Below are positions 1 through 62,248 of a stretch of 62,248 nt of DNA, piece by piece. The position numbers and the translations under genes were made by a program. The notes under the pieces are model-generated. The model was not told the origin of the DNA and searched no databases. It was given only the letters and a program-made list of their open reading frames with translations. Each line of letters opens with the position of its first letter. Position 1 is the first letter of the stretch. The stretch comes from Candidatus Methanoperedens sp. (lineage in GTDB: Archaea > Halobacteriota > Methanosarcinia > Methanosarcinales > Methanoperedenaceae). The DNA is taken from positions 1-62,248 of the forward strand of contig JAPMTX010000136.1 in NCBI GenBank assembly GCA_026552855.1, written 5' to 3'.

Positions 1-60
1 AATCGATTCAGAAGATTATTCATAAGATGGGAGAAAAAACTTGAGAATTATATAGCACTG

Positions 61-1297
61 CTACATTTCGCATGTGCATGGATTACTTACAGGGCAGCAG
101 GACTTTTCGGATAGGCTCTTAGCGGTCTGGTCATTAAAGCAGCCGGACCAGCAGCCGTCTTATCATATCTTATATGCGGTATTGTGGTCTCTTTCTCAGG
201 ATTATCCTATGCAACACTTGCCAGCATATTTCCGGAGAACGGCGGTGGATATCTCTTCGCCAGAAGGATGCTCGGCAATTATCCCGGATTTCTTACAGGT
301 TGGGCTATGTACGTGAGCACGTTAATTTCAATATCATTTGTTCTCCTAGGGTTTGGGATATACTATAATCTCCTGCTGGGAATAAATCTTGATCCAAGAT
401 TTGGCGCCATAGCTGCGGTGCTACTGCTCACAGCCCTCAACCTCCGGGGGCTCTCTGAAGCAGGGAAGTTTGAGGTCGCACTCGTTGTCACCAAGGTCGC
501 GATTCTCATCCTGATTGCGATTGCGGGGTTAATTCACGTTCAGAGGACAGATTTTGTGCCGTTCATGCCCAATGGGGCAGGTGGGGTTATTGAAGGGATC
601 ACGATGGTCTTCTTTGCCTATATGGGTTTTCAGGTGGTCAGCATGATGGGCGGTGAGTTTAAAGAATCAAGCAAGACAGTCCCTGCTGCTACTCTTGTAT
701 CCATCGGCATCGTTGCTGCGATATATAGGTGTGGTTATTGCGCTCATTTCTGTAAAACTGCCTTCCTACGATCAAAAAAGCGTGTTCTATGCCTCTGTTT
801 TACTACTCGGTACGTATGGGAGCTATATAGTGGCACTTGCAGCGACGATATCTACACTGTCGTCAGCAAATGCCAGTATAATCGGCGCATCGAGGATCAT
901 ACTGGAGATGGCAAGAGAAAAACAGATTCCCGGCAGGTTTACCAGGGTTAAGAACGGCCAGCCCTACGATTCTATAATTTTTGGCTCAATAATCGCAACT
1001 CTGCTCATCATCTATGGAAGTCTGGACTTCATCGTGAACCTGACGAATACGGCAACGCTCGGCACTATGTTCCTTGTAAATGTAAGTGCCTTCAGGCTGG
1101 TTCAGAGAGGAAGGCTGATACCATCGGACAAAAGCTATTTTAAAATCCCTTTTGGCACGCTCTTTCCCGCGCTCGGTGCAATTTCTTGTATCCTTATGAT
1201 ACTAACTCTCCCTCCGACCACTATAGTTATGGGGTTGGCGGCTATGTTTCTGGGTTCGGTTTTTTACGTTCTTAAAGATAAATCGATAAAAAGGTGA
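61..1297 (+). pseudogene. APC-family amino acid permease, frameshifted
   Basis: Remnant of a 12-helix APC superfamily amino acid transporter. Transmembrane sequence is readable in one frame from about 115 to 722 (SGLVIKAAGPAAVLSYLICG, then GGGYLFARRMLGNYPGF). It continues in the +1-shifted frame from about 722 to the stop at 1297 (GVVIALISVKLPSYDQ to FYVLKDKSIKR). The two halves join cleanly at the poly-AT run near 720, so one indel broke the frame. An in-frame TAG at 112-114 and a scrambled first helix damage the 5' end further. It sits tail to tail with an intact APC permease. Two lesions make a single sequencing error unlikely. Confidence 0.8.
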
Positions 1298-1333
1298 AAA
1301 AATGACCTGTCTAAAAACAGTAATAGTGCAAGC

Positions 1334-2809
1334 CTAGTGGCTAACACATCCGGATACAGCTCCCATACTCCGTACTTTACTGTGTCGCCTGCTATAAGAA
1401 AAGTAGATTACAAACCCAATAGCCATCCAGATTAGAAGCCGCAGCCACGTATCCACCGGAAGTGATAGCATCTGTGCAAACGAGAACAGTGTACCGAAAA
1501 CCGGGACCCACGGCACGAAAGGAGTTTTAAAAGGTCTGGGCAGGTCGGGCTGTGTTTTGCGCAAAACAAGAACACTTGAGCATACGATCGCAAAAGCCAG
1601 CAAAGTCCCGATCGAGACGAGCGCGCCCAGAATCTCGATAGGGAAGAGCCCTGCAACGACCATTGCAACTATGCCTGTCAAAATCGTGGTTATATACGGT
1701 GTTTTAAACCTCGGATGTACAGATGAGAATTTCTCCGGCAGCAAGCCATCCTTTGCCATTGTATAGAAAATCCTGGGCTGGCTGAGAAGCAATACAAGAA
1801 TGACTGAGCTTAAACCTGCGATCGCTCCGATTTTTATAAATGGTCTTAACCAGAAAAGACCTGGTCCTGCAGCATTGACTGCAATGGCGATAGGGTCAGG
1901 TACAAGAAGCTGGTCATACTTTACCATGCCTGTTAATACAAGCGAGACTGCAATGTACAGTACCGTAGAAATGGCAAGAGAGCTGAGTATCCCGATCGGC
2001 ATGTCTTTTTTCGGATTGCGTGCCTCCTGCGCTGCCGTAGAGACTGCATCAAAACCGAAGTAAGCAAAGAATATCACGCCCGCCCCGCGCAAAATACCGC
2101 TCCAGCCGTAATGTCCGAATTCTCCTGTGTTCGGCGGTATGAACGGGATCCAGTTCCCGGTTCTGATATAGGCGATCCCGAAGGTTATGAAAAGGATCAG
2201 TACACTTATTTTGATAAGTACGATTATGTTGTTAAAGACTGCAGATTCCTTGATCCCGGTAACAAGCAATACGGTCATCAAAGCAACGATGAACATGGCA
2301 GGTATGTTCAGGAATGCACCTGTGGCATGCCATCCAAGTACCGGGTCGTATGTGAGGGGTGCACTTGATAAGTAAGACGGGATAGTGACCCCGAAATCCT
2401 CAAAAAAACTTACCACATAGCCCGACCATCCGACCGCTACGGTGGACGCTCCGAAAAGGTATTCAAGCATCAGGTCCCAGCCTATGATCCAGGCAAACAG
2501 TTCGCCGAGAGTTGCATACGCGTACGTATAGGCACTGCCCGAGATCGGAACTGTTGATGCGAACTCTGCGTAACAGAGCGCAGCCATGGCAGCACCAAAG
2601 CCTGAGATTATAAATGAGAGTACGATTGCAGGTCCTGCGTACTGCGCTGCTGCCTGTCCCGTAAGGACAAATATCCCTGCGCCGATTATTGCCCCGATCC
2701 CGAGCGTGGTCAGGTTCAGGGGACCAAGGACCCGCTTCAGCTCACGGGTAGCCGAAGCCTCTTTCATTAACTGGTCCATTGGCTTCCTTAACAGCAGGTC
2801 TTTAAACAT
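1334..2809 (-). CDS. APC amino acid permease, cationic amino acid transporter (CAT/YfnA) type
   Basis: Intact 491-residue integral membrane transporter, predicted to move amino acids across the cytoplasmic membrane. The first helix carries the family glycine-rich unwinding motif (GIGAIIGAGIFVLTG, about residues 36-50). The motif region PISGSAYTYAYATLGELFAW and about 12 hydrophobic segments match the CAT branch of the APC family. Length is normal for the family. The ATG at 2809 gives a short cytoplasmic N-terminus. Substrate cannot be read from sequence. The neighbouring broken permease is a more distant family member, not a tandem copy. Confidence 0.88.
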   Translation of the reverse strand: MFKDLLLRKPMDQLMKEASATRELKRVLGPLNLTTLGIGAIIGAGIFVLTGQAAAQYAGPAIVLSFIISGFGAAMAALCYAEFASTVPISGSAYTYAYATLGELFAWIIGWDLMLEYLFGASTVAVGWSGYVVSFFEDFGVTIPSYLSSAPLTYDPVLGWHATGAFLNIPAMFIVALMTVLLVTGIKESAVFNNIIVLIKISVLILFITFGIAYIRTGNWIPFIPPNTGEFGHYGWSGILRGAGVIFFAYFGFDAVSTAAQEARNPKKDMPIGILSSLAISTVLYIAVSLVLTGMVKYDQLLVPDPIAIAVNAAGPGLFWLRPFIKIGAIAGLSSVILVLLLSQPRIFYTMAKDGLLPEKFSSVHPRFKTPYITTILTGIVAMVVAGLFPIEILGALVSIGTLLAFAIVCSSVLVLRKTQPDLPRPFKTPFVPWVPVFGTLFSFAQMLSLPVDTWLRLLIWMAIGFVIYFSYSRRHSKVRSMGAVSGCVSH

Positions 2810-2884
2810 ATTTACTCCCTAACGCTTGAAATGTATTTTTACTTATCCGCAAGCTTTAATATTCTTTACGTCAATTGTAAACCC

Positions 2885-3244
2885 ATGGTTAAGCTTGATC
2901 AGATCAATATTTCTAATGACGGTCTTACCAAGTTCTTCAGTCCTATCGAAGCCAGGATCCTGAAGACACTGTGGACCGAAGGGGAGATGATGACTTCAGA
3001 GCTGACCGAAAAGACGAATATCCCGCTGACGAGCATAGCAGGCACCCTTGACCGCCTGGTCAAAGCTGGATACGCAGCCCGGCGTGTGGATACCGTGAAC
3101 GGCAGGGTGCGCTACGTTTACGCCCCGGTCTATTCCGAGGAAGAGGTGGCAAGCGAGATCACAACTAAAGTCCTGGACAGTCTGGTCGATGCGTTCGGTC
3201 CCCTTGCGCTTCTGAATTTCTCAAAGTACAGTGATAAGAAATGA
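2885..3244 (+). CDS. BlaI/MecI-type winged-helix repressor
   Basis: A 119-residue DNA-binding protein of the BlaI/MecI/CopY (penicillinase repressor) family. The winged helix covers residues about 18-85 (SPIEARILKTLWTEGEMMTS, LTSIAGTLDRLVKAGYAARR, then the wing GRVRYVYAPVYS), followed by a C-terminal dimerisation helix. An upstream ATG at 2831 is possible, but similarity begins at MVKLDQ and the ATG at 2885 fits the family length. Its stop overlaps the ATG of the M56-like peptidase by four bases. This is the repressor/protease pairing seen in BlaI-BlaR1, suggesting the peptidase responds to a signal and relieves repression. Confidence 0.85.
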   Translation: MVKLDQINISNDGLTKFFSPIEARILKTLWTEGEMMTSELTEKTNIPLTSIAGTLDRLVKAGYAARRVDTVNGRVRYVYAPVYSEEEVASEITTKVLDSLVDAFGPLALLNFSKYSDKK

Positions 3245-3921
3245 ACATATTCGGTGAGATTAACTGCTTTTGGGTTTGCCTCAGGTTATCTGATTTCGCT
3301 CCATTTGTTGCTCTCTTCATTGTTATTTCAATAGCCCTTCTTGCGGCAAGCTTCATGGTCAAAGAGCCAAAACGCAGGCTCCTGATATTCGTATCCGCGC
3401 AGGTCTCGGTAATCCTTGCGATCATTGCCACCTTCTACCTGATGGAATGCGAGGGGATGATGACGATATATCTCTATCTTGGCTATGCGGTAATATCCGG
3501 CATATTGATGTTCGGGATAACGCGGTATTATGACAGGTTCATGATCAGGCGCCTGAACGCAAAGCCTGCAGGCAGCATAATAGGATGGGTGCAGAGGTTC
3601 GTGGATCAGCTTGCGGCTGCCACGGTATATTACTATGATTCAGCAGCGCCGCGTGCTTTTGCAGCCGGGAGGTCTATCTTCGTATCGGTCGGGCTCCTTG
3701 AAATGCTGGACGATGACGAGCTCAGGGCTGTTCTGGCGCACGAAGCCTGGCATATTCGCAACAATTCGAGGATGCCGTACCTCAGGCAGCTTGCACTTAT
3801 GACTTTTTCTTCGCATAAAAGCTCGGAGCTTGAGATCATGGCAGACCGCTTCGCAGCAGAGATAGCAGGAGATGAGGCGCTTTCTTCCGCGCGCAATAAG
3901 CTGGATAAAGTATTTATCTAA
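3241..3921 (+). CDS. M56 (BlaR1-like) membrane metallopeptidase
   Basis: A 226-residue membrane protein with about three hydrophobic segments in the first 100 residues and a zinc peptidase domain. The HEAWH motif (HExxH) is near residue 166. The third zinc-ligand region is ELEIMADRFAAEIAGDE near 200. It is much shorter than bacterial BlaR1 and has no penicillin-sensor domain, so only the membrane protease core remains. It is translationally coupled to the BlaI-like repressor, whose cleavage or inactivation is its likely role. An M48/HtpX gene follows 36 bases later. The signal sensed is unknown. Confidence 0.8.
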   Translation: MNIFGEINCFWVCLRLSDFAPFVALFIVISIALLAASFMVKEPKRRLLIFVSAQVSVILAIIATFYLMECEGMMTIYLYLGYAVISGILMFGITRYYDRFMIRRLNAKPAGSIIGWVQRFVDQLAAATVYYYDSAAPRAFAAGRSIFVSVGLLEMLDDDELRAVLAHEAWHIRNNSRMPYLRQLALMTFSSHKSSELEIMADRFAAEIAGDEALSSARNKLDKVFI

Positions 3922-3957
3922 GGTATTAATTTTAATAGTAAAAAAGGTGATAAAAAT

Positions 3958-4917
3958 ATGTGGCTTAAATTGAGATTGTATCTGATAATGACTGTAATGT
4001 TCGCCATAATCTACGGACTTGTGGCATTTGCGGCGAGTTATATCGGTGTAAGCGGGTTTTACGCTTACGGGGTTATTGCATCTGTCATGCTGCTCATCCA
4101 GTACATGATAGGACCGAGGATGGTCGAGTGGTCAATGGGCATACGCTACGTGAGCGAGCAGGAATACCCTGCACTGCACAGGATGATCACTGATCTTGCA
4201 AGAGATGCAGGGATCCCGAAGCCCAAAGTGGGCATTGCCAGGATACCCATACCCAATGCATTCGCATTCGGCAGATGGGCTAAAGACGGGCGCGTATGCG
4301 TAACCGAGGGAATAATGAACCTCCTTAACGAGAAAGAGCTTCGGGCAGTGCTTGCACATGAGGTCTCGCACCTGAAGCACAAGGACGTGGCTGTTATAAC
4401 GATGATAAGTGTCATCCCGATGATCGCCTGGTACATCGCATGGAACTCTCTGTTCTCTGGCGGCAGGGAGCGCGGGAACGCTGCACTTATCGGGATAGCA
4501 GCTTTTGCCGTATACCTTATAACGAACCTCCTTGTGCTGTACGTGTCCAGGATCAGGGAATATTATGCTGACGAGGGCGCAGTAAAGCTCGGCAACGGTC
4601 CGCACCACCTTGCTTCCGCCTTATACAAGCTCGTCTACGGTAGCGCCAGGGTCAATAAGGATGCGCTTAAGCCGATAGAGGGCATGAAGGCGTTCTTTGC
4701 CAACGACCCCTCGCGCGCAGCCTACGAGATCAGGGAACTGTCCCAGCTCGACCTTGACGGGAGCGGCACCATAGATGCCAACGAGCTGATGGCACTGCAG
4801 ACAAGACCCGTGAAGATCAGCACCACGGATAAGATTATGGAGATGCTGAGCACCCATCCCAACATGCTCAAGCGCATCCAGCGGTTATCCTCCCTCCAGG
4901 GAGTATCCGCTTACTAA
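3958..4917 (+). CDS. htpX: M48 family zinc metalloprotease, HtpX-like
   Basis: A 319-residue membrane protease of the HtpX/M48 family, involved in membrane-protein quality control. Two N-terminal transmembrane segments (residues about 7-50) precede the catalytic HEVSH motif at about 131-135. Two more membrane segments follow (about 145-195), then the glutamate ligand region REYYADEGAVKLG near 202. An unusual insert near residues 262-276 reads DLDGSGTIDANEL. Its spacing matches a canonical 12-residue EF-hand calcium loop (Asp1, Asp3, Ser5, Gly6, Ile8, Glu12). It follows the BlaI-M56 pair closely and may be co-regulated. Confidence 0.87.
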   Translation: MWLKLRLYLIMTVMFAIIYGLVAFAASYIGVSGFYAYGVIASVMLLIQYMIGPRMVEWSMGIRYVSEQEYPALHRMITDLARDAGIPKPKVGIARIPIPNAFAFGRWAKDGRVCVTEGIMNLLNEKELRAVLAHEVSHLKHKDVAVITMISVIPMIAWYIAWNSLFSGGRERGNAALIGIAAFAVYLITNLLVLYVSRIREYYADEGAVKLGNGPHHLASALYKLVYGSARVNKDALKPIEGMKAFFANDPSRAAYEIRELSQLDLDGSGTIDANELMALQTRPVKISTTDKIMEMLSTHPNMLKRIQRLSSLQGVSAY

Positions 4918-4968
4918 TTTTTTTACCACAAGGTTTAAATCCCAGCCAGTTTAAGCTTGATTGAGAGA

Positions 4969-5511
4969 ATGGAAGTATTCGAAGCTATCAGAAGCAGATG
5001 TTCTGTACGGCAGTTCAAACCCGAAGTAATACCCGATGAAGACATCCGGAGGATACTTGAGGCTGCCAGATGGGCTCCAAGCCCGTTCAATACCCAGCCT
5101 TGGGAATTCATTATCATCACGGATAAGGAAACGCTGAAAGCCATCTCGAAATACGCCAGGTACTCCGGCTACCTTGCTGATGCGCCTATGGCTATAGCCG
5201 TGGTCGTCCCGCCGCTGAGCAACAAGTTCTCTTGGGTGGAGAGCATCGGAGAACCGAAATTCGCCGCAGCCAAGGCTGTGCAGAACATGATGCTTGCAGC
5301 TTGGGAACTGGGGATAGGGTCGTGCATGGTAAGCATAGAGCGGGACAGGGTAGGCGAGATACTTGGTGTGCCAAAAACTCATTTCGTGCTCACGGTAGTT
5401 CCGTTCGGATATCCTGAGACTGCGCCGGCAAAGCACGAGGACAGCTTCAGGAAAAAGCTTGAGGAAATGGTTTTTTACGAGAAGTACGGGAAGAAAGACG
5501 GTCTAAAGTGA
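4969..5511 (+). CDS. Nitroreductase-family flavoprotein
   Basis: A 180-residue FMN-dependent nitroreductase-like oxidoreductase. The N-terminal FMN-binding signature is intact (EAIRSRCSVRQFKPEVIPDE, then AARWAPSPFNTQPWEFIII). The central AAAKAVQNMMLAAWELGIGS helix and the C-terminal VPFGYPE strand are also typical. A TTG four codons upstream (4957) is an alternative start, but the ATG at 4969 places the conserved MEVFEAIRSR at the N-terminus. The physiological substrate is not deducible. The TusA-like gene follows within five bases, so the two are probably one transcript. Confidence 0.88.
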   Translation: MEVFEAIRSRCSVRQFKPEVIPDEDIRRILEAARWAPSPFNTQPWEFIIITDKETLKAISKYARYSGYLADAPMAIAVVVPPLSNKFSWVESIGEPKFAAAKAVQNMMLAAWELGIGSCMVSIERDRVGEILGVPKTHFVLTVVPFGYPETAPAKHEDSFRKKLEEMVFYEKYGKKDGLK

Positions 5512-5515
5512 TCTT

Positions 5516-5767
5516 ATGAGCGAAGAGGAGACGATTAAACCCGACAGGGTGCTTGACTGCATCGGTCTTTATTGCCCCATACCGATATTCAATACGACCC
5601 AGGAGATGGAGACCATCAAGCCCGGACAGGTACTTGAGATGGTGACGGACGACCCTGCTGCAGTCCAGGATATCCCGCGCTGGGCTAAGAGGGCTGGGCA
5701 CCAGTTCTTAAAGCTGTTCAAGGAAGGAGAGCATTTCCACTTCCTGATACGGAAAGGGACCGGATAA
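5516..5767 (+). CDS. TusA/SirA-like sulfur carrier protein
   Basis: An 83-residue protein of the TusA/SirA/YedF family. The signature CIGLYCPIPIFNT contains the CPxP motif, whose cysteine (near residue 21) carries persulfide sulfur in characterised relatives. The rest fits the two-layer alpha/beta fold: EMETIKPGQVLEMVTDDPAA, then a C-terminal FLKLFKEGEHFHFLIRK strand. Archaeal members often sit beside redox enzymes, and here it follows a nitroreductase. Sulfur delivery to tRNA thiolation or cofactor synthesis is inference. Confidence 0.87.
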   Translation: MSEEETIKPDRVLDCIGLYCPIPIFNTTQEMETIKPGQVLEMVTDDPAAVQDIPRWAKRAGHQFLKLFKEGEHFHFLIRKGTG

Positions 5768-5983
5768 AGTAAAAACTTGTGAACAACTGTGGTAAACTCA
5801 AAAAAACCCTTGCCCTTTGTTTCCAGTGGAAAATCAATCCTGAAAGTTGAATTCAATTTTAAGACCGTCTGAACCTTAAACGAAGATTAATTGATTTAAA
5901 CAATGGAAAAAACGTTTATTTTTGAAATAAAAGTGATGAACACGTCTTTTTTGTTAATAGCTCTTAATAACCCCCATTTCCAT

Positions 5984-6126
5984 TGAAAAGTATAAATAGT
6001 ATTAATACCATCTTGTTCACTCTGCGTTCACAATGATATTTCACCTAGAAGGAGCATCGGAGGGGATTCCGGATGCGCTGCTGTCTGCCCCCGCAGGTGG
6101 ACAGCACTTCCATTTTTTGAGGTGCT
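5984..6126 (+). promoter_or_regulatory. Promoter and structured leader of the 6127 gene
   Basis: A TATA-like element (AAGTATAAATAG, about 5987-5998) predicts transcription from about 6020, leaving a leader near 105 nt, long for this region. The leader contains a strong hairpin at about 6081-6107 (GCTGTC paired with GACAGC, extended by TGCC/GGTG) followed by a short T-run. A 36-codon ORF starts at ATG 6033 and runs through the hairpin to 6143, overlapping the next gene's start out of frame. This could be an attenuator or translational control element. The rest of 5768-5983 shows nothing recognisable. Confidence 0.45.
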
Positions 6127-6660
6127 ATGAAGATACGGCTTGAACTTGAAGGAAAAAATGCAGGCAGCATAAATTACAAGGGACCGGATTCAGCCGAGCT
6201 GGCAGTAACGTATCTGAATTCGATAGAAGCCGATGAGGTAGAGATACACATAGCAAAAGACGATGGGACAAAGGCTTTTGCCGAATTCTCAGGTGAGTTC
6301 TGGAACATGTCTGCGACAAAATTCATCCTCTCTGCCGCGAAAAACAAGCCCTCTATCCCGGAGCCTGCTGCTGTGGAATCAGAAGAGTTCAATGGTAATA
6401 GTGAATCGCTGACATTGAAAGAGCGGCTGGAGATGTTCTTACGGTTTGAATACCCCAGGGTGTGGTTCACTTCCCTGGATGTAAAGAGACACTACGAGAG
6501 CGTCTACGGGAAGATCAACCTCTCCACCGTGTCCACATACCTTGCGAGGATGTACAGGGACAATATACTTGAGCGGAAGGGGAACCATAACCAGAGGGAA
6601 TACAGGCTCAGGGACGAAAACAATCCCCTGGTGAGCCTCGAATACGCTAAAGTAAAATGA
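6127..6660 (+). CDS. Winged-helix DNA-binding domain protein, unknown
   Basis: A 177-residue protein I cannot assign to a named family. Residues 1-75 form an alpha/beta segment rich in acidic residues (KIRLELEGKNAGSI to KDDGTKAFAEFSG). Residues about 78-95 are a low-complexity linker. Residues about 97-177 resemble a winged helix (FLRFEYPRVWFTSLDVKRHY, NLSTVSTYLARMYRDNILER, wing QREYRLRD). The TSLDVKRHY and STVSTYLARM segments fit the scaffold and recognition helices. Probably a transcription regulator with an N-terminal sensing or oligomerisation part. Its leader is structured, and a perfect dyad lies about 240 bases downstream. Confidence 0.6.
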   Translation: MKIRLELEGKNAGSINYKGPDSAELAVTYLNSIEADEVEIHIAKDDGTKAFAEFSGEFWNMSATKFILSAAKNKPSIPEPAAVESEEFNGNSESLTLKERLEMFLRFEYPRVWFTSLDVKRHYESVYGKINLSTVSTYLARMYRDNILERKGNHNQREYRLRDENNPLVSLEYAKVK

Positions 6661-6898
6661 TTCGGGTTGATGAACCGACCCCTGTGGGCTTACAGCACCC
6701 TCGCAGCGCTTATTCTGCGCTGTCTTCGCTGCAAATTGCGCGCCGTGCGCTCTCTTATAGCACTCCATGCGGAAGAGATCCAGTGAACCGCCCCTTCCCT
6801 TAGACCTTGATCGGTCATGCGGCATTTACGCCGTGGAAGGCTGAATTTATCTCCAGGGTTCTCCTTGTCGATCTCCAGCTAGTTCATCGTAGCGTGCA

Positions 6899-6918
6899 CC
6901 TTATACACCTGTATAAGG
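6899..6918. promoter_or_regulatory. Perfect 9-bp dyad, possible operator
   Basis: CCTTATACA and TGTATAAGG flank a two-base centre, giving a perfect 20-bp dyad. It lies in the 328-base gap between the winged-helix gene at 6127-6660 and the converging gene at 6989-7213. Position and symmetry suit a dimeric repressor site. The arms could also form a small transcript hairpin between the convergent genes. The GC-rich remainder of the gap (6661-6898) contains no gene I recognise. Confidence 0.35.
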
Positions 6919-6988
6919 TAAATTACTATGTTGTTTTATGAAAATTAGTAGTTTTCGATAACAGAACCGGTAATAAATATGGTAACAG

Positions 6989-7213
6989 TCAACTTATCGT
7001 CTCGATCTTGAACATCGCGTTCATGCCCTGAAGTGTCATCTTGACCCTGTCGCCAAACCGCAGTATCTCTTCAACGTCCACGTTCTTTCCCCACTCGTAG
7101 ACATAATCGTGGCTCCCCTGGATGGGTTTGAATCCCAGGGACATGAGACGCTGGTTGATCTCTGAGGGTTTTGCGCCCTCGCTGTTAAACCATACGATGA
7201 GATAACTCTTCAT
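6989..7213 (-). CDS. Small conserved hypothetical protein
   Basis: A 74-residue soluble protein without recognisable motifs. It starts MKSYLIVWFNSEGAKPSEIN and alternates short strands and helices (LMSLGFKPIQGSHDYVYEWG, then VDVEEILRFGDRVKMTLQGM), suggesting a compact ferredoxin-like alpha/beta fold of about two beta-alpha-beta units. Coding quality is good and the start is preceded by a short AT-rich stretch. It is in the same direction as the next small gene at 7261-7521. No function can be given. Confidence 0.65.
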   Translation of the reverse strand: MKSYLIVWFNSEGAKPSEINQRLMSLGFKPIQGSHDYVYEWGKNVDVEEILRFGDRVKMTLQGMNAMFKIETIS

Positions 7214-7260
7214 AACTCTACGATATATTGTTCTGATGTTTTATTATACTTTTGGTCTTT

Positions 7261-7521
7261 TTATTTTCCGCATTCGATTATACCAAGTTCTGCCAGTATT
7301 CCTCTTGCTATATCTATTGACTCTTCCTTGCTCCCGGCTTTGATGAGCATCCTGCCGCTCGGATACATCGAAACATCCACGCCGTTGTAATTCAGCAGCA
7401 GCAGATGTTTTGTTGCTACCTTGGTCTGGACTATCCTGCTGGCTTTTATAAGGTCTATTCTGGTGTTGGTACTCACTTCAAATGCGGTTCTGCCCGAACA
7501 CAACCGGGCTGAGATAATCAT
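7261..7521 (-). CDS. Small protein with a TBP-like half-repeat
   Basis: An 86-residue protein starting MIISARLCSGRTAFEVSTNT. The open frame extends upstream to 7677, but that part covers the divergent promoter and the start of the opposite gene. The ATG at 7521 is therefore preferred, with AAAGGTTC ahead of it. The stretch LLLLNYNGVDVSMYPSGRML followed by IKAGSKEESIDIARGILAEL resembles the strand-strand-helix of one TATA-binding-protein repeat (compare FSSGKMVVTGAKS in TBP). It is half the length of TBP, so it could work only as a dimer or in another role. Fold similarity is inference. Confidence 0.55.
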   Translation of the reverse strand: MIISARLCSGRTAFEVSTNTRIDLIKASRIVQTKVATKHLLLLNYNGVDVSMYPSGRMLIKAGSKEESIDIARGILAELGIIECGK

Positions 7522-7541
7522 GAACCTTTGTGATGCAAAGG

Positions 7542-7553
7542 AAATATATAAGC
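7542..7553 (+). promoter_or_regulatory. TATA box of the 7580 gene
   Basis: The AAATATATAAG element centres about 32 bases before the ATG at 7580. This predicts a transcription start within a few bases of the start codon, so the mRNA is probably leaderless. It supports choosing ATG 7580 over upstream in-frame ATGs. Confidence 0.6.
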
Positions 7554-7579
7554 TTGAGTACAAATTCAATACAAATATT

Positions 7580-8098
7580 ATGCAGATGAGGAGACAGGTG
7601 TTATCTTTATTATTATGGCTATTTTTAATACCGGCAGGCTCAGCCGCCAGTGATGTCCTGTTAAATGGAACGAACATCTACCTGGCTACCGGGGATTCCT
7701 ACGGGCTGTACCAGGGGTATATCCTGAGCCTTAAAAGCGTCAGCAGTGACGGCTCGGTCTGGCTTCAACTGGATTCAAACAATCAGATGGTCAAAAGCGA
7801 GATAGTTCGCAGCTACGGATCTTTCGTTTATAATAAGACCAACAGGACAATACTGTCAGTTAAAGTGGATAAGGTATACTCAGGCTCATCCGACCAGGCG
7901 CTCGTATCGTTTTTACTCTATCAGTTCAAAGACTCCGATATGCCTTTATCGAACCAGTCAGGGACATTGCCGTCCAATACCCATGATACCAGAAATGATG
8001 AACTTCCGAAACTTAAGCCTCCGCGCGAGCCTGTCATCTGGGCGCTGGGTATCTTTTCCGTTCTGGGCCTTATCTATATCCTGCGTAAATTGTGGTGA
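7580..8098 (+). CDS. Secreted, membrane-anchored protein of unknown function
   Basis: A 172-residue exported protein. Residues 1-24 are a signal peptide (RRQVLSLLLWLFLIPAGSAA). Residues about 25-120 are a beta-rich extracellular domain with NXS/T sequons (LNGTNIYLATGDSYGLYQGY; LLYQF near the end). Residues about 125-150 are a polar, proline-containing stalk. Residues about 152-169 are a C-terminal transmembrane helix (VIWALGIFSVLGLIYILRKL). The layout resembles small archaeal surface-domain proteins that keep a globular domain outside the membrane. It ends five bases before pelA but its own TATA box suggests separate expression. Confidence 0.7.
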   Translation: MQMRRQVLSLLLWLFLIPAGSAASDVLLNGTNIYLATGDSYGLYQGYILSLKSVSSDGSVWLQLDSNNQMVKSEIVRSYGSFVYNKTNRTILSVKVDKVYSGSSDQALVSFLLYQFKDSDMPLSNQSGTLPSNTHDTRNDELPKLKPPREPVIWALGIFSVLGLIYILRKLW

Positions 8099-8102
8099 TG
8101 AA

Positions 8103-9149
8103 ATGAGAGTATTGAAGAAGGAACTCAGGTTCGATGAGGGTGAGATCTCGCTTATCCCCGAATCCCTTGATGACCTCTGGCATTTAAAATACATACTTGA
8201 GCCTAAAGATATTGTGTATGCCTTCACCAAAAGGAGGATAGAGGGTGCCACAGATAAACTGAGGCCTGAGAAAGCGGATAAAAAGACAGTTCGGATCGGG
8301 ATACAGGTCGAAAAGGTAGAGTTCCACAGGTTCTCAAACAGACTGCGCGTGCACGGCATCATAGTGGACGGCATTGATCTTGGGGCGTACCATACTCTGA
8401 ATATCGAAGAAGGGATGAATATCTCCATAGTCAAGAAATGGAAGAGCGACCAGCTGGAGAGGATAAAAGAGGCTGAGATCGCGGCGCGGCGCCCGAAAGT
8501 TATAATTGTCACAATAGAGGAGGGGGAAGCCTGCATAGGAGTGGTAAGGCAGTTCGGGGTTGAGGAGACTTCCTGCATCCGCCAATCCCTGGGAAAAGGC
8601 GAGGGCAACAGAAGGAACGAATTCTTCGGGGAATTAGCCTCTCAGTTAAAATGGGCGGCTGAAAAGGTCGAGGCTGTGATTCTCGCAGGTCCCGGGTTCA
8701 CGAAAGAGGATTTCCTTGAGTTCCTGAGGACGAGGGAGGCTGAGCTTGCAAAGAAGATAGTGCTTGAGGATACTGCGTCCATCGGTATATCGGGTTTCCA
8801 GGAAGTCCTGCGCCGGGGGGCTGTGGACAGGATAATGCAGGAATCAAGGATAGGGAGGGAAGCAAACCTGATAGAAGAGCTGATGAAAGAGATATCAATA
8901 GGCGGCAAAGCAGTTTACGGTATGGCTGAAGTCAGGAACGCGCAGAGCCTGGGCGCTATCGAGACGCTGCTCATCACCGACGAACTGCTGCGTACCGAGC
9001 GGGAGAAGAACTCAATTGATGATTTCTTAAAGGACGTGGAACATGCCCAGGGGAAGATAGTGATATTCAGCACAGAGTTCGAGCCCGGAAAGAAGCTTGA
9101 GTACCTGGGGGGGATCGCTGCACTTCTGCGCTTCAAGGTCGCAGTATGA
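8103..9149 (+). CDS. pelA: mRNA surveillance protein Pelota (aPelota)
   Basis: A 348-residue archaeal Pelota/Dom34. It recognises stalled ribosomes with an empty or blocked A site and, with aEF1A (plus ABCE1), splits them. The N-terminal Sm-like domain (about 1-130) begins MRVLKKELRFDEGEISLIPE. The central eRF1-like domain 2 (about 135-255) contains AAEKVEAVILAGPGFTKEDF. The C-terminal domain 3 (about 256-348) is typical (VYGMAEVRNAQSLGAIETLL). It lacks the GGQ motif, as Pelota should. A longer in-frame ORF begins at 7983 inside the previous gene, but the family N-terminus fixes the start at 8103. The stop overlaps the DUF434 gene by four bases. Confidence 0.95.
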   Translation: MRVLKKELRFDEGEISLIPESLDDLWHLKYILEPKDIVYAFTKRRIEGATDKLRPEKADKKTVRIGIQVEKVEFHRFSNRLRVHGIIVDGIDLGAYHTLNIEEGMNISIVKKWKSDQLERIKEAEIAARRPKVIIVTIEEGEACIGVVRQFGVEETSCIRQSLGKGEGNRRNEFFGELASQLKWAAEKVEAVILAGPGFTKEDFLEFLRTREAELAKKIVLEDTASIGISGFQEVLRRGAVDRIMQESRIGREANLIEELMKEISIGGKAVYGMAEVRNAQSLGAIETLLITDELLRTEREKNSIDDFLKDVEHAQGKIVIFSTEFEPGKKLEYLGGIAALLRFKVAV

Positions 9150-9850
9150 ATTTCGGGGACAGCGTGAATTTAAGGGAGGCTGCGGCTGACATCAGGTACC
9201 TGCTCGACCGGGGTTATCCGCAAAAGGGCGCAGTGGTATTCGTATGCGCGCATTACAGGCTTGATACAGAGGCGATGTACCTTCTTTTAAGGACCGTTGT
9301 CGCAAGAGAGACTGCTGAAAAACGGAAAGCGAAGTTTTTGCCATGCAACAGGATTGAAGGAAATAACATTATAATCGATGGGTATAACATCATTATCGGG
9401 ATGGAAAGCATTCTGGAGAAAAAGGCTTATCTGTGCGATGATGAAGTAACAAGGGATATTAAGGGTATTTCCAGGAATTACAAGGTTTCTGAAATCACGG
9501 AAAAGGCAATCGAGCTTATACTACAGTTTTTAAAAGAGAATCAACCCGCATATGTCTGTTTTCTTCTTGATTCGCAGATAAGCAAAAGCGGTCAGCTTGC
9601 TTCTGCTTTGAGGAGAAAAATGCAGGAGTTCGGATTGAAAGGGGATGCAAAAACATCGAATCATGTAGATTATGATCTAAAAACCTCTAAATACATTGTT
9701 GCATCAAGTGACGGTGTGATAATAGATGAAGCAGAGAAGGTGGTGAACTTCCTTTCCTGCATCGTATCCAGATTCAGGTATTTGGAGGCTGGAGTTGAGC
9801 GAGAGTTATTTTATATTAAGAATCCCAATTTAAGAGATGAAATATCATGA
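9146..9850 (+). CDS. DUF434 domain-containing protein
   Basis: A 234-residue archaeal protein. The N-terminal DUF434 part (about 1-60) contains LREAAADIRYLLDRGYPQKG and HYRLDTEAMYLLLRTV. The C-terminal part has conserved acidic and glycine motifs (NNIIIDGYNIIIGMES near 75; FLLDSQISKSGQLASALRRK near 145; an IVASSDGVIIDEAEKVVNFL ending). The DGYN and DSxxSKSG patterns look like a PIN- or Toprim-like metal-binding enzyme fold, which is inference. It is coupled to pelA by an ATGA overlap, suggesting a role in RNA or ribosome metabolism. Confidence 0.75.
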   Translation: MNFGDSVNLREAAADIRYLLDRGYPQKGAVVFVCAHYRLDTEAMYLLLRTVVARETAEKRKAKFLPCNRIEGNNIIIDGYNIIIGMESILEKKAYLCDDEVTRDIKGISRNYKVSEITEKAIELILQFLKENQPAYVCFLLDSQISKSGQLASALRRKMQEFGLKGDAKTSNHVDYDLKTSKYIVASSDGVIIDEAEKVVNFLSCIVSRFRYLEAGVERELFYIKNPNLRDEIS

Positions 9851-9984
9851 GTAATTGGATGATTGAAGATGTTTACAATGCTTTAATCAAAGATAGAAAC
9901 ACTCAGGTTCCAATCGAGAAGATAAAAGCGCATAGATTGGTTAAGGTTGTTATAGAGGGACGAAATGACCGACCAGATAACTGA
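9847..9984 (+). CDS. Possible 45-residue small protein
   Basis: Begins with an ATGA overlap with the DUF434 gene (MSNWMIEDVYNALIKDRNTQ) and overlaps the MntA start by 20 bases. The translation is charged and looks protein-like, ending VIEGRNDRPDN. It may be a genuine small coupled gene or the stub of a third protein displaced when the MntA-HepT pair arrived. Confidence 0.3.
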   Translation: MSNWMIEDVYNALIKDRNTQVPIEKIKAHRLVKVVIEGRNDRPDN

Positions 9985-10252
9985 GATAAAAAACAAAATA
10001 CTCAATACTCTAAGAAAGAACGACGTTAAAAGAGCTTCACTTTTTGGTTCCGTTGTTAGAGGAGAATTAACAGAGGAGAGCGATATTGACATTCTGGTTG
10101 AGTTTGGAAGTAGAAAAAGTCTTCTTGATCTCGTAGGCTTAAAATTAGAACTTGAAGATGTACTGAAAAGGAAAGTCGATGTGCTGACCTATAATTCTCT
10201 TCATCCTCTTCTAAAAGATAGAATACTTCGCGAACAAAAAGTGATACTATGA
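9965..10252 (+). CDS. mntA: MntA-type minimal nucleotidyltransferase antitoxin
   Basis: A 95-residue minimal nucleotidyltransferase. The signature SLFGSVVRGELTEESDIDIL gives the catalytic GSxxRG and SDxDIL motifs with two metal-binding aspartates. It ends with a third acidic strand KRKVDVLTYNSL. Length and architecture match MNT antitoxins that inactivate HEPN toxins by adding AMP to a toxin tyrosine. Its stop overlaps the HepT start in an ATGA junction, the usual pair arrangement. The start could overlap the small ORF upstream. Confidence 0.88.
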   Translation: MTDQITEIKNKILNTLRKNDVKRASLFGSVVRGELTEESDIDILVEFGSRKSLLDLVGLKLELEDVLKRKVDVLTYNSLHPLLKDRILREQKVIL

Positions 10253-10584
10253 AAAAAGATCCAGAGATATTTCTTGGCCATATTTTGGAAAGTATTTTGC
10301 TTATCGAGGATTACACAAAAAATAAAACTTACCATGACTTTTTAAATTCGACTCAACTTCAAGATTCCATTATTCGCAGAATAGAAATAGTAGGCGAAGC
10401 CGTCAAGAATTTGCCCGAAGATTTTAAAAGTAATTACCCTGAAATTCCCTGGAAAAAGATAGCAGGCATGAGGGACGTACTGATTCATGAATACTTTGGA
10501 ATTGATTTAGAACTGACATGGGAAGTCGTTCAACATGATATTCCAAATTTAAAGAGAGATATCCTGAGAATAAAAAGGAGCTGA
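10249..10584 (+). CDS. hepT: HepT-type HEPN ribonuclease toxin
   Basis: A 111-residue DUF86/HEPN protein. The catalytic motif RDVLIHEYF near residue 80 has the RX4HXY form. Arg and His form the RNase site in characterised HepT toxins, and the Tyr is the one modified by MntA. The upstream helix SIIRRIEIVGEAVKNLPEDF is also typical. Coupled to MntA, it forms a complete HEPN-MNT toxin-antitoxin module. Activity and target RNA are not shown by sequence. Confidence 0.88.
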   Translation: MKKDPEIFLGHILESILLIEDYTKNKTYHDFLNSTQLQDSIIRRIEIVGEAVKNLPEDFKSNYPEIPWKKIAGMRDVLIHEYFGIDLELTWEVVQHDIPNLKRDILRIKRS

Positions 10585-10587
10585 CAA

Positions 10588-10698
10588 ATGACACACGGTC
10601 CCTATTTCGCTCAAAACTTCCACCAAGACAAACTCTATCCAGAACCAAAAGTCTGCCTTTCGTACCTCCATTCCAAAGCGCAAATGCATCAATGCTGA
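10588..10698 (+). CDS. Possible 36-residue ORF after hepT
   Basis: An AAGGAG sequence at the hepT stop lies seven bases before this ATG. The peptide starts MTHGPYFAQNFHQDKLYPEP and shows no known motif. The good ribosome-binding site is the main support. It may instead be a remnant left by the toxin-antitoxin insertion. Confidence 0.25.
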   Translation: MTHGPYFAQNFHQDKLYPEPKVCLSYLHSKAQMHQC

Positions 10699-10721
10699 TA
10701 TAAATTCTCAGAGCGACTGAA

Positions 10722-11597
10722 ATGAAAAAGATTGGTATAGCCGTAACAGACCCCTCTGACTGGACTGCTGCCGCTCTCCGCAACGCAATAAAGCATTTCG
10801 GAATGGAGCCCGTATCATTCAGACTCAGCCGCGCGACCTCGAACATAGCATCAGGGAAAATGCATGCAGATAATATCGACCTGACCTCGCTTGATGCTGT
10901 TATTGTCAGGGACATGGGACCTGCGACCCGGGGCGATGCCGCGTTCAGGTTCGATCTCCTCTGCCATCTCGAAGAGCTCGGTATCAGGGTTATCAATCCC
11001 CCTGAATCCATCGCAAAGGCGGCGAACAAGCATGCTTCAAGCTTCCTTTTCCAGAAAAACGGCATCCTCACGCCCAGGACCGTGGCTACAAGCGACCCGG
11101 ATGAGGCTTTGTCTGTATTATCTTCCTTCGGGGGCGCTGTCGTGAAGCCCGTGTTCGGGTATAAAGGGATCGGGGTCGAGCGCTTAAAAAATGATGGGAG
11201 CGGAGCCCGGAGGCTCAAAGAGCTACTGGATAAAGACGGTATGGTGTACTTACAGGAATTCATACCCAACCCTGGCAGGGATATCAGGGTGTTCGTCGTG
11301 GATAATAAGATTGCGGGCTCCATATACAGGATAGCACCCGCCGGGGGCTGGATCAATAACCTGAGCCAGGGCGGCTTCTCAAAGCCCTGTTTACTGACTG
11401 AGGAGCAGAAAAGTCTCGGTTTGAAAGCTTCTGAGGCTATCGGCACGGTTTATGCGGGCGTGGATATCATTGAAGGGGACAGGGATTACGTGATAGAGAT
11501 CAATGGAACGCCTTCTGGCAAAGGTATCTTTGAGGCATGCGGGGTGGATGTTACACGGGATATAGCTGAATACCTCTGCAGATCGATCAATCGATGA
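10722..11597 (+). CDS. RimK-family ATP-grasp ligase, MptN/CofF-like
   Basis: A 291-residue ATP-grasp enzyme of the RimK branch, which forms amide bonds by adding glutamate to a carboxylate. The N-terminal domain (about 1-95) is followed by the ATP-binding core: VVKPVFGYKGIGVERL near 140, YLQEFIPNPGRDIRVFVVDN near 175, and the metal-binding EINGTPSGKGIFEACG near 260. The closest archaeal roles are tetrahydromethanopterin:alpha-L-glutamate ligase (MptN) and F420 gamma-glutamyl ligase (CofF). I favour MptN from length and the GTPS ending, at moderate confidence. It is monocistronic. Confidence 0.75.
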   Translation: MKKIGIAVTDPSDWTAAALRNAIKHFGMEPVSFRLSRATSNIASGKMHADNIDLTSLDAVIVRDMGPATRGDAAFRFDLLCHLEELGIRVINPPESIAKAANKHASSFLFQKNGILTPRTVATSDPDEALSVLSSFGGAVVKPVFGYKGIGVERLKNDGSGARRLKELLDKDGMVYLQEFIPNPGRDIRVFVVDNKIAGSIYRIAPAGGWINNLSQGGFSKPCLLTEEQKSLGLKASEAIGTVYAGVDIIEGDRDYVIEINGTPSGKGIFEACGVDVTRDIAEYLCRSINR

Positions 11598-11752
11598 AAA
11601 AACGCATCTTTAGATTTTCTTGAAAGATCACTGCCGCAGGAGCTTACCGGTTTTCGTAATTTTTTTAAGAAAAATTAATGCCAAGACTTAAGCAACTTAA
11701 AGACGTTTGACAGGACAGTTATCAGTGCTAATCCCTGATTTATTATTAAACT

Positions 11753-13726
11753 ATGAAACAGGAAATGTCAAGCGTTGACGTTGCCGCGATCATAAAGGAA
11801 CTCAGGCCACGTCTTCTCGATGCCAAGATCACAAAAATATACCAGCACTCCCATGATGAGATAAGGATAGGGCTCCATATCTTCAAAGAGGGAAGGACAA
11901 ATCTGATTATAGAGGCTGGAAAGAGGCTTCACCTTACAAAACATCCAGAGACTGCCCCTAAATTTCCCCAGTCCTTTCCCATGCTGCTGCGGAAACATTT
12001 GAGCGGAGGCAGGATAACAGATATCCTGCAGTACGATTTTGACCGCATAATCGAGATACATATCAGGCGCGGCGAAGATACTACAATCCTGGTCGCCGAA
12101 CTTTTCTCGAAAGGCAATATCATCCTGCTTGACGCGGAGAGGCGCATAATCCTGCCCCTTAAATCCATCAGCTTCAGGGACAGGAAGGTAATGCGCGGGG
12201 AGCAATACGAGCCCCCGGCAGCACAGCTCAGCCCTGTTACAGCCACGCTGGACGATCTGAAGGAGATATTCTCGCATTCGGAAGCAGATGTTGTCAGGAC
12301 CCTGGCTACGCGGATGAACATCGGAGGGCAGTACGCAGAGGAGATATGCCTCCGCGCGGGTATAGATAAAAACACGCCCGCTGCCCGGCTTGACGATGTG
12401 GGTCCTATCCTGAGCGCCATGCAGGAGGTTTTTAAGCCCCTGAATACCGGGCTAAAACCCCATATCGTGCTCAAAGACGGAAAGGCTGTGGATGTTCTTC
12501 CTTTCGAGCTGTCCCAGTACGAGAGGAACGAGAAAAAGTATTTTACCACTTTCAATGAAGCGCTGGATGAATACTTTAGCGGGGAAATTACCGGAAAAAA
12601 AGGCGAGGCGACAAAAGAAGGAGCCGGGAAAGAGGGAGAAAAAGCCAAAAAGCCCGGACTGTACGAGTACCGCCTTCAAAAACAGATGCAGGCACTGCAA
12701 AAGTTTAAAGATGACGAGGAGAGGCTCGTCCATAAAGGAGAGCTGATCTACGCGCACTACCAGATGTGCGAGGGGATTTTAAAAGCAATAAAAAGCGCAA
12801 GGGATAAAGGGTACTCATGGGACGATATCAAAAGCATATTAAAAAAGTCGGATATGCCTGAAGCCAGAATGATAAAATCCGTCAATCCTAGTAAGGGAAC
12901 TATTACGGTAACATTCGATAGCGAGGAAGTTGAACTGGATACCCAGCTCTCGGTACACCAGAATTCCCAGGTCTACTACGACAGGGCTAAAAAACTATCT
13001 GCAAAGATCAAGGGTGCGCTGGCTGCCATCGAGGAGACAAAGAAACTATCCGGGAAAGAGGAGGCGCCTGAGGTAAGGAAAAAGCTCCCGAAACCGAAGC
13101 AGCGATGGTACGAGCAGTTCAGGTGGTTCATATCCTCAGACGGTTTCCTTGTCATCGGCGGCAGGGATGCGCAGAGCAACGAGGATATAGTTAAGAAATA
13201 CCTTGAGAAGCGGGATATCTTCTTCCATGCCCATGTTTCGGGCTCCCCCGCGGTCGTGATAAAAACAGAAGGAAAGGAAGTGCCTGAGACCACGCTCCTG
13301 GAGGCTGCGCAGTTCACGGTCTCCTGCTCAGGCATCTGGAAATCCGGGCAGGCAAGCGGCGATGCATACTGGGTGCTCCCTGAACAGGTCTCAAAGACGC
13401 CTGAGCCCGGAGAATACGTGCCCAAAGGTGCTTTCGTGATAAGAGGACAGCGCAATTACTACAAAGACGTCCCGCTGGAAGTGGCGCTCGGCATTGAGCT
13501 TGATATAGAGAAAAGGCTGATCGGTGGACCTGTGAGCGCCGTGAAGAAGAGAGCACAGTACGTTATCGAGATCGAGCCCGGAGAGTTCAACCAGAACGAC
13601 CTGTCAAAAAAGATATACCGGATGCTGTATGAGAGGTTCGAGGATAAAAAACTCATCAAGGCGATTGCGTCGCCCGACAGGATTGCGATGTTCCTGCCTC
13701 CGGGCGGGTCGAGGGTAAGAGGTTAA
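11753..13726 (+). CDS. rqcH: NFACT/RqcH-type ribosome rescue factor
   Basis: A 657-residue archaeal NFACT protein, homologous to bacterial RqcH and eukaryotic Rqc2/NEMF. In those systems it binds 50S-peptidyl-tRNA complexes and recruits tRNA to add C-terminal tails. The NFACT-N domain carries the invariant Asp-Arg pair (DFDRIIEI, near 96). It is followed by a helix-hairpin-helix region, a lysine/glutamate-rich coiled coil (about 280-430), and the NFACT-R domain (RWYEQFRWFISSDGFLVIGG near 450). The final region (FNQNDLSKKIYRMLYERFED) is complete. aPelota lies 2.6 kb upstream, putting two ribosome-rescue functions close together. The mRNA may be leaderless or have a very short leader. Confidence 0.9.
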   Translation: MKQEMSSVDVAAIIKELRPRLLDAKITKIYQHSHDEIRIGLHIFKEGRTNLIIEAGKRLHLTKHPETAPKFPQSFPMLLRKHLSGGRITDILQYDFDRIIEIHIRRGEDTTILVAELFSKGNIILLDAERRIILPLKSISFRDRKVMRGEQYEPPAAQLSPVTATLDDLKEIFSHSEADVVRTLATRMNIGGQYAEEICLRAGIDKNTPAARLDDVGPILSAMQEVFKPLNTGLKPHIVLKDGKAVDVLPFELSQYERNEKKYFTTFNEALDEYFSGEITGKKGEATKEGAGKEGEKAKKPGLYEYRLQKQMQALQKFKDDEERLVHKGELIYAHYQMCEGILKAIKSARDKGYSWDDIKSILKKSDMPEARMIKSVNPSKGTITVTFDSEEVELDTQLSVHQNSQVYYDRAKKLSAKIKGALAAIEETKKLSGKEEAPEVRKKLPKPKQRWYEQFRWFISSDGFLVIGGRDAQSNEDIVKKYLEKRDIFFHAHVSGSPAVVIKTEGKEVPETTLLEAAQFTVSCSGIWKSGQASGDAYWVLPEQVSKTPEPGEYVPKGAFVIRGQRNYYKDVPLEVALGIELDIEKRLIGGPVSAVKKRAQYVIEIEPGEFNQNDLSKKIYRMLYERFEDKKLIKAIASPDRIAMFLPPGGSRVRG

Positions 13727-13740
13727 ACAGGGTAACTCTA

Positions 13741-14775
13741 CTATGCTTTCCCAGCCATCTCCTGTTTTGTTTCCTCTACATCATACTCGTCAAATATCTC
13801 CCCGACCAGTTCTTCCAGGATATCCTCGGTAGAGACCAATCCTGTGACCTTCATGTTATTATCCATTACCATTGCTATGTTCATCTTCTTCTGCTGAAGC
13901 TCTTTCAGGATAGAGGGGATACCTCTTCCTGCTTTCACAGCCAGGATGGGTCTTAAAATCTGATATACTTTTGTCCTCTCAAGCTCATAGTCCCTGAACT
14001 TAAGTAAATCTTTTGCGTAGATCATCCCAACAACATTATCAAAATCCTTCTGGTACACTGGTATTCGCGAATGCCCCGACCTATTAATTAATGCAAGTGC
14101 AGTATCAAGAGCTTCTGATTCTTCTATAGATACTATATTCTCCCTCGGTGTCATGACGCCGTGCGCTTTTTCGTCGGTGAACTCAAAGACGTTGCTTATA
14201 ATCTCCCTCTCGTGCTTCTCGATAGTCCCTTCTTTTTCCCCGACCTTCAGCATCATGTTGATTATCTCCTCTGTAACGAACGGATGTTTTACCCTCTCTT
14301 TCCCGCCGAGGAGTAGAATCAGGGAATTCACGAATGCCGTCAGAATATAAACAACAGGTCTCAGAATAGAGATCACTAACCTTATCGGCTTGGCTATCTT
14401 TAATGACATTTGTTCAGGATGCCTTGAAGCAAGCGTCTTCGGGAAGATTTCTCCAAAAACAAGGATGAACAGGGTCATCACCCCGGTCGCTATCGCGATC
14501 CCTTTATCTCCGAACATGCTCAGTGCAACGTTCGCAGCCAGGATAGAGGCAGTGATGTTGACTATGTTGTTGCCTATGAGGATTGCAGTAAGGAAACGCT
14601 CTGGGTTCTCAAGCAGCCCGATAACTATCTTCGCGTTTTTATTCCCTGTCTCTGCCAGGTGCCTTGTCCGTAACTTGCTGACTGAAAGAAGTGCAGTCTC
14701 TGATAGAGAGAAAAAAGCTGAAAATACAATCAGTACAGATATTATTATTATCTCAGTTGTAATCCATGAATCCAT
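13741..14775 (-). CDS. CNNM/DUF21 membrane protein with CBS pair
   Basis: A 344-residue protein of the CNNM/CorC-related (HlyC/CorC) family, linked to divalent cation transport. The N-terminal DUF21 domain (about 1-180) has three or four membrane helices and the ETALLSVSKLRTRHLAETGN signature. Two CBS motifs follow (about 205-325): GVMTPRENIVSIEESE and VTGLVSTEDILEELVGEIFD. It stops right after the CBS pair and lacks the C-terminal CorC/HlyC domain of longer homologues, a form seen in several archaea. It faces the Pcc1 gene across a short divergent promoter region. Confidence 0.87.
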   Translation of the reverse strand: MDSWITTEIIIISVLIVFSAFFSLSETALLSVSKLRTRHLAETGNKNAKIVIGLLENPERFLTAILIGNNIVNITASILAANVALSMFGDKGIAIATGVMTLFILVFGEIFPKTLASRHPEQMSLKIAKPIRLVISILRPVVYILTAFVNSLILLLGGKERVKHPFVTEEIINMMLKVGEKEGTIEKHEREIISNVFEFTDEKAHGVMTPRENIVSIEESEALDTALALINRSGHSRIPVYQKDFDNVVGMIYAKDLLKFRDYELERTKVYQILRPILAVKAGRGIPSILKELQQKKMNIAMVMDNNMKVTGLVSTEDILEELVGEIFDEYDVEETKQEMAGKA

Positions 14776-14860
14776 CGGATTTTAATCAGTTCCTTTATAT
14801 CTGGAGTGCTTAAAAACCTTACTGCAAACGTAAATATAAGCGTAGCGTCTATCAGTGCCC

Positions 14861-15103
14861 ATGCTCTTGCTCGCAGAGTTTGAATTCTATCTCGCCGGCA
14901 GCGCCGGAACGATCTATGAATCACTGCTCCCTGAGCTTGGGGAGGATTACCAGCGCACGAAAGCAGCCCTTACGTTAAGGGATGATGTGCTTATTTTAAA
15001 TGTTGAAGCGGACGATATCGTATCGATGAGAGCCGCCCTGAACGGATGGCTAAGACTGGTAAAGATCTCCTGCGAGATGAGTTACATTGTTTTGAACATA
15101 TAA
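14861..15103 (+). CDS. pcc1: KEOPS complex subunit Pcc1
   Basis: An 80-residue small subunit of KEOPS, the complex that makes N6-threonylcarbamoyladenosine at tRNA position 37. The compact alpha/beta fold is recognisable in LAEFEFYLAGSAGTIYESLL, then LRDDVLILNVEADDIVSMRA and ALNGWLRLVKISCEMSYIVL. A GTG two codons upstream (14855) is possible. The TATA-like AAATATAAG at 14832-14840 places the transcript start close to ATG 14861, so a leaderless start there is preferred. Confidence 0.85.
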   Translation: MLLLAEFEFYLAGSAGTIYESLLPELGEDYQRTKAALTLRDDVLILNVEADDIVSMRAALNGWLRLVKISCEMSYIVLNI

Positions 15104-15671
15104 AATGTGAATTACTCCGAGTATCATGCTTGAGCTTTCCGTTTGGTTCCTTACAGGACTATAGTGTTTCACCGAAAGTCTTAAAAAAGACTTAAAAATA
15201 GAGCACGGATGACATGGATGACACGGATTTACACGGATAATTCTAATCCGTGCACATCCGTGTCTACTCCATAAGCAATGAAACTACTGCACCGCTACAA
15301 AATACATGCTGAAGTTAGTTTTATCCGTGCCCCAATTTTAGCAACACAATCGTTACTCTGATTCCAAGACGCTTTTATGGATGCACCCAACTCGATCGCC
15401 TTCAGTCACGGTCGCGCTGCATAATCAAATACAGCCCATGCGTGACTTCCCCCTGCCATTGAAACGGGCGGGTATCCATTCTTGTGCACTCTCATGGGGT
15501 TTTGCTCCTACCATGTTCATCTGCACTTTCAGCCAGTCATCTTGGCATCGAAAAGAAGAATGAGACGAAGGAATTGATGAAGTGAAATCTGGATGCAGGG
15601 AAATATATATGGAAAGACTGTACAAATAGGTCAATGGATGGTATAAGAGAAATAACTAAGAAGGAAATCTG
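15104..15671. other. Intergenic region with tandem-unit hairpin
   Basis: No convincing gene lies in these 568 bases. From 15203 the ACACGGAT-type unit recurs four times in direct orientation, then twice inverted. This gives a long hairpin at 15220-15264 with arms GACACGGAT/ATCCGTGTC (9 bp) and CACGGAT/ATCCGTG (7 bp), separated by a 3/3 internal loop. The segment 15430-15540 reads as a short protein-like remnant on the minus strand without start context. An AT-rich stretch at 15600-15640 is the likely promoter of the STAND gene. Confidence 0.4.
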
Positions 15672-18600
15672 ATGGGAAAAACTTGGAATACGGTAGACAT
15701 TTTTATCTCTTCTACTTTTAATGATATGCACGCCGAGAGAGACTATCTCGTTCGTTTTGTGTTCCCCGAATTGCGAGACCGCTGTGCCAATAGGAGGATA
15801 CGTCTCATGGACATAGATCTCCGATGGGGCGTAACTGAAGAGGAAGCTGAGAACGGTAAGGTGCTGGAAATCTGTCTGGATGAGATTGATCGCAGCCGTC
15901 CTTTTTTCATCGGCCTTCTGGGCGAACGCTATGGTTGGGTACCATCCAAGTATGATGTGCCTGATGACCCGCGCTATGACTGGGTGCGCAAGTTCGAGAG
16001 GGGTTATTCCATCACGGCAATGGAAATATACCATGGCGTTCTACGCAACCCCACCATGAAGATGCACGCCTACTTCTACTTCCGCGATCCAGCCTTCCTT
16101 ATCGACTTGCCCTATGAACATCAAAAGTTTTTTTCATCCGAAAATGAAGAAGCTGCATCGAGGCTCAAACATTTGAAGGATATCATCCGTAAACAATACC
16201 CAGTCTTAGAGAATTACCCCTGCGCCTACGGTGGCATTGGAGAAGATGGGAAGGTCAGGCTCATTGGATTAGAAGCCTTTGGGCAACGGGTTCTCGAAGA
16301 TCTCTGGTCGGCCATCTGTCAAGAATATCCAGAAGAAGAGATTCCGCCTGATGACCTGGCAGTGGAAGAGGCATATCATGAGGCATTTATTGAAGGACGC
16401 TCTCGGCGGTTCATCGGTCGGCTGGATATATTGAAGCAGATGACTGAATTTGTCGATGGCGACAACGCCGCGCCGCTCATCATAACAGGGGCACCAGGTT
16501 GCGGGAAGTCCGCATTACTGGCGAAATTTGTCCGAGCATATACCGAATCCCATAATGAGGTATTTGTGTTGCCTCATTTCATCGGCGTTAGTCCTGGCTC
16601 CACAGACATTCGACGCACTCTGCTGAGGTTATGCCACCAATTTTCAAGATATTTCAATATGGCAAATGAGATTCCCGAAGAGTATGAACAACTGCGCAAG
16701 GTATTTTTTATGTTATTAGAAGAGGCGGCATCTCACGGGAAAGTGCTCCTTGTTTTAGATGCTTTGAATCAGCTTGATGAGAGTTATCGTGCACATTCTC
16801 TTAACTGGTTGCCTAGAACGTTACCACCTGGACTGCGGCTGATTGTCAGTACTCTCGAAGGGGACTGTTTAGATGCTCTACATAATCGCCGACCAGCTCC
16901 ATCTGAAATCATCGTTGGTCCACTCGGTGAAGAAGATCGGAAACAAATCGTTCGGCAGACACTATGGGACTATCGCAAGCAACTGGATGAAACGCCTGAA
17001 AACGACCAGATGAAGCTGTTGCTAAAAAAGATAGAATCCGACAATCCGCTTTACTTAGCCGTCGCGTGCGAGGAATTGCGGGTGTTTGGTAAGTTCGAAT
17101 GGATCAATGAGCGTATTGCAAGCTTACCCGGCGATATCCCGACACTCTTTGAGCAAGTGCTTGAGCGATTGGAGCACGACCACGGAGAGGGATTAGTGAA
17201 TAGTGCGTTATCACTTCTGGAATGTTCACGGCATGGGTTACTGGAGACCGAAATGCTGGAATTGCTTCAGCATGAAAAGGGAGAACAATTTCCGCGGGCT
17301 ATCTGGGCGCAGCTATATAGGAGCCTCAAATTCTATCTTTGTCCTCCCGGCGAATCGGGTGAAGGCGCTCTCGACTTTTTCCATAGACAACTATCAAAAG
17401 CTGTGCGGCGGCGGTATCTGCATATTGAGGAGAGAAATACTACCGCATCTGGGCATTTTCTCGATTCTCTTCATCGAAGATTGTTAAAAGCGATGTGGAA
17501 TCGGAAGACTGAAGAGAAAGAAACTGCGGTGCATCGACGCTTAGCTGAGTATTTCCACCGCAAAGCCGATCCAATAGGCGATGCGACATGGACGGGTAAT
17601 TATCCACGTGGTCTGAGTGTGTTGGCGTACCACCAAACGCGTGGGCAGACGTGGAAAGAACTGGAAGAGATGCTTTGCAACCTTGAATTTATCGAAGCAA
17701 AGTGTTCGGTGGGTATGACGTATGAATTAATAGACGATTACAGGCAAGCAGCGATTGCTGTTCCTGACAGTGAAGGGAAACGACACATAAAAGAATTCGA
17801 AACATTCCTGATTGCAGAAGCTCACATCCTGAGTATCATGCCGGAATTAACCTACCAGCAATCGGCTAACCAGTTGGATTCCACAGATCCAGCTAAGGTT
17901 GCATATATAAACCGTAGTCGTCGTCCATGGTTAAAATGGCTCAACAAACCCTTAGAGAAGAAAGCATGCTTAGTAACATTTAGCAGTGGTTTGAATGAAA
18001 TATCCTGCTCAGCATTAGATCCTGCTGGATATCGAGTCGCTGTGATACAATTTGATACGGTGCATATTATTGATATCGAAACTGGAGTCCAAGTAGCAGA
18101 ATTTAACGCCGGATGCCAAGAAGTGACCTCCTGCTGTTTCAGTACCGATGGGAAAAGCTTATTCTGTGGATACAAAGATGGCAATATTACCTTATGGAAT
18201 ATTGATTACGGAAAAATACAGGCTGTGTTCTCAGGCCATTCTGAGGGTGTTTCTTCTTTATGCGCTAAAAAATGGATGCTATTTTCGGTCTCTTTTGATG
18301 GAACTGCCCGGGTCTGGGATATCACACGTGGGAATTGTCTAAAAGCGATAGAAAGTCTCTCCCCACAACTCTACTGCTGTGCAGTGCACCCATCCAAGCC
18401 ATGGCTGGTGATAGGGGGTACAGATGCCAGATTTGAGATATGGGATTTCGAGGATGTTCATTGTATCGCCCGAATGGCAGGAAATGTAATTTCAGTAGAT
18501 GGCACGTCTGAGTTTCTGATCAAATATCGTGACAAGATTTCAGACTGTGTCTTCAGTGGGAATGGACGCTTTCTCGCTTTAGCCCAGGCTGATAGGCGGG

Positions 18601-19895
18601 AGGGCGCTCTGTATGTACTGGAAATCACCAGCAACGGCATCCTCAACCGCTTCGTTATACCTTCAAGCTCCCTTATACCATCTGTACCGAAGCGCCAGAG
18701 TCTTCTCAACCGTGCTATTAAAGGACCGGGGGGAATCTGGCAATGCTCCCTGGGGATTTCAAAACCCTGGGCGATCGCCACAGATGCGGAAGGGGACATA
18801 ATTCTCATGCAACCTTATGGCAAGAGCTATATTGTTCGCATTGTGTCCAAAGCCCACCAGCATCGATGCGTTCTCTGCCGCCAGACATCAGACGACGGAA
18901 AGTTGGTTACAGTTGATGAGACGGGTACATGCCGTGTCTGGTCTATTGCTGCCCTGCCCAAGGACGCAATAGCTGTCGAGGAAGCAATAGTGAACATCCT
19001 GAACGGATACGCATCTCCCTCGGGAGAGAATATTGTCGTCTGCCGGGAGGATGGCATGCTTGCCATCTGGAACATCAGAGCAGGTAAGTTCACGCGAATT
19101 TTTGATGAGATGTCATTTTTCTGCGATCATGATGTGCGCTGTGCTGCCTGGACGCCTGATAATAAGTTCATCATCTCTGGCAGTGAAGAGGATTTTTATG
19201 CAGACATATGGGAATCCGGCGGTACACACTTAGGTGCATTCGATATTGGTGGTGGGTTTGTGGCTGATTGTGCAGTGTCACTGGATGGCTCATTCTATGC
19301 CTTTGTGAGCGAGGGAGGATTAGTGACAGTATGGGAACCCTTGGGATATTTCAAGCCGGGAGATATGCACCGCCGTCCTCTGCAGAGCTTTCACAGGAGA
19401 AGTCACAGTCCACGAGCCTGCTGCTTTGGATCTGATAGTGAAGAACTCACAGTAGTATGGAATGACGGCATTCTTACACTATGGAACTGGAAAAAGAACA
19501 AAATTTGCTGGGAAAAGCAAGTGCACGAAGGGGCGGCGAACGATTGCGCCGTCAACCCGAAAACTGGTCTAATCGCCACCGCCGGGGAGGATGGATACGT
19601 AAAACTGTGGTCGCCAGCGGAGGGGGATGCAGTCGCTTTAAAGAATATGGGAGCTCCTGCCACTGTGTGCCGCTTCAGTTCATGCGGTCGCTGGCTCGCT
19701 GTGTGTGCCGGCGATGTCTCGATTCTGGATGGTGAAACCCTCTCTACTCTTGCACGTTTTCCCTATCGCAAGAAAATCGCATTCGTTGACTTCATTGCAC
19801 TCTCAGGGCGTCTATGCATCGGTTGTTCAGACGGAGAGATTCTTCTTGCCCAGATAGTCGATGAGAGCACTACTACGTGCGCCGCAAAACCTTAA
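15672..19895 (+). CDS. DUF4062-NTPase-WD40 STAND protein
   Basis: A 1407-residue multidomain signal-transduction NTPase. Residues 1-110 form a DUF4062 domain (VDIFISSTFNDMHAERDYLV; LRWGVTEEEAENGKVLEICL), also found at the N-terminus of NPHP3/TEP1-type proteins. The NACHT-like ATPase follows with Walker A GAPGCGKSALLA near 274 and Walker B VLLVLDALNQLDE near 357, then a helical winged region to about 760. From about 770 to the end, WD40-like repeats recur (GHSEGVSSLCAK, SFDGTARVWDI, ATAGEDGYVKLWSPAEG), probably two propellers. STAND proteins sense a ligand with the repeat part and oligomerise through the NTPase. The 3' end overlaps the converging TPR gene by 23 bases. A defence or surveillance role is plausible but unproven. 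Confidence 0.85.
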   Translation: MGKTWNTVDIFISSTFNDMHAERDYLVRFVFPELRDRCANRRIRLMDIDLRWGVTEEEAENGKVLEICLDEIDRSRPFFIGLLGERYGWVPSKYDVPDDPRYDWVRKFERGYSITAMEIYHGVLRNPTMKMHAYFYFRDPAFLIDLPYEHQKFFSSENEEAASRLKHLKDIIRKQYPVLENYPCAYGGIGEDGKVRLIGLEAFGQRVLEDLWSAICQEYPEEEIPPDDLAVEEAYHEAFIEGRSRRFIGRLDILKQMTEFVDGDNAAPLIITGAPGCGKSALLAKFVRAYTESHNEVFVLPHFIGVSPGSTDIRRTLLRLCHQFSRYFNMANEIPEEYEQLRKVFFMLLEEAASHGKVLLVLDALNQLDESYRAHSLNWLPRTLPPGLRLIVSTLEGDCLDALHNRRPAPSEIIVGPLGEEDRKQIVRQTLWDYRKQLDETPENDQMKLLLKKIESDNPLYLAVACEELRVFGKFEWINERIASLPGDIPTLFEQVLERLEHDHGEGLVNSALSLLECSRHGLLETEMLELLQHEKGEQFPRAIWAQLYRSLKFYLCPPGESGEGALDFFHRQLSKAVRRRYLHIEERNTTASGHFLDSLHRRLLKAMWNRKTEEKETAVHRRLAEYFHRKADPIGDATWTGNYPRGLSVLAYHQTRGQTWKELEEMLCNLEFIEAKCSVGMTYELIDDYRQAAIAVPDSEGKRHIKEFETFLIAEAHILSIMPELTYQQSANQLDSTDPAKVAYINRSRRPWLKWLNKPLEKKACLVTFSSGLNEISCSALDPAGYRVAVIQFDTVHIIDIETGVQVAEFNAGCQEVTSCCFSTDGKSLFCGYKDGNITLWNIDYGKIQAVFSGHSEGVSSLCAKKWMLFSVSFDGTARVWDITRGNCLKAIESLSPQLYCCAVHPSKPWLVIGGTDARFEIWDFEDVHCIARMAGNVISVDGTSEFLIKYRDKISDCVFSGNGRFLALAQADRREGALYVLEITSNGILNRFVIPSSSLIPSVPKRQSLLNRAIKGPGGIWQCSLGISKPWAIATDAEGDIILMQPYGKSYIVRIVSKAHQHRCVLCRQTSDDGKLVTVDETGTCRVWSIAALPKDAIAVEEAIVNILNGYASPSGENIVVCREDGMLAIWNIRAGKFTRIFDEMSFFCDHDVRCAAWTPDNKFIISGSEEDFYADIWESGGTHLGAFDIGGGFVADCAVSLDGSFYAFVSEGGLVTVWEPLGYFKPGDMHRRPLQSFHRRSHSPRACCFGSDSEELTVVWNDGILTLWNWKKNKICWEKQVHEGAANDCAVNPKTGLIATAGEDGYVKLWSPAEGDAVALKNMGAPATVCRFSSCGRWLAVCAGDVSILDGETLSTLARFPYRKKIAFVDFIALSGRLCIGCSDGEILLAQIVDESTTTCAAKP

Positions 19896-21831
19896 CCAAG
19901 GTGCCATCCTCGGCAAAAATTCGGACTTCCTCATCCCCGATAACAGCCTTAAATTGACCCTCCTGACAGTAAAACCCCAGAGATTCGATCTTAGCAACAC
20001 CTTCTTTCGTAGTTTTTATATCCAAAAAGCAAGATACATACGTCTTACCAATTGCTTTTGCAAATTCCCGGCTCAATCGGGTTTGCTCGTCGGCACTTAA
20101 ATGCTTGATTCCTAGCTTACCTAGGTTGCTTGTGTCTCTTAAACTTCCATGAGTGATCAAAATTGGTTTATCTTGTTCTGTATCCTTACTGCTTGATAGT
20201 GTATCGTAGGCAATCCGAGTTCTTGCCATACCAGACTGGTATTCTATATTTTCAGGGTATTTAGCCAGCAGTGCACTATAGAGTTGAATTGCCTTCTCAA
20301 ACCTGAGTTTTGCCTCTGTAATCCTGCCAGTTTGCTCAAGCATGACGCCCGTGTTGAGTAAGATCGCTGCCATATTTGATTGGTATTCCACATTTTCAGG
20401 ATTCTTAGCCAGAAGTGCCTCGAAGATTACTAATGCGTCCTCGCTCCTGCGTTTCGCATCTTCAAACCTGCCCGTTTGCAGCAGCATGATTCCCAGGTTG
20501 TCCAGCGTCATCGCTTTATCAGATTGGCATTCTGCATTATCAGGGTATTTTGCCAGCAGTGCTTCATACATCTTCAATGCCTTTTCGCTCATGGATATTG
20601 CCTCCTTGAATTTATCCATAACTCTCAGCAGACTACCAAGATTATCCAGCGTTCCTGCCAGATCATATAAATATTGTGGATTTTCAGGGTCTTTGCTCAA
20701 CAATATCTCACGCATTTTCAATGCCTTTTCAAACCTGTGTTTCGCATCACCAAATTTACCCATGTCTCGCAGCAAAATACCCATGGTTGCTTGAGTGCCT
20801 GCTATATTAGACTGGTACTGTGGATTTTTAGAATCTTTGGTTAGCAGTGATTCATGAATTTTCAGTGCCTGCTCATACATGGGTTGCGCTTCCTCAAGCC
20901 TTCCCACAGTTCGCAGCAATCTGCCTATATTCTCTAGCAAAAGACAGAGATTATTCTGCGTTATTACCATATTTGATTGGTTCTTTGCATTCTTAGGATC
21001 TTTCTTCAGCAGAGCCTCATACATTTTCAATGCCTTATCGTACATGAATTTTGCATTCTCAAGCTTGCTAATATCTTGAAGTGAAATACCCATTCTACTC
21101 AGCAGAAGACCCAAGTTAGTCTGTATTCCTGCCATATCAGATTGGTATTGTAGGTTCTCAGGATATTTGGTTAGTAGTACCTCATATATTTTCAATGCCT
21201 GCTCGAATGCGAATTTCGCCTTCTCGAGCTTGCCCATATCCCCTAGAAGCATACCAAATTCATTCTCTGTCTTCGCCGCATCATATTGGTATTGTTCATT
21301 GTCAGGATCTTTTTTCATCAGTATTTCACGTATTTTCACTGCCTGCTCGTACCTGAATTCTGCATCCTCGAACCTGCCTGTATCCTGTAGCAAAGTGGCA
21401 AGGCTATATTGTACTATCGCCGCATCTGACTGATATAATATATTTTCTGGGTCTTTGTTCAGCAATGTATCAAGCATTTTCAGTGCTTGCTCATATCTGA
21501 TTTTTGCCTCATCAAGTTGGCCCATATTCTGTAAAAGAACACTGAGATTAGTCTGAGCTGCTGGTATCCAAGAGATATAGAAGGAGTCTGTCAAGGCAAG
21601 TTGTTCCGAGATTTTAAGTGCCCGCTCCAAATATCCTTTTGCCTCTTCAAAATTACCAAGATTGCTATGGATATTTCCAGTTGTACTGTAAATAGCAACT
21701 AATGAATCTTGCCTTTTGTTGTTTAACGCCAATTGTTCGGCGTAATTTAGTGATTCAAATGCTTCTCTGTATTTTCCCCTCTTTAACAGCATATCGACGT
21801 TTTTTAGAATTTCAAAAGGGTCCTCCGGCAT
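19873..21831 (-). CDS. Long tetratricopeptide-repeat protein
   Basis: A 652-residue protein made of about a dozen TPR units with a period near 48 residues, each built around patterns like LGNFEEAKGYLERALKISEQ and ending with DPENxxYQSDxA spacers. This is the spaced TPR style common in archaeal and cyanobacterial scaffold proteins. The C-terminal 95 residues (from about GSLRDTSNLGKLGIKHLSAD) are a separate alpha/beta domain I do not recognise. An ATG seven codons upstream exists, but GGGAGG eight bases before the ATG at 21831 decides the start. It converges with the STAND gene and may scaffold a complex with it. No signal peptide is seen. Confidence 0.8.
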   Translation of the reverse strand: MPEDPFEILKNVDMLLKRGKYREAFESLNYAEQLALNNKRQDSLVAIYSTTGNIHSNLGNFEEAKGYLERALKISEQLALTDSFYISWIPAAQTNLSVLLQNMGQLDEAKIRYEQALKMLDTLLNKDPENILYQSDAAIVQYSLATLLQDTGRFEDAEFRYEQAVKIREILMKKDPDNEQYQYDAAKTENEFGMLLGDMGKLEKAKFAFEQALKIYEVLLTKYPENLQYQSDMAGIQTNLGLLLSRMGISLQDISKLENAKFMYDKALKMYEALLKKDPKNAKNQSNMVITQNNLCLLLENIGRLLRTVGRLEEAQPMYEQALKIHESLLTKDSKNPQYQSNIAGTQATMGILLRDMGKFGDAKHRFEKALKMREILLSKDPENPQYLYDLAGTLDNLGSLLRVMDKFKEAISMSEKALKMYEALLAKYPDNAECQSDKAMTLDNLGIMLLQTGRFEDAKRRSEDALVIFEALLAKNPENVEYQSNMAAILLNTGVMLEQTGRITEAKLRFEKAIQLYSALLAKYPENIEYQSGMARTRIAYDTLSSSKDTEQDKPILITHGSLRDTSNLGKLGIKHLSADEQTRLSREFAKAIGKTYVSCFLDIKTTKEGVAKIESLGFYCQEGQFKAVIGDEEVRIFAEDGTLVKVLRRT

Positions 21832-22126
21832 ATTTTTTACCTCCCTGTTCATACCATAACCTTTTGTATATAAATTTTTCTATGTCTTCGGATTTATTAA
21901 TATTCTGGACAATAATTTTATAAAACTGGAAAATAACCATGCATCAAAATAATTCAAAAATATAATCCCAGTTTCTGTCGTTCGCAACTAACAATTTCCC
22001 AATTGCAGCTTTAAAATTATATTATTTTGTCCTCAGTAGCTGAAGCTCTCGGGTTTTTGGTCGTTTGACCCAATATCTATAAATTAATGCCGGGCAATAT
22101 ACCATCAGATTTACAGGTGAATTAGA

Positions 22127-22486
22127 ATGAGTCAAGAATTACCTCCGCAGATTAAAAACCAGCTTGCGCAGTTACAGCAGATCCAGCAGCAAGCTCAGGC
22201 GATCGCAGTTCAGAAAAACCAGGTTGAGATCAATTTGAAAGAGACCGAACTGGCTCTTGAAGAACTTGAAAAATTAGAACCTGATGCAGTGGTCTACAGG
22301 GCAGTCGGGGACTTACTGGTCAAAACCGAGCGGGACAAGGCAAAGGAATCCCTGAAGGAGAGGAAGGATACGCTCGATCTCCGACTTGCGACCCTTGCGC
22401 GCCAGGAAGAGCGCGCCCAGAAGCGGTTCCAGCAACTGCAGGAGCAACTCAGGCAGGCTATCGGCGGCACTCCAGCCGCGCAGTGA
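22127..22486 (+). CDS. pfdB: Prefoldin subunit beta
   Basis: A 119-residue prefoldin beta subunit, part of the hexameric chaperone that holds unfolded proteins for the thermosome. Two long coiled-coil helices (about 5-50 and 70-112) flank the beta-hairpin segment LEPDAVVYRAVGDLLVKTER. The N-terminus starts MSQELPPQIKNQLAQLQQIQ. AGGTGA precedes the ATG. The stop TGA falls between the alternative GTG start (22483) and ATG start (22489) of the DHH gene, indicating coupling. Confidence 0.95.
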   Translation: MSQELPPQIKNQLAQLQQIQQQAQAIAVQKNQVEINLKETELALEELEKLEPDAVVYRAVGDLLVKTERDKAKESLKERKDTLDLRLATLARQEERAQKRFQQLQEQLRQAIGGTPAAQ

Positions 22487-22488
22487 CC

Positions 22489-23451
22489 ATGGAGATAGAC
22501 GAATCGGAATTCTATAACCGGCTGCTGGACTACCACAATATACTCTACTTATGCCATCGCAATGCTGATCCTGATGCCCTGGGCAGTGCGTTCGCGCTGA
22601 AGGAAGCCATCGGAGGCACCATAGGCGTCATTGACGGGTGCGACAGGGTAGCATCCCAGATAGCAAAACAACTGAACATCGAGTATGTCCTGAACCCGGC
22701 AGACGATTATGACCTGGTAGTGGTGGTCGATACCTCCACTCTCACCCAGCTAAACGGTTTCCAGCTAAAGAACTACGCTGTTATAGATCACCATGCCACT
22801 ACGTCGTTGAATGATGATGCAATCTTTTTCCTCCGCCAGAACAGGAGTTCGACCGCAGAGATAGTGCTTGGGATTTTAAATTCAATGGGCGCCCCGATAA
22901 AGAGGCGCACTGCGTTCGCCCTGATCGCAGGCATACTCACTGATACGGGTAATTTCAAGCATGCATCCGCAGATTCCTTCAGGGCTGTGGCTGAGCTGAT
23001 AGAACTGAGCGGCATTGAGTACGGCGAAGTGATGGATGTCATTTCATCCATCCCGCAGGACGTTTCCATGCGCATAGCTTTCTTAAAGGCTGCCCAGCGC
23101 GCCGTAATCGAGAAGGTGGATGAGTGGATCATCGTTACATCCCAGGTAAGCTCTTTTTCCGGCTCCGCCGCCTCCAACCTTGTCCTGGTAGGCGCAGATG
23201 TAGCATTTGTGGCTTCAAAGATAGATGATGTTGTCAAGGTGAGCGCACGCGCAAGGAAATACGCTATAAATGCAGGAGTGAACCTTGCGCGTTTGATGGA
23301 AGAGATAAGCGCCAGATTCAACGGCACGGGTGGAGGGCATGAAGGTGCCGCCGGCATGGACGCGTACGGGGACCCGGATAGCATACTGGCAAGCTGTGCC
23401 GAGTATGCCAGAGCGTCCCTGAGACCCAAACAGACGCAGCTACTTAGCTAA
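22489..23451 (+). CDS. DHH/DHHA1-family phosphoesterase
   Basis: A 320-residue DHH phosphoesterase, similar to NrnA-type nano-RNases and pAp phosphatases. Conserved motifs in order: CHRNADPDALGSAFALKEAI near residue 20, VVVVDTSTL near 80, the DHH motif VIDHHATTSLND near 95, ALIAGILTDTGNFKHASADS near 145, and the DHHA1 glycine motif GTGGGHEGAAGMDA near 285. It probably hydrolyses short RNA, pAp or cyclic-dinucleotide products. Sequence cannot separate these. A GTG at 22483 is an alternative start. It overlaps the converging LeuA-family gene by four bases. Confidence 0.88.
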   Translation: MEIDESEFYNRLLDYHNILYLCHRNADPDALGSAFALKEAIGGTIGVIDGCDRVASQIAKQLNIEYVLNPADDYDLVVVVDTSTLTQLNGFQLKNYAVIDHHATTSLNDDAIFFLRQNRSSTAEIVLGILNSMGAPIKRRTAFALIAGILTDTGNFKHASADSFRAVAELIELSGIEYGEVMDVISSIPQDVSMRIAFLKAAQRAVIEKVDEWIIVTSQVSSFSGSAASNLVLVGADVAFVASKIDDVVKVSARARKYAINAGVNLARLMEEISARFNGTGGGHEGAAGMDAYGDPDSILASCAEYARASLRPKQTQLLS

Positions 23452-24986
23452 ATCTTATCCCCTCTGCTCAAAAGCTGGTTTATTGCAGCCACCAGCGCTT
23501 CCACCGACGCCATGACTATATCCTCGTTCGTGGCGCGTGCAGATACTGCCCTGCCTTTATCATCCTCTACTCCTATGATGACCTCTGCCAGGGCATCCGA
23601 ACCGCCTGAGATCGCCTCTATCCTGAAGTCCCGCACTTTAACTTTGTAATCTCCCAGGATGCCTGCCACGGTTTTAAGAGCTGCATCCACAGGTCCCACG
23701 CCGACATTTGCACCCAGGCGCTCCTCGCCGTTAACTGTGGCTTTTACCGTTGCTGTCGGCGTTATGATATTGCCCGTCATGACAGATACTTCCTTCAGCA
23801 CGATAGCCTGCTTGCCTCTTGATGCAGTACCTATTATTGATTCTGCGATGGCGTAGAGATCTGCGTCAGTAACGCGTTTGCCTTTATCTCCAATGTCCTT
23901 TACCCGCTTCAGTATATCGTTTAGCTGTTCATCGGTCGGATGCAGCCCCGCGCATTCAAGGGATTGCTTTACAGCATGTTTGCCTGCATGCTTGCCGAGC
24001 ACTATGCGCCTCCTGTGACCTACCATCTCAGGCGTCATTACGCCGGGCTCGAAGGTATCAGATCTCACAAGCACCCCGTGCGTATGTATGCCTGATTCGT
24101 GTGCAAATGCGTTCTCGCCCACGATTGGCATCGTTGGAGGCATGCGTACCTCGGTCAGCCTCTCGACAAGATGTGAGGTCTCAACGATGTACTGGCTTTT
24201 AATGTTTGTCTTTGCGCCGTACAGGGAATGAAGCCCCATTACGGTCTCTGCAAGATCGGCATTCCCGGCGCGCTCTCCAAGACCGTTTATCGTCACCTGC
24301 ACCTGGCTGGCTCCAGCCTCGACCGCAGCAAGGCTGTTCGCCACAGCCAGCCCGAAATCATTGTGGCAGTGCACGTCGATAGGGATGTTGACGTTCACCG
24401 CTATCTCTCTGATCAGTTTATACGTAGCAGATGGCACGCTCACTCCCACCGTATCGGGCACGTTAATAATATCGCAGTGTGCCGCTTCAACGCCTTTATA
24501 GATGTTTATCAGGTAATCCACATCAGTGCGCGTGGCGTCCATGGCAGAGAACATGCACTTTGCTCCATGGTCCTTTATATACTCGACAGCGTCTATCGCC
24601 ATCCTGTATACCTCATCCCTGCTCTTCTTGATAGTGCTTATCCGCTGCACATCAGAGGTGGAGACAAAGGTATGCACCATGTCCACGCCGCAGCCAAGGC
24701 AGGTATCTATATCGGATTTTATAACCCTTGCCAGTCCGCACACCTGTAAGCCAAGACCTGCATCCACTATCCTTTTCACGGAGGCTGCTTCCCCGTCCGA
24801 GGACATGGGGAAGCCAGCCTCGATGATATCCACACCCAGTTTATCAAGCTGCTGTGCGATGAGAAGTTTTTCATCCGATGTCAGCGACACGCCTGGGGTC
24901 TGTTCCCCGTCGCGGAGCGTGGTATCAAAAATGCTTATGTGTTTGTTCCTTAGCGATTCAATTACGTAAAAGACGATCCCTCGCAT
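23448..24986 (-). CDS. leuA: 2-isopropylmalate synthase family enzyme (LeuA/CimA)
   Basis: A 512-residue DRE-TIM metallolyase-superfamily enzyme that condenses acetyl-CoA with a 2-oxoacid. The catalytic domain begins [20 protein letters not shown] and includes the metal-binding [20 protein letters not shown] and the [17 protein letters not shown] motifs. A LeuA dimer/regulatory domain follows from about 395 ([20 protein letters not shown]), supporting leucine-feedback types over the shorter AksA homocitrate synthase. Methanogens carry LeuA, CimA and AksA paralogues. Presence of the regulatory domain favours LeuA or CimA. It is monocistronic. Confidence 0.85.
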
Positions 24987-25016
24987 TTATCATAGTTATC
25001 GCATCTGAATACCGTT

Positions 25017-26003
25017 CTATGGTATAAAGTCTTTTTCTTGTATCTCATCCATCCCCATATCCTCCCATTCCCTCTCCCCCAGCGCGACCTCGAACTCCTG
25101 CGGCGTAAGTACGGGGACGTGGAACCTCCCTGCGTCATCTATCGCTATCCTAGGGCAGGCTGTGTTTACATATGCTTCAGCACTGAAAGCCAGCAGTTGC
25201 TCCGGGGTGACGAGGTCCATTAAAATAATGTATGCTTCCTTTCCATGCTTACCTGCAAGTCCTTTAAGCCTCATCGCAAGTTCCATCCTGTTCTGTCCGC
25301 TTTTGGTTGAGACAATTATGCCGAAAACTTTCGCATCCATGGCTCTTGCAATATAACCGCCGCGCTTGCGCAGGAACTTCTCAGGCGCTACTTCCACAGC
25401 CTTGTTCAGGTAAGGGTCTGCCGCGATCACCCTTTTCCGCGTGGCGATCGCAACCCCAAGCGGATGGAAAACACCGCTTCCGATATAGAGGTACTCCTCG
25501 CAGTCCACCCTGGCGGCAGTGAAGTTGCACCCCAGCACCTGACCAGGATAGACCACTCTCAGGTCTCCTCTTCCTATGATGCACTCCTTCCCGTGTTCGT
25601 TGAGAAACCTGCATACCTCATCCAGCTTATGAACGTGCTGGACAGTGGTTATAAGACCGATCCTTTTAGCCTTCAGGAGGGGGAGGGCTGACTTGACCGC
25701 GGGTATCACATCGACATTCGAGCGCGCTTCGATGAACACCACATTCCCATACTCTCCCATCCCCGCATGCCCGAAGTGGAACAGTAAATCCACCCTTCCT
25801 GCAAGCGCAGTATCGATGTCGCAGGCTCCGAAACAGGGGTTGCCTGAAATGATTACATCTGCGCCTGTCCTCTCCTCTATCTCCCCGGCGATACTGATCG
25901 CTCTTCTCTTCAAACCCTCGGGGAACTGAAGCCCCACCTTTTTGCAGTTCTTATCTTTTATGATTTTAAATATGCATTGCGTATCTAAGTCGAACTGTTG
26001 CAT
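25017..26003 (-). CDS. dph2: Diphthamide biosynthesis enzyme Dph2
   Basis: A 328-residue archaeal Dph2, a noncanonical radical-SAM enzyme. It transfers the 3-amino-3-carboxypropyl group of SAM to a histidine of aEF2. The three cluster cysteines are visible in [15 protein letters not shown] (about 59), [14 protein letters not shown] (about 163) and [14 protein letters not shown] (about 287). The N-terminal [20 protein letters not shown] and the LFHFGHAGM segment are family hallmarks. Archaea use a Dph2 homodimer instead of the eukaryotic Dph1-Dph2 pair. Length is normal. Confidence 0.93.
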
Positions 26004-26057
26004 TATAACTTCCTTGTTATATTATAATTCTTAATTAAACTATTGTTTAATAGTATT

Positions 26058-26786
26058 TTAATTCCTAATAAGATCAAATAGTTCGTGCCTGTAATCAATA
26101 AAATACGGGCCTTGCATCTGTTGAGTCTTAGGATTATAGGATACATACTGTAGTTCTCTTTCAGGAGGTAAGCATGCCATAATCATTCCTAAAGTCATTG
26201 GTTTTGTCCCCCCTGTAAAATCAGCCCCTATATCTATAGGATTCATACCGTATGTAGAAGCATTGCGGTATATACGTCTAACAACGTCAAAGGTATCCTG
26301 TGCATCAGCAGGAGAGACCTCTTGGGCTATTTCTGCTTTTACCCCGAGTTTATTGCAGGCTTCAATAATTTTATTGGCTGTATCTCTACTGCTACCTCCA
26401 AAGCGTTCTTTTTCCGCATCGCTCGAGGGAAGCAGCCACACATGCTCAAGCTTGCCTTGATCCTTGTGATATTTAATTGAGTGCATTGCATGGTCTTCCC
26501 TTGAGACTAATATTATTAATTCTTTTTTTGGTAGAGGATTTTCCAGATGTTTTCCAAAATCGATTTCTTTAAAGTATCTTTTTCTCATATGCAAAAATAA
26601 AATTAGAGGGATAGATATTATTAGTAAAATAAATACTATCAGCCAGTATAAATTCAAATGTAAAATCTCATATAAATAATTTACAAAAACGCCTAAGACT
26701 ATTGCTGAATAAAACGTCCAAATATGAGCAAAATACGGATGTAGTATTGTATTTTTAAATATCTTAATAGATTCATTAAATCCCAT
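26058..26786 (-). CDS. Membrane-anchored CARF protein (Cam1-like CRISPR effector)
   Basis: A 242-residue protein with two N-terminal membrane helices (about 18-40 and 45-67) and a cytosolic domain from about 88. The domain begins KKELIILVSREDHAMHSIKY. Near 195 it has the nucleotide-loop motif DFTGGTKPMTLGMIMACLP, characteristic of CARF domains that bind cyclic oligoadenylate. The architecture resembles Cam1 and other membrane-CARF effectors, which alter membrane potential when cOA binds, although Cam1 has one helix. Its start overlaps csx3 by 11 bases, and the pair follows the III-D operon. Likely role: the membrane-acting effector of this type III system. Confidence 0.82.
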   Translation of the reverse strand: MGFNESIKIFKNTILHPYFAHIWTFYSAIVLGVFVNYLYEILHLNLYWLIVFILLIISIPLILFLHMRKRYFKEIDFGKHLENPLPKKELIILVSREDHAMHSIKYHKDQGKLEHVWLLPSSDAEKERFGGSSRDTANKIIEACNKLGVKAEIAQEVSPADAQDTFDVVRRIYRNASTYGMNPIDIGADFTGGTKPMTLGMIMACLPPERELQYVSYNPKTQQMQGPYFIDYRHELFDLIRN

Positions 26787-27099
26787 GATTTATTTTCTCC
26801 TTTCCTCCTTGCTGACATTTCAAGACTGAACCAATTTGATGTTCAACAGCGTGAGTTTCCACGACAACAGCACCCTCAAGTCTGGGATCATAGGTGGCTA
26901 TGAACTTAGTAGGATGATAAAAGTGTGTCAGGAAGCAGTATAACCAGATGGGTCCTCTGCCGCTTAAAACAACTCCTTTTGTTTCATTAATTTTTGGAGG
27001 AGTAAGGTGTGCTAAATCTTCTGGACTTATTATACCGGATTCGAATGATATGAACGTGAAGTTATTCTCTTCTTCCACATTAAATTTTATTTTATTCAT
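26776..27099 (-). CDS. csx3: CRISPR-associated Csx3/Crn3 ring nuclease
   Basis: A 107-residue Csx3 protein. The core GVVLSGRGPIWLYCFLTHFY then HPTKFIATYDPRLEGAVVVE is close to characterised archaeal Csx3. It includes the conserved His (HPT) and Asp (YDPRL) implicated in Mn-dependent cA4 degradation. Csx3 removes the cyclic tetra-adenylate messenger and switches off CARF effectors. Overlap with the membrane CARF gene makes a toxin/off-switch pair. AGGAGG lies 12 bases before the ATG. I see no convincing TATA box just upstream, but a degenerate CRISPR repeat lies 42-78 bases ahead of the start. Confidence 0.9.
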   Translation of the reverse strand: MNKIKFNVEEENNFTFISFESGIISPEDLAHLTPPKINETKGVVLSGRGPIWLYCFLTHFYHPTKFIATYDPRLEGAVVVETHAVEHQIGSVLKCQQGGKEKINHGI

Positions 27100-27140
27100 T
27101 TGTATATGGTGCCTCCTGAAGTTGAATTATCGTTAATAAG

Positions 27141-27177
27141 GCGTTAATCCTTGTTTTCATGGATGGGCTTATGCAGA
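27141..27177 (-). repeat. Solitary CRISPR repeat-like element upstream of csx3
   Basis: This 37-base stretch matches the array repeat at 28 of 37 positions without gaps, including an unbroken 13-base block GAAAACAAGGATT. It is in crRNA-transcript orientation relative to csx3. The 3' octamer is ATTAACGC instead of the array's ATTGAAAC handle. It lies between the SIR2-FGE stop (27237) and the csx3 start (27099), 9.7 kb from the array. It could be a Cas6 or Cas-complex recognition site inside the operon mRNA. Confidence 0.75.
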
Positions 27178-27236
27178 TAGAGCTGTGGGAGTTCAATAGG
27201 ATTGAAGACTGAAGGACAAGAGAGGTTATCATATCG

Positions 27237-28925
27237 CTATAAAACTTTCATAATACGAAAGCCTACAGTGTGTTCCTCGCGGGTACTGTCAGGATATTCT
27301 GCACGAGCCGCCGATCGGCAGTTCGCTGCGAGACTTCCCCAGCAACCGCCTCGAACGACCCGGAGAGGGCTTTCTCTACTTTCCCAGGCACTGCTATCTG
27401 TGGGTGCGTATCTATAGCTATCATGCCACGTGTCTTGAATCCATTCCCAGACATTGCCTATCATGTCATACAATCCCCATGGATTGGGGTTTTTTTGACC
27501 AACTGGATGGGTCTTGCTTTCTGAATTTTCATAATACCACGCATATTCTTCAAGTTTTGAATCATCGTCTGCAAAGAAATAACTTGTAGTCGTGCCAGCA
27601 CGAATCGCATATTCCCATTCTGCTTCGGATGGAAGATAATATTTATTTTCACCTTCCTGCTCGTTCAGTTTTATGATGAATTCCTGAACATCGTTCCATG
27701 ATACTCTTTCAACAGGCAGTTCATTGCCCTCGAAATATGATGGATTGTCTTCCATCAATTCCTCCCACTGACGCTGAGTGACAGGATATACTCCAAGATA
27801 GAATGGCTTATTTATCGTTACTGTACGAACAGGTTTTTCCAAATCCCATCCATATTCTTCTGAACCCATTATGAACTCGCCTGCTGGAATAAGCACGAAC
27901 TCCATACCCATAGAGTTGGTGAAAGTTTCTTTAATAATTTTATCCCTTTCAGCATTTTTCGGCTCTATCTGTCGTGAAGCTCGACTAAAACTCAAATTAC
28001 TGTCAGGAGTTCTATTTTTCTGTCGGGATTTAACACATATTTGTTCGACCAGATAAGATAAAATTTGTTCGATGAGATCATGTTGCCCCCTGGGATACCA
28101 GATGGGACGAATGCCGTAGTCTGAAAGGTTGCGTGCTCTATTGCGGATTTCTTCGTTTGATTCTGGCTCTTCTATGATGGCATAATGCGCTATGGCTGGA
28201 TTTTCTCTTGCCACTTTTCCTATACTCTCTACAGTTCGGTCTTTATTAAGACTACATCCCACGAACAGGATCGTTCGACTGGTCAGCATCTGCTGGAGTA
28301 AACTGGGTAAGAACAAGTTCCGATCAATCTTAGTACCCGAATCACCATAGTGCTTCCTGTAATCAGCCAGTGTAAGTACGCGGTCTGTACGATCCTCAAC
28401 ATCACCATGAATCTTAATAAGATAACTCTTGTTTTGACTTAACGCTTTAGTAAACATATCAACTCTGATGCCCCAAACCACATGATCGAAAGGACGACCC
28501 GCGTTTTTAAATACATTTTCCAATGTATGGTCAAAGTTAGTGGTGATTACTGGTCCTGCAGCCAGTTGAGGTATCAACAAAATTGCGCCATCAAGTTTTT
28601 TCCCATCCAAGATATGATCTCCAAAAGCGTCTTCGATCGCGTCGTTAAAAGCACGATTGCCCATTGTATTTAATAGATCCTCCGCAGCATCCTCATATTT
28701 TCCTGCGTAAATGCGTTCCTGTATCTTTTCTTCGATGCCAACCAATCGTGCTCGTGTAATAAGAAAATCCGTCCAAAGAGGGAAACCAAATGGTCTAGAT
28801 AAACCTGCCCCAACAAATGGGATGACTCCCAGGGATGTTTTAAGCTGCTCAATCAATCGCCGCAGATTATTCTCGTTTTCTTTAAGAATTTCATCGAGTT
28901 TCTTTGATTCATCTTGAAATGACAA
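27237..28925 (-). CDS. SIR2-like NADase fused to FGE/sulfatase-modifying domain
   Basis: A 562-residue fusion. Residues about 1-290 are a SIR2-like domain with FVGAGLSRPFGFPLWTDF (NAD site), ITTNFDHTLENVF and IHGDVEDR (catalytic-type His), as in antiviral SIR2 NAD-depleting proteins. Residues about 335-562 are an FGE-sulfatase/SUMF1 (C-type-lectin-like) domain: GMEFVLIPAGEFIMGSEE, YLPSEAEWEYAIRAG, MIGNVWEWIQDTW, RSAARAEYPDSTREEHTVGF. The active-site cysteine pair of true FGE is not present in its usual spacing, so this half probably binds rather than oxidises. It lies 57 bases after the TIGR03986 RAMP gene in the same direction. Probable abortive-infection effector; link to CRISPR is inference. 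Confidence 0.82.
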   Translation of the reverse strand: MSFQDESKKLDEILKENENNLRRLIEQLKTSLGVIPFVGAGLSRPFGFPLWTDFLITRARLVGIEEKIQERIYAGKYEDAAEDLLNTMGNRAFNDAIEDAFGDHILDGKKLDGAILLIPQLAAGPVITTNFDHTLENVFKNAGRPFDHVVWGIRVDMFTKALSQNKSYLIKIHGDVEDRTDRVLTLADYRKHYGDSGTKIDRNLFLPSLLQQMLTSRTILFVGCSLNKDRTVESIGKVARENPAIAHYAIIEEPESNEEIRNRARNLSDYGIRPIWYPRGQHDLIEQILSYLVEQICVKSRQKNRTPDSNLSFSRASRQIEPKNAERDKIIKETFTNSMGMEFVLIPAGEFIMGSEEYGWDLEKPVRTVTINKPFYLGVYPVTQRQWEELMEDNPSYFEGNELPVERVSWNDVQEFIIKLNEQEGENKYYLPSEAEWEYAIRAGTTTSYFFADDDSKLEEYAWYYENSESKTHPVGQKNPNPWGLYDMIGNVWEWIQDTWHDSYRYAPTDSSAWESRESPLRVVRGGCWGSLAANCRSAARAEYPDSTREEHTVGFRIMKVL

Positions 28926-28982
28926 GATTCGTTATCTCCTGAACCCGATCTTTTTCAAAACCTATTCTCCTACTTATGCATT

Positions 28983-30782
28983 TCACACTTTCTCTGAAAC
29001 TGGCAGAACATTTCTATACCTGAAATCTTTAAGATTCATGTACTCCGTCTTACCACTAACTTCAAGATTTTTGCCTCTTTCAATGTCAAGCAATAATTTC
29101 AACTGTTTGAGCCTATAAGTGTCCCATAAAGAGGAAGCATTTCCTCTATCCCTGCTATCCATGTTCTTAAGGATGTGTTCTTCAAAAGCTGCGGTAATTT
29201 TCTTTGTGTCTTCTTCATTGATTTTAGTTTCTGCCAGTACCCATCCAAAATTATCAAAAAGAGCTGAATATCTTTTTTCTCTATCGATGATGAAAAGCTC
29301 TGGATTGATTTTCACCGAACCCAATCCAAGTGGTTTACCCATGCCGATCTTGTGCCCACACCCCACAGGAAGATACAGAGTAAAAAGTAATGCGCCAAGT
29401 TCATTCTCTGTTAGGTTTTCATACCTTATTCTGAATCTGAAAAGCGTTTTTGGTTTAACAGGCTTGATCTTTGTCTCTATTTTTTTGTTAAAATCTTTTT
29501 GATTTTCCTTTTCCCATTTTGTACCCGATTTATGCCAGTAGAACTTGTTCCCACGGATCCATGTTTCAGAATTATAATGCTTAAGATTCTTCGGGTTCAT
29601 AGAATCCTGTTCCAGATAATGCTGAAAAGTGGTAGGTTTTGGCCCCAGCAATACCTTGGGTACTTTCTCATCCATGAACGGGTTTATGTTCGGGTTAACA
29701 AGCTGGGCATCCTCGAAGAAGACCCGCCCTGCAAAAGAATCTTTGCTTTCCTTGGCAGTATTTCCAAAGATGGCATGGGCAAAATCGATTCTATTTGTAT
29801 TATTATCTGCATCATGTACAGATGGTAAATGTTCTCGGATGGGTTTTCTGTATGCTATGCGGAATAGACCGGTATGACCGAAAGAGATTCTGTGTTTTCC
29901 GTTCTTGTCCTTCCATACGATATAAAAACATGGAACTTCTGGATATTTTTCACACAACTCAAGAAGGTTGGGGACTTTATCGGATCTATTCTCATCCATT
30001 TCATAACTTCTAATATCGATTTCCGGGATGTTAATCTTCTTTTCTGGAGTTCTATTTATTTTGTATATGATCCAATCTTTTTTCCTGGGCATTGATCCAG
30101 AGACAATTACATATCTTCCGTCATGTAATCTATAATAATTAAATTCAGAATAAACCTGTCCATTTTTCTTGACTAATGCCATCGCATCCGATTTACTAAT
30201 TTTTTCAAATTGTTTCCCTTCGGCTGGAAAAATAGCATATTCAAATCCAATTTTTACAAGATATCCGGCAGACATCTTATAAATTGACTTGCCAGTTTTT
30301 TCATCTTTGGGATTTATGGTATTTATATACTCATTACGTAAACTGCTTATATCTGCAAAACTTCTATAATAGAGGTTTTTATCCTCAAAAAATCCGAATC
30401 TGCTCCAGCTTACGATTTCTACCAGATTGCGTACCATTCCTCTAATACTGCTTCCGGGTATACGTACCTTACCAGCAGGTGAAAAAAAATCAGATTTGTC
30501 TTTGGCTTCCATTCCTTTTTTAATTTCATCATCTGCCAGGGTTCCTCTGACATACAGAGGTGTCAATGTCTCCAGTTCGCAATCTATATGTCCTGAAAAC
30601 CTTCCTGAGTGATATTTATCCTGCGGCAATATTTGGTCGGCATCTATCACAGATGTATTCAACGGTACGAAATTATATGGCGCATGTGCCACATAGGCAT
30701 TAGATTTTTTGATATTTTCATTATTGGGTTTTTGTTGCTTGAAACTTTTATTTTGTCGAGTATCTTTATTTCTGTTTGCCAC
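28983..30782 (-). CDS. Type III-D RAMP protein, TIGR03986 family
   Basis: A 599-residue RAMP-superfamily subunit of the effector complex, matching the large TIGR03986 (all1473-type) family of subtype III-D loci. After a basic, low-complexity N-terminus (about 1-45), RAMP features appear: LETLTPLYVRG, the insertion-motif KVRIPGSSIRGMVRNLVEIV near 105, and a C-terminal glycine loop CGHKIGMGKPLGLGSVKINP near 455. It probably forms part of the Cas7-like backbone contacting crRNA. It follows csx19 by three bases. Confidence 0.82.
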   Translation of the reverse strand: MANRNKDTRQNKSFKQQKPNNENIKKSNAYVAHAPYNFVPLNTSVIDADQILPQDKYHSGRFSGHIDCELETLTPLYVRGTLADDEIKKGMEAKDKSDFFSPAGKVRIPGSSIRGMVRNLVEIVSWSRFGFFEDKNLYYRSFADISSLRNEYINTINPKDEKTGKSIYKMSAGYLVKIGFEYAIFPAEGKQFEKISKSDAMALVKKNGQVYSEFNYYRLHDGRYVIVSGSMPRKKDWIIYKINRTPEKKINIPEIDIRSYEMDENRSDKVPNLLELCEKYPEVPCFYIVWKDKNGKHRISFGHTGLFRIAYRKPIREHLPSVHDADNNTNRIDFAHAIFGNTAKESKDSFAGRVFFEDAQLVNPNINPFMDEKVPKVLLGPKPTTFQHYLEQDSMNPKNLKHYNSETWIRGNKFYWHKSGTKWEKENQKDFNKKIETKIKPVKPKTLFRFRIRYENLTENELGALLFTLYLPVGCGHKIGMGKPLGLGSVKINPELFIIDREKRYSALFDNFGWVLAETKINEEDTKKITAAFEEHILKNMDSRDRGNASSLWDTYRLKQLKLLLDIERGKNLEVSGKTEYMNLKDFRYRNVLPVSEKV

Positions 30783-30785
30783 AGA

Positions 30786-31382
30786 CTATACCTCCAAATA
30801 AGCTCCGTTTTTATCTGTAAAAGCTACGAACCTGCAGTCGCCATATCCTGCCTGTTTGTAAGAAGAATCGTATGTTTCATATGAAATATAATTACGGGTT
30901 AAAATGAACGCTCTGTTTTCATTTTTATCGATTTTAAGATCCTTAAAAGGCAGAATAATTTTTGTTCCTCTTTCTTCAAATATCTCGCTGAAATCGCCAA
31001 AGGATTTGGAATTAGTTCCCCAGAGTACCTGCTTTGCATCCACTACATCAATTTCATCTCCATCGCTATCAACCCTTAATCTTCCTCTGAAATTTTTTTT
31101 ATTTTCTCTCCATATGTAAAGCTCTTGATTTTGATCAAATAACCTCATCTTTTGTATAAACCGTGGTTCAAAAGTCTCATTATTATAAAACCTGAAATCA
31201 TCCCCGTCGTATCTACCTATTAATACTTTATAATCGAGATAGAACACACAGAGTGCTTCTTTTTGTCCGAAATTGATTTTCATGAAGGATTTTAAAGAAT
31301 TAAAATCAGTTAATTCAATATTACTGAAATTCAAAACATGCGATTTTATTGTGCAAAGCCTGAGCCCATTGTTCATTTCCAT
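30786..31382 (-). CDS. csx19: CRISPR-associated protein Csx19
   Basis: A 198-residue Csx19 (TIGR03984-type) protein, a marker of subtype III-D. Recognisable segments are QELYIWRENKKNFRGRLRVD, VVDAKQVLWGTNSKSFGDFS, ERGTKIILPFKDL and NRAFILTRNYISYETYDSSY, ending with YGDCRFVAF. Its molecular role is poorly defined; it accompanies csx10 and cas10. Its start overlaps the tandem Cas7 gene by 10 bases. Confidence 0.82.
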   Translation of the reverse strand: MEMNNGLRLCTIKSHVLNFSNIELTDFNSLKSFMKINFGQKEALCVFYLDYKVLIGRYDGDDFRFYNNETFEPRFIQKMRLFDQNQELYIWRENKKNFRGRLRVDSDGDEIDVVDAKQVLWGTNSKSFGDFSEIFEERGTKIILPFKDLKIDKNENRAFILTRNYISYETYDSSYKQAGYGDCRFVAFTDKNGAYLEV

Positions 31383-32758
31383 AGCCTCACTTCCTCCTTA
31401 AGGTTATTTGAAAAATTGTTTAATTCCGATACATTGGATTCACCTGAAGAGATGCCACCTTTTCCATCCGATCTGATTTCTATTTTTTTATCCTTTCCTT
31501 TGCTATCTTTCCATTTGATACAGGCATAAATACCTTTTAAAACTCCCCTGCCCACATTTTTCTCCCCTCCGATTGGGAGGTCTTCGCACCACAGGTCTTT
31601 CAGTACATGCAGTATGAGTCCTGCCTCCCATTCTTTATAATCGCGGATATAGATATTGATATTTACCGATCTATCCTGTTCGCCGCTACTCCACAGTGGC
31701 ATAGTATCAAACAAGGCAGATTTTACAGTTCCGCCTGTAAACCTGTCGATCTTTATTCTGGTTTGCAGTTCTGGTTTAACGCCTTTGATCTCTCGTTCTT
31801 CTATTAAGACACGGCTTTTAATTTTTTCATTGTCATTGTTTTTACCTGCTGTACCGAACAAATGGTTAATTTTTTGTTCGATTTTCTGATTGTCACCTTC
31901 TTTAACAAGAGTCTTGAGGATCTTTGATGCCCTATTGCGTATGGCTCCTTTAATAGAAGTTCCTGGAAGGATAAATTCTCCATTCGAGGTAATACTCGCT
32001 GCGTCTGGCATATCAATTTTCTCTGAATATGCTCTTACAATGATCGAATTCTTCACAGCAAAAGTCGCATCTACGCTGAATACATTATTGTTTTTCTTAT
32101 AGGGTATAAAATCAGAACTCGTTTTGCCTGAAGAGAAATCTTGCCTCAACCATTCCGAGACATCATCCTTTTTTGAAAAATCAAATTCCAGTATCTTAAC
32201 ATCATTCAATTTGCATTTTCCAAAACCATTATTTGTTTTAGCTCCAATTGATATACCAGATTTTAGAGCTTCAATCATTGTACCGAGTATCTGCTTGAAA
32301 GTATCTTTATCATGGATTTGTCTTAAAGTCACTTCCCAGAATAAATCAAATTCAGCGCCCTTTTCTATTATTTCAAAATCATACTTGCCTTCATCCTCAG
32401 CTATTTGTTTCCCAGGATCAATCCTTACACCATCTCTTACACTTATTTTTGTCTCTGAAGAATTGAGGTCATGGCAAATGAAGGTACTTTGTATCGACTT
32501 TAGTTTATCTGGGTCAATTTTTTCAGAAATACCCCAAAAATAATCGAATTGATCGCCTTTTTTTTCAGGAAAGTTATCATTGAAATAATGTCTCAAGACT
32601 CCGATGACTGATGTGGCTGGAATAAAGGGTGTACCGTTCCTGTCTTTTAACACTTCAATATCAACAAACTCATTTTTTCCACCTCCAATAATCAATGGGG
32701 ACTCAAGTCTGAGTTTTCCTTTTATGATTATTTTTCCGACTATGGATTCCTCTTTCAT
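31373..32758 (-). CDS. Tandem Cas7-Cas7 (Csm3-like double RAMP) subunit
   Basis: A 461-residue protein with two RAMP folds. The first (about 1-205) has the N-terminal LRLESPLIIGGGKN, the FIPATSVIGVLRHYF insertion motif and the glycine-rich ISIGAKTNNGFGKC. The second (about 225-430) repeats the order with IIVRAYSEKI, FILPGTSIKGAIRNRA and PIGGEKNVGRGVLKG. Each unit should supply a thumb and a possible cleavage aspartate along the target RNA. Fused Cas7 units occur in III-D/III-E lineages. The last 30 residues are polar and unassigned. Confidence 0.82.
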   Translation of the reverse strand: MKEESIVGKIIIKGKLRLESPLIIGGGKNEFVDIEVLKDRNGTPFIPATSVIGVLRHYFNDNFPEKKGDQFDYFWGISEKIDPDKLKSIQSTFICHDLNSSETKISVRDGVRIDPGKQIAEDEGKYDFEIIEKGAEFDLFWEVTLRQIHDKDTFKQILGTMIEALKSGISIGAKTNNGFGKCKLNDVKILEFDFSKKDDVSEWLRQDFSSGKTSSDFIPYKKNNNVFSVDATFAVKNSIIVRAYSEKIDMPDAASITSNGEFILPGTSIKGAIRNRASKILKTLVKEGDNQKIEQKINHLFGTAGKNNDNEKIKSRVLIEEREIKGVKPELQTRIKIDRFTGGTVKSALFDTMPLWSSGEQDRSVNINIYIRDYKEWEAGLILHVLKDLWCEDLPIGGEKNVGRGVLKGIYACIKWKDSKGKDKKIEIRSDGKGGISSGESNVSELNNFSNNLKEEVRLWK

Positions 32759-32759
32759 A

Positions 32760-34307
32760 TCAGTCCCTCCCTTTCTTTTTTGTCAGACGCATACTTCGTA
32801 GGAATGTAACCCAATAAAATTTGTAAATTTCTGTTTTTGTCGCACTATCGGTTTCTGGATTATATTCAATCAAGTCGCAGCATTCATTTAAGTGCTGTTC
32901 TGGTTCTATAATTTTTATAATGTTTGCTTCACTGCCCCTGATAAATTCAATAAGATCTACGTTCTGGTTTCGGCACCTTTTCAATTTTTCCGTTGTAGGC
33001 TCAGGCAGATTGTTTATCTTAACGATAAAATCTCCAGCGTTATTTGAATCGTTTAACATTAATTCTAGTTTTCCAAGCAGTGAACTGGTTGGTATTCGAT
33101 CTTTATCTTCGCAAAAATTTTGACAATCCGATAGAGCCTGAATTTCTGTTCGTGTATGATATGATTTGATCACCATATTCATTATGACATCTTTTGTTAT
33201 TTGGGGTACGCTACTATCTGGTTTTCCGGTTTTCTTGCCTGCAACATCTTGAAGTTTATATTCTCCATGTTTCTGCAGATTTATCACAAAACGTCCGAAC
33301 CCTTCACATGTTCGCTCACCAATACCGGTTTTTTGCAATTCTATCAATGATTGCTTTGTTTTTTCATTCAGATCGTCAATAAATATCTCAAAACAAGAAC
33401 CTGCCTTGATCACTTCCTCGCTGGGTCTTTTCAAAAGCCATTTAGAAACAAAATTTTCGACTGTTTCGCTCCTCTTAAATGTCTTTTTTATATGGATATT
33501 TTCAGGCGGAACTTCTAGGATCCCAGCTAGATAGGACATTAAATCCAAAAGAGAGGTGGATGAGAAGCCATTCTTGTTGTATATGATCGCCTGTGATAAA
33601 AATGTAAGAATAAAAGGATTACCGATTTTTTCAAGATTTAAAGAATCAATTTCAGAGGCAAATATCTCAGGTTTATGAGAGACAAAGCTTAGCTCAGCCT
33701 GTCCATATTGAATATTCTTTGATCTTCCAAGGTTAACCTTTACATTTGATTTAAAATGGTCTAAAATTATGTTAAGGTCTTTTTCATCTCCAATAATCCT
33801 TCCTGAAAATTCCTGCATGGGATCAAGTGATTCGTAATTAAATATAATTCCTTCATCACTATGACCCTTTAGCCTATCATATCTTGCATGATGAAAGTTA
33901 ATGGATTTGTGGGCTCTTATAAAGTTGATTTTATCGTCTGTGATTTTACAGTACTTACCAACATATTTTGTCTGATCGGTAATATCCTCTTTTTTTATCC
34001 GATCGAAAATTGTGTCCTCTTTAGTCTTTACCGACTGGATGGAGAGAGGCGTAGGATGATGGTTTGTATCATCTTTGAGATAAGCATTCGTAAAACAAAA
34101 TCCGGGATTTAGAAAACAATTATAAAAGAAATCATCTTTATGTGCTTCGGATCCAAGTTTTTTCTGTTCTATATATCTCTTGGCAAATATTCCTCTTATG
34201 ATAGATCCGGGGATATAATCCAAAGTTGAGATCATATTTGTATCCCCGGATATCGATGTCAGAAGGACTGGCGATATCGTCTTGATAATGTAGCGTATTT
34301 GGTGCAT
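32760..34307 (-). CDS. csx10: Csx10 (Cas5-like group 5 RAMP)
   Basis: A 515-residue Csx10, the Cas5-like subunit that caps the crRNA 5' handle in III-D complexes. The N-terminus IKTISPVLLTS and the YIPGSIIRGIFAKRYIEQ motif (about 32-50) are typical RAMP elements. Central NLGRSKNIQYGQAELSFVSH and GIGERTCEGFGRFVINL (near 305) give the glycine-rich loops. The last ~190 residues are mainly helical, which might supply the missing small-subunit (Cas11-like) function because no separate cas11 gene is visible. That last point is inference. Confidence 0.8.
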   Translation of the reverse strand: MHQIRYIIKTISPVLLTSISGDTNMISTLDYIPGSIIRGIFAKRYIEQKKLGSEAHKDDFFYNCFLNPGFCFTNAYLKDDTNHHPTPLSIQSVKTKEDTIFDRIKKEDITDQTKYVGKYCKITDDKINFIRAHKSINFHHARYDRLKGHSDEGIIFNYESLDPMQEFSGRIIGDEKDLNIILDHFKSNVKVNLGRSKNIQYGQAELSFVSHKPEIFASEIDSLNLEKIGNPFILTFLSQAIIYNKNGFSSTSLLDLMSYLAGILEVPPENIHIKKTFKRSETVENFVSKWLLKRPSEEVIKAGSCFEIFIDDLNEKTKQSLIELQKTGIGERTCEGFGRFVINLQKHGEYKLQDVAGKKTGKPDSSVPQITKDVIMNMVIKSYHTRTEIQALSDCQNFCEDKDRIPTSSLLGKLELMLNDSNNAGDFIVKINNLPEPTTEKLKRCRNQNVDLIEFIRGSEANIIKIIEPEQHLNECCDLIEYNPETDSATKTEIYKFYWVTFLRSMRLTKKKGRD

Positions 34308-34309
34308 TT

Positions 34310-34981
34310 TTATGCCTCTTTTATCTTATTTTCCAGATCGATCAGATATTTTTCTTCCAACGCTATTCCTCTATCATTCAGTAGATTGCATTTTATTGAG
34401 CCAAAACCACGGTTCCTGTTTGTACCTATATATCGCAGGTTTCTCACAGTAAGAGCAAGAAAGCTTAACAACCGCTCTTCAATTTCATTTGCGGTTTCAA
34501 TTTCTCCAAAAAAAGCATTGCCTTTCGTCAGGACCCTTGAAGTTCTCAATGAATGATCCTTTGCGATCCCATTACTATCTATGGCTGTTTGTTGTCTTGT
34601 TATGGAGAAAGTGCTTAGGATTATTTCTTTTGAGAAGAAATCTGGATATTTCTTTATCAACCATTCAAGCCATTTCTTATTTGAATCATATTCTTTTAAA
34701 TAACAACTTGAAAATGAAAGTATACATGGTTGATCTTGGCCGGGTTTGCCAAAGAGCACCTCTATATCTTCGTTTGAAGCAGTACCTATACCTGATATTT
34801 CAAACATTTCCACTACTTCGGTTGCAGATTCCCGAAGACAGCCTTTTACTCTTCTCGCCGGGATGTACGGCAGTCCAATATCATCGAATACAACATCACG
34901 ATCAATACTTGCACCCCATCCTTCTCCCGATCCAATTAAAGTATCGGACAATAGTTCTAATCTAAGCATAAGAAGGGACAT
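34310..34981 (-). CDS. Cas7-type RAMP (Csm3-like)
   Basis: A 223-residue single-domain Cas7. The core motifs are LELLSDTLIGSGEGWGASID at the N-terminus, LPYIPARRVKGCLRESATEV (insertion motif) and YIGTNRNRGFGSIKCNLL (C-terminal glycine loop). In group-7 subunits an aspartate in the early loop cuts target RNA; ASIDRDVVFD is a candidate. Its ATG shares a base with the cas10 stop (TAATG), showing tight coupling. Confidence 0.83.
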   Translation of the reverse strand: MSLLMLRLELLSDTLIGSGEGWGASIDRDVVFDDIGLPYIPARRVKGCLRESATEVVEMFEISGIGTASNEDIEVLFGKPGQDQPCILSFSSCYLKEYDSNKKWLEWLIKKYPDFFSKEIILSTFSITRQQTAIDSNGIAKDHSLRTSRVLTKGNAFFGEIETANEIEERLLSFLALTVRNLRYIGTNRNRGFGSIKCNLLNDRGIALEEKYLIDLENKIKEA

Positions 34982-36534
34982 TATTTATTGCCTCCAAGAT
35001 CAACAGGATAGAATTCCATCAATTCCAGCATATCAAAATAGGGAGTTTTATTTACGTCACTTATCCACCCTGTCTCCCGGCATTCAGGCTGATTCTTTAC
35101 ATCCGGCAGAAAACGACCTCTATAAGCCATTTCCTTTAAGAACATCCGGACTGCCGGGATTCCGAGTCCCAGTGCTTCTCTGAGTTCTGACAGCTTTGAG
35201 TTAGGCCATTTAGTCTGATCTGAAATTTTCAGGTATCTGATACCCTTTATGCATTCACTGAGGTTTTGATAATCCTCTTTTTCACTTACGACCCTGTAGG
35301 GTCTTAAACAAAGATTTCGCTCTGAAACTGAGTAGTTCTTTTTCCTTATGTCTTCTATTGAACCTGAAAAACCTCCATATGCAATGTGAAAATCCAGCCA
35401 CGATGAGCCTTCTTCTTCACGTGCATTCTTCTTTGCATGACTGCAAAGTTTTTCAGCAAGGTTATATCCCCTGTAAAAAGGATATTTCGTCTTCGTTATT
35501 GCAATACCTGCACAGGAGGAGAGTCTACTTTTGTCACTTACCTTTTGCCCTGTGAACGCTTTCATGAAAATCTCAGCAAAATAGACGCCCAGTTTTCCAT
35601 GCGATACAAATGTAACATCATCCCCTCCCATGATGATCGGTCTGATGGGAAGCATATTATTTGATAGCCTAAAATTTTCCTCGAAATAGCCATAGTTTTG
35701 TATTATATTACCCAATAGTTCTATGAATGATCTCTCAGTGGCTTCGTGGACTGCTCGTGAGAGATTTCTAATTTCCTCAAGCGTCCTGCATGATTGGAAT
35801 CTCTTTCCCATGCCGTTCCCATCGATATGGACAATTGAAATATAATTGTCACCTTCATTTTGTCCCAGTTTATCGAGTTCTGCTGGAAAATCATATTTAT
35901 CTTTCAAGACATCGCGAAACTTTTTTTTCATTTCATTCTTTGCTTTTTCTACATTCGCTATCTTTGATTTTGCAACAGAAGAAATGTATATATTATCATC
36001 TTTATCGTAGCATTCACCGGACAGACCGGTATGGCTGCATTCGGCAGTTATCCCGTGTCTTGGAAGCGTTGTTTGAGGCTGGTTTTCATATTTATTTTCA
36101 CTTAAAATCCTGAATAAATTTCCAATCACAGGTTGAAACTTATCTTTATCTGAAAGATCGGCGCATTCTATATTCTTGTTAATGGCGATTGAAGGCATCA
36201 ATCCCGGCGCTTCTATAAGGAGTCTTTTTGACCACTGTTTTGCAAGTTCAACTGCTGTTTCAGCATCTTTGAAAAAGAGCATGGCATTTCCTCCCCCAAT
36301 ATATCCGACCTCCATCTCAATATCAGTGCCGCATATACTTACCTTTCCAGGACTTTTACGCCATTCATCGAGATTTACAGTTCCTAAGGAGATTTCTTCA
36401 AGTGCTGTTTCCAGATTATATTTGAAAATATTTTCAATAAGATACGATGCTCCGAGGCTTTCTTTTAATTTGTTGCTGCTGAATACATATTTTTGGATGG
36501 AAGCTACTTCAAGTAAGACCGCTGTAATTTTCAT
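34981..36534 (-). CDS. cas10: Cas10, HD-less, with GGDD cyclase
   Basis: A 517-residue signature subunit of type III systems. It makes cyclic oligoadenylates when the complex binds target RNA. The palm motif PIIMGGDDVTFVS (GGDD near 303) is intact. The first palm contains VHIDGNGMGKRF near 235. Cysteine/histidine residues in TAECSHTGLSGEC suggest a zinc site. There is no N-terminal HD nuclease domain; the protein begins directly with the first palm-like region (LLEVASIQKYVFSSNKLKES). DNA cleavage is therefore not expected, so immunity should depend on RNA cleavage and cOA signalling. First gene of the operon. Confidence 0.9.
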   Translation of the reverse strand: MKITAVLLEVASIQKYVFSSNKLKESLGASYLIENIFKYNLETALEEISLGTVNLDEWRKSPGKVSICGTDIEMEVGYIGGGNAMLFFKDAETAVELAKQWSKRLLIEAPGLMPSIAINKNIECADLSDKDKFQPVIGNLFRILSENKYENQPQTTLPRHGITAECSHTGLSGECYDKDDNIYISSVAKSKIANVEKAKNEMKKKFRDVLKDKYDFPAELDKLGQNEGDNYISIVHIDGNGMGKRFQSCRTLEEIRNLSRAVHEATERSFIELLGNIIQNYGYFEENFRLSNNMLPIRPIIMGGDDVTFVSHGKLGVYFAEIFMKAFTGQKVSDKSRLSSCAGIAITKTKYPFYRGYNLAEKLCSHAKKNAREEEGSSWLDFHIAYGGFSGSIEDIRKKNYSVSERNLCLRPYRVVSEKEDYQNLSECIKGIRYLKISDQTKWPNSKLSELREALGLGIPAVRMFLKEMAYRGRFLPDVKNQPECRETGWISDVNKTPYFDMLELMEFYPVDLGGNK

Positions 36535-36875
36535 CTAATCACCCTGCTCTCTGTACAATAAAATTTCTCCAATAATTGTTGCTGTTTTCTCCTTCATTCT
36601 GGCATATTCAATACGGATTTGGTCAAAGATCACCACCCTATGATGAACCAATGTTTTGACATCCTTCATTATTTAAATAGTTTTGGAAATGTATTGCCTG
36701 GCACATAAATTTATTTATTTCGACAACTCCACTGTGACTGATTTAAGCACTCTACATTGATCACTTTGCTTAATATAACAATCTGCGAATCATTCGACAT
36801 TTTATCGAACTTTTAATTGAAGATTGGACGCAACCAAAAACAGGTGAAGAGATCCGAAGCCCCACTAATATCGAA
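36535..36875. promoter_or_regulatory. cas10 promoter region and array trailer flank
   Basis: This 341-base gap separates the cas10 start from the distal end of the array. It holds the cas10 promoter on the minus strand; AT-rich stretches at 36668-36680 and 36702-36717 are TATA candidates. At 36786-36796 is an 11-bp palindrome CGAATCATTCG, followed at about 36803 by TATCGAAC. Both elements recur upstream of the csa3/tubulin-like pair, and the second also before the RT gene. No gene is seen. Confidence 0.5.
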
Positions 36876-39133
36876 GCTTCAATCCTTGTTTTCGTAGATA
36901 GGCTTCTGCAATGCTTGCCATCAAGCTTGCAACAGACAATGTAAAAGAAAGTTTCAATCCTTGTTTTCGTAGATAGGCTTCTGCAATGCTTGCCATCAAG
37001 CTTGCAACAGACAATGTAAAAGAAAGTTTCAATCCTTGTTTTCGTAGATAGGCTTCTGCAATTTCTAAGGAGGCTAAAATATGAATATAGAGAAAGTAGG
37101 TTTCAATCCTTGTTTTCGTAGATAGGCTTCTGCAATGAGCGACTATAAGGCGCCGATTTCGCCCGAAGAGGAGCAGTTTCAATCCTTGTTTTCGTAGATA
37201 GGCTTCTGCAATCAGGCAGGTACACTCGGCAGCAGTTCAGGGCATCTGTTTCAATCCTTGTTTTCGTAGATAGGCTTCTGCAATAAAGTAATGAATCCCC
37301 GATACCCCTTCTCAAAAACAGTTTCAATCCTTGTTTTCGTAGATAGGCTTCTGCAATTTACAGTTATCGGAGGTAGCATCTTGAAGAACACAGTTTCAAT
37401 CCTTGTTTTCGTAGATAGGCTTCTGCAATAATGCGCTGTGGCTGCCGCGACGCCTGCGTCGCAGGGTTTCAATCCTTGTTTTCGTAGATAGGCTTCTGCA
37501 ATAGATAAAGCGGGTCGGCTCTCCGAACAACCATTTCGTTTCAATCCTTGTTTTCGTAGATAGGCTTCTGCAATACAGAATCGGCGGGAACTGATGATAT
37601 TAACCGTCGGATAGTTTCAATCCTTGTTTTCGTAGATAGGCTTCTGCAATTATGCCAAAGCGGACCACCAGGATATCACGTAACCATAAGTTTCAATCCT
37701 TGTTTTCGTAGATAGGCTTCTGCAATAAGCGAGGATCAGGGAGCGACCGTTATCGAGTTTCTAAGTTTCAATCCTTGTTTTCGTAGATAGGCTTCTGCAA
37801 TCCACTACGGATTCTCAAGGTCAATTTCAGTTACCTTGTTTCAATCCTTGTTTTCGTAGATAGGCTTCTGCAATTGGAATGTTTGGGGGAGTCATATTAA
37901 CGTCTTACCAAAAGTTTCAATCCTTGTTTTCGTAGATAGGCTTCTGCAATAGACCTTCCTTTAAAATATGTGGGATTGCGTGGCATGTTTCAATCCTTGT
38001 TTTCGTAGATAGGCTTCTGCAATGCATCAAAAGAAAGGAATAGGTACTGAACTATTAAAGTTTCAATCCTTGTTTTCGTAGATAGGCTTCTGCAATATAC
38101 GTGATAGACAATCGCGGCTTAGCGAATATAAAAGAGTTTCAATCCTTGTTTTCGTAGATAGGCTTCTGCAATATTGACACAACACCGCCGGCGAGCATCA
38201 CGAAACTGAGTTTCAATCCTTGTTTTCGTAGATAGGCTTCTGCAATATGAGAAAATGAAGAACGCAGGAAATTAGTGGCGTTATTGTTTCAATCCTTGTT
38301 TTCGTAGATAGGCTTCTGCAATCGCTCGAAACACTGGTCGGACCCGCTGAGATAAGAAAGTTTCAATCCTTGTTTTCGTAGATAGGCTTCTGCAATCAAT
38401 TGAGAACGCAGTAGATGCAGTAAGCGATATAAAGTTTCAATCCTTGTTTTCGTAGATAGGCTTCTGCAATCAGTGATATAATGGGTGCGAAAAATGTTGA
38501 CAGGTTAAGTTTCAATCCTTGTTTTCGTAGATAGGCTTCTGCAATGTACATCATATCGAAAATATTTGATCGATTGTATAAAAGTTTCAATCCTTGTTTT
38601 CGTAGATAGGCTTCTGCAATAAACCCAATGTGAGTGAAGATGATATTCTGCGAAAAAGTTTCAATCCTTGTTTTCGTAGATAGGCTTCTGCAATTCGAAG
38701 AACGCATAACAAGGATTGCGGAGGAAGAAAAGTTTCAATCCTTGTTTTCGTAGATAGGCTTCTGCAATCCCGCATCTATATACCAATCCAGACATCTGGG
38801 TTGAGTTTCAATCCTTGTTTTCGTAGATAGGCTTCTGCAATAAAAGACACAGGAGATCTCCGTTTTAGCGGAACAATTGTTTCAATCCTTGTTTTCGTAG
38901 ATAGGCTTCTGCAATACACCAACCTTCATAAAAGTTGTCAATCAATCAATGTTTCAATCCTTGTTTTCGTAGATAGGCTTCTGCAATTGGGAGCGCATAT
39001 TCGAGCACGCGCAGCAAGAAGCGAAGTTTCAATCCTTGTTTTCGTAGATAGGCTTCTGCAATCCGCGATGATGGCTGTAATCGTGACATTGGTGCAGTTT
39101 CAATCCTTGTTTTCGTAGATAGGCTTCTGCAAT
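36876..39133 (-). CRISPR. CRISPR array, 31 repeats of 37 nt, 30 spacers
   Basis: Counted directly: 31 repeats (36876-36912 through 39097-39133) and 30 spacers of 34-39 nt. On the plus strand repeats begin GTTTCAATCCTTGTTTTCG and end GGCTTCTGCAAT. The reverse strand ends ATTGAAAC, the usual crRNA handle, so transcription is leftward. The leftmost repeat has one substitution (GCTTC), as expected at the old trailer end, and all others appear identical. Spacers 1 and 2 are identical, a 75-bp unit duplication. Spacer 3 contains a Shine-Dalgarno and ATG in sense on the plus strand. No spacer was seen to match elsewhere in the window, but the check was not exhaustive. Confidence 0.98.
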
Positions 39134-39365
39134 AGGGTCGATTTTTGCTTTTTTCAGCGTTATCTCCCTTTTAATGCCTCCTTTTTTGATTGTCAAAAGG
39201 TGAGTCGAAAATTTGCAGGGGGATATATAAAGACTCACCTGTATTAAAGGTTTCCATCGCTATGCATCGCCATTGTGAAAATTCTGATTTCCGGAATTTC
39301 GAACTATACGGGTTCCTATCGAACTATTCTGCAACTATCTTATATGCAAAAAATTAAAATGTTGA
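39134..39365 (-). promoter_or_regulatory. CRISPR leader and divergent RT promoter
   Basis: The 232 bases right of the array are the leader. On the minus strand a TATA-like TTTATATATCC (about 39221-39231) points into the array. This box is enclosed by a perfect 9-bp inverted repeat, AGGTGAGTC (39198-39206) and GACTCACCT (39232-39240). On the plus strand CTTATATGC near 39338-39347 lies about 25 bases before the RT start codon. Between them CGGGTTCCTATCGAACTATT (39309-39328) resembles an element upstream of the tubulin-like gene. Confidence 0.65.
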
Positions 39366-40616
39366 ATGAATATGAGGCATACCTCGCAGCAGGAAACCCT
39401 GCATGAGTTTCAGGTCAGGTTATTCAAAGAGGCTAAATCAAATCCGGGGAAAAAGTTTAATAACATTCATCATTGGCTCTGGGATGAAGAAGTTCTCACG
39501 CTAGCCTGGGAAAGTGTGAAAAAGAATAAAGGGGTAGGTGGAGTAGATAATCTGAACATCGATGACATTGAGAGCCACGGAGTCACGAAGTTTCTTAATA
39601 ATATTAGATTTGAAATAAAAAACGGCAGCTATGAACCAAGTCCCGTTAAACGAGTTTACATACCCAAGAGCAACGGCAGGCTCAGACCGCTTGGAATAGC
39701 CACTATAAAGGACAGGGTGGCTCAAACAGCCGTGAAACTTGTTATCGAGCCAATCTTTGAAGCGGGTTTTGAGGAGTTTTCTTACGGTTTCAGACCTGAC
39801 AGGTCTACAAAAAACGCCTGCACGGCTGTTTGCAGGTGGCTGAATGCAGGCTGCGTAAATGTATTTGATGCCGATATAGTTTCTTGCTTTGACAGCATCC
39901 CCCATAACAGGCTCATGGAGCAGGTCAAACGAAGGTTTGCGGATACTTACATTCTCTCATTGATAGATTCATGGCTTTGCGCTGGCATCCTGGAGAAGGG
40001 TAAACTGCACTATACAGATAAAGGTACCCCGCAGGGAGGTGTGATTTCACCCCTGCTGTCCAACATATATCTTGACCAATTTGACAAGAAGTGGAAGATA
40101 AATGAAACAGGGGTTAGAAAAAAAGCTCATCTGGTGAGGTATGCGGACGATTTCGTTATTTTATCTGAGGGATTGATTTCATTTGAACCAGTCAAAAAAA
40201 TATTGAACTCTCTGGAATTAAGGGTTAACCGGGAAAAAACGCGCATACTTCATGCCAAAAATGGTTTTGATTTTCTTGGGTTCCATTTCAAATTGATCAG
40301 GCAGCAAGATAAACAGAAAGCTGCCGTTACTCCGACCAGTAAATCTCTCAAAAAAGTGATAGAAAAGATAAATGAGCTAACAGGTGAAAACAACTTCCAT
40401 GTTCCGCCTGAAAGATTAATAATCAGAATAAATCAAGTTCTGAGTAGCTGGGCAAGTTACTATTCCGATACCGGTTCTTCTGGTGCAATGAAGCACATTC
40501 AAGATTATTGCGAGGAATGCGTTCGGAACTGTGTACAGTGTTATAAAGGAGTGCCCAAAAATCAGATTTCAGACAAATATTTACATGAAGAGTTGGGTTT
40601 GGTGCGGATAGTATGA
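39366..40616 (+). CDS. Group II-type reverse transcriptase, CRISPR-located
   Basis: A 416-residue reverse transcriptase of the group II intron/CRISPR-RT class. Motifs: KKNKGVGGVDNLNIDDIE (RT1), YIPKSNGRLRPLGIATIKDR (RT2), FDADIVSCFDSI (A), GTPQGGVISPLLSNIYLDQF (B), LVRYADDFVIL (C, catalytic YADD), REKTRILHA (D), FDFLGFHF (E). A maturase-like thumb follows (INQVLSSWASYYSD). There is no HNH endonuclease. No domain V ribozyme sequence is seen in the 27 bases before cas4 or in the leader, so this is not an intact intron. It sits between leader and the cas4-cas2-cas1-cas6 genes, converging on cas4. Possible role: spacer acquisition from RNA. Confidence 0.88.
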   Translation: MNMRHTSQQETLHEFQVRLFKEAKSNPGKKFNNIHHWLWDEEVLTLAWESVKKNKGVGGVDNLNIDDIESHGVTKFLNNIRFEIKNGSYEPSPVKRVYIPKSNGRLRPLGIATIKDRVAQTAVKLVIEPIFEAGFEEFSYGFRPDRSTKNACTAVCRWLNAGCVNVFDADIVSCFDSIPHNRLMEQVKRRFADTYILSLIDSWLCAGILEKGKLHYTDKGTPQGGVISPLLSNIYLDQFDKKWKINETGVRKKAHLVRYADDFVILSEGLISFEPVKKILNSLELRVNREKTRILHAKNGFDFLGFHFKLIRQQDKQKAAVTPTSKSLKKVIEKINELTGENNFHVPPERLIIRINQVLSSWASYYSDTGSSGAMKHIQDYCEECVRNCVQCYKGVPKNQISDKYLHEELGLVRIV

Positions 40617-40643
40617 TACAGATGCACAGCCACAAATCTGCCT

Positions 40644-41222
40644 TCATATTCTTTTACAGAATTTTTTGTAATAACAATCGGCGCATTTATTAGAATCGGT
40701 GGTCGGAACTGGAAGCGTCTCAGAAATCAATACTTTTTGCATATGATTTATTGTCTTTATCACATCATCCTTCAGTGCTTTTAGCATTTCTACTTTCACC
40801 ACATTTCCATTTGATATTGATTTTATATACCCGAAAGGTACTTTTTTGCCCAGCACTTCTTCTATTGCAATCGATTGAGCTGCAAGCTGTAGTTTATGTA
40901 CATAAAATAATTTCGTTAAGGATGATTTGAATTCCACAGGGTAGGCGAACGTCTCATTGAACATCAAACAGTCGATTTTTACGTTGAAATTAAATTTTTT
41001 TGATTTTAAATTTATTTCGAATTTTTTTATCAGCTTCGGCAGCCCCTTAATAATCTTTGCTCTTTTTGATTTGTCCTCGATGCATTTATGGGAGTCCGAG
41101 CCTCTTGCCATCTTGGGAGTCCTTTCTTTTCCCGCTTTTAAGACGTAATTGAAATAAAAACATCTTGGACAGTAAATGAAATCAACAATATCCGTGACCG
41201 AGAGATAACCTTCTTTGTCCAT
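40644..41222 (-). CDS. cas4: Cas4 exonuclease
   Basis: A 192-residue Cas4, a PD-(D/E)XK nuclease with an iron-sulfur cluster that trims prespacers and selects PAMs during adaptation. It has the N-terminal cysteine region TDIVDFIYCPRCFYFNYVL and a C-terminal CADCYYKKFCKR cluster. The nuclease core contains VKIDCLMFNETFAYPVEFKS (D...E-x-K) and LQLAAQSIAIEEVLG. Its start lies one base after the cas2 stop. Cas4 is less common in pure type III loci, so the adaptation module may also serve, or derive from, a type I system. Confidence 0.9.
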   Translation of the reverse strand: MDKEGYLSVTDIVDFIYCPRCFYFNYVLKAGKERTPKMARGSDSHKCIEDKSKRAKIIKGLPKLIKKFEINLKSKKFNFNVKIDCLMFNETFAYPVEFKSSLTKLFYVHKLQLAAQSIAIEEVLGKKVPFGYIKSISNGNVVKVEMLKALKDDVIKTINHMQKVLISETLPVPTTDSNKCADCYYKKFCKRI

Positions 41223-41223
41223 A

Positions 41224-41520
41224 TCACCTGATTATTGCTAACACTTTCGTCCTGAACAGGTTCTCATCGAAATCCTTGCCTACTGTAATCTTTTTTCCGA
41301 CACAGGAGTCGCATGTTGGCAAAATAAAAATACAATCTTTGCTGCCGTTTTTATCCTTCATAACATCTTCTATTTCAATTCCAAGCATTTGCGCATCGTT
41401 CAAGCTTAAATTCCCAAAAAATGCACTTTTTTGAAGCCTTGAAAGACCGTAATCTTTACATTTTTCCGAAATCTTCCTCCTGAGGCTATTATCAGATATA
41501 TCATATATTACCTCACATTC
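41224..41520 (-). CDS. cas2: Cas2, no canonical start codon
   Basis: The reading frame encodes a clear Cas2: ECEVIYDISDNSLRRKISEK, then CKDYGLSRLQKSAFFGNL, ending in FILPTCDSCVGKKITVGKDF and NLFRTKVLAIIR. Cas2 is the structural dimer of the Cas1-Cas2 integrase. The frame is open from 41535 to the stop at 41224-41226 but contains no ATG, GTG or TTG before the conserved EVIYD strand. An ATG at 41525 is in the wrong frame by one base and would give MRNVR-stop. Either a one-base indel damaged the 5' end, a rare start codon is used, or the assembly has an error here. Confidence 0.82.
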   Translation of the reverse strand, partial: ECEVIYDISDNSLRRKISEKCKDYGLSRLQKSAFFGNLSLNDAQMLGIEIEDVMKDKNGSKDCIFILPTCDSCVGKKITVGKDFDENLFRTKVLAIIR

Positions 41521-41527
41521 CGCATAT

Positions 41528-41540
41528 TGTAACTGTTACA
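41528..41540. promoter_or_regulatory. TGTAACTGTTACA dyad
   Basis: A perfect 13-bp palindrome sits immediately before the cas2 reading frame. A near-identical copy, TGTAACAGTTACA, lies at 41890-41902, and a related dyad ATTGTAATAAATTACAAT lies at 41832-41849. Three related sites within 375 bases suggest a shared regulator. Confidence 0.5.
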
Positions 41541-41552
41541 CTGCTATTTTCG

Positions 41553-41828
41553 TTATTCTACAAATAGATTCTTTAGCATATTCATGTTCTCTTGAGTTTT
41601 TAATCGTTTGATCCATTTCTCAAGTTGTTTTCGTTCTATTAGACCACCTCCGATCTTCATTATGACCTCTGCAACTTCCTTTTCAGTAGGCGTCTTCACA
41701 TTTTTTGTTTTTTCAACATCAACTCTTCCTAAATACTTTTGTTTTGATTTCTTTTCCGCCTTGTCCCAATATATCAGATATTTGTACTTATGACCCTTGA
41801 TCTCTCGTATGAATTCCTTTGTCGTGAT
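41553..41828 (-). CDS. Small basic protein between cas1 and cas2, start unclear
   Basis: An open frame of about 91 codons reads ITTKEFIREIKGHKYKYLIY, WDKAEKKSKQKYLGRVDVEK, then KEVAEVIMKIGGGLIERKQL, ending MLKNLFVE. The composition is convincingly protein-like and lysine-rich. I do not recognise the family with certainty; the KGHKYKYLIYWD...KQKYLGR style is seen in small archaeal proteins near mobile elements. No ATG, GTG or TTG lies in the conserved N-terminal part; ATC at 41828 or ATT upstream would be needed. It may be a pseudogene or passenger of an inserted segment. Confidence 0.45.
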   Translation of the reverse strand: MTTKEFIREIKGHKYKYLIYWDKAEKKSKQKYLGRVDVEKTKNVKTPTEKEVAEVIMKIGGGLIERKQLEKWIKRLKTQENMNMLKNLFVE

Positions 41829-41831
41829 CCT

Positions 41832-41902
41832 ATTGTAATAAATTACAATAGCTTAAGTATTTGCTAACATACTTTTTGCAACCACATGTTGTAACAGTTA
41901 CA
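41832..41902. promoter_or_regulatory. Two further GTAA/TTAC dyads between cas1 and the small ORF
   Basis: ATTGTAATAAATTACAAT (41832-41849) lies across the likely start of the small ORF. TGTAACAGTTACA (41890-41902) lies 41 bases further. They match the dyad ahead of cas2 in half-site TGTAAY. The stretch 41903-42009 contains no recognised gene, only AT-rich sequence and an inverted copy of TGCGGAATGTG. Confidence 0.45.
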
Positions 41903-42009
41903 CTATAATTAGAAATGTTTAATAAAATTATGCAGCGGCAGTTTATACTGAAAATTGAAAATTATGCAAATTTATGTGCGGAATGTGGGTATTACCCATG
42001 ATAGCATGA

Positions 42010-43011
42010 TTACCATTTGTAAATAAAAGGCTCATATTTTTCATTTTCGTTCAAGAATTTCACAAGGCTTCTTGCCTGCTTTAAAATGATATCAAGCAAA
42101 GTGATTTTCTCTTTTTTATAACTTATAGCTGTATTAAATCTCTCAACGACAGCCTCGATCGCTTTACTTCTGCCGTTCTTGTTCAGATATACGCCATTTC
42201 CTTCCTTCTCAACATCCTTTTCATCGATCATTTTTCTCTGGATAAGCGTTATCATGGCTCTGTCTATGATAGGCTGCCTGAACTCCTCTATCAGGTCAAG
42301 CGCCATTGAAGGTTTGCCGTATCTGTCGGTATGCAAAAATCCAAGATACGGATCCAGACCTGAAATTATGCACGCCTTCTCTACTTCTGAGTAAAGTATC
42401 CCGTACCCGTATCCCAGCAGTGCATTAAACGCATCACCGGGAGGTCTTTTGATTCTGGCACCAGTATAAAGGTTAGAAGGAAGTATCTTCCCCAGCACTT
42501 GAAAATATACCCTGGAAGCTTCACCCTCTATTCCTAAAAGCTTCTCTCTGATATCATCTATTCTTTTCCCTTCAATATTTTCGATTTTAGTAACCACCCC
42601 TGAGATATATTTTGCTTTCTCCTCTAACTCTTTATTTTCCCTGCTTTTGCCAAGAGCCCTCAAGAGGTATGCCTGATTCTCAATCTTGGCTTTTAGAAAG
42701 GCTTTTACAATAAACATACCCTTATTAGAGAAATAGGCTTCCAGTTGCCTCCTTCTTGTTAAAGTGGTACCGCCGAGCCTGCAAGGATAAACTCTGGCAA
42801 GTGGTCTTCCAACGTTATCTACAATCACAATATCTATTCCTTTTTCTGCCGCCAGTGCCATCGAATCCGTGGATATAGCCGAGCCTTTCAGGATCAATAT
42901 CTGCGAGACATCATCCGCGCAAAACTCTTCGGACTTATCCCCGTAGCTCACCAGGAATCTATTGCTCTTTTTCTTAACGAATGCGCCGAAGTTATCCACT
43001 ACAAGGTACAT
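42010..43011 (-). CDS. cas1: Cas1 integrase
   Basis: A 333-residue Cas1, the metal-dependent integrase that inserts spacers at the leader end. The N-terminal beta domain (about 1-85) starts MYLVVDNFGAFVKKKSNRFL. The helical catalytic domain contains LLGIEGEASRVYFQVLGKIL (first Glu), GYGYGILYSEVEKACIISGL, DPYLGFLHTDRYGKPSMALD (His and Asp) and LDLIEEFRQPIIDRA. Catalytic residues are all present. The gene starts directly after the cas6 stop (43011/43012). Confidence 0.95.
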   Translation of the reverse strand: MYLVVDNFGAFVKKKSNRFLVSYGDKSEEFCADDVSQILILKGSAISTDSMALAAEKGIDIVIVDNVGRPLARVYPCRLGGTTLTRRRQLEAYFSNKGMFIVKAFLKAKIENQAYLLRALGKSRENKELEEKAKYISGVVTKIENIEGKRIDDIREKLLGIEGEASRVYFQVLGKILPSNLYTGARIKRPPGDAFNALLGYGYGILYSEVEKACIISGLDPYLGFLHTDRYGKPSMALDLIEEFRQPIIDRAMITLIQRKMIDEKDVEKEGNGVYLNKNGRSKAIEAVVERFNTAISYKKEKITLLDIILKQARSLVKFLNENEKYEPFIYKW

Positions 43012-43683
43012 TTAGCTCTCCCCGCCTGCGTTCATTACGACCCCGAATCCCTGGGAAACTCCCTTTCCAATCCCAAAAAACTGCGGTATTTCAAAATTTA
43101 TTATAAAGTAACCTGTGAAACCAATTACCTGTGTTGCTTTATATTTCACCTTTTCCATGTCTAAATGAGTACTGGTATAGAGTTCATTATTAACAGTGAT
43201 ACCCAAACCTTTGCACATTGAAAGAATATTCCCTACAAGAATACTATTTAAGAACTCTTTTTTATCCTTCCAGTGATTTAGTCCGCAAAATTTTTTATGA
43301 TTCTCCGGATTAAGCGCCAACCAGGGGCTTACAAATTTATAATGAACAGGATGATCAATGGGTTTTAGTTCAACCTCCTGTTCGTATAAAATCCTCTGCT
43401 CTATATTATACACGCTATTTCCAAGAACAAGAGTATCGATACTGTTAGATATTTCTTTAATAACCCTGGCACCTTCTTCTATCCCGAGGATAGAAGCCGT
43501 GCCGCCCAGCACTTTATACTGTATCATGGGATAGGTATAGATGTATCCCTCTTTTATGTGATTGTGAAGAAGAGCATGATCCGGGAATCTACCACCAATA
43601 AAACCTCTAAGTTTTGAAGAAGGCTCTACTACAGGTTTTTTTGTTCTGAAAACAAGGTATGTTGTTTTGATAGTCATAACCAA
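43012..43683 (-). CDS. cas6: Cas6 crRNA endoribonuclease
   Basis: A 223-residue RAMP-type Cas6, predicted to cut repeat RNA and leave the AUUGAAAC handle. The N-terminal strand IKTTYLVFRTKKPV is followed by a ferredoxin-like repeat, with a possible catalytic His in the FPDHALLHNHIKE segment. The C-terminal glycine-rich loop FGIGKGVSQGFGVVMN is typical. The C-terminal part resembles the less common Cas6 group found with archaeal type III loci. It is the only Cas6 in the window and so should serve the array and any repeat-like RNA elements. Confidence 0.82.
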   Translation of the reverse strand: MVMTIKTTYLVFRTKKPVVEPSSKLRGFIGGRFPDHALLHNHIKEGYIYTYPMIQYKVLGGTASILGIEEGARVIKEISNSIDTLVLGNSVYNIEQRILYEQEVELKPIDHPVHYKFVSPWLALNPENHKKFCGLNHWKDKKEFLNSILVGNILSMCKGLGITVNNELYTSTHLDMEKVKYKATQVIGFTGYFIINFEIPQFFGIGKGVSQGFGVVMNAGGES

Positions 43684-43708
43684 TTACAAAGTTGTTACTT
43701 CTGTTCTT

Positions 43709-44482
43709 TCATAATATTTTGCCAAAGCCGATTTTTTCCCACTTTGCCAGATTGGCATAAAAATTTCCAGCGTCTGTGAGCTTTAACACTTTTATTTTTT
43801 TATTTTCTATTGTTTTATTTTTTATTATATTATATTTCTTAATTTGTATTGTTTTATTATATGGACTGGTTTCTACCAACCCTTTATTTATTAAATTAGT
43901 AAGATGCGTAGTAAGCGTGTTACTTTTGATTTTTACACCTGCTGCCACTTTACTGGCGATTCGTTCTTCATCTTTCTCATGCCCTAAAAGATACAGAAGT
44001 ATCTCGTTCTCCTTCTCTGTAATCTTCTTATCCTTTAGATTTGGGATTTCTATAACAACCTCTCCTTCATTGGCATCCCTCTTCTCACGTAAATAAAAAG
44101 CCTTTACACCTTCAATCCATGCAGCGCAAACCGCCGCTCCCGACATTATATTTGTTCCGCCGGTTAAATTTAAAATTTTATCTTTATTTTTTGGTATTCC
44201 TCTTAAAATCCGGATAAGTTTAATCAGGCAATCCTGAAAATCAAATGGATTCACCGTCTCTATATCCACTTCGATATTCAACGCCAGAGCCAGGTCTTTT
44301 TTTAGCTTATTGGCAAGTTCTGCTGGACTTTTTAATTCTTTGTCTTTTTTAAGTTGGTTTTCTGGAATTACTCTGTTTATCGACTCGCCAGCCACAATAA
44401 TAATTTTTTCTGCACCGTATATTCTAATCCCTTCTCGTACAACACTTTCTGACAATCCCAAGGTTGCTATTTGTATTACCAT
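43709..44482 (-). CDS. csa3: Csa3-like CARF-winged-helix regulator
   Basis: A 257-residue transcription regulator. Residues about 1-135 are a CARF domain (IATLGLSESVVREGIRIYGA; ligand loop LNLTGGTNIMSGAAVCAAW near 105). Residues about 155-235 are a winged helix (ITEKENEILLYLLGHEKDEE, SNTLTTHLTNLINKGLVETS). Csa3 proteins bind cyclic tetra-adenylate and control cas adaptation genes and CRISPR RNA. It is the first gene of a leftward run csa3-cas6-cas1. Dyads upstream of cas10, in the leader and in its own promoter are candidate operators. Confidence 0.87.
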   Translation of the reverse strand: MVIQIATLGLSESVVREGIRIYGAEKIIIVAGESINRVIPENQLKKDKELKSPAELANKLKKDLALALNIEVDIETVNPFDFQDCLIKLIRILRGIPKNKDKILNLTGGTNIMSGAAVCAAWIEGVKAFYLREKRDANEGEVVIEIPNLKDKKITEKENEILLYLLGHEKDEERIASKVAAGVKIKSNTLTTHLTNLINKGLVETSPYNKTIQIKKYNIIKNKTIENKKIKVLKLTDAGNFYANLAKWEKIGFGKIL

Positions 44483-44634
44483 TATTCCTCGCCAAGCTAT
44501 TGGTATTTATCCGATATAACGTTTATTTTTTCTTCGAATGATTCGAAAGTTAACCGAATAATCGGGGTTCTATCGAAATAATTCTAAAATTGGCTTATTT
44601 GCGAGTATATCTTAAAGTTACTCGGTGAAAGAAA
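44483..44634. promoter_or_regulatory. Divergent csa3/tubulin-like promoter with dyad
   Basis: Contains a perfect 15-bp dyad TTCGAATGATTCGAA at 44533-44547, then CGGGGTTCTATCGAAATAAT from 44563. Both elements recur in other CRISPR regulatory regions in this window. TATA-like GTATATCTT near 44605-44613 and GGTGAAAG before the ATG serve the rightward gene. Confidence 0.55.
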
Positions 44635-45780
44635 ATGACTATTTTGAATTTCTGGCCTTTCGTCCCCTTAAAACCAGTTAACCATCTGGCTATGGATATT
44701 TTCGCAGGGACCGGCTCTTCCCGGATCGGCAATGCCCTCTATGGCTACAGAAGGATGAACAGGATAAAAGTACCAGTCATAATTACATCTAAAATCGAGA
44801 TCGACGAATACAGGAATATCCCTAAAGGAAATAAGTTTGTTGTGAGCAGAGATGGCAATGGAAAGGATAGAGAAAAAGGTGAAGAAATGGTTTCTTTGAG
44901 AGGTCATGAAATAAAGAGCTTTATAGTAGATCTCCTTCAAGAGCATGACCTCAAGACAATATTCGGTTTCTGCACGGGTTCCGGCGGAACCTCTTCAAAG
45001 CTCATACCCTGGCTGCTCCCTGAGCTAAGAATCGATGGCTATGTGGATAATGCTACAATTTTTGCAATAATGCCGAACATCAGCGATGGGCATGAGTTAC
45101 TTTCAAATGCCATGAATTTTCTGGAAGAGATGGCTCTTCTTCTGGATAACAAAAAGATAGACTCGCTGGTGCTTATTGAGAACGGCAGAGTTGTGAATAA
45201 CGATTCCAGCGATTACAGCAAAACAAATCTTGCAATTGCAAGGTGCCTGGAAATTATTGGTAGATCGCTACTTCCTGATTCAAATGGCAGAGTGGCATTA
45301 GACCCAAGTGATGCCAAAAAGCTCATATTCAGTAAATCAAGCATGCTGACTATGGGCTATGCTAATTTAAAGATGGGCAGGAAACACAGCGATTCTTTAA
45401 TCACAGGCTATATAAGTGATTTGACAAGAAGGGTCATAACTAACAACTGGGCTGGGGCAGAAATTGAATCAAACTGTAAGAGAGCGTATTTTGTGCTCAG
45501 GGCGGACCCCCGGTACCTGAGTTCAAACAACCTGGAAATAATGGCAAAAGTTGCGAAAGAACTGTTACATAACGCAAGCGTAACTATTTCTGATTACGCC
45601 GTTCCGAGATCAAAGATTATAGAAGTGGCAGGTATTTTTGTTGGAATTCAAACGGATATATGGAGCAGGTATAAGCAACTCGTGCCGGATGACCAAACGC
45701 AGGAAGCTGAGGATAATTGTTCTGCAAGGATCGCACTTGGTATAGATGAAAAACAAGAGGAGGCGGAGCATGAGACTTAA
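44635..45780 (+). CDS. Divergent tubulin/FtsZ-like GTPase
   Basis: A 381-residue member of the tubulin/FtsZ superfamily, far from canonical FtsZ. The glycine-rich nucleotide loop FGFCTGSGGTSSKLIPWLLP (near 117) corresponds to the FtsZ/tubulin G-box. It is followed by IFAIMPNISDGHELLSNAMN, the strand-helix after the G-box (compare the FtsZ TKPF region), and LVLIENGRVVNNDSSDYSKT. It resembles the FtsZ-like families proposed to act in archaeal membrane remodelling. It is coupled by an 11-base overlap to a secreted coiled-coil membrane protein, as in such operons. It shares a promoter region with csa3, but a CRISPR role is unproven. Confidence 0.72.
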   Translation: MTILNFWPFVPLKPVNHLAMDIFAGTGSSRIGNALYGYRRMNRIKVPVIITSKIEIDEYRNIPKGNKFVVSRDGNGKDREKGEEMVSLRGHEIKSFIVDLLQEHDLKTIFGFCTGSGGTSSKLIPWLLPELRIDGYVDNATIFAIMPNISDGHELLSNAMNFLEEMALLLDNKKIDSLVLIENGRVVNNDSSDYSKTNLAIARCLEIIGRSLLPDSNGRVALDPSDAKKLIFSKSSMLTMGYANLKMGRKHSDSLITGYISDLTRRVITNNWAGAEIESNCKRAYFVLRADPRYLSSNNLEIMAKVAKELLHNASVTISDYAVPRSKIIEVAGIFVGIQTDIWSRYKQLVPDDQTQEAEDNCSARIALGIDEKQEEAEHET

Positions 45781-46765
45781 TCTATTTATAGTCGTCCTGA
45801 TTCTGCTAATCCAGACCTGCGCGGCTGTCGAGATTAAAGATTTCCGTACGCAGATATCAAACGCAGAATATGAAGTCAACGAAACAAAGGCGGAACTGAG
45901 TACCGCCGAAACCAACTCAAACATATATTTTCTCAATGTTAAAGATTTGCGAGCCCTCTCAGCCGAGCTTGAGTATCTAAGGGACCAGTTTAAAAAAATG
46001 GAATATGCCTCTTACGATAACGAAGAAATGCGAACCAGATTATATGAGCTTTATCTTGAAGCTCTTGAAATTGAATTTAAAGCAAAAATGATGCGCTCAG
46101 ACATAAACATCGCAAAGGCAGAAAAATTGATTTCATTGGCTCAAGTCAAAGTTGAAGCTGCAAAGCAAATCTCTCTTCCAACAGATGTGAATCTGCAAAC
46201 CAGTCAGGCTTCCCTATATGAAGCTCTCAGATTTAAATCACAGGCAGAGAACATCACTTTAATCCTGCCTGAATTTTCAACAGAAAGTGCCATTAAAAAG
46301 CTTATCAGATCCGCTGATGAGGTGCTGTCTCTAAGCCAGAGCAGTATAAAAGAAGTGACGAAAAGCATAGCCTATGCAGACGGTGTATTGAATAAAAGCC
46401 TGGCTGTACGAAATCTATCCGCTATAAAGTTGATGGACCTTGATGAAAACATATCAAAAATGAATGTCAGTATAACCGCTTTGATTAGCAAAGACATCTC
46501 TGCTGCTCAGGCTCAATCTTCTCTCAACGAGGGAGTAAAGCTTAGAAATGAAGCGAATGAACTATTCAATAATGGAAGATATGAGGAGACGCAGGCTAAA
46601 ATCACGGCATCTGAGTATATCCTTCAGCAGACGATTCAACTTGTAGATCAGGCAGAATACGAAGACCGCAGTTATCAGACTAAAAAAAATATGATTGCTG
46701 GAATAGCTGCTTTCTCTGTAGTGGGGATCTTTCTTTGGTATATAAGACGCCCACCCCAATTGTAG
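45770..46765 (+). CDS. Exported coiled-coil protein with C-terminal membrane anchor
   Basis: A 331-residue protein with a signal peptide (RLNLFIVVLILLIQTCAAVE), a long helical/coiled-coil extracytoplasmic region (about 22-300; heptad-rich, with NXS/T sites such as NLSA and NVSI) and a C-terminal helix near 308-325 (MIAGIAAFSVVGIFLWYIRR). An in-frame ATG at 45746 exists, but the signal peptide begins cleanly at ATG 45770. It overlaps the tubulin-like gene by 11 bases. It could be an external partner or receptor for the GTPase-driven membrane system; this is inference. Confidence 0.75.
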   Translation: MRLNLFIVVLILLIQTCAAVEIKDFRTQISNAEYEVNETKAELSTAETNSNIYFLNVKDLRALSAELEYLRDQFKKMEYASYDNEEMRTRLYELYLEALEIEFKAKMMRSDINIAKAEKLISLAQVKVEAAKQISLPTDVNLQTSQASLYEALRFKSQAENITLILPEFSTESAIKKLIRSADEVLSLSQSSIKEVTKSIAYADGVLNKSLAVRNLSAIKLMDLDENISKMNVSITALISKDISAAQAQSSLNEGVKLRNEANELFNNGRYEETQAKITASEYILQQTIQLVDQAEYEDRSYQTKKNMIAGIAAFSVVGIFLWYIRRPPQL

Positions 46766-46775
46766 GTAGTAAAAT

Positions 46776-47075
46776 ATGAAAGGATTGTCAACCTCTATCT
46801 TTGGAGGAATTATAACAACTGCACTAATGGTGTTGCTCTATTATAATTTTTCCTGGTTAATGCTCGTTATAGTTGTGAGTGCGATGGTTACCGGCGCATT
46901 AGCCGCGGCAGTGGCAGAATCTGGCGATAATCTTGCCGGATTTTTATTTGGATGCTCTGTAGTAATCACGGTGGCAATACCGCTAACAATGCCGATACAA
47001 GTTCAGCATATTTACGGAGTCGTACTGGGTTTTCTATCTTTTTATCTATTTTTTACCTGCATGTCAGAATATTGA
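46776..47075 (+). CDS. Small three-helix membrane protein
   Basis: A 99-residue hydrophobic protein with three or four membrane helices (FGGIITTALMVLLYYNFSWL, then MLVIVVSAMVTGALAAAVAE, GFLFGCSVVITVAIPL, VVLGFLSFYLFFTC). It follows the coiled-coil gene by 10 bases and is probably the last gene of the tubulin-like operon. The AAVAESGDNLAGFLFGC loop is reminiscent of small archaeal membrane proteins with DUF5518-like patterns, but I cannot assign a family. Confidence 0.68.
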   Translation: MKGLSTSIFGGIITTALMVLLYYNFSWLMLVIVVSAMVTGALAAAVAESGDNLAGFLFGCSVVITVAIPLTMPIQVQHIYGVVLGFLSFYLFFTCMSEY

Positions 47076-47130
47076 GAACTGACGTTTTTTGTTTCCCAAT
47101 CATTAAGTTACCTTCATTATATGGGTTTTA

Positions 47131-47784
47131 CTATTCTTTAAACTTCCTTGCTATGATATATGCCTCTTCTTTTTCAGGTTCAAGTACTTCGACGATTTCC
47201 AGCCCCAGCGAGGACAGCTTCCGAAGTATCGGTTCCCTCTCTCTTTTTTTTGGCAGTTTCACCACAAGCAGCAGCCTTCCGCCTTTTTTTAATGCCGTAA
47301 GCGCATTCTCAAGGGCTTTTATTGAGGACAGCGGACTGACTGTGATGTCCATGAGAAGCACATTGAACTTCTCCTTCTCAAACTGCATCGTGAACGCATC
47401 CCCGAACTCGATCGTTACACTGGGGTGCTCATGGGCGATCCTGCCCAGTTCAGAGCGGAACTCACGGCTGAACTCGATGCCGTGGACATGCGATGCGACC
47501 TCTGATGCGAGCATGAGAAAACCTCCCGCGCTTGAGCCTATGTCCAGCACTCTGTCACCCTCGTTGATGAGATGTGTCTTTTCCTGGATATCTTTAAGCT
47601 TCCAGTACCCTGCGGGTCTATCCAGTCCCTCTGTTATTTCAACATTGTCCGAATACGCAACATCGTAAGAGGGCTTGGTGATCACTCTGCCGTTAACCTT
47701 TACATGGCTTTCAACAATAGCCCGCTTTGCCCGTCCGCGCGAGCTGAAACCGCCGATATCGACAAGATAAGAGTCAAGCCTCAT
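47131..47784 (-). CDS. S4-domain FtsJ-like rRNA methyltransferase (TlyA-like)
   Basis: A 217-residue RNA methyltransferase. The N-terminal S4 RNA-binding domain (about 1-60: MRLDSYLVDIGGFSSRGRAK, HVKVNGRVITKPSYDV) is fused to an FtsJ/RrmJ-type SAM domain. The SAM motif is VLDIGSSAGGFLMLA near 85. The catalytic-type residues appear as LLMDITVSP (Asp), LLLVVKLPKK (Lys) and a late Glu. TlyA relatives 2'-O-methylate rRNA. The target here is unknown. Monocistronic, with a TATA-like TATAATATAAAG upstream of the start. Confidence 0.85.
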   Translation of the reverse strand: MRLDSYLVDIGGFSSRGRAKRAIVESHVKVNGRVITKPSYDVAYSDNVEITEGLDRPAGYWKLKDIQEKTHLINEGDRVLDIGSSAGGFLMLASEVASHVHGIEFSREFRSELGRIAHEHPSVTIEFGDAFTMQFEKEKFNVLLMDITVSPLSSIKALENALTALKKGGRLLLVVKLPKKREREPILRKLSSLGLEIVEVLEPEKEEAYIIARKFKE

Positions 47785-47866
47785 AAGTATCTTTATATTA
47801 TAGCATATTGTATTGTCAGATTTCCAAAGGTTAATAGCCTACAAACTATATTAAAACCATATCCGT

Positions 47867-47952
47867 GCCGAGGTGGCAGAGCGGACTAACGCGGCAGGCT
47901 CGAGACCTGTTTTACCCTTGGGTAAGCTAGGGTTCAAATCCCTACCTCGGCG
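47867..47952 (+). tRNA. tRNA-Ser (CGA)
   Basis: An 86-base tRNA. Acceptor arms GCCGAGG and CCTCGGC pair perfectly, with discriminator G. The anticodon loop CTCGAGA within stem GCAGG/CCTGT gives anticodon CGA (serine UCG codon). A long variable arm (TACCC/GGGTA) confirms class II serine. The T loop is GTTCAAATC. CCA is not encoded and no intron is present. An AT-rich box (CTATATTAAAAC) lies about 20 bases upstream. Confidence 0.95.
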
Positions 47953-48090
47953 CTCTACAATTAGAAGAGCCCTTTTAAAAAAATATATCTAATGTAGCAG
48001 CTATATATAGTCATGTGTTTAAAGAACTTCTTGTGGCTCATATTGATAATACCGTAATTGAGGTATCATATCTTATGCTGGGGAGTAAAT

Positions 48091-48156
48091 ATGAATCTTA
48101 AGAAAGGCTTATTGAGACAGGACGACCATTCTTTCATGGCGGAGGCGAATATATGA
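48091..48156 (+). CDS. 21-residue leader ORF coupled to kaiC
   Basis: MNLKKGLLRQDDHSFMAEAN plus one residue, preceded by GGGAG at five bases. Its TGA overlaps the kaiC ATG in an ATGA junction, the same coupling used by the rest of the operon. It may set kaiC translation or be a real microprotein. Confidence 0.45.
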   Translation: MNLKKGLLRQDDHSFMAEANI

Positions 48157-49613
48157 AAACAGTACCCACCGGGATAAAAGGACTTGACCTTGTTCTTAAC
48201 GGAGGGTTCAACCATCCTTCGACAATTTTAGTTGCAGGCACTGCAGGCGCAGGGAAAACGACAATGGCTATGCAATCTCTGTTCAACGCGGCAAAAACAG
48301 GAGAGGACTGCCTGTTCATCTCAGCCATCTCAGAGCCCGTAGCCATGATGGAGAGCTTTGTATCCAATTACGCTTTTTTCGATTATTCTCTTCTTGAGAG
48401 AAAGAAGATAAGATTATTCAACATCGAGGAGGAACTGCTTAAATCAGGCACAACAGATGTCATACAATTCATCGAGGAAAAAATCCGGATGTACAAGCCC
48501 AGCAGGCTCGTCATCGACCCTGTGACCGTACTTGCAGAATCAAAGGAGAACGAACACGAACAGCGCCTTTTCCTTTTTGACCTTCTTACCAGGATGAAAA
48601 GCTGGAACCAGCTCGTAATGCTCACAGGCGAATTCACGATGGATAGCCTGAAAGAAAGCCCGCTGAGCTATCTTGTAGACTGCATCCTGCACATCTCGGA
48701 AGTAATGGTGGGAGAGAAAAGCGAGCGCTACCTGAGCGTGGTAAAGATGCGGGGGAGGTCGTATATCTCAGGGCGGCACACATATAAACTGAGCAATGAG
48801 GGAATCACTGTCTTCCCGCGGCTGCTCCCGGAGACCGAGTTCAAAGCAGCGCCGACGCTCCGTATCAGTACGGGCGTGGAGGGGCTTGACAGGATGCTGA
48901 AAGGCGGTTTATTCAAAGATAACGTTATCCTGTTATCCGGCGGACCGGGTACAGGGAAGACCGTTTTCGGTCTGCATTTCGTGAACGATGGCGCAGGCAA
49001 AGGAGAGCCTTGCCTGGTAATCTCGCTGGAGGAATGGCCGGCGAAACTTATAAGAAACGCAAAATCATTCGGATGGGATTTTGAGCAGTTAGAGAAAAAC
49101 GGGCTGATCAAGTTCCTGTATATCTCTCCTGTACTGTTCAATGCGGATGAACATGCGATGCTTATAAAGGGCATACTGAAAGAGAACAACATAAAAAGGG
49201 TCTTTTTCAATGGCATCAATAATCTTGAGACCACCCTTCCGGATTCAATAAAAAGAAGGGATTACATCCATTCGCTTGTGAATTATTTCTCAGCTCAGGA
49301 TATTACAACGCTCCTGACCAGCGAGATCCCCGAGCTCTTCGGTGCAATACGGTTGACGCATGAGGCGTTCTCTGGGACTGCCGACGTTATCGTTCTGCTC
49401 CGGCAGGTGGAGGTCGAGGGGCAGATGAGAAAAGCCCTGAGCATTTTGAAGTCGCGCGGCTCAGACCATGATAAGGAGATAAGGGAATACGAAATAACAG
49501 ATAAAGGAATAGAAGTGAAGGTCGCCATTAAAGGTTACGAGAACGTACTTGCAGGCATGGCAAGAAGACCGCCTTCGGACGTGTTCAGGGAAATGTTCGG
49601 TGGTAAAAAGTGA
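48153..49613 (+). CDS. KaiC-like two-domain RecA-type ATPase
   Basis: A 486-residue archaeal KaiC-family protein with two RecA-like domains. Domain 1 opens VPTGIKGLDLVLNGGFNHPS with Walker A AGTAGAGKTTMAMQSLF (near 30). Domain 2 opens ISTGVEGLDRMLKGGLFKDN with Walker A SGGPGTGKTVFGLHF (near 264). A Walker B-like hydrophobic strand is present in each (RLVIDPVT; RVFFNGIN). In archaea such proteins act in signal transduction instead of a circadian clock. It heads an overlapping operon with two small membrane proteins, a receiver and a histidine kinase, so ATPase state probably feeds into that two-component pathway. Confidence 0.88.
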   Translation: MKTVPTGIKGLDLVLNGGFNHPSTILVAGTAGAGKTTMAMQSLFNAAKTGEDCLFISAISEPVAMMESFVSNYAFFDYSLLERKKIRLFNIEEELLKSGTTDVIQFIEEKIRMYKPSRLVIDPVTVLAESKENEHEQRLFLFDLLTRMKSWNQLVMLTGEFTMDSLKESPLSYLVDCILHISEVMVGEKSERYLSVVKMRGRSYISGRHTYKLSNEGITVFPRLLPETEFKAAPTLRISTGVEGLDRMLKGGLFKDNVILLSGGPGTGKTVFGLHFVNDGAGKGEPCLVISLEEWPAKLIRNAKSFGWDFEQLEKNGLIKFLYISPVLFNADEHAMLIKGILKENNIKRVFFNGINNLETTLPDSIKRRDYIHSLVNYFSAQDITTLLTSEIPELFGAIRLTHEAFSGTADVIVLLRQVEVEGQMRKALSILKSRGSDHDKEIREYEITDKGIEVKVAIKGYENVLAGMARRPPSDVFREMFGGKK

Positions 49614-49870
49614 TGAGCCTTTTAATAGCGCTGTGGATAATTTCAATGATCCCTCTATTGCTTTTACCCTACAGCATAGCAGTATTTTATCAGCGCGTTT
49701 TCAAAAGAAGGACTTATCCCTACCTTTTTTTAACAGCTCTCATCCTGTACATCGCATCCTCCATGTATCCCTCTTTACTCTGGGGTAATCTCTTTTTTGC
49801 CCTTGGAGGCGTGTTGCTCGGGGGCGCAAGCATCAGGTTGAACCATGTTATGACCAAGAGGTGGAAATGA
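49613..49870 (+). CDS. Small membrane protein in the KaiC-kinase operon
   Basis: An 85-residue protein with two or three membrane helices (LLIALWIISMIPLLLLPYSI; YLFLTALILYIASSMYPSLL; LFFALGGVLLGGASIRL). The ATG at 49613 overlaps the kaiC stop by one base; a GTG at 49610 is possible. The next gene begins inside its stop. The family is unknown to me. Position suggests a membrane partner for the sensor kinase. Confidence 0.7.
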   Translation: MSLLIALWIISMIPLLLLPYSIAVFYQRVFKRRTYPYLFLTALILYIASSMYPSLLWGNLFFALGGVLLGGASIRLNHVMTKRWK

Positions 49871-50184
49871 TAGTCGAGTTCGGGCTTTTCTTCCTGGGTA
49901 TTTTAGGCTTGCTCGTGTTTTATACAGTGCTGGCGCGCCTCAGCGTAAGAATGGGCGAAGGGATGGGCATTTCAAAATACTATATACTCTACTATTTCTC
50001 TATCCTGGCATTAATTCTAACAATACCGGAAGGCTGGTCGGTTCATTATGCCGGGAACAGGGATTCGGGGGGTACTTTGTTTGCTCTGCTCATAATCGGG
50101 AATGCTATCGCCATAGCTGCTTCTTTTAAGTACTGGTGGTGGTTGAAGGATGAGCTGCTGGGTAAACAGGAAAAGGAGAGGTAA
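49867..50184 (+). CDS. Small membrane protein in the KaiC-kinase operon
   Basis: A 105-residue protein with three membrane segments (MIVEFGLFFLGILGLLVFYT; YYILYYFSILALILTI; TLFALLIIGNAIAIAASF) and a basic C-terminus (WWLKDELLGKQEKER). It starts in an ATGA overlap with the preceding gene; GTG 49861 is an alternative. The REC gene follows five bases later. The two small membrane proteins together may form a complex with the kinase. Confidence 0.7.
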   Translation: MIVEFGLFFLGILGLLVFYTVLARLSVRMGEGMGISKYYILYYFSILALILTIPEGWSVHYAGNRDSGGTLFALLIIGNAIAIAASFKYWWWLKDELLGKQEKER

Positions 50185-50189
50185 ATCGC

Positions 50190-50555
50190 ATGGGTAAGAA
50201 AATAATGGTCGTAGATGATGAGCCGGATACCGTGGATCTGGTAAAGCTTGTACTTGAGACTGAAGGTTTTGACGTCATCACTGCTTACAGCGGCAGTGAG
50301 TGCTTAAAGAAATTAGAAGAAGAAAAGGTGGACGCAGTGCTCCTGGACATAATGATGCCTGAGATGGACGGCTGGGAGGTATTCAAGAAGATAAAAGAGA
50401 AGTACGAGGACCTGCCCGTGGCAATGCTCACGGTCAGGAACCAGGATATAGATAAAATGCTTGGACTGCATGTTCTTAAAGCAAACGATTATATTACCAA
50501 ACCTTTTGGAAGAAAAGAACTTGTTGAAAGGGTAAAAAAGTTAGTTGAAACGTGA
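50190..50555 (+). CDS. Stand-alone response-regulator receiver (CheY-like)
   Basis: A 121-residue single REC domain. KIMVVDDEPDTVDLVKLVLE carries the acidic pair, AVLLDIMMPEMDGWEVFKKI the phosphoacceptor Asp (about residue 53), MLTVRNQ the switch Thr and YITKPFGRKELVERVKKLV the conserved Lys. There is no output domain, so it must act by protein contact, perhaps with the KaiC-like ATPase or kinase. Its stop overlaps the GTG of the kinase gene by four bases. Confidence 0.93.
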   Translation: MGKKIMVVDDEPDTVDLVKLVLETEGFDVITAYSGSECLKKLEEEKVDAVLLDIMMPEMDGWEVFKKIKEKYEDLPVAMLTVRNQDIDKMLGLHVLKANDYITKPFGRKELVERVKKLVET

Positions 50556-53500
50556 GAAATTTGAGGATAAGCCATAAGTTAGTAATCTCTTTAATAATAA
50601 TATCGCTCCTGCCCTATGCCGTAGTAAGTTACATCAATTATTCATCTGAAAAGGCTGCACTTGAGAAAAAGATCTTTGATGAACTGAGCGCGCTTGCTGA
50701 GGCAAAGAGCACACATATCTCAACCGTGGTGAATTTCAGAATAGAGCAGGTAAAGGAAGTAGCTACATCCAGTTTCATGCAGGAGATTGAGAGTAACGGC
50801 AGCGATCTTTCTTTTAATCTTGAGAGGGTGAAAAGGGAGATACCCGTGTTCTTCGAGATATCAGCCCTTGACCGCAACGGCAGGATTGTAGCCTCCACAG
50901 AGAGCAGTCTGGTAGATACAAATCATTCTGATGAGGAGTTTTTTAAGAAAGCTAAAGAAAACCTGTACCTTGGCAATATAAGTTATTATGGTAACAGGAC
51001 AGGATACATAATAGCATCTCCTGTGTTGAATAGAAGCACAGGAAGATTCATCGGTGTGGTTGTGTTCAGGGTCTATCCCAGGATAGTATACGACGTAACA
51101 AGTGATTATACCGGACTTGGGGAGAGCGGTGAGACGCTTCTTGTCCAGAGGAGGGGGAGCGATGTCGTCTATTTAAACCCCCTGCGCCATAATGCAAGTG
51201 CAGCCCTGCAGCTCATGTTTCCTCTCAATTCCAGCTTGGCTCTGCCTGCAATCCACGCAGCAAGAAGGGAAAACGGCACCATAAGGGCTCTTGATTATAG
51301 GGGGAGAGATGTTTTCGCCGCCTATACCTATATACCTGTTATCGACTGGGGACTGGTAGTGAAGATAGATTCCTCCGAGGCATTGATACCAGTGACCAGG
51401 TCTGAAGAGAGGCTCATTGCACTTGGTATATTTTATTTTGCGGTAGTATCGGCGCTAGCCTATCTTCTCGGCAGGAGATTTACGGCTCCGCTTGTAAGGC
51501 TTTCAGATGCTTCCAGGAAAGTAGCCAAAGGCTATCTTACAGTCCAGATAGAGCCTGAGAGCAGGGACGAGATCGGCGAACTTGCGCAGTCTTTCAATAT
51601 AATGGTAAAGAAATTGAAAGAGGTGTATGAGGGTCTGGAGCAAAAGGTGAAGGAGAGGACCAAGGACCTGAACAGAAGGAACCTGGAACTATCGGCTCTA
51701 ATCAAAACTAACCAGAGCATCTCAAGCGGTCTTGACCTGAACAGAGTCCTGGAGATAGCAGTCAGAGAAGCTGTGAAAACAGTTAACGTTTCCCACTGCT
51801 CTATAATACTCGTTGAGGAGGGGAAGGAGTACGGTACTGTAGCCTCAGAATATACCCCCAGAGACCGCATGAAGCCGTCCCTGGGAGAGATACTGTATTT
51901 TAAAGATTATCCAATGCTGGAAGAAGCCTACAGGAAAAGGGAGTACGTGCTGGTCGCTGATACTGCAAAGGCAGAGCTTTCCCCGAAAGAGAGGGAGATG
52001 GTACAGAGGCTGGATATCAGATCCATACTTGTGGTGCCTCTTATCCTGGGAGAGAAGACCCTGGGGACTATGCAGTTGAGCAGCCTCGGTGAAGTAAAAG
52101 AATTTACTGAAGAGGATATAGGCATCTGCCAGACTATCGCAAACCAGGCAGCAATCGCGATTGAGAACGCCCATCTATACAATGAACTCAGGCAGCATGA
52201 CAGGACGCTTGAGATATTGTTCGAGATAGACAGGGTGGTGAGCCAGTCCCTGTATCTGGATGACCTGTTGAGGGAGGCGATAGCCAAAGCCATACAGGTC
52301 ACTTCCTCGGATGCCGGCTGGATATACCTGATTGAATATGACGGGAAAAACCTGAGCCTTAAGACATACCAGGGAATATCCGAGGAGCTTGCACAGGTCG
52401 CCTCAAAGCTTACAGTAGAACAGGGAGTCTCAGGGATGACGGTCAGGTCAGGAAAACCGGTAATCATGGATATCGAGGACTATCCATATGCCGAGTTCCG
52501 TCCCCTTATGATGAAAAATGGTATAGTTTCCCTGGCTGGCGTCCCCCTGGTATCAAAGGGAAAGGTCCTGGGAGCCATGGTCCTTTCAAACCGCAGGCAC
52601 AGGATTTTTTCAAAAGATGATATAGACATCCTCGCATCCATAGGAAGCCAGATAGGAGTGGCGGTAGAGAACGCCAGACTTTATTCTGAGCTAATGCGCC
52701 GCAACCAGATAATGGAGATACTTTTTGAGATCGACAGGGTAGTGAGCCAGACGCTGAACCTGGATGAGATATTTAAAGAGGCGCTCGCTAAAACTTTGCA
52801 GGTGACTGCAACCGACGCAGGTTCGATCTATTTACTCGAAGATGATGGGAACGTACTTAAAATAAAGACTGCCCTGGGGCTTTCCGATACCTTTGTCAGG
52901 ATCGTTTCTGAGATAAAAGTGGGCGAGGGTATCTCAGGCAGGGCTGTCCAGATTAGAAAGCCCTTTGTCACGGATATCGATCACTATCCAACCCGTACTC
53001 TTTTGCCCTATCTGGAGAGGGAGGGGCTTGTTACGCTTGTTAGCGTGCCTCTTATGGCTAAAGGCAATGTGGTCGGAGCCATGAACCTTGCTAACCGCAG
53101 GCGCAGGGCGTTCTCGAAAGAGGATATAGATGCCCTTGCATCGATAGGCAGCCAGATAGGTGTGGCGGTAGAGAATGCAAGGCTATACCAGGAATCCAGG
53201 AGCGCCTATGAGAAACTGCAGTCTGCGTACGAAGAACTCAAATCACTGGACAGGATGAAGAGCGAGTTCCTGTCGAACGTCTCCCACGAGCTTAAGACCC
53301 CGCTTGTCTCGATACGGGGATATAGCGAACTGATGTACGATGAAAAGCTCGGTGCACTTATGCCGACCCAGAAGAAATCACTGGAAGCAATTATCAGGAA
53401 CACTGACAGGCTCACCCGGCTGATCGACAGCCTCCTGTTCCTGAGCGTACAGCAGATAGGCAAACCTGCGATTGAAATGAAAAAGCTGTCTATCGGGGAG

Positions 53501-53929
53501 ATAATAACCGCTTCTACGGCTGATATGAAGGTGCAGGCAGAGAGAAAGAACATAGATTTGATAAAAGATGTGCCTGCCAACATTGAGATCATCGGTGACA
53601 GGGACAGGTTGACTGAAGTGTTCCTTAACCTGATAGATAATGCCATAAAATTCACACATACCGGAGGCAAAATCACGATCAAAGCATGGGAAGAGGATGA
53701 CAGCGTGCATATAACAGTGGCAGATACGGGCATAGGGATACCTGAGAACGTGATACCATTCCTTTTCCAGAGGTTCTACCAGGCAGATGCTTCTCTGACC
53801 AGGAAATACGGCGGCACTGGTCTCGGACTGTATATATGCAAAAGTATCATCGATGCCCATAAAGGTGAGATCTGGATAGAGAGCAAAGTCGGGGCAGGGA
53901 CGACAGTGCATGTCAGGCTGCCAAAATAG
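50552..53929 (+). CDS. Multi-GAF sensor histidine kinase with Cache and HAMP
   Basis: A 1125-residue membrane kinase. A transmembrane helix (about 8-26) precedes an extracytoplasmic Cache-type sensor (about 35-275: DRNGRIVASTESSLVDTNHS; GRFIGVVVFRVYP). A second helix follows near 288-308, then HAMP (about 310-360). Three GAF domains follow (about 380-540, 550-710, 720-880); the second and third are similar to each other and begin ILFEIDRVVSQ. HisKA (SNVSHELKTPLVSIRGYSEL, His about 912) and HATPase (LNLIDNAIKFTHTGGK; DTGIGIPENVIPFLFQRFYQ; GGTGLGLYICK) complete it. The start is a GTG overlapping the receiver stop. It probably phosphorylates that receiver. Confidence 0.92.
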   Translation: MRNLRISHKLVISLIIISLLPYAVVSYINYSSEKAALEKKIFDELSALAEAKSTHISTVVNFRIEQVKEVATSSFMQEIESNGSDLSFNLERVKREIPVFFEISALDRNGRIVASTESSLVDTNHSDEEFFKKAKENLYLGNISYYGNRTGYIIASPVLNRSTGRFIGVVVFRVYPRIVYDVTSDYTGLGESGETLLVQRRGSDVVYLNPLRHNASAALQLMFPLNSSLALPAIHAARRENGTIRALDYRGRDVFAAYTYIPVIDWGLVVKIDSSEALIPVTRSEERLIALGIFYFAVVSALAYLLGRRFTAPLVRLSDASRKVAKGYLTVQIEPESRDEIGELAQSFNIMVKKLKEVYEGLEQKVKERTKDLNRRNLELSALIKTNQSISSGLDLNRVLEIAVREAVKTVNVSHCSIILVEEGKEYGTVASEYTPRDRMKPSLGEILYFKDYPMLEEAYRKREYVLVADTAKAELSPKEREMVQRLDIRSILVVPLILGEKTLGTMQLSSLGEVKEFTEEDIGICQTIANQAAIAIENAHLYNELRQHDRTLEILFEIDRVVSQSLYLDDLLREAIAKAIQVTSSDAGWIYLIEYDGKNLSLKTYQGISEELAQVASKLTVEQGVSGMTVRSGKPVIMDIEDYPYAEFRPLMMKNGIVSLAGVPLVSKGKVLGAMVLSNRRHRIFSKDDIDILASIGSQIGVAVENARLYSELMRRNQIMEILFEIDRVVSQTLNLDEIFKEALAKTLQVTATDAGSIYLLEDDGNVLKIKTALGLSDTFVRIVSEIKVGEGISGRAVQIRKPFVTDIDHYPTRTLLPYLEREGLVTLVSVPLMAKGNVVGAMNLANRRRRAFSKEDIDALASIGSQIGVAVENARLYQESRSAYEKLQSAYEELKSLDRMKSEFLSNVSHELKTPLVSIRGYSELMYDEKLGALMPTQKKSLEAIIRNTDRLTRLIDSLLFLSVQQIGKPAIEMKKLSIGEIITASTADMKVQAERKNIDLIKDVPANIEIIGDRDRLTEVFLNLIDNAIKFTHTGGKITIKAWEEDDSVHITVADTGIGIPENVIPFLFQRFYQADASLTRKYGGTGLGLYICKSIIDAHKGEIWIESKVGAGTTVHVRLPK

Positions 53930-53935
53930 GTATAA

Positions 53936-54772
53936 TCAGCGTATGTCGAATATCGATTCCAGGTACTTCCTCTCCTCCGTCAATTCCCTTACCTTATCCT
54001 CCCGCGTCATTGGCTTTGAGTACGCCTTATCATCGATCTCTATCGTAAGGTCGCCGTCGTAGCCTGAACTCTGAAGCGCCCGGAATACTGCCTCCATGTT
54101 CTTATTGCGATGCGATGGGTAGTGCTGTTTCCCGTCATGCGGCGCGCCGATGTGCACGTTTATGATCTTATCTCCGAGTTCACCGATGAAAGACATGGCA
54201 GTCTGCGGGGATTGAATGAACGCATGGGTCACGTCAAACGTGAAAAAAAGCCCGGGAAATTTGCTTAAAACCTCTTTCATCTCCCCAGGCGTTGAGCACA
54301 TGCTTGATACACCCGGCATTCTGTTCTCAAGAGAGAGGGAGAGTTCAAGCTCATCCGCTTTCTTTTTGCATACTTTGAGGTATTTTAAGAACTTGCCCCA
54401 GTCCTCGTTCGTCGGGGTGCGGTGGACTGTGCGTTTGCCGGGATGTATCGTGACTACCCTTGCGCCGAGCTTGTTCGCAAGTTCAAGAGACCACAGCGTC
54501 TCCTTTATGGTGGCTTCGTGCACATAATCGTTGTATGAGGAGGGGTTTAGGTCAAGTATCGGCGCATGCAGGGTGCATCCCTCAGGCATCATGGCGATGG
54601 CTTCTTCCAGCGCAGCCTGGACTATCAAATCATGCCTGTCCTTCCAGAAATCAGGGGTCTCAGCCCAGAACTCAACGCTCTTTATGCCTGCCTCAAGCAG
54701 TATCTCCATTATATCTGAGATGCTGTATTCCCACAGGAAAAGAGATGCGCATGAAAGCCTCATTCCCGACAC
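53936..54772 (-). CDS. Xylose isomerase-like TIM-barrel (AP endonuclease family 2) protein
   Basis: A 278-residue sugar phosphate isomerase/epimerase-type TIM barrel. It starts MSGMRLSCASLFLWEYSISD. Metal-ligand-style motifs are LHAPILDLNPSSYNDYVHEA, VVTIHPGKRTVHRTPTNEDW, LSLENRMPGVSSMCSTPGEM, FTFDVTHAFIQSPQTAMSFI, IINVHIGAPHDGKQHYPSHR and LTIEIDDKAYSKPMTREDKV. This is the set of His, Glu and Asp residues typical of the superfamily. Endonuclease IV-type repair and isomerase functions cannot be separated here. It converges with the kinase gene. Confidence 0.82.
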   Translation of the reverse strand: MSGMRLSCASLFLWEYSISDIMEILLEAGIKSVEFWAETPDFWKDRHDLIVQAALEEAIAMMPEGCTLHAPILDLNPSSYNDYVHEATIKETLWSLELANKLGARVVTIHPGKRTVHRTPTNEDWGKFLKYLKVCKKKADELELSLSLENRMPGVSSMCSTPGEMKEVLSKFPGLFFTFDVTHAFIQSPQTAMSFIGELGDKIINVHIGAPHDGKQHYPSHRNKNMEAVFRALQSSGYDGDLTIEIDDKAYSKPMTREDKVRELTEERKYLESIFDIR

Positions 54773-54856
54773 CTGTATGATTATTGGAGCTGAATCTATA
54801 TATCAGTTGTCAATTTTGGCTCTGGTGAATCTTCGGTGGGCTTTGTAAAGAAATTT

Positions 54857-54885
54857 TGTTGAATCGGCGTTGGTGAATCGGTGGG
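54857..54885 (+). repeat. Left arm of a 29-base inverted repeat
   Basis: TGTTGAATCGGCGTTGGTGA plus nine bases. Its reverse complement matches 59066-59095 at about 26 of 30 positions with one gap. A partial related copy (CTGGTGAATCTTCGGTGGG) lies just upstream at about 54823-54841. The arms bracket the accessory genes between the isomerase and arcS. Confidence 0.5.
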
Positions 54886-54946
54886 TTTATATTCTGACGA
54901 TAATTTCTTAGCTGAATAATAACAACTCTTAATTATATCTAAGAAT

Positions 54947-56293
54947 TTATAAAAAATCTATAACACGCAATTCTTTTGGAAAAACAGATGTCCCGTCATA
55001 GACATAGTCCATTATTAGTCCCCCATGATATGTGTATCTAATAACCCATAAAAAACGTGGGAAATGTTCTGTGAGTACCTCTTCTTTATCTTTGCAGGGG
55101 TGCTTCCATATAAATTCTTTATATTTTCTTACTTCCATTAAATATAATGTAGTGGTAAACTTTGTTCCGTGTGTTGATTCGAACTGCTCTGCATTTCTCT
55201 TGTGCTTTTTCAAAAAGATATTATATATTCGGGCAAAACTCAATCTTATCTTTGGATATATGGGAACAATCAAATGATCGACATACAGATGTGAGAATTC
55301 GCCATTTTTAACCCATTCATTGTCCCATTCAGTAAATTTTCCTATAGGGATTACCTTACTATAAGGACCTATTTGATCGTCATGTACATATAATTCTTTC
55401 AGAGTACCGTGTTTATGACGATAGCCACTAATTACAGCGGCATGAAAGGCAGAATTATTTTCGCCTGTCAATCTAAGAGTAGCAATAATCGGCAGCTTAA
55501 TTTTTGTATATGCCCTTACAACATCAGTTACAATATCGTCATCAGCCGTATAATCTTGATATTTATGAATATTCCTAACATCTATGAATTCCGTTTCCAA
55601 TCCAATAGAGTTAAAATAATTTTTCATTTGATATAATGATAAACCCTCTGATGGATAATTACGCTCAAGAGATGGGAAAACAACAGATTTTTCGGTAACT
55701 TCAAAAGGAGAGTGTTTTGGAATACCGAAAAGGTCATTTAAAGGATGTGAGGCTATCCAACAAGCTGCTGTAGCACAAGCACCCACAGCTTTATCCTGGG
55801 TTTGAAAAGGCAGAGCTTTTATTTTCAAAGGAATTCCAAAAAAAGATAAATTGTGCAATCCCGTTACAAAATAGCGACATTCACCTTTATCTTTTAAAGG
55901 ATATGTTTTCAATACGGTGCGACCAATTATAGGACAACCATTCGAATCGTGTATCGGTTTAATCACAACGAAGCCAAGATATGTACTATTTAATTTTTCC
56001 AAGATTTTCTCATCATAATCTATTAATAACCGTTTAAGGTCTTTATCAGAAAAAAATGGGGAAAAGAAATGTAACCTTGTTGTGAATTTCTCGTCAATAT
56101 CGAAAGAACGTGAGTAAAAATTAGAAAAATCAATCAGATAATCTTTATCTATATATTTATTTTCAATTATATATGTTTTGGCTTTTAAGTTATTAAGATA
56201 TTTAAATAAATATTCTCCAACAGAGGAATGCCCCAAATCATTCAGTGCTTGGTTAAAAAAGTGCACTTCGGGGAGAGAGGATTTGTCATTCAT
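54947..56293 (-). CDS. Papain/C39-like cysteine peptidase-type protein, unknown
   Basis: A 448-residue soluble protein. The central part has a plausible Cys-His-Asp set for a papain/C39-like fold: Cys in VGACATAACWIASHPLNDLF (near 178), His in NNSAFHAAVISGYRHKHG (near 285), and Asp in LYVHDDQIGPYSKVIPIGKF. The N-terminal 165 residues look alpha/beta (TRLHFFSPFFSDKDLKRLLI), and the C-terminal 100 residues are unassigned. There is no signal peptide. A 55-residue gene lies three bases upstream and a 42-residue ORF before that, forming a probable three-gene transcript. Processing of a small protein is one possibility. The family call is tentative. Confidence 0.5.
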   Translation of the reverse strand: MNDKSSLPEVHFFNQALNDLGHSSVGEYLFKYLNNLKAKTYIIENKYIDKDYLIDFSNFYSRSFDIDEKFTTRLHFFSPFFSDKDLKRLLIDYDEKILEKLNSTYLGFVVIKPIHDSNGCPIIGRTVLKTYPLKDKGECRYFVTGLHNLSFFGIPLKIKALPFQTQDKAVGACATAACWIASHPLNDLFGIPKHSPFEVTEKSVVFPSLERNYPSEGLSLYQMKNYFNSIGLETEFIDVRNIHKYQDYTADDDIVTDVVRAYTKIKLPIIATLRLTGENNSAFHAAVISGYRHKHGTLKELYVHDDQIGPYSKVIPIGKFTEWDNEWVKNGEFSHLYVDHLIVPIYPKIRLSFARIYNIFLKKHKRNAEQFESTHGTKFTTTLYLMEVRKYKEFIWKHPCKDKEEVLTEHFPRFLWVIRYTYHGGLIMDYVYDGTSVFPKELRVIDFL

Positions 56294-56296
56294 TCA

Positions 56297-56464
56297 TTAA
56301 ATTGTAAATGGTCTGAGCAAATCTTCAACTGATATATTGCTAAGTTCTCGATGTAACTTTTCTCCATCTTTTCTAATATCCAAATCGGAAACCTTAGCAA
56401 GCTCTCTCTTAATTATATTTATTTTTGGTTTAATTTCAGCCTCTATTTTTTCTCTGTCAGCCAC
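56297..56464 (-). CDS. Small charged protein, 55 residues, GTG start
   Basis: Reads MADREKIEAEIKPKINIIKR then ELAKVSDLDIRKDGEKLHRE and LSNISVEDLLRPFTI. GGAGG lies seven bases before the GTG, a strong ribosome-binding site. The stop is three bases from the start of the peptidase-like gene. Mostly helical and highly charged. Probably a partner, regulator or substrate of the downstream protein. No family recognised. Confidence 0.6.
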   Translation of the reverse strand: MADREKIEAEIKPKINIIKRELAKVSDLDIRKDGEKLHRELSNISVEDLLRPFTI

Positions 56465-56469
56465 CTAAT

Positions 56470-56598
56470 TTACCTCCTTATTTTCCCGTATAAACCATCT
56501 AAATTAATTTTGTTAGATATTGATGAAATAACCATTTGAGACGAGAAACTTGATGAAGTAGACGCAATTTTAAGCCCACCTTGCTTAATTTTTATCAT
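56470..56598 (-). CDS. Possible 42-residue peptide gene
   Basis: MIKIKQGGLKIASTSSSFSS, then QMVISSISNKINLDGLYGKI and two Arg. The frame stays open upstream (KGKNSKNNYIGADA) to a stop, without another start. A strong TATA-like TTATATATATACC on the minus strand near 56650-56662 would start transcription about 30 bases ahead of this extension. Its stop is five bases from the next gene. Rich in serine and small residues. Confidence 0.35.
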   Translation of the reverse strand: MIKIKQGGLKIASTSSSFSSQMVISSISNKINLDGLYGKIRR

Positions 56599-56685
56599 TG
56601 CATCCGCACCAATATAGTTGTTCTTTGAGTTTTTGCCCTTTATTTATAGAAGGTATATATATAACTTACCTCTATTTATAATTAA

Positions 56686-56720
56686 CTCATTAGTATGATA
56701 ATGATGGTAACACTAATGAG
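56686..56720. terminator. Hairpin with T-run
   Basis: CTCATTAGT and ACTAATGAG form a perfect 9-bp stem around a 17-base loop, followed on the plus strand by ATGTTTTTT. It lies just past the end of the transposase remnant (56746) and upstream of the small-ORF promoter. It could be a terminator-like structure or the inverted-repeat scar of the insertion sequence. Confidence 0.35.
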
Positions 56721-56745
56721 ATGTTTTTTAGACACAAAAAAGTTA

Positions 56746-57314
56746 TTACGCACCTTTATTTCTCTGGTACTCAACACTTTTCTGTATCATTCCCATCCAT
56801 CTATTCCTTCCGAGTTTAAGATCAATCCCTGCCGCCTGTGCTGGCGTTTTGCCATTTAAAACAGTGTGCGGTCATATATAGTTATAGAAAGCCTTGAAGC
56901 TATTATTAAACTCTATTGTTGTCTCATCGTTATGCAATCCTCTCATGGTCTTTTCCCTCTCCCTGACTGTATTATGCAACCTCTCAACCTTGTTATTATT
57001 CGTTCTGGCTTTCAATCCCTCTGCTCCGCCTCTTTCTGCTGGACTGTTAGAGCGTCTTTTAAAGCAAGCCAGAATTTAACAGCGTGTATGTGTTTGCACT
57101 CCACCCCTCTATGAGTATGATCTGGGCATTCGCATGTCCAGCCTGAATTATTATTCAGGTTGCTTATGACTTTATACACCTTATCGCCTGGTTGGGGGGG
57201 CACTTGGTACGTATTTCTTGCTAATACGATAGGCGTAACGCCGCTGTTTATTATCGTCTGTCCTCTCAACATTCTCGAAATATCGGTTTGCATTTTTCTG
57301 CCATCGGCAAACAT
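56746..57314 (-). pseudogene. Degenerate IS transposase with SWIM zinc finger
   Basis: Remnant of an archaeal DDE transposase (IS6-like). The N-terminal part (57012-57314) encodes a SWIM-type zinc finger, CECPDHTHRGVECKHIHAVK. The central catalytic region is missing. The C-terminal part then reads RTNNNKVERLHNTVREREKT and FNNSFKAFYNYI, hits an in-frame TGA, and continues PHTVLNGKTPAQAAGIDLKL. The TGA replaces the Arg expected in the YIRPHTxLNGKTPAQAAGI pattern. An internal deletion plus a nonsense change make it non-functional. Confidence 0.82.
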
Positions 57315-57450
57315 CTCACATCACTAAATAGCTAATATGTAGCTACATTATAATAAAGGTTGTGATTATACAATATAGCTTTTTTATAGCTAAATAGTAT
57401 TTATTTTTAACCATTAAGTATTTATGTTATGAACACATAATAATATTTAT

Positions 57451-57615
57451 ATGGGACAAGAAAAAGAGATGGAAGTAACATTTAAAGCCTTTCAAGTTGT
57501 TGAAAAACTTGTTAAACCGTCTGGGAACTCTGGTAGAGTCTATGTACCAAAAGAATGGGTGGGAAAGAGAGTGAAAATCTTTTTAATTGAACCGGTAAAT
57601 AGTGAAGAGGCGTAG
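57451..57615 (+). CDS. DUF2080-family small protein
   Basis: A 54-residue protein reading MGQEKEMEVTFKAFQVVEKL then VKPSGNSGRVYVPKEWVGKR and VKIFLIEPVNSEEA. The KPSGNSGRVYVPKEWVGKRV core is the DUF2080 signature, an AbrB-like small family common in archaea near transposases. A leaderless start is likely (TAATATTTAT upstream). It lies five bases before the membrane protein gene. Probably a small DNA-binding or antitoxin-like protein. Confidence 0.75.
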   Translation: MGQEKEMEVTFKAFQVVEKLVKPSGNSGRVYVPKEWVGKRVKIFLIEPVNSEEA

Positions 57616-57620
57616 AAATT

Positions 57621-58148
57621 ATGAACGATGATGTTTTAAAAGATTATAGTATATGGAATTTAATAAATAAATTCGGCATTTTTAACATTCTATTTGATTT
57701 TGATTCAGTCTCAGCTTACTTTTTAACTATCATAACTGCATATTTCTATATACCCCGTTCTGATTTCTTTGAAATTGCTGGTGCTTTAAGCTCGTCATTC
57801 ATCGGTGCTGATGCTGCATTATTAGGTATTGTGATTGCAGGGTTTGCAATAGCTGTTTCCATGTTCGATAAAAAATTCTTATTGTTTTTGGATAAGTTTG
57901 GGATTTTTGAAGAAATGATTTTTTATTTCATTTTTACGACTATACTTCTTGGTTTTGGACTGATAGCTTCCATTATTCTATCTATCTCTATCCCATTTGA
58001 TCACTGGGTTTCTAAAGTGTTGTTCCCGTTTAGTGTTTTATTTACTATCTGGGGTATTTTGAGCGTGCTTTTACTACTTGCTGTGTTCCTTAAAGACGTA
58101 GCTATACTCAAAAAGGATTACTCACAGTTGCCAGACGATGCAATTTAA
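57621..58148 (+). CDS. Four-helix membrane protein, unknown
   Basis: A 175-residue membrane protein with four hydrophobic segments (about 28-46, 55-80, 95-122, 130-155): YFLTIITAYFYI; ALLGIVIAGFAIAVSM; MIFYFIFTTILLGFGLIASI; VLFTIWGILSVLLLLAVFL. The C-terminus is charged (KDVAILKKDYSQLPDDAI). It follows the DUF2080 gene by five bases and overlaps the converging gene by four. DUF2080-membrane protein pairs could be a small defence or toxin unit, but the sequence alone does not show this. Confidence 0.68.
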   Translation: MNDDVLKDYSIWNLINKFGIFNILFDFDSVSAYFLTIITAYFYIPRSDFFEIAGALSSSFIGADAALLGIVIAGFAIAVSMFDKKFLLFLDKFGIFEEMIFYFIFTTILLGFGLIASIILSISIPFDHWVSKVLFPFSVLFTIWGILSVLLLLAVFLKDVAILKKDYSQLPDDAI

Positions 58149-58951
58149 CCTTGCTCCTCTTTTATTTCTCTACTTTTTGCAATAAAATCTTCATCATCAA
58201 TAACTTCAATCATTCTATACAAGATTTTTTTTCTCGTTTCGAAAACCCTTTTTCTTTGATCTTGTTCAGCGTATAGTTTTGCATCCCACCACCCCTCTTC
58301 AGCGTATTCTAAACCGCCTTGTGTAATTGACCCTTCAATATTGATACCGTCTTTATTACCAAATTCAAGTTCTTTTATTTTTTGTTCAATAATAAACTCT
58401 TTTGCTTTTCTAATATTTGGTTTGTTAATATCTATAGGATTGGGTATCTTGATGTTTTTGAATGTAATTTTTGTAACCCTATCTACGTTCTCTAAAAATT
58501 GTCTTATTTCCTGAACGTCTCTTTTAAGAATAATATCAAAATGTCTTATGGCATTGTCACTTACATTAATTAATATATCCTCCAAAACATTTTTGAAAGT
58601 ATTATATGATAAATAGGGATAATTATCTTCGAATATTATCAATTCGTTATTGAAGATTATAAATCTGCTCCCCATTTTCACATGTTTTCCTTTAAGTTCT
58701 TCTTCTTTGCGTTTCCATTGATCGGAGTCAAAATATTGTTCCTTTGTATGCGGTGATAATTTCAATAGCCATCCAAAAATATAATTTTGTCCCTCGTTGA
58801 TTCTCAAATCGCATATAACATAATTGTGAGAGCGTTTTTCAATTTCTCTCTTTTCTTCTTGGGCTTTTCTCAAATAATCCTCAAGTTCCAACGGTTCTAA
58901 TGTCTCTATTCCCATCTTTAACCAACCAATCAATATCTTCGACACAATCAT
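58145..58951 (-). CDS. Hypothetical protein, possibly accessory/defence
   Basis: A 268-residue soluble protein with no family I can name. It begins in an ambiguous cluster of starts (TTG 58957, ATG 58951, ATG 58915); the clearly protein-like part begins MGIETLEPLELEDYLRKAQE. It contains NYVICDLRINEGQNYIFGWL, MGSRFIIFNNELIIFEDNYP and a C-terminal half with GSITQGGLEYAEEGWWDAKL. The alternation of strands and helices and lack of membrane segments suggest a cytosolic enzyme or sensor. It is AT-rich like its neighbours, unlike the flanking core genes. Confidence 0.6.
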   Translation of the reverse strand: MIVSKILIGWLKMGIETLEPLELEDYLRKAQEEKREIEKRSHNYVICDLRINEGQNYIFGWLLKLSPHTKEQYFDSDQWKRKEEELKGKHVKMGSRFIIFNNELIIFEDNYPYLSYNTFKNVLEDILINVSDNAIRHFDIILKRDVQEIRQFLENVDRVTKITFKNIKIPNPIDINKPNIRKAKEFIIEQKIKELEFGNKDGINIEGSITQGGLEYAEEGWWDAKLYAEQDQRKRVFETRKKILYRMIEVIDDEDFIAKSREIKEEQG

Positions 58952-59065
58952 CACCAAATAGCTATAATGTATTGCACAAAATTACTTATGAATATATAAA
59001 TTTGATGTATTGTTTTCGAGGTGCTTATCCAGTGGATTTTTACAACCCATAACTACATAGGCTCG

Positions 59066-59095
59066 CCCACCGACTCACCAACCGCAGATTCAACA
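59066..59095 (-). repeat. Right arm of the 29-base inverted repeat
   Basis: CCCACCGACTCACCAACCGC plus ten bases, the inverted partner of 54857-54885. It lies just downstream of the arcS stop, at the end of the AT-rich accessory stretch. Confidence 0.5.
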
Positions 59096-59106
59096 CCTTA
59101 AAAACT

Positions 59107-60942
59107 TTAGACACACCCAAGTTTCACCAGAGCCTCAATTTTCCTTGAATGCCGAAGCTCAACTGCAACGCCTTTTGCACATTCTTTCATTTCCCAGCCG
59201 CTCATAAGCGCGCGCCCGACCCCGAGGAACCTATCGCCTTCCACTATCACCTCGTCGCCGGGGCGGATCTGGGGGTCAGCATCCAGCACACCCGGCGCGA
59301 GTATGCTGCTGTGGGGCGTGAAATCGCCTATCCTGACCCTGTAGTATGGATAGTCGCGAAGCCTTTCTCCTCCTTCGAGGGTCAGGGCAATGGTGCCGTA
59401 CTGAGGAATCAGGGTCGCAAGCTGCATCTGTTGTTCACGCGCGAATAGCTGGAACTTGGGATACGGGGCTCTGACGACCGCACCCTTAACAAGCATGTCG
59501 CCCGTGCCTTTCCCGAACTGGTAATCCGCAGTTGCACGCATAACGTCAAGTTTCGCTTTCTCTGAGGGGCGCTCTTTAGTGTTTTCGAGCCTTGGGATTG
59601 CCTGATTTAGCCTGTCAAGGGAGGCTCTTGAAGTTACGCCGTCATCAGCCGTATATACGATATCAAGCCCAAGCTCTCTCTCAACAGATTCGCATATCTC
59701 CCTGTACGCACCGTCCACATGTGCGATTATGTTTCTGTACCTGTTCTTCTGAAGATATGAGCGCAGGCAGCCGCCTACGAATGCCCTCTCCTCTTTGTCC
59801 CAGTACCCGGTAACGGGAGTGTCGTAGTGGGCAACCGGGTACATCAGTTCAAGCTCGCGCGGGACGACGCCCACAGGGGATGTGATTACTACCTCATGCA
59901 CGTATTTTCTGTACTTTCCTATCGCATTGGCGAATTTCTGATGGGACAACGAAGTGGAATAGGGTTTCTTTGCAGAGCACGGGAGCAGAACAAGCGTGTC
60001 AAGCTCAGGCGGCGTATAGCGCTCGATCACCCTCTGCGCGAACCTCCTTATCTCCACCCTGTTTAGTGATTCTGAAGTGTTGGCATACAGAGTATTTGAC
60101 CTGAATACAGGCGTCCTTTTTTCAAGAAACACATGCTCTGCATCGAGCAGGCGCAGCGCGGCGGTCAGCCAGGGGCGCGCCCTGCACTGGCGCTCCACGT
60201 ACTCGCGAAGTCCTCCAGTCCTTATGTGCTCGCGGACGGCGCGCAGCTCCTCGCCGAGTTTTAATGAATTGTGCTGCGATAATAGTTCAGCGCGCTCCTT
60301 CTTGGGGAGCTTGAGAAATTCCTGTGGCGTACTGGCTGAACAGACTGTACAGGTGCAGGGGAACTCATGCAGCCTGTCGAGGTGGTGTTCGCCGGAATTC
60401 GTGAGGTAGATATCCTGGTATCCCTTGATTATCGGCAGCGTCTCATCTACGATATCAACGCCAGCATATATGAGCATCGAGAGGTTCTCAGGCGTGGCAA
60501 GGGCGGGGGCGTATAGTAGCGAATCGGCGCGCGTGTTCTCCTTGAGCCTGATGATTGAGTTAACGAAATCCCTGGGCTTGTTCTCAAGCTGTCTTGCTGC
60601 GCCGAGAATGTACAGGTCTGAGGCAGGATACTCGCGGGCGAAGGGATGGATTACAGTGCCTGTATGCGGCTGGTTTGATGCCGGCTGAACCCCTTCCTGG
60701 ATTTCTCTTATGAGCTCCTCCCTTGTATGCAGGGGGAGGGATTTGTGGGGAAGGATTATGATTTTTTTGCTCTCGGCAGGCTCATGGAACTGAGGTTTTC
60801 CCCAGAGGGAGCCTGAATCTATTATAGGAGAGTCCTTTTTGTGGATTTGGATGATGGCAGGGGTCGATATCTCCCTGTCAAGAGACAGTTTGCCTATCCT
60901 GGCTGCTCCGTCGCGGTGGGTTATTTCGAAGATTTTGGTCAT
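59107..60942 (-). CDS. arcS: Archaeosine synthase ArcS
   Basis: A 611-residue ArcS (TgtA2), which acts on preQ0 placed at tRNA position 15 on the way to archaeosine. The N-terminal TGT-like domain is degenerate (about 1-290), with zinc-type cysteines in FPCTCTVCSAS. It is followed by the ArcS signature LLPCSAKKPYSTSLSHQKFA near 320. A C-terminal PUA domain is present (KGAVVRAPYPKFQLFAREQQ; IRPGDEVIVEGDRFLGVGRA). Full length. The hairpin repeat at 60965-61030 lies directly upstream of its start and may be in its leader. Confidence 0.92.
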   Translation of the reverse strand: MTKIFEITHRDGAARIGKLSLDREISTPAIIQIHKKDSPIIDSGSLWGKPQFHEPAESKKIIILPHKSLPLHTREELIREIQEGVQPASNQPHTGTVIHPFAREYPASDLYILGAARQLENKPRDFVNSIIRLKENTRADSLLYAPALATPENLSMLIYAGVDIVDETLPIIKGYQDIYLTNSGEHHLDRLHEFPCTCTVCSASTPQEFLKLPKKERAELLSQHNSLKLGEELRAVREHIRTGGLREYVERQCRARPWLTAALRLLDAEHVFLEKRTPVFRSNTLYANTSESLNRVEIRRFAQRVIERYTPPELDTLVLLPCSAKKPYSTSLSHQKFANAIGKYRKYVHEVVITSPVGVVPRELELMYPVAHYDTPVTGYWDKEERAFVGGCLRSYLQKNRYRNIIAHVDGAYREICESVERELGLDIVYTADDGVTSRASLDRLNQAIPRLENTKERPSEKAKLDVMRATADYQFGKGTGDMLVKGAVVRAPYPKFQLFAREQQMQLATLIPQYGTIALTLEGGERLRDYPYYRVRIGDFTPHSSILAPGVLDADPQIRPGDEVIVEGDRFLGVGRALMSGWEMKECAKGVAVELRHSRKIEALVKLGCV

Positions 60943-60964
60943 ATGGTCTCGTAGTGGAGATTAG

Positions 60965-61030
60965 CCGCAAATGAACGCAGATAAACGCAGATGCAACCTT
61001 ATATCTGCGTTCATCTGCGTTTATCTGCGG
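60965..61030. repeat. Long hairpin of AACGCAGAT-type units
   Basis: Two 28-base arms (60965-60992 and 61003-61030) pair with three mismatches around a 10-base loop. Each arm is built of tandem units of about 10-11 bases such as AACGCAGAT. It resembles in design, though not in sequence, the ACACGGAT-unit hairpin at 15220-15264. Confidence 0.7.
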
Positions 61031-61405
61031 TTTTGTTTCCATAGATATAGCAGTTATTTTCGAACTGCGCTATAGTTGTTAATGTTTGGTGCTGTTTATG
61101 TTGGGCAGCTTATTTAAATCTGAGCTTAATTTGCGGCGAATAATGGGGCGGAACACGGGTGACGTGGAAACAGAAATAAGAATGGGCAGAAAAACAAAAG
61201 GGCGCACGCATCGGGCATGCGCCCCGGCAGTCTGGTGAGAGACTAATATCTGGTGGATCAAGTCAGGTTCGTTATTATATCTTTAGTTATTTTGAAAACG
61301 ATTTTTGAACGAATTCAAGATAATCTTAAAAGTACTTATATAATATTTATGTAGAATTAGAGATAAGGACTGTTTAAATCTTTCGCCATAATGTCTGTAC
61401 TCACC
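61031..61405. other. Intergenic region with small hairpins
   Basis: No gene recognised. At 61199-61225 GGGCGCA pairs with TGCGCCC. This is followed at about 61231-61246 by AGTCT/AGACT around GGTGAG. The GC-rich paired block inside AT-rich sequence could be a small structured RNA or a mobile-element end. TATATAATATTTATG near 61335-61350 is AT-rich promoter-like sequence. Confidence 0.3.
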
Positions 61406-61981
61406 TCAGCAGCAGATTATTGTTTTATCATACGCTTCCTGAGCCTTAGTCGTTTGTCTTTTTTCCACTACTGTGCCATTATCCAAATCAATACCTAGAT
61501 ATATGATCATCTCTCCCTGAGTGAAAGTAACCTTTGCAATCTTTCGATCACCTTTTGCAGTAGATTTGATCTCACCAAAAGAAGAGACACTGACTTCACA
61601 AGTATCACACAATTTATCATTTCTTAACGAAATTTGAGCAGCTTTTTCAGCAAAATTTTTCTGCTCACTGTTAAGAATGATGGTATCCTGAGCTATAAGA
61701 ATAACAATCACCAAACCAAGAATTACCAATGCAAATTCCACAAATTTACCCTTAAATATAGGATATTTTATATTTATATCGTTCCCATATGAAAATATAA
61801 AGAATAATATAATAAGTAATAATATATAACCTAAGACGAAATAAAAATTAAAATAAAACCCAAATACAAAAGTAGCGATTAAACTTAAGATTAAACTTAA
61901 GGTAACAAAGATAATATAACCATGCTTCAGTATTTCAAATAGTATACCAAATATAGATTTACCTTTTAAGCTAAAACCCAT
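61406..61981 (-). CDS. Membrane protein with exported or soluble C-terminal domain, unknown
   Basis: A 191-residue protein. Residues about 18-115 hold three or four membrane helices (GYIIFVTLSLILSLIATFVF; FVLGYILLLIILFFIFS; FALVILGLVIVILIAQDTII). The C-terminal 80 residues are soluble, with the cysteine pair DKLCDTCEVSV and a terminal CC, and a strand-rich segment (AKVTFTQGEMIIYLGIDLDN). The family is unknown. Composition is AT-rich, as in the accessory stretch. Confidence 0.6.
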   Translation of the reverse strand: MGFSLKGKSIFGILFEILKHGYIIFVTLSLILSLIATFVFGFYFNFYFVLGYILLLIILFFIFSYGNDINIKYPIFKGKFVEFALVILGLVIVILIAQDTIILNSEQKNFAEKAAQISLRNDKLCDTCEVSVSSFGEIKSTAKGDRKIAKVTFTQGEMIIYLGIDLDNGTVVEKRQTTKAQEAYDKTIICC

Positions 61982-62248
61982 AACATTAGAAACTAATCTT
62001 AATTAATATAAACCTTTGCTGAATTTGTGACCGTTTCAATTCGTGTTGGTGAATTTTAATAAGTTGATCGGTGTCTGAGTGTGATAAAATGTTCTGGAAC
62101 ATTTAAATCTCAGACACCATCTGTAGCCATTGTTTTTAGCTCATAAATATTTATGTTTGTTACCAAAACATTTATAATACATAAAAATTATGTATATCAT
62201 TTGATAATATGTTCTGGAACTTATTATGTAAAAAAAATAATTTACAGC
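61982..62248. other. Intergenic end of window with nested dyads
   Basis: GGTGTCTGAG (62070-62079) and CTCAGACACC (62109-62118) form a perfect 10-bp inverted repeat. Inside is the perfect dyad AAATGTTCTGGAACATTT (62087-62104). A second copy of its core, GATAATATGTTCTGGAAC, lies at 62203-62220. No gene is seen before the window ends. Confidence 0.5.

Follow-up and report, generated by a model that had tools for sequence, protein, structure and literature searches.

Type III CRISPR arrays tend to carry spacers that match the coding strand, with crRNAs that pair with the mRNA, a tendency that is much weaker in type I-B (Vink et al. 2021, PMC8482600). From mapped targets, the coding-strand share has been put at 65% on average and at 88% for the III-B system of Moraxella (PMC8482600). 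In Thermus thermophilus, whose type III systems have no reverse transcriptase (RT), selection produces the same bias, and without selection spacers are taken up from both strands (Artamonova et al. 2020, PMC7515739). Stand-alone group-II-like RTs at archaeal type III loci, with no intron RNA, have been described as the RT-CRISPR-1 clade of Methanosarcinaceae (Toro et al. 2017, PMC5541045) and as branch 11 of Silas et al. 2017 (PMC5513706). For most spacers of type III arrays linked to an RT, no target is known (PMC5513706), which makes strand bias hard to measure there by mapping.

The window, a 62,248-nucleotide stretch of DNA from Candidatus Methanoperedens sp., carries a locus of this kind, with a CRISPR array inside a full type III-D locus, effector genes to its left and the RT with the adaptation genes to its right. 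Its parts are as follows.

26058–26786, minus: CARF-like protein, weak match (TIGR02710)
26776–27099, minus: Csx3 ring nuclease (TIGR02579)
27237–28925, minus: protein with a SIR2-like and an FGE-sulfatase domain, encoded beside Csx3 where the III-D operon ends; it may be a signal-activated effector
28983–30782, minus: Cas7-type RAMP protein, TIGR03986 family
30786–31382, minus: Csx19 (TIGR03984)
31373–32758, minus: Cas7-type RAMP protein (Csx7/Csm3-like)
32760–34307, minus: Csx10, the Cas5 of III-D (TIGR02674 below cut-off; PADLOC Cas5_IIId)
34310–34981, minus: Cas7-type RAMP protein
34981–36534, minus: Cas10, subtype III-D, GGDD present
36876–39133, minus: CRISPR array; crRNA strand minus, the spacers' plus strand reading as mRNA sense
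37063–37099, plus: spacer with Shine-Dalgarno AAGGAGG and ATG (sequence, motif test)
37358–37392, plus: spacer with GGAGGT and a TTG start (sequence, motif test)
39134–39365, minus: presumed array leader/promoter in the gap next to the RT, so placed because of how the repeat is oriented and because the degenerate repeat lies at the opposite end
39366–40616, plus: stand-alone group-II-intron-like RT with YADD and a maturase domain; no intron RNA found
40644–41222, minus: Cas4
41224–41508, minus: Cas2 (TIGR01573), start codon uncertain: no clear ATG, GTG or TTG at the expected start, an unusual start or a frameshift being possible
42010–43011, minus: Cas1
43012–43683, minus: Cas6
43709–44482, minus: CARF-type protein and probable regulator; it reads as Csa3-like and by profile matches PF19810 (HFX_2341 N-terminal family)

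Cas10 matches PADLOC Cas10d at 2e-130 and has its cyclase motif GGDD at residue 303, Csx19 matches TIGR03984, and the TIGR03986 match is above cut-off; Csx10 matches TIGR02674 at E 5e-29, yet under the cut-off of that family. Judged by these genes, the locus is a type III-D CRISPR-Cas system, with RNA-activated interference predicted. The RT gave no match to intron families, even at E up to 5. In a tree with midpoint rooting only, it is sister to the archaeal CRISPR RTs (support 94/88) and stands apart from bacterial RT-Cas1. It resembles the RTs of RT-CRISPR-1 and branch 11 and differs from them in belonging to another family of the order, to which the host family and Methanosarcinaceae both belong. 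The gene order differs as well: in the locus of Silas et al. (PMC5513706) the RT lies by cas6 and cas1 is missing, whereas here cas1, cas2 and cas4 are beside it. With the RT-Cas1 of Marinomonas mediterranea (PMC11014452) the locus shares the tie of an RT to type III adaptation genes, and also A-rich spacer ends, which are non-coded in Marinomonas. There, however, the RT is fused to Cas1 and spacers are integrated either way; here the RT is separate and the orientation one-sided. The unit formed by the stand-alone RT, the array and cas1 is conserved in other loci (L052, L053, L179, L187 and L248; loci used for comparison carry L numbers). In different Methanosarcinales it pairs with III-D, III-A and III-B effectors, as if the adaptation part switches effector types.

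The strand of the crRNAs was read from the repeat. It terminates in ATTGAAAC on the minus strand, where Rfam CRISPR-DR7 also matches it (E 7e-4, under its gathering score), and these two observations support transcription from the minus strand, as an earlier sequence-only reading had assumed. A degenerate repeat and a duplicate spacer at 36876–37025 suit the leader-distal end. Exact copies of the repeat were absent from IMG/VR and from searched contigs of other genomes. The window's own genome has one array with this repeat; its type I repeat was assembled in a single copy, too few for a type I control.

The array consists of 31 repeats of 37 nt and 30 spacers, 29 of them distinct, with 36913–36950 and 36988–37025 identical letter for letter. 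Over the 29 distinct spacers a script counted 630 purines among 1073 plus-strand bases (0.587), the share being above half in 23 spacers, equal to half in three and below it in three; the hand count of the sequence-only reading is thereby reproduced exactly. The bias is significant by sign-flip permutation (p 1.5e-5), t-test (7e-6) and Wilcoxon test (9e-5). It is chiefly an excess of A (0.349) over T (0.212); that of G over C is not significant by itself (p ~0.1). The last plus-strand base is A in 20 of the 29 spacers, and this terminal motif adds to the bias, which nevertheless survives removal of 10 nt from the A-rich end (p 3e-4) or of 6 nt from both ends (p 0.002). It is present in each half of the array, the newer (0.609 purine) and the older (0.567). 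In 20,000 draws of 29 random-strand 37-mers from the window's genes, 0.587 was never reached; all-sense draws reached it in 2.5%. The observed value is thus at the upper edge of the range expected from all-sense sampling.

The protospacer check that the sequence-only reading had proposed was run on phage, plasmid and IMG/VR collections and gave no credible match. Queried as one stretch, the window's array had one chance match among phages (E 0.7) and none among plasmids; the arrays of L053, L051, L187, L059 and L179 against phages, and that of L187 also against plasmids, gave nothing credible; and codon-degenerate scans of IMG/VR, six with spacers of the window and one with spacers of L187, found no match. 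Because credible protospacers were not found, the strand was tested in an alignment-free manner. A codon model was trained on long open frames from related loci and each spacer was scored with it; of the held-out sense 37-mers, 78% receive a score above zero. A mixture fit then converts the scores to a sense fraction, that is, the fraction of spacers whose crRNA-complementary strand is mRNA sense.

For the window's array the sense fraction is 1.0 (CI 0.84–1), a model-based figure which presumes that the codon use of the targets roughly resembles that of related hosts. Arrays of the same repeat class that were fetched after the test had been set up (210 spacers) gave a purine fraction of 0.578 and a sense fraction of 1.0 (0.925–1). 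The RT-linked repeat class as a whole, pooled under GC-matched models, comprises 14 arrays and 360 spacers with a sense fraction of 1.0 (0.97–1), to be read with the caveat that spacers within one array are not fully independent and that the grouping is partly post hoc. Its effectors are of types III-D, III-A (L179, with Csm1 and Csm4) and III-B (L187, with Cmr2 and Cmr3), and the purine fraction exceeds 0.5 in 14 of 14 arrays. The array of L205 was re-oriented by hand on account of its repeat end, ATTGAAGC; the final comparison excludes L062, L063, L064 and L195, whose arrays have repeats of the GGTAAC type and an orientation that is only assumed.

Two further observations come from the spacers alone. 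When the mean score of each spacer's own shuffles was subtracted, which strips the purine effect, the RT-linked group retained a mean excess of 0.93 (p 6e-9), compared with 0.95 for genuine sense 37-mers, and type I-B arrays had none (mean −0.005); over the 360 spacers this composition-free codon signal has a p of 9e-19. In addition, of 150 spacers 10 have a Shine-Dalgarno sequence followed by a start codon on the crRNA-complementary strand, and not one has it on the crRNA strand; in a replication set the counts are 8 and 0, hence 18 spacers against 0 in total. Two of the window's own spacers carry the motif (37063–37099 and 37358–37392). The nine arrays whose fetched stretch also includes an RT (243 spacers) contribute 13 vs 0, and the five placed by repeat or contig (117 spacers, purine 0.577) contribute 5 vs 0. 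The excess of start sites over type I arrays is not significant (p 0.08), and overlapping spacer pairs were too few to serve as an orientation test.

Individual spacers offer some leads. In the L187 array (L187:14399–16698), two spacers that are not neighbours share 17 nt on one strand, across a start site that would encode the signal-peptide-like MIKKFFTLTMLV; another L187 spacer reads as a pentapeptide repeat, and a gene in a related genome matches it in sense. The window's spacer at 38024–38059 may read as the acetyltransferase-like HQKKGIGTELLK, which we give as a lead only.

Type I-B arrays served as controls. In the window's genus their sense fraction is 0.48 (0.40–0.56) with the first model and 0.495 (0.41–0.575) with GC-matched models. 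The RT class differs from type I-B by a 2dLL of 99 in the window's genus and of 63 in Methanosarcinaceae. Of the control loci as a whole, two were verified as I-B (Cas3, Cas5b) and the rest assigned by repeat family and neighbouring genes. The Methanosarcinaceae arrays (L248, L249, L251, L255 and L257) show a weaker antisense excess, 0.65 (0.585–0.72) with GC-matched models, that is absent in the window's genus; perhaps their spacers are shared with type III effectors. Taken together, composition, composition-free codon use, one-sided start sites, relatives and type I controls support the proposal of the sequence-only reading that the crRNAs of the window's spacers are antisense to mRNA, a conclusion drawn statistically and without mapped targets.

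Is the RT responsible? Type III arrays that lack an RT and have their own cas1 show a sense fraction of 0.95 (0.815–1), indistinguishable from the RT class (2dLL 1.09). A first comparison had made them slightly less biased (2dLL 4.0), a difference that is gone with GC-matched models. The most biased array of all, L051 (purine 0.638), is among the window's closest relatives by effector genes and has no RT visible in its locus, although its contig starts shortly before cas1 and its genome has other group-II-like RTs. Among bacterial III-D arrays the sense fraction is 0.81 with an RT and 0.885 without. For these reasons, the bias tracks type III rather than the RT: it goes with type III arrays that target RNA and have adaptation genes of their own. 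The sequence-only reading had also seen in the bias a fit to an RT able to capture spacers from RNA. The bias does not support that part: since RT-less type III arrays share the bias, it neither requires nor shows RNA capture and is no evidence for it, and the studied RT-Cas1, which does capture RNA, integrates both ways (PMC11014452).

A separate feature is the spacers' plus-strand 3′ end, corresponding to the crRNA 5′ end. In the window, L053, L059, L179 and L187, the last base is A at a frequency of 0.60 against a background of 0.37, and the end is C-poor. Type I-B arrays have a weaker terminal A (0.43 against 0.285), so the terminal A was rejected as a specific trace of RT tailing.

Type III effectors act only when the crRNA pairs with a transcript, and so only antisense spacers would protect. 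Cas1-Cas2 probably captures spacers from both strands, with or without help from the RT, and the spacers retained would be those that let the cell survive. The purine excess would then be the imprint of purine-rich mRNA on the crRNA-complementary strand. We regard it as likely that selection after two-strand capture has left spacers whose crRNAs are antisense to the mRNA of the elements they target. In our analysis, selection for working spacers would suffice to explain the bias. The sequence-only reading had named selection after unbiased capture as its alternative, and it is this that fits best, given the precedent in Thermus (PMC7515739) and the equal bias of RT-less arrays. In Thermus the cause was shown by experiment and no RT is present, whereas here natural arrays were only read. 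Two points count against selection: the near-total bias leaves scant space for the passenger spacers that selection alone would be expected to leave, which directed capture would account for more easily, and the bacterial III-D arrays are less extreme.

Directed capture would mean that the stand-alone RT copies mRNA and that Cas1-Cas2 integrates the copy in one fixed orientation, so that spacers are antisense-only from the start without selection. In keeping with it are the YADD-bearing RT next to the array and cas1, an arrangement that is conserved among relatives, the ceiling value of the RT-linked arrays and the A-rich plus-strand ends, which recall the 3′ dA tails put on RNA by an RT-Cas1 (PMC11014452). 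Nevertheless, we consider it unlikely: the bias is the same in RT-less type III arrays, it peaks in L051 (with the reservation about that genome's other RTs), among bacterial III-D arrays the bias is no greater where an RT is present, terminal A extends to type I-B, and the studied RT-Cas1 integrates in both orientations. If true, it would set this system apart from known RT-Cas1 systems.

Less probable still is that Cas4-Cas1 selects DNA by a T/C-rich PAM, which, being commoner on the template strand, would yield antisense crRNAs irrespective of RNA. Cas4 is present and the crRNA spacer starts with T in 20 of 29 cases, but no bias (0.495) is seen in the genus's type I-B arrays, where Cas4, Cas1 and the terminal T are found as well, and so short a motif would scarcely produce a fraction near 1. 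A base preference of the integration machinery or a skewed DNA source, either of them independent of mRNA, would agree with the purine excess being mostly A over T; we give this very little credence in view of the codon phase beyond composition and the one-sided start sites.

A strand bias of type III spacers is already known. The present analysis adds its near-total degree, the alignment-free test and the indifference to the RT: compared with Vink et al. (2021), the fraction here is near 100% and was obtained in arrays without known targets. The RT may broaden the source of spacers to RNA. With codon use and start sites, the test needs nothing but the spacers to tell their orientation and separates RNA-targeting from DNA-targeting arrays in related organisms, and directed capture versus selection becomes a testable question.
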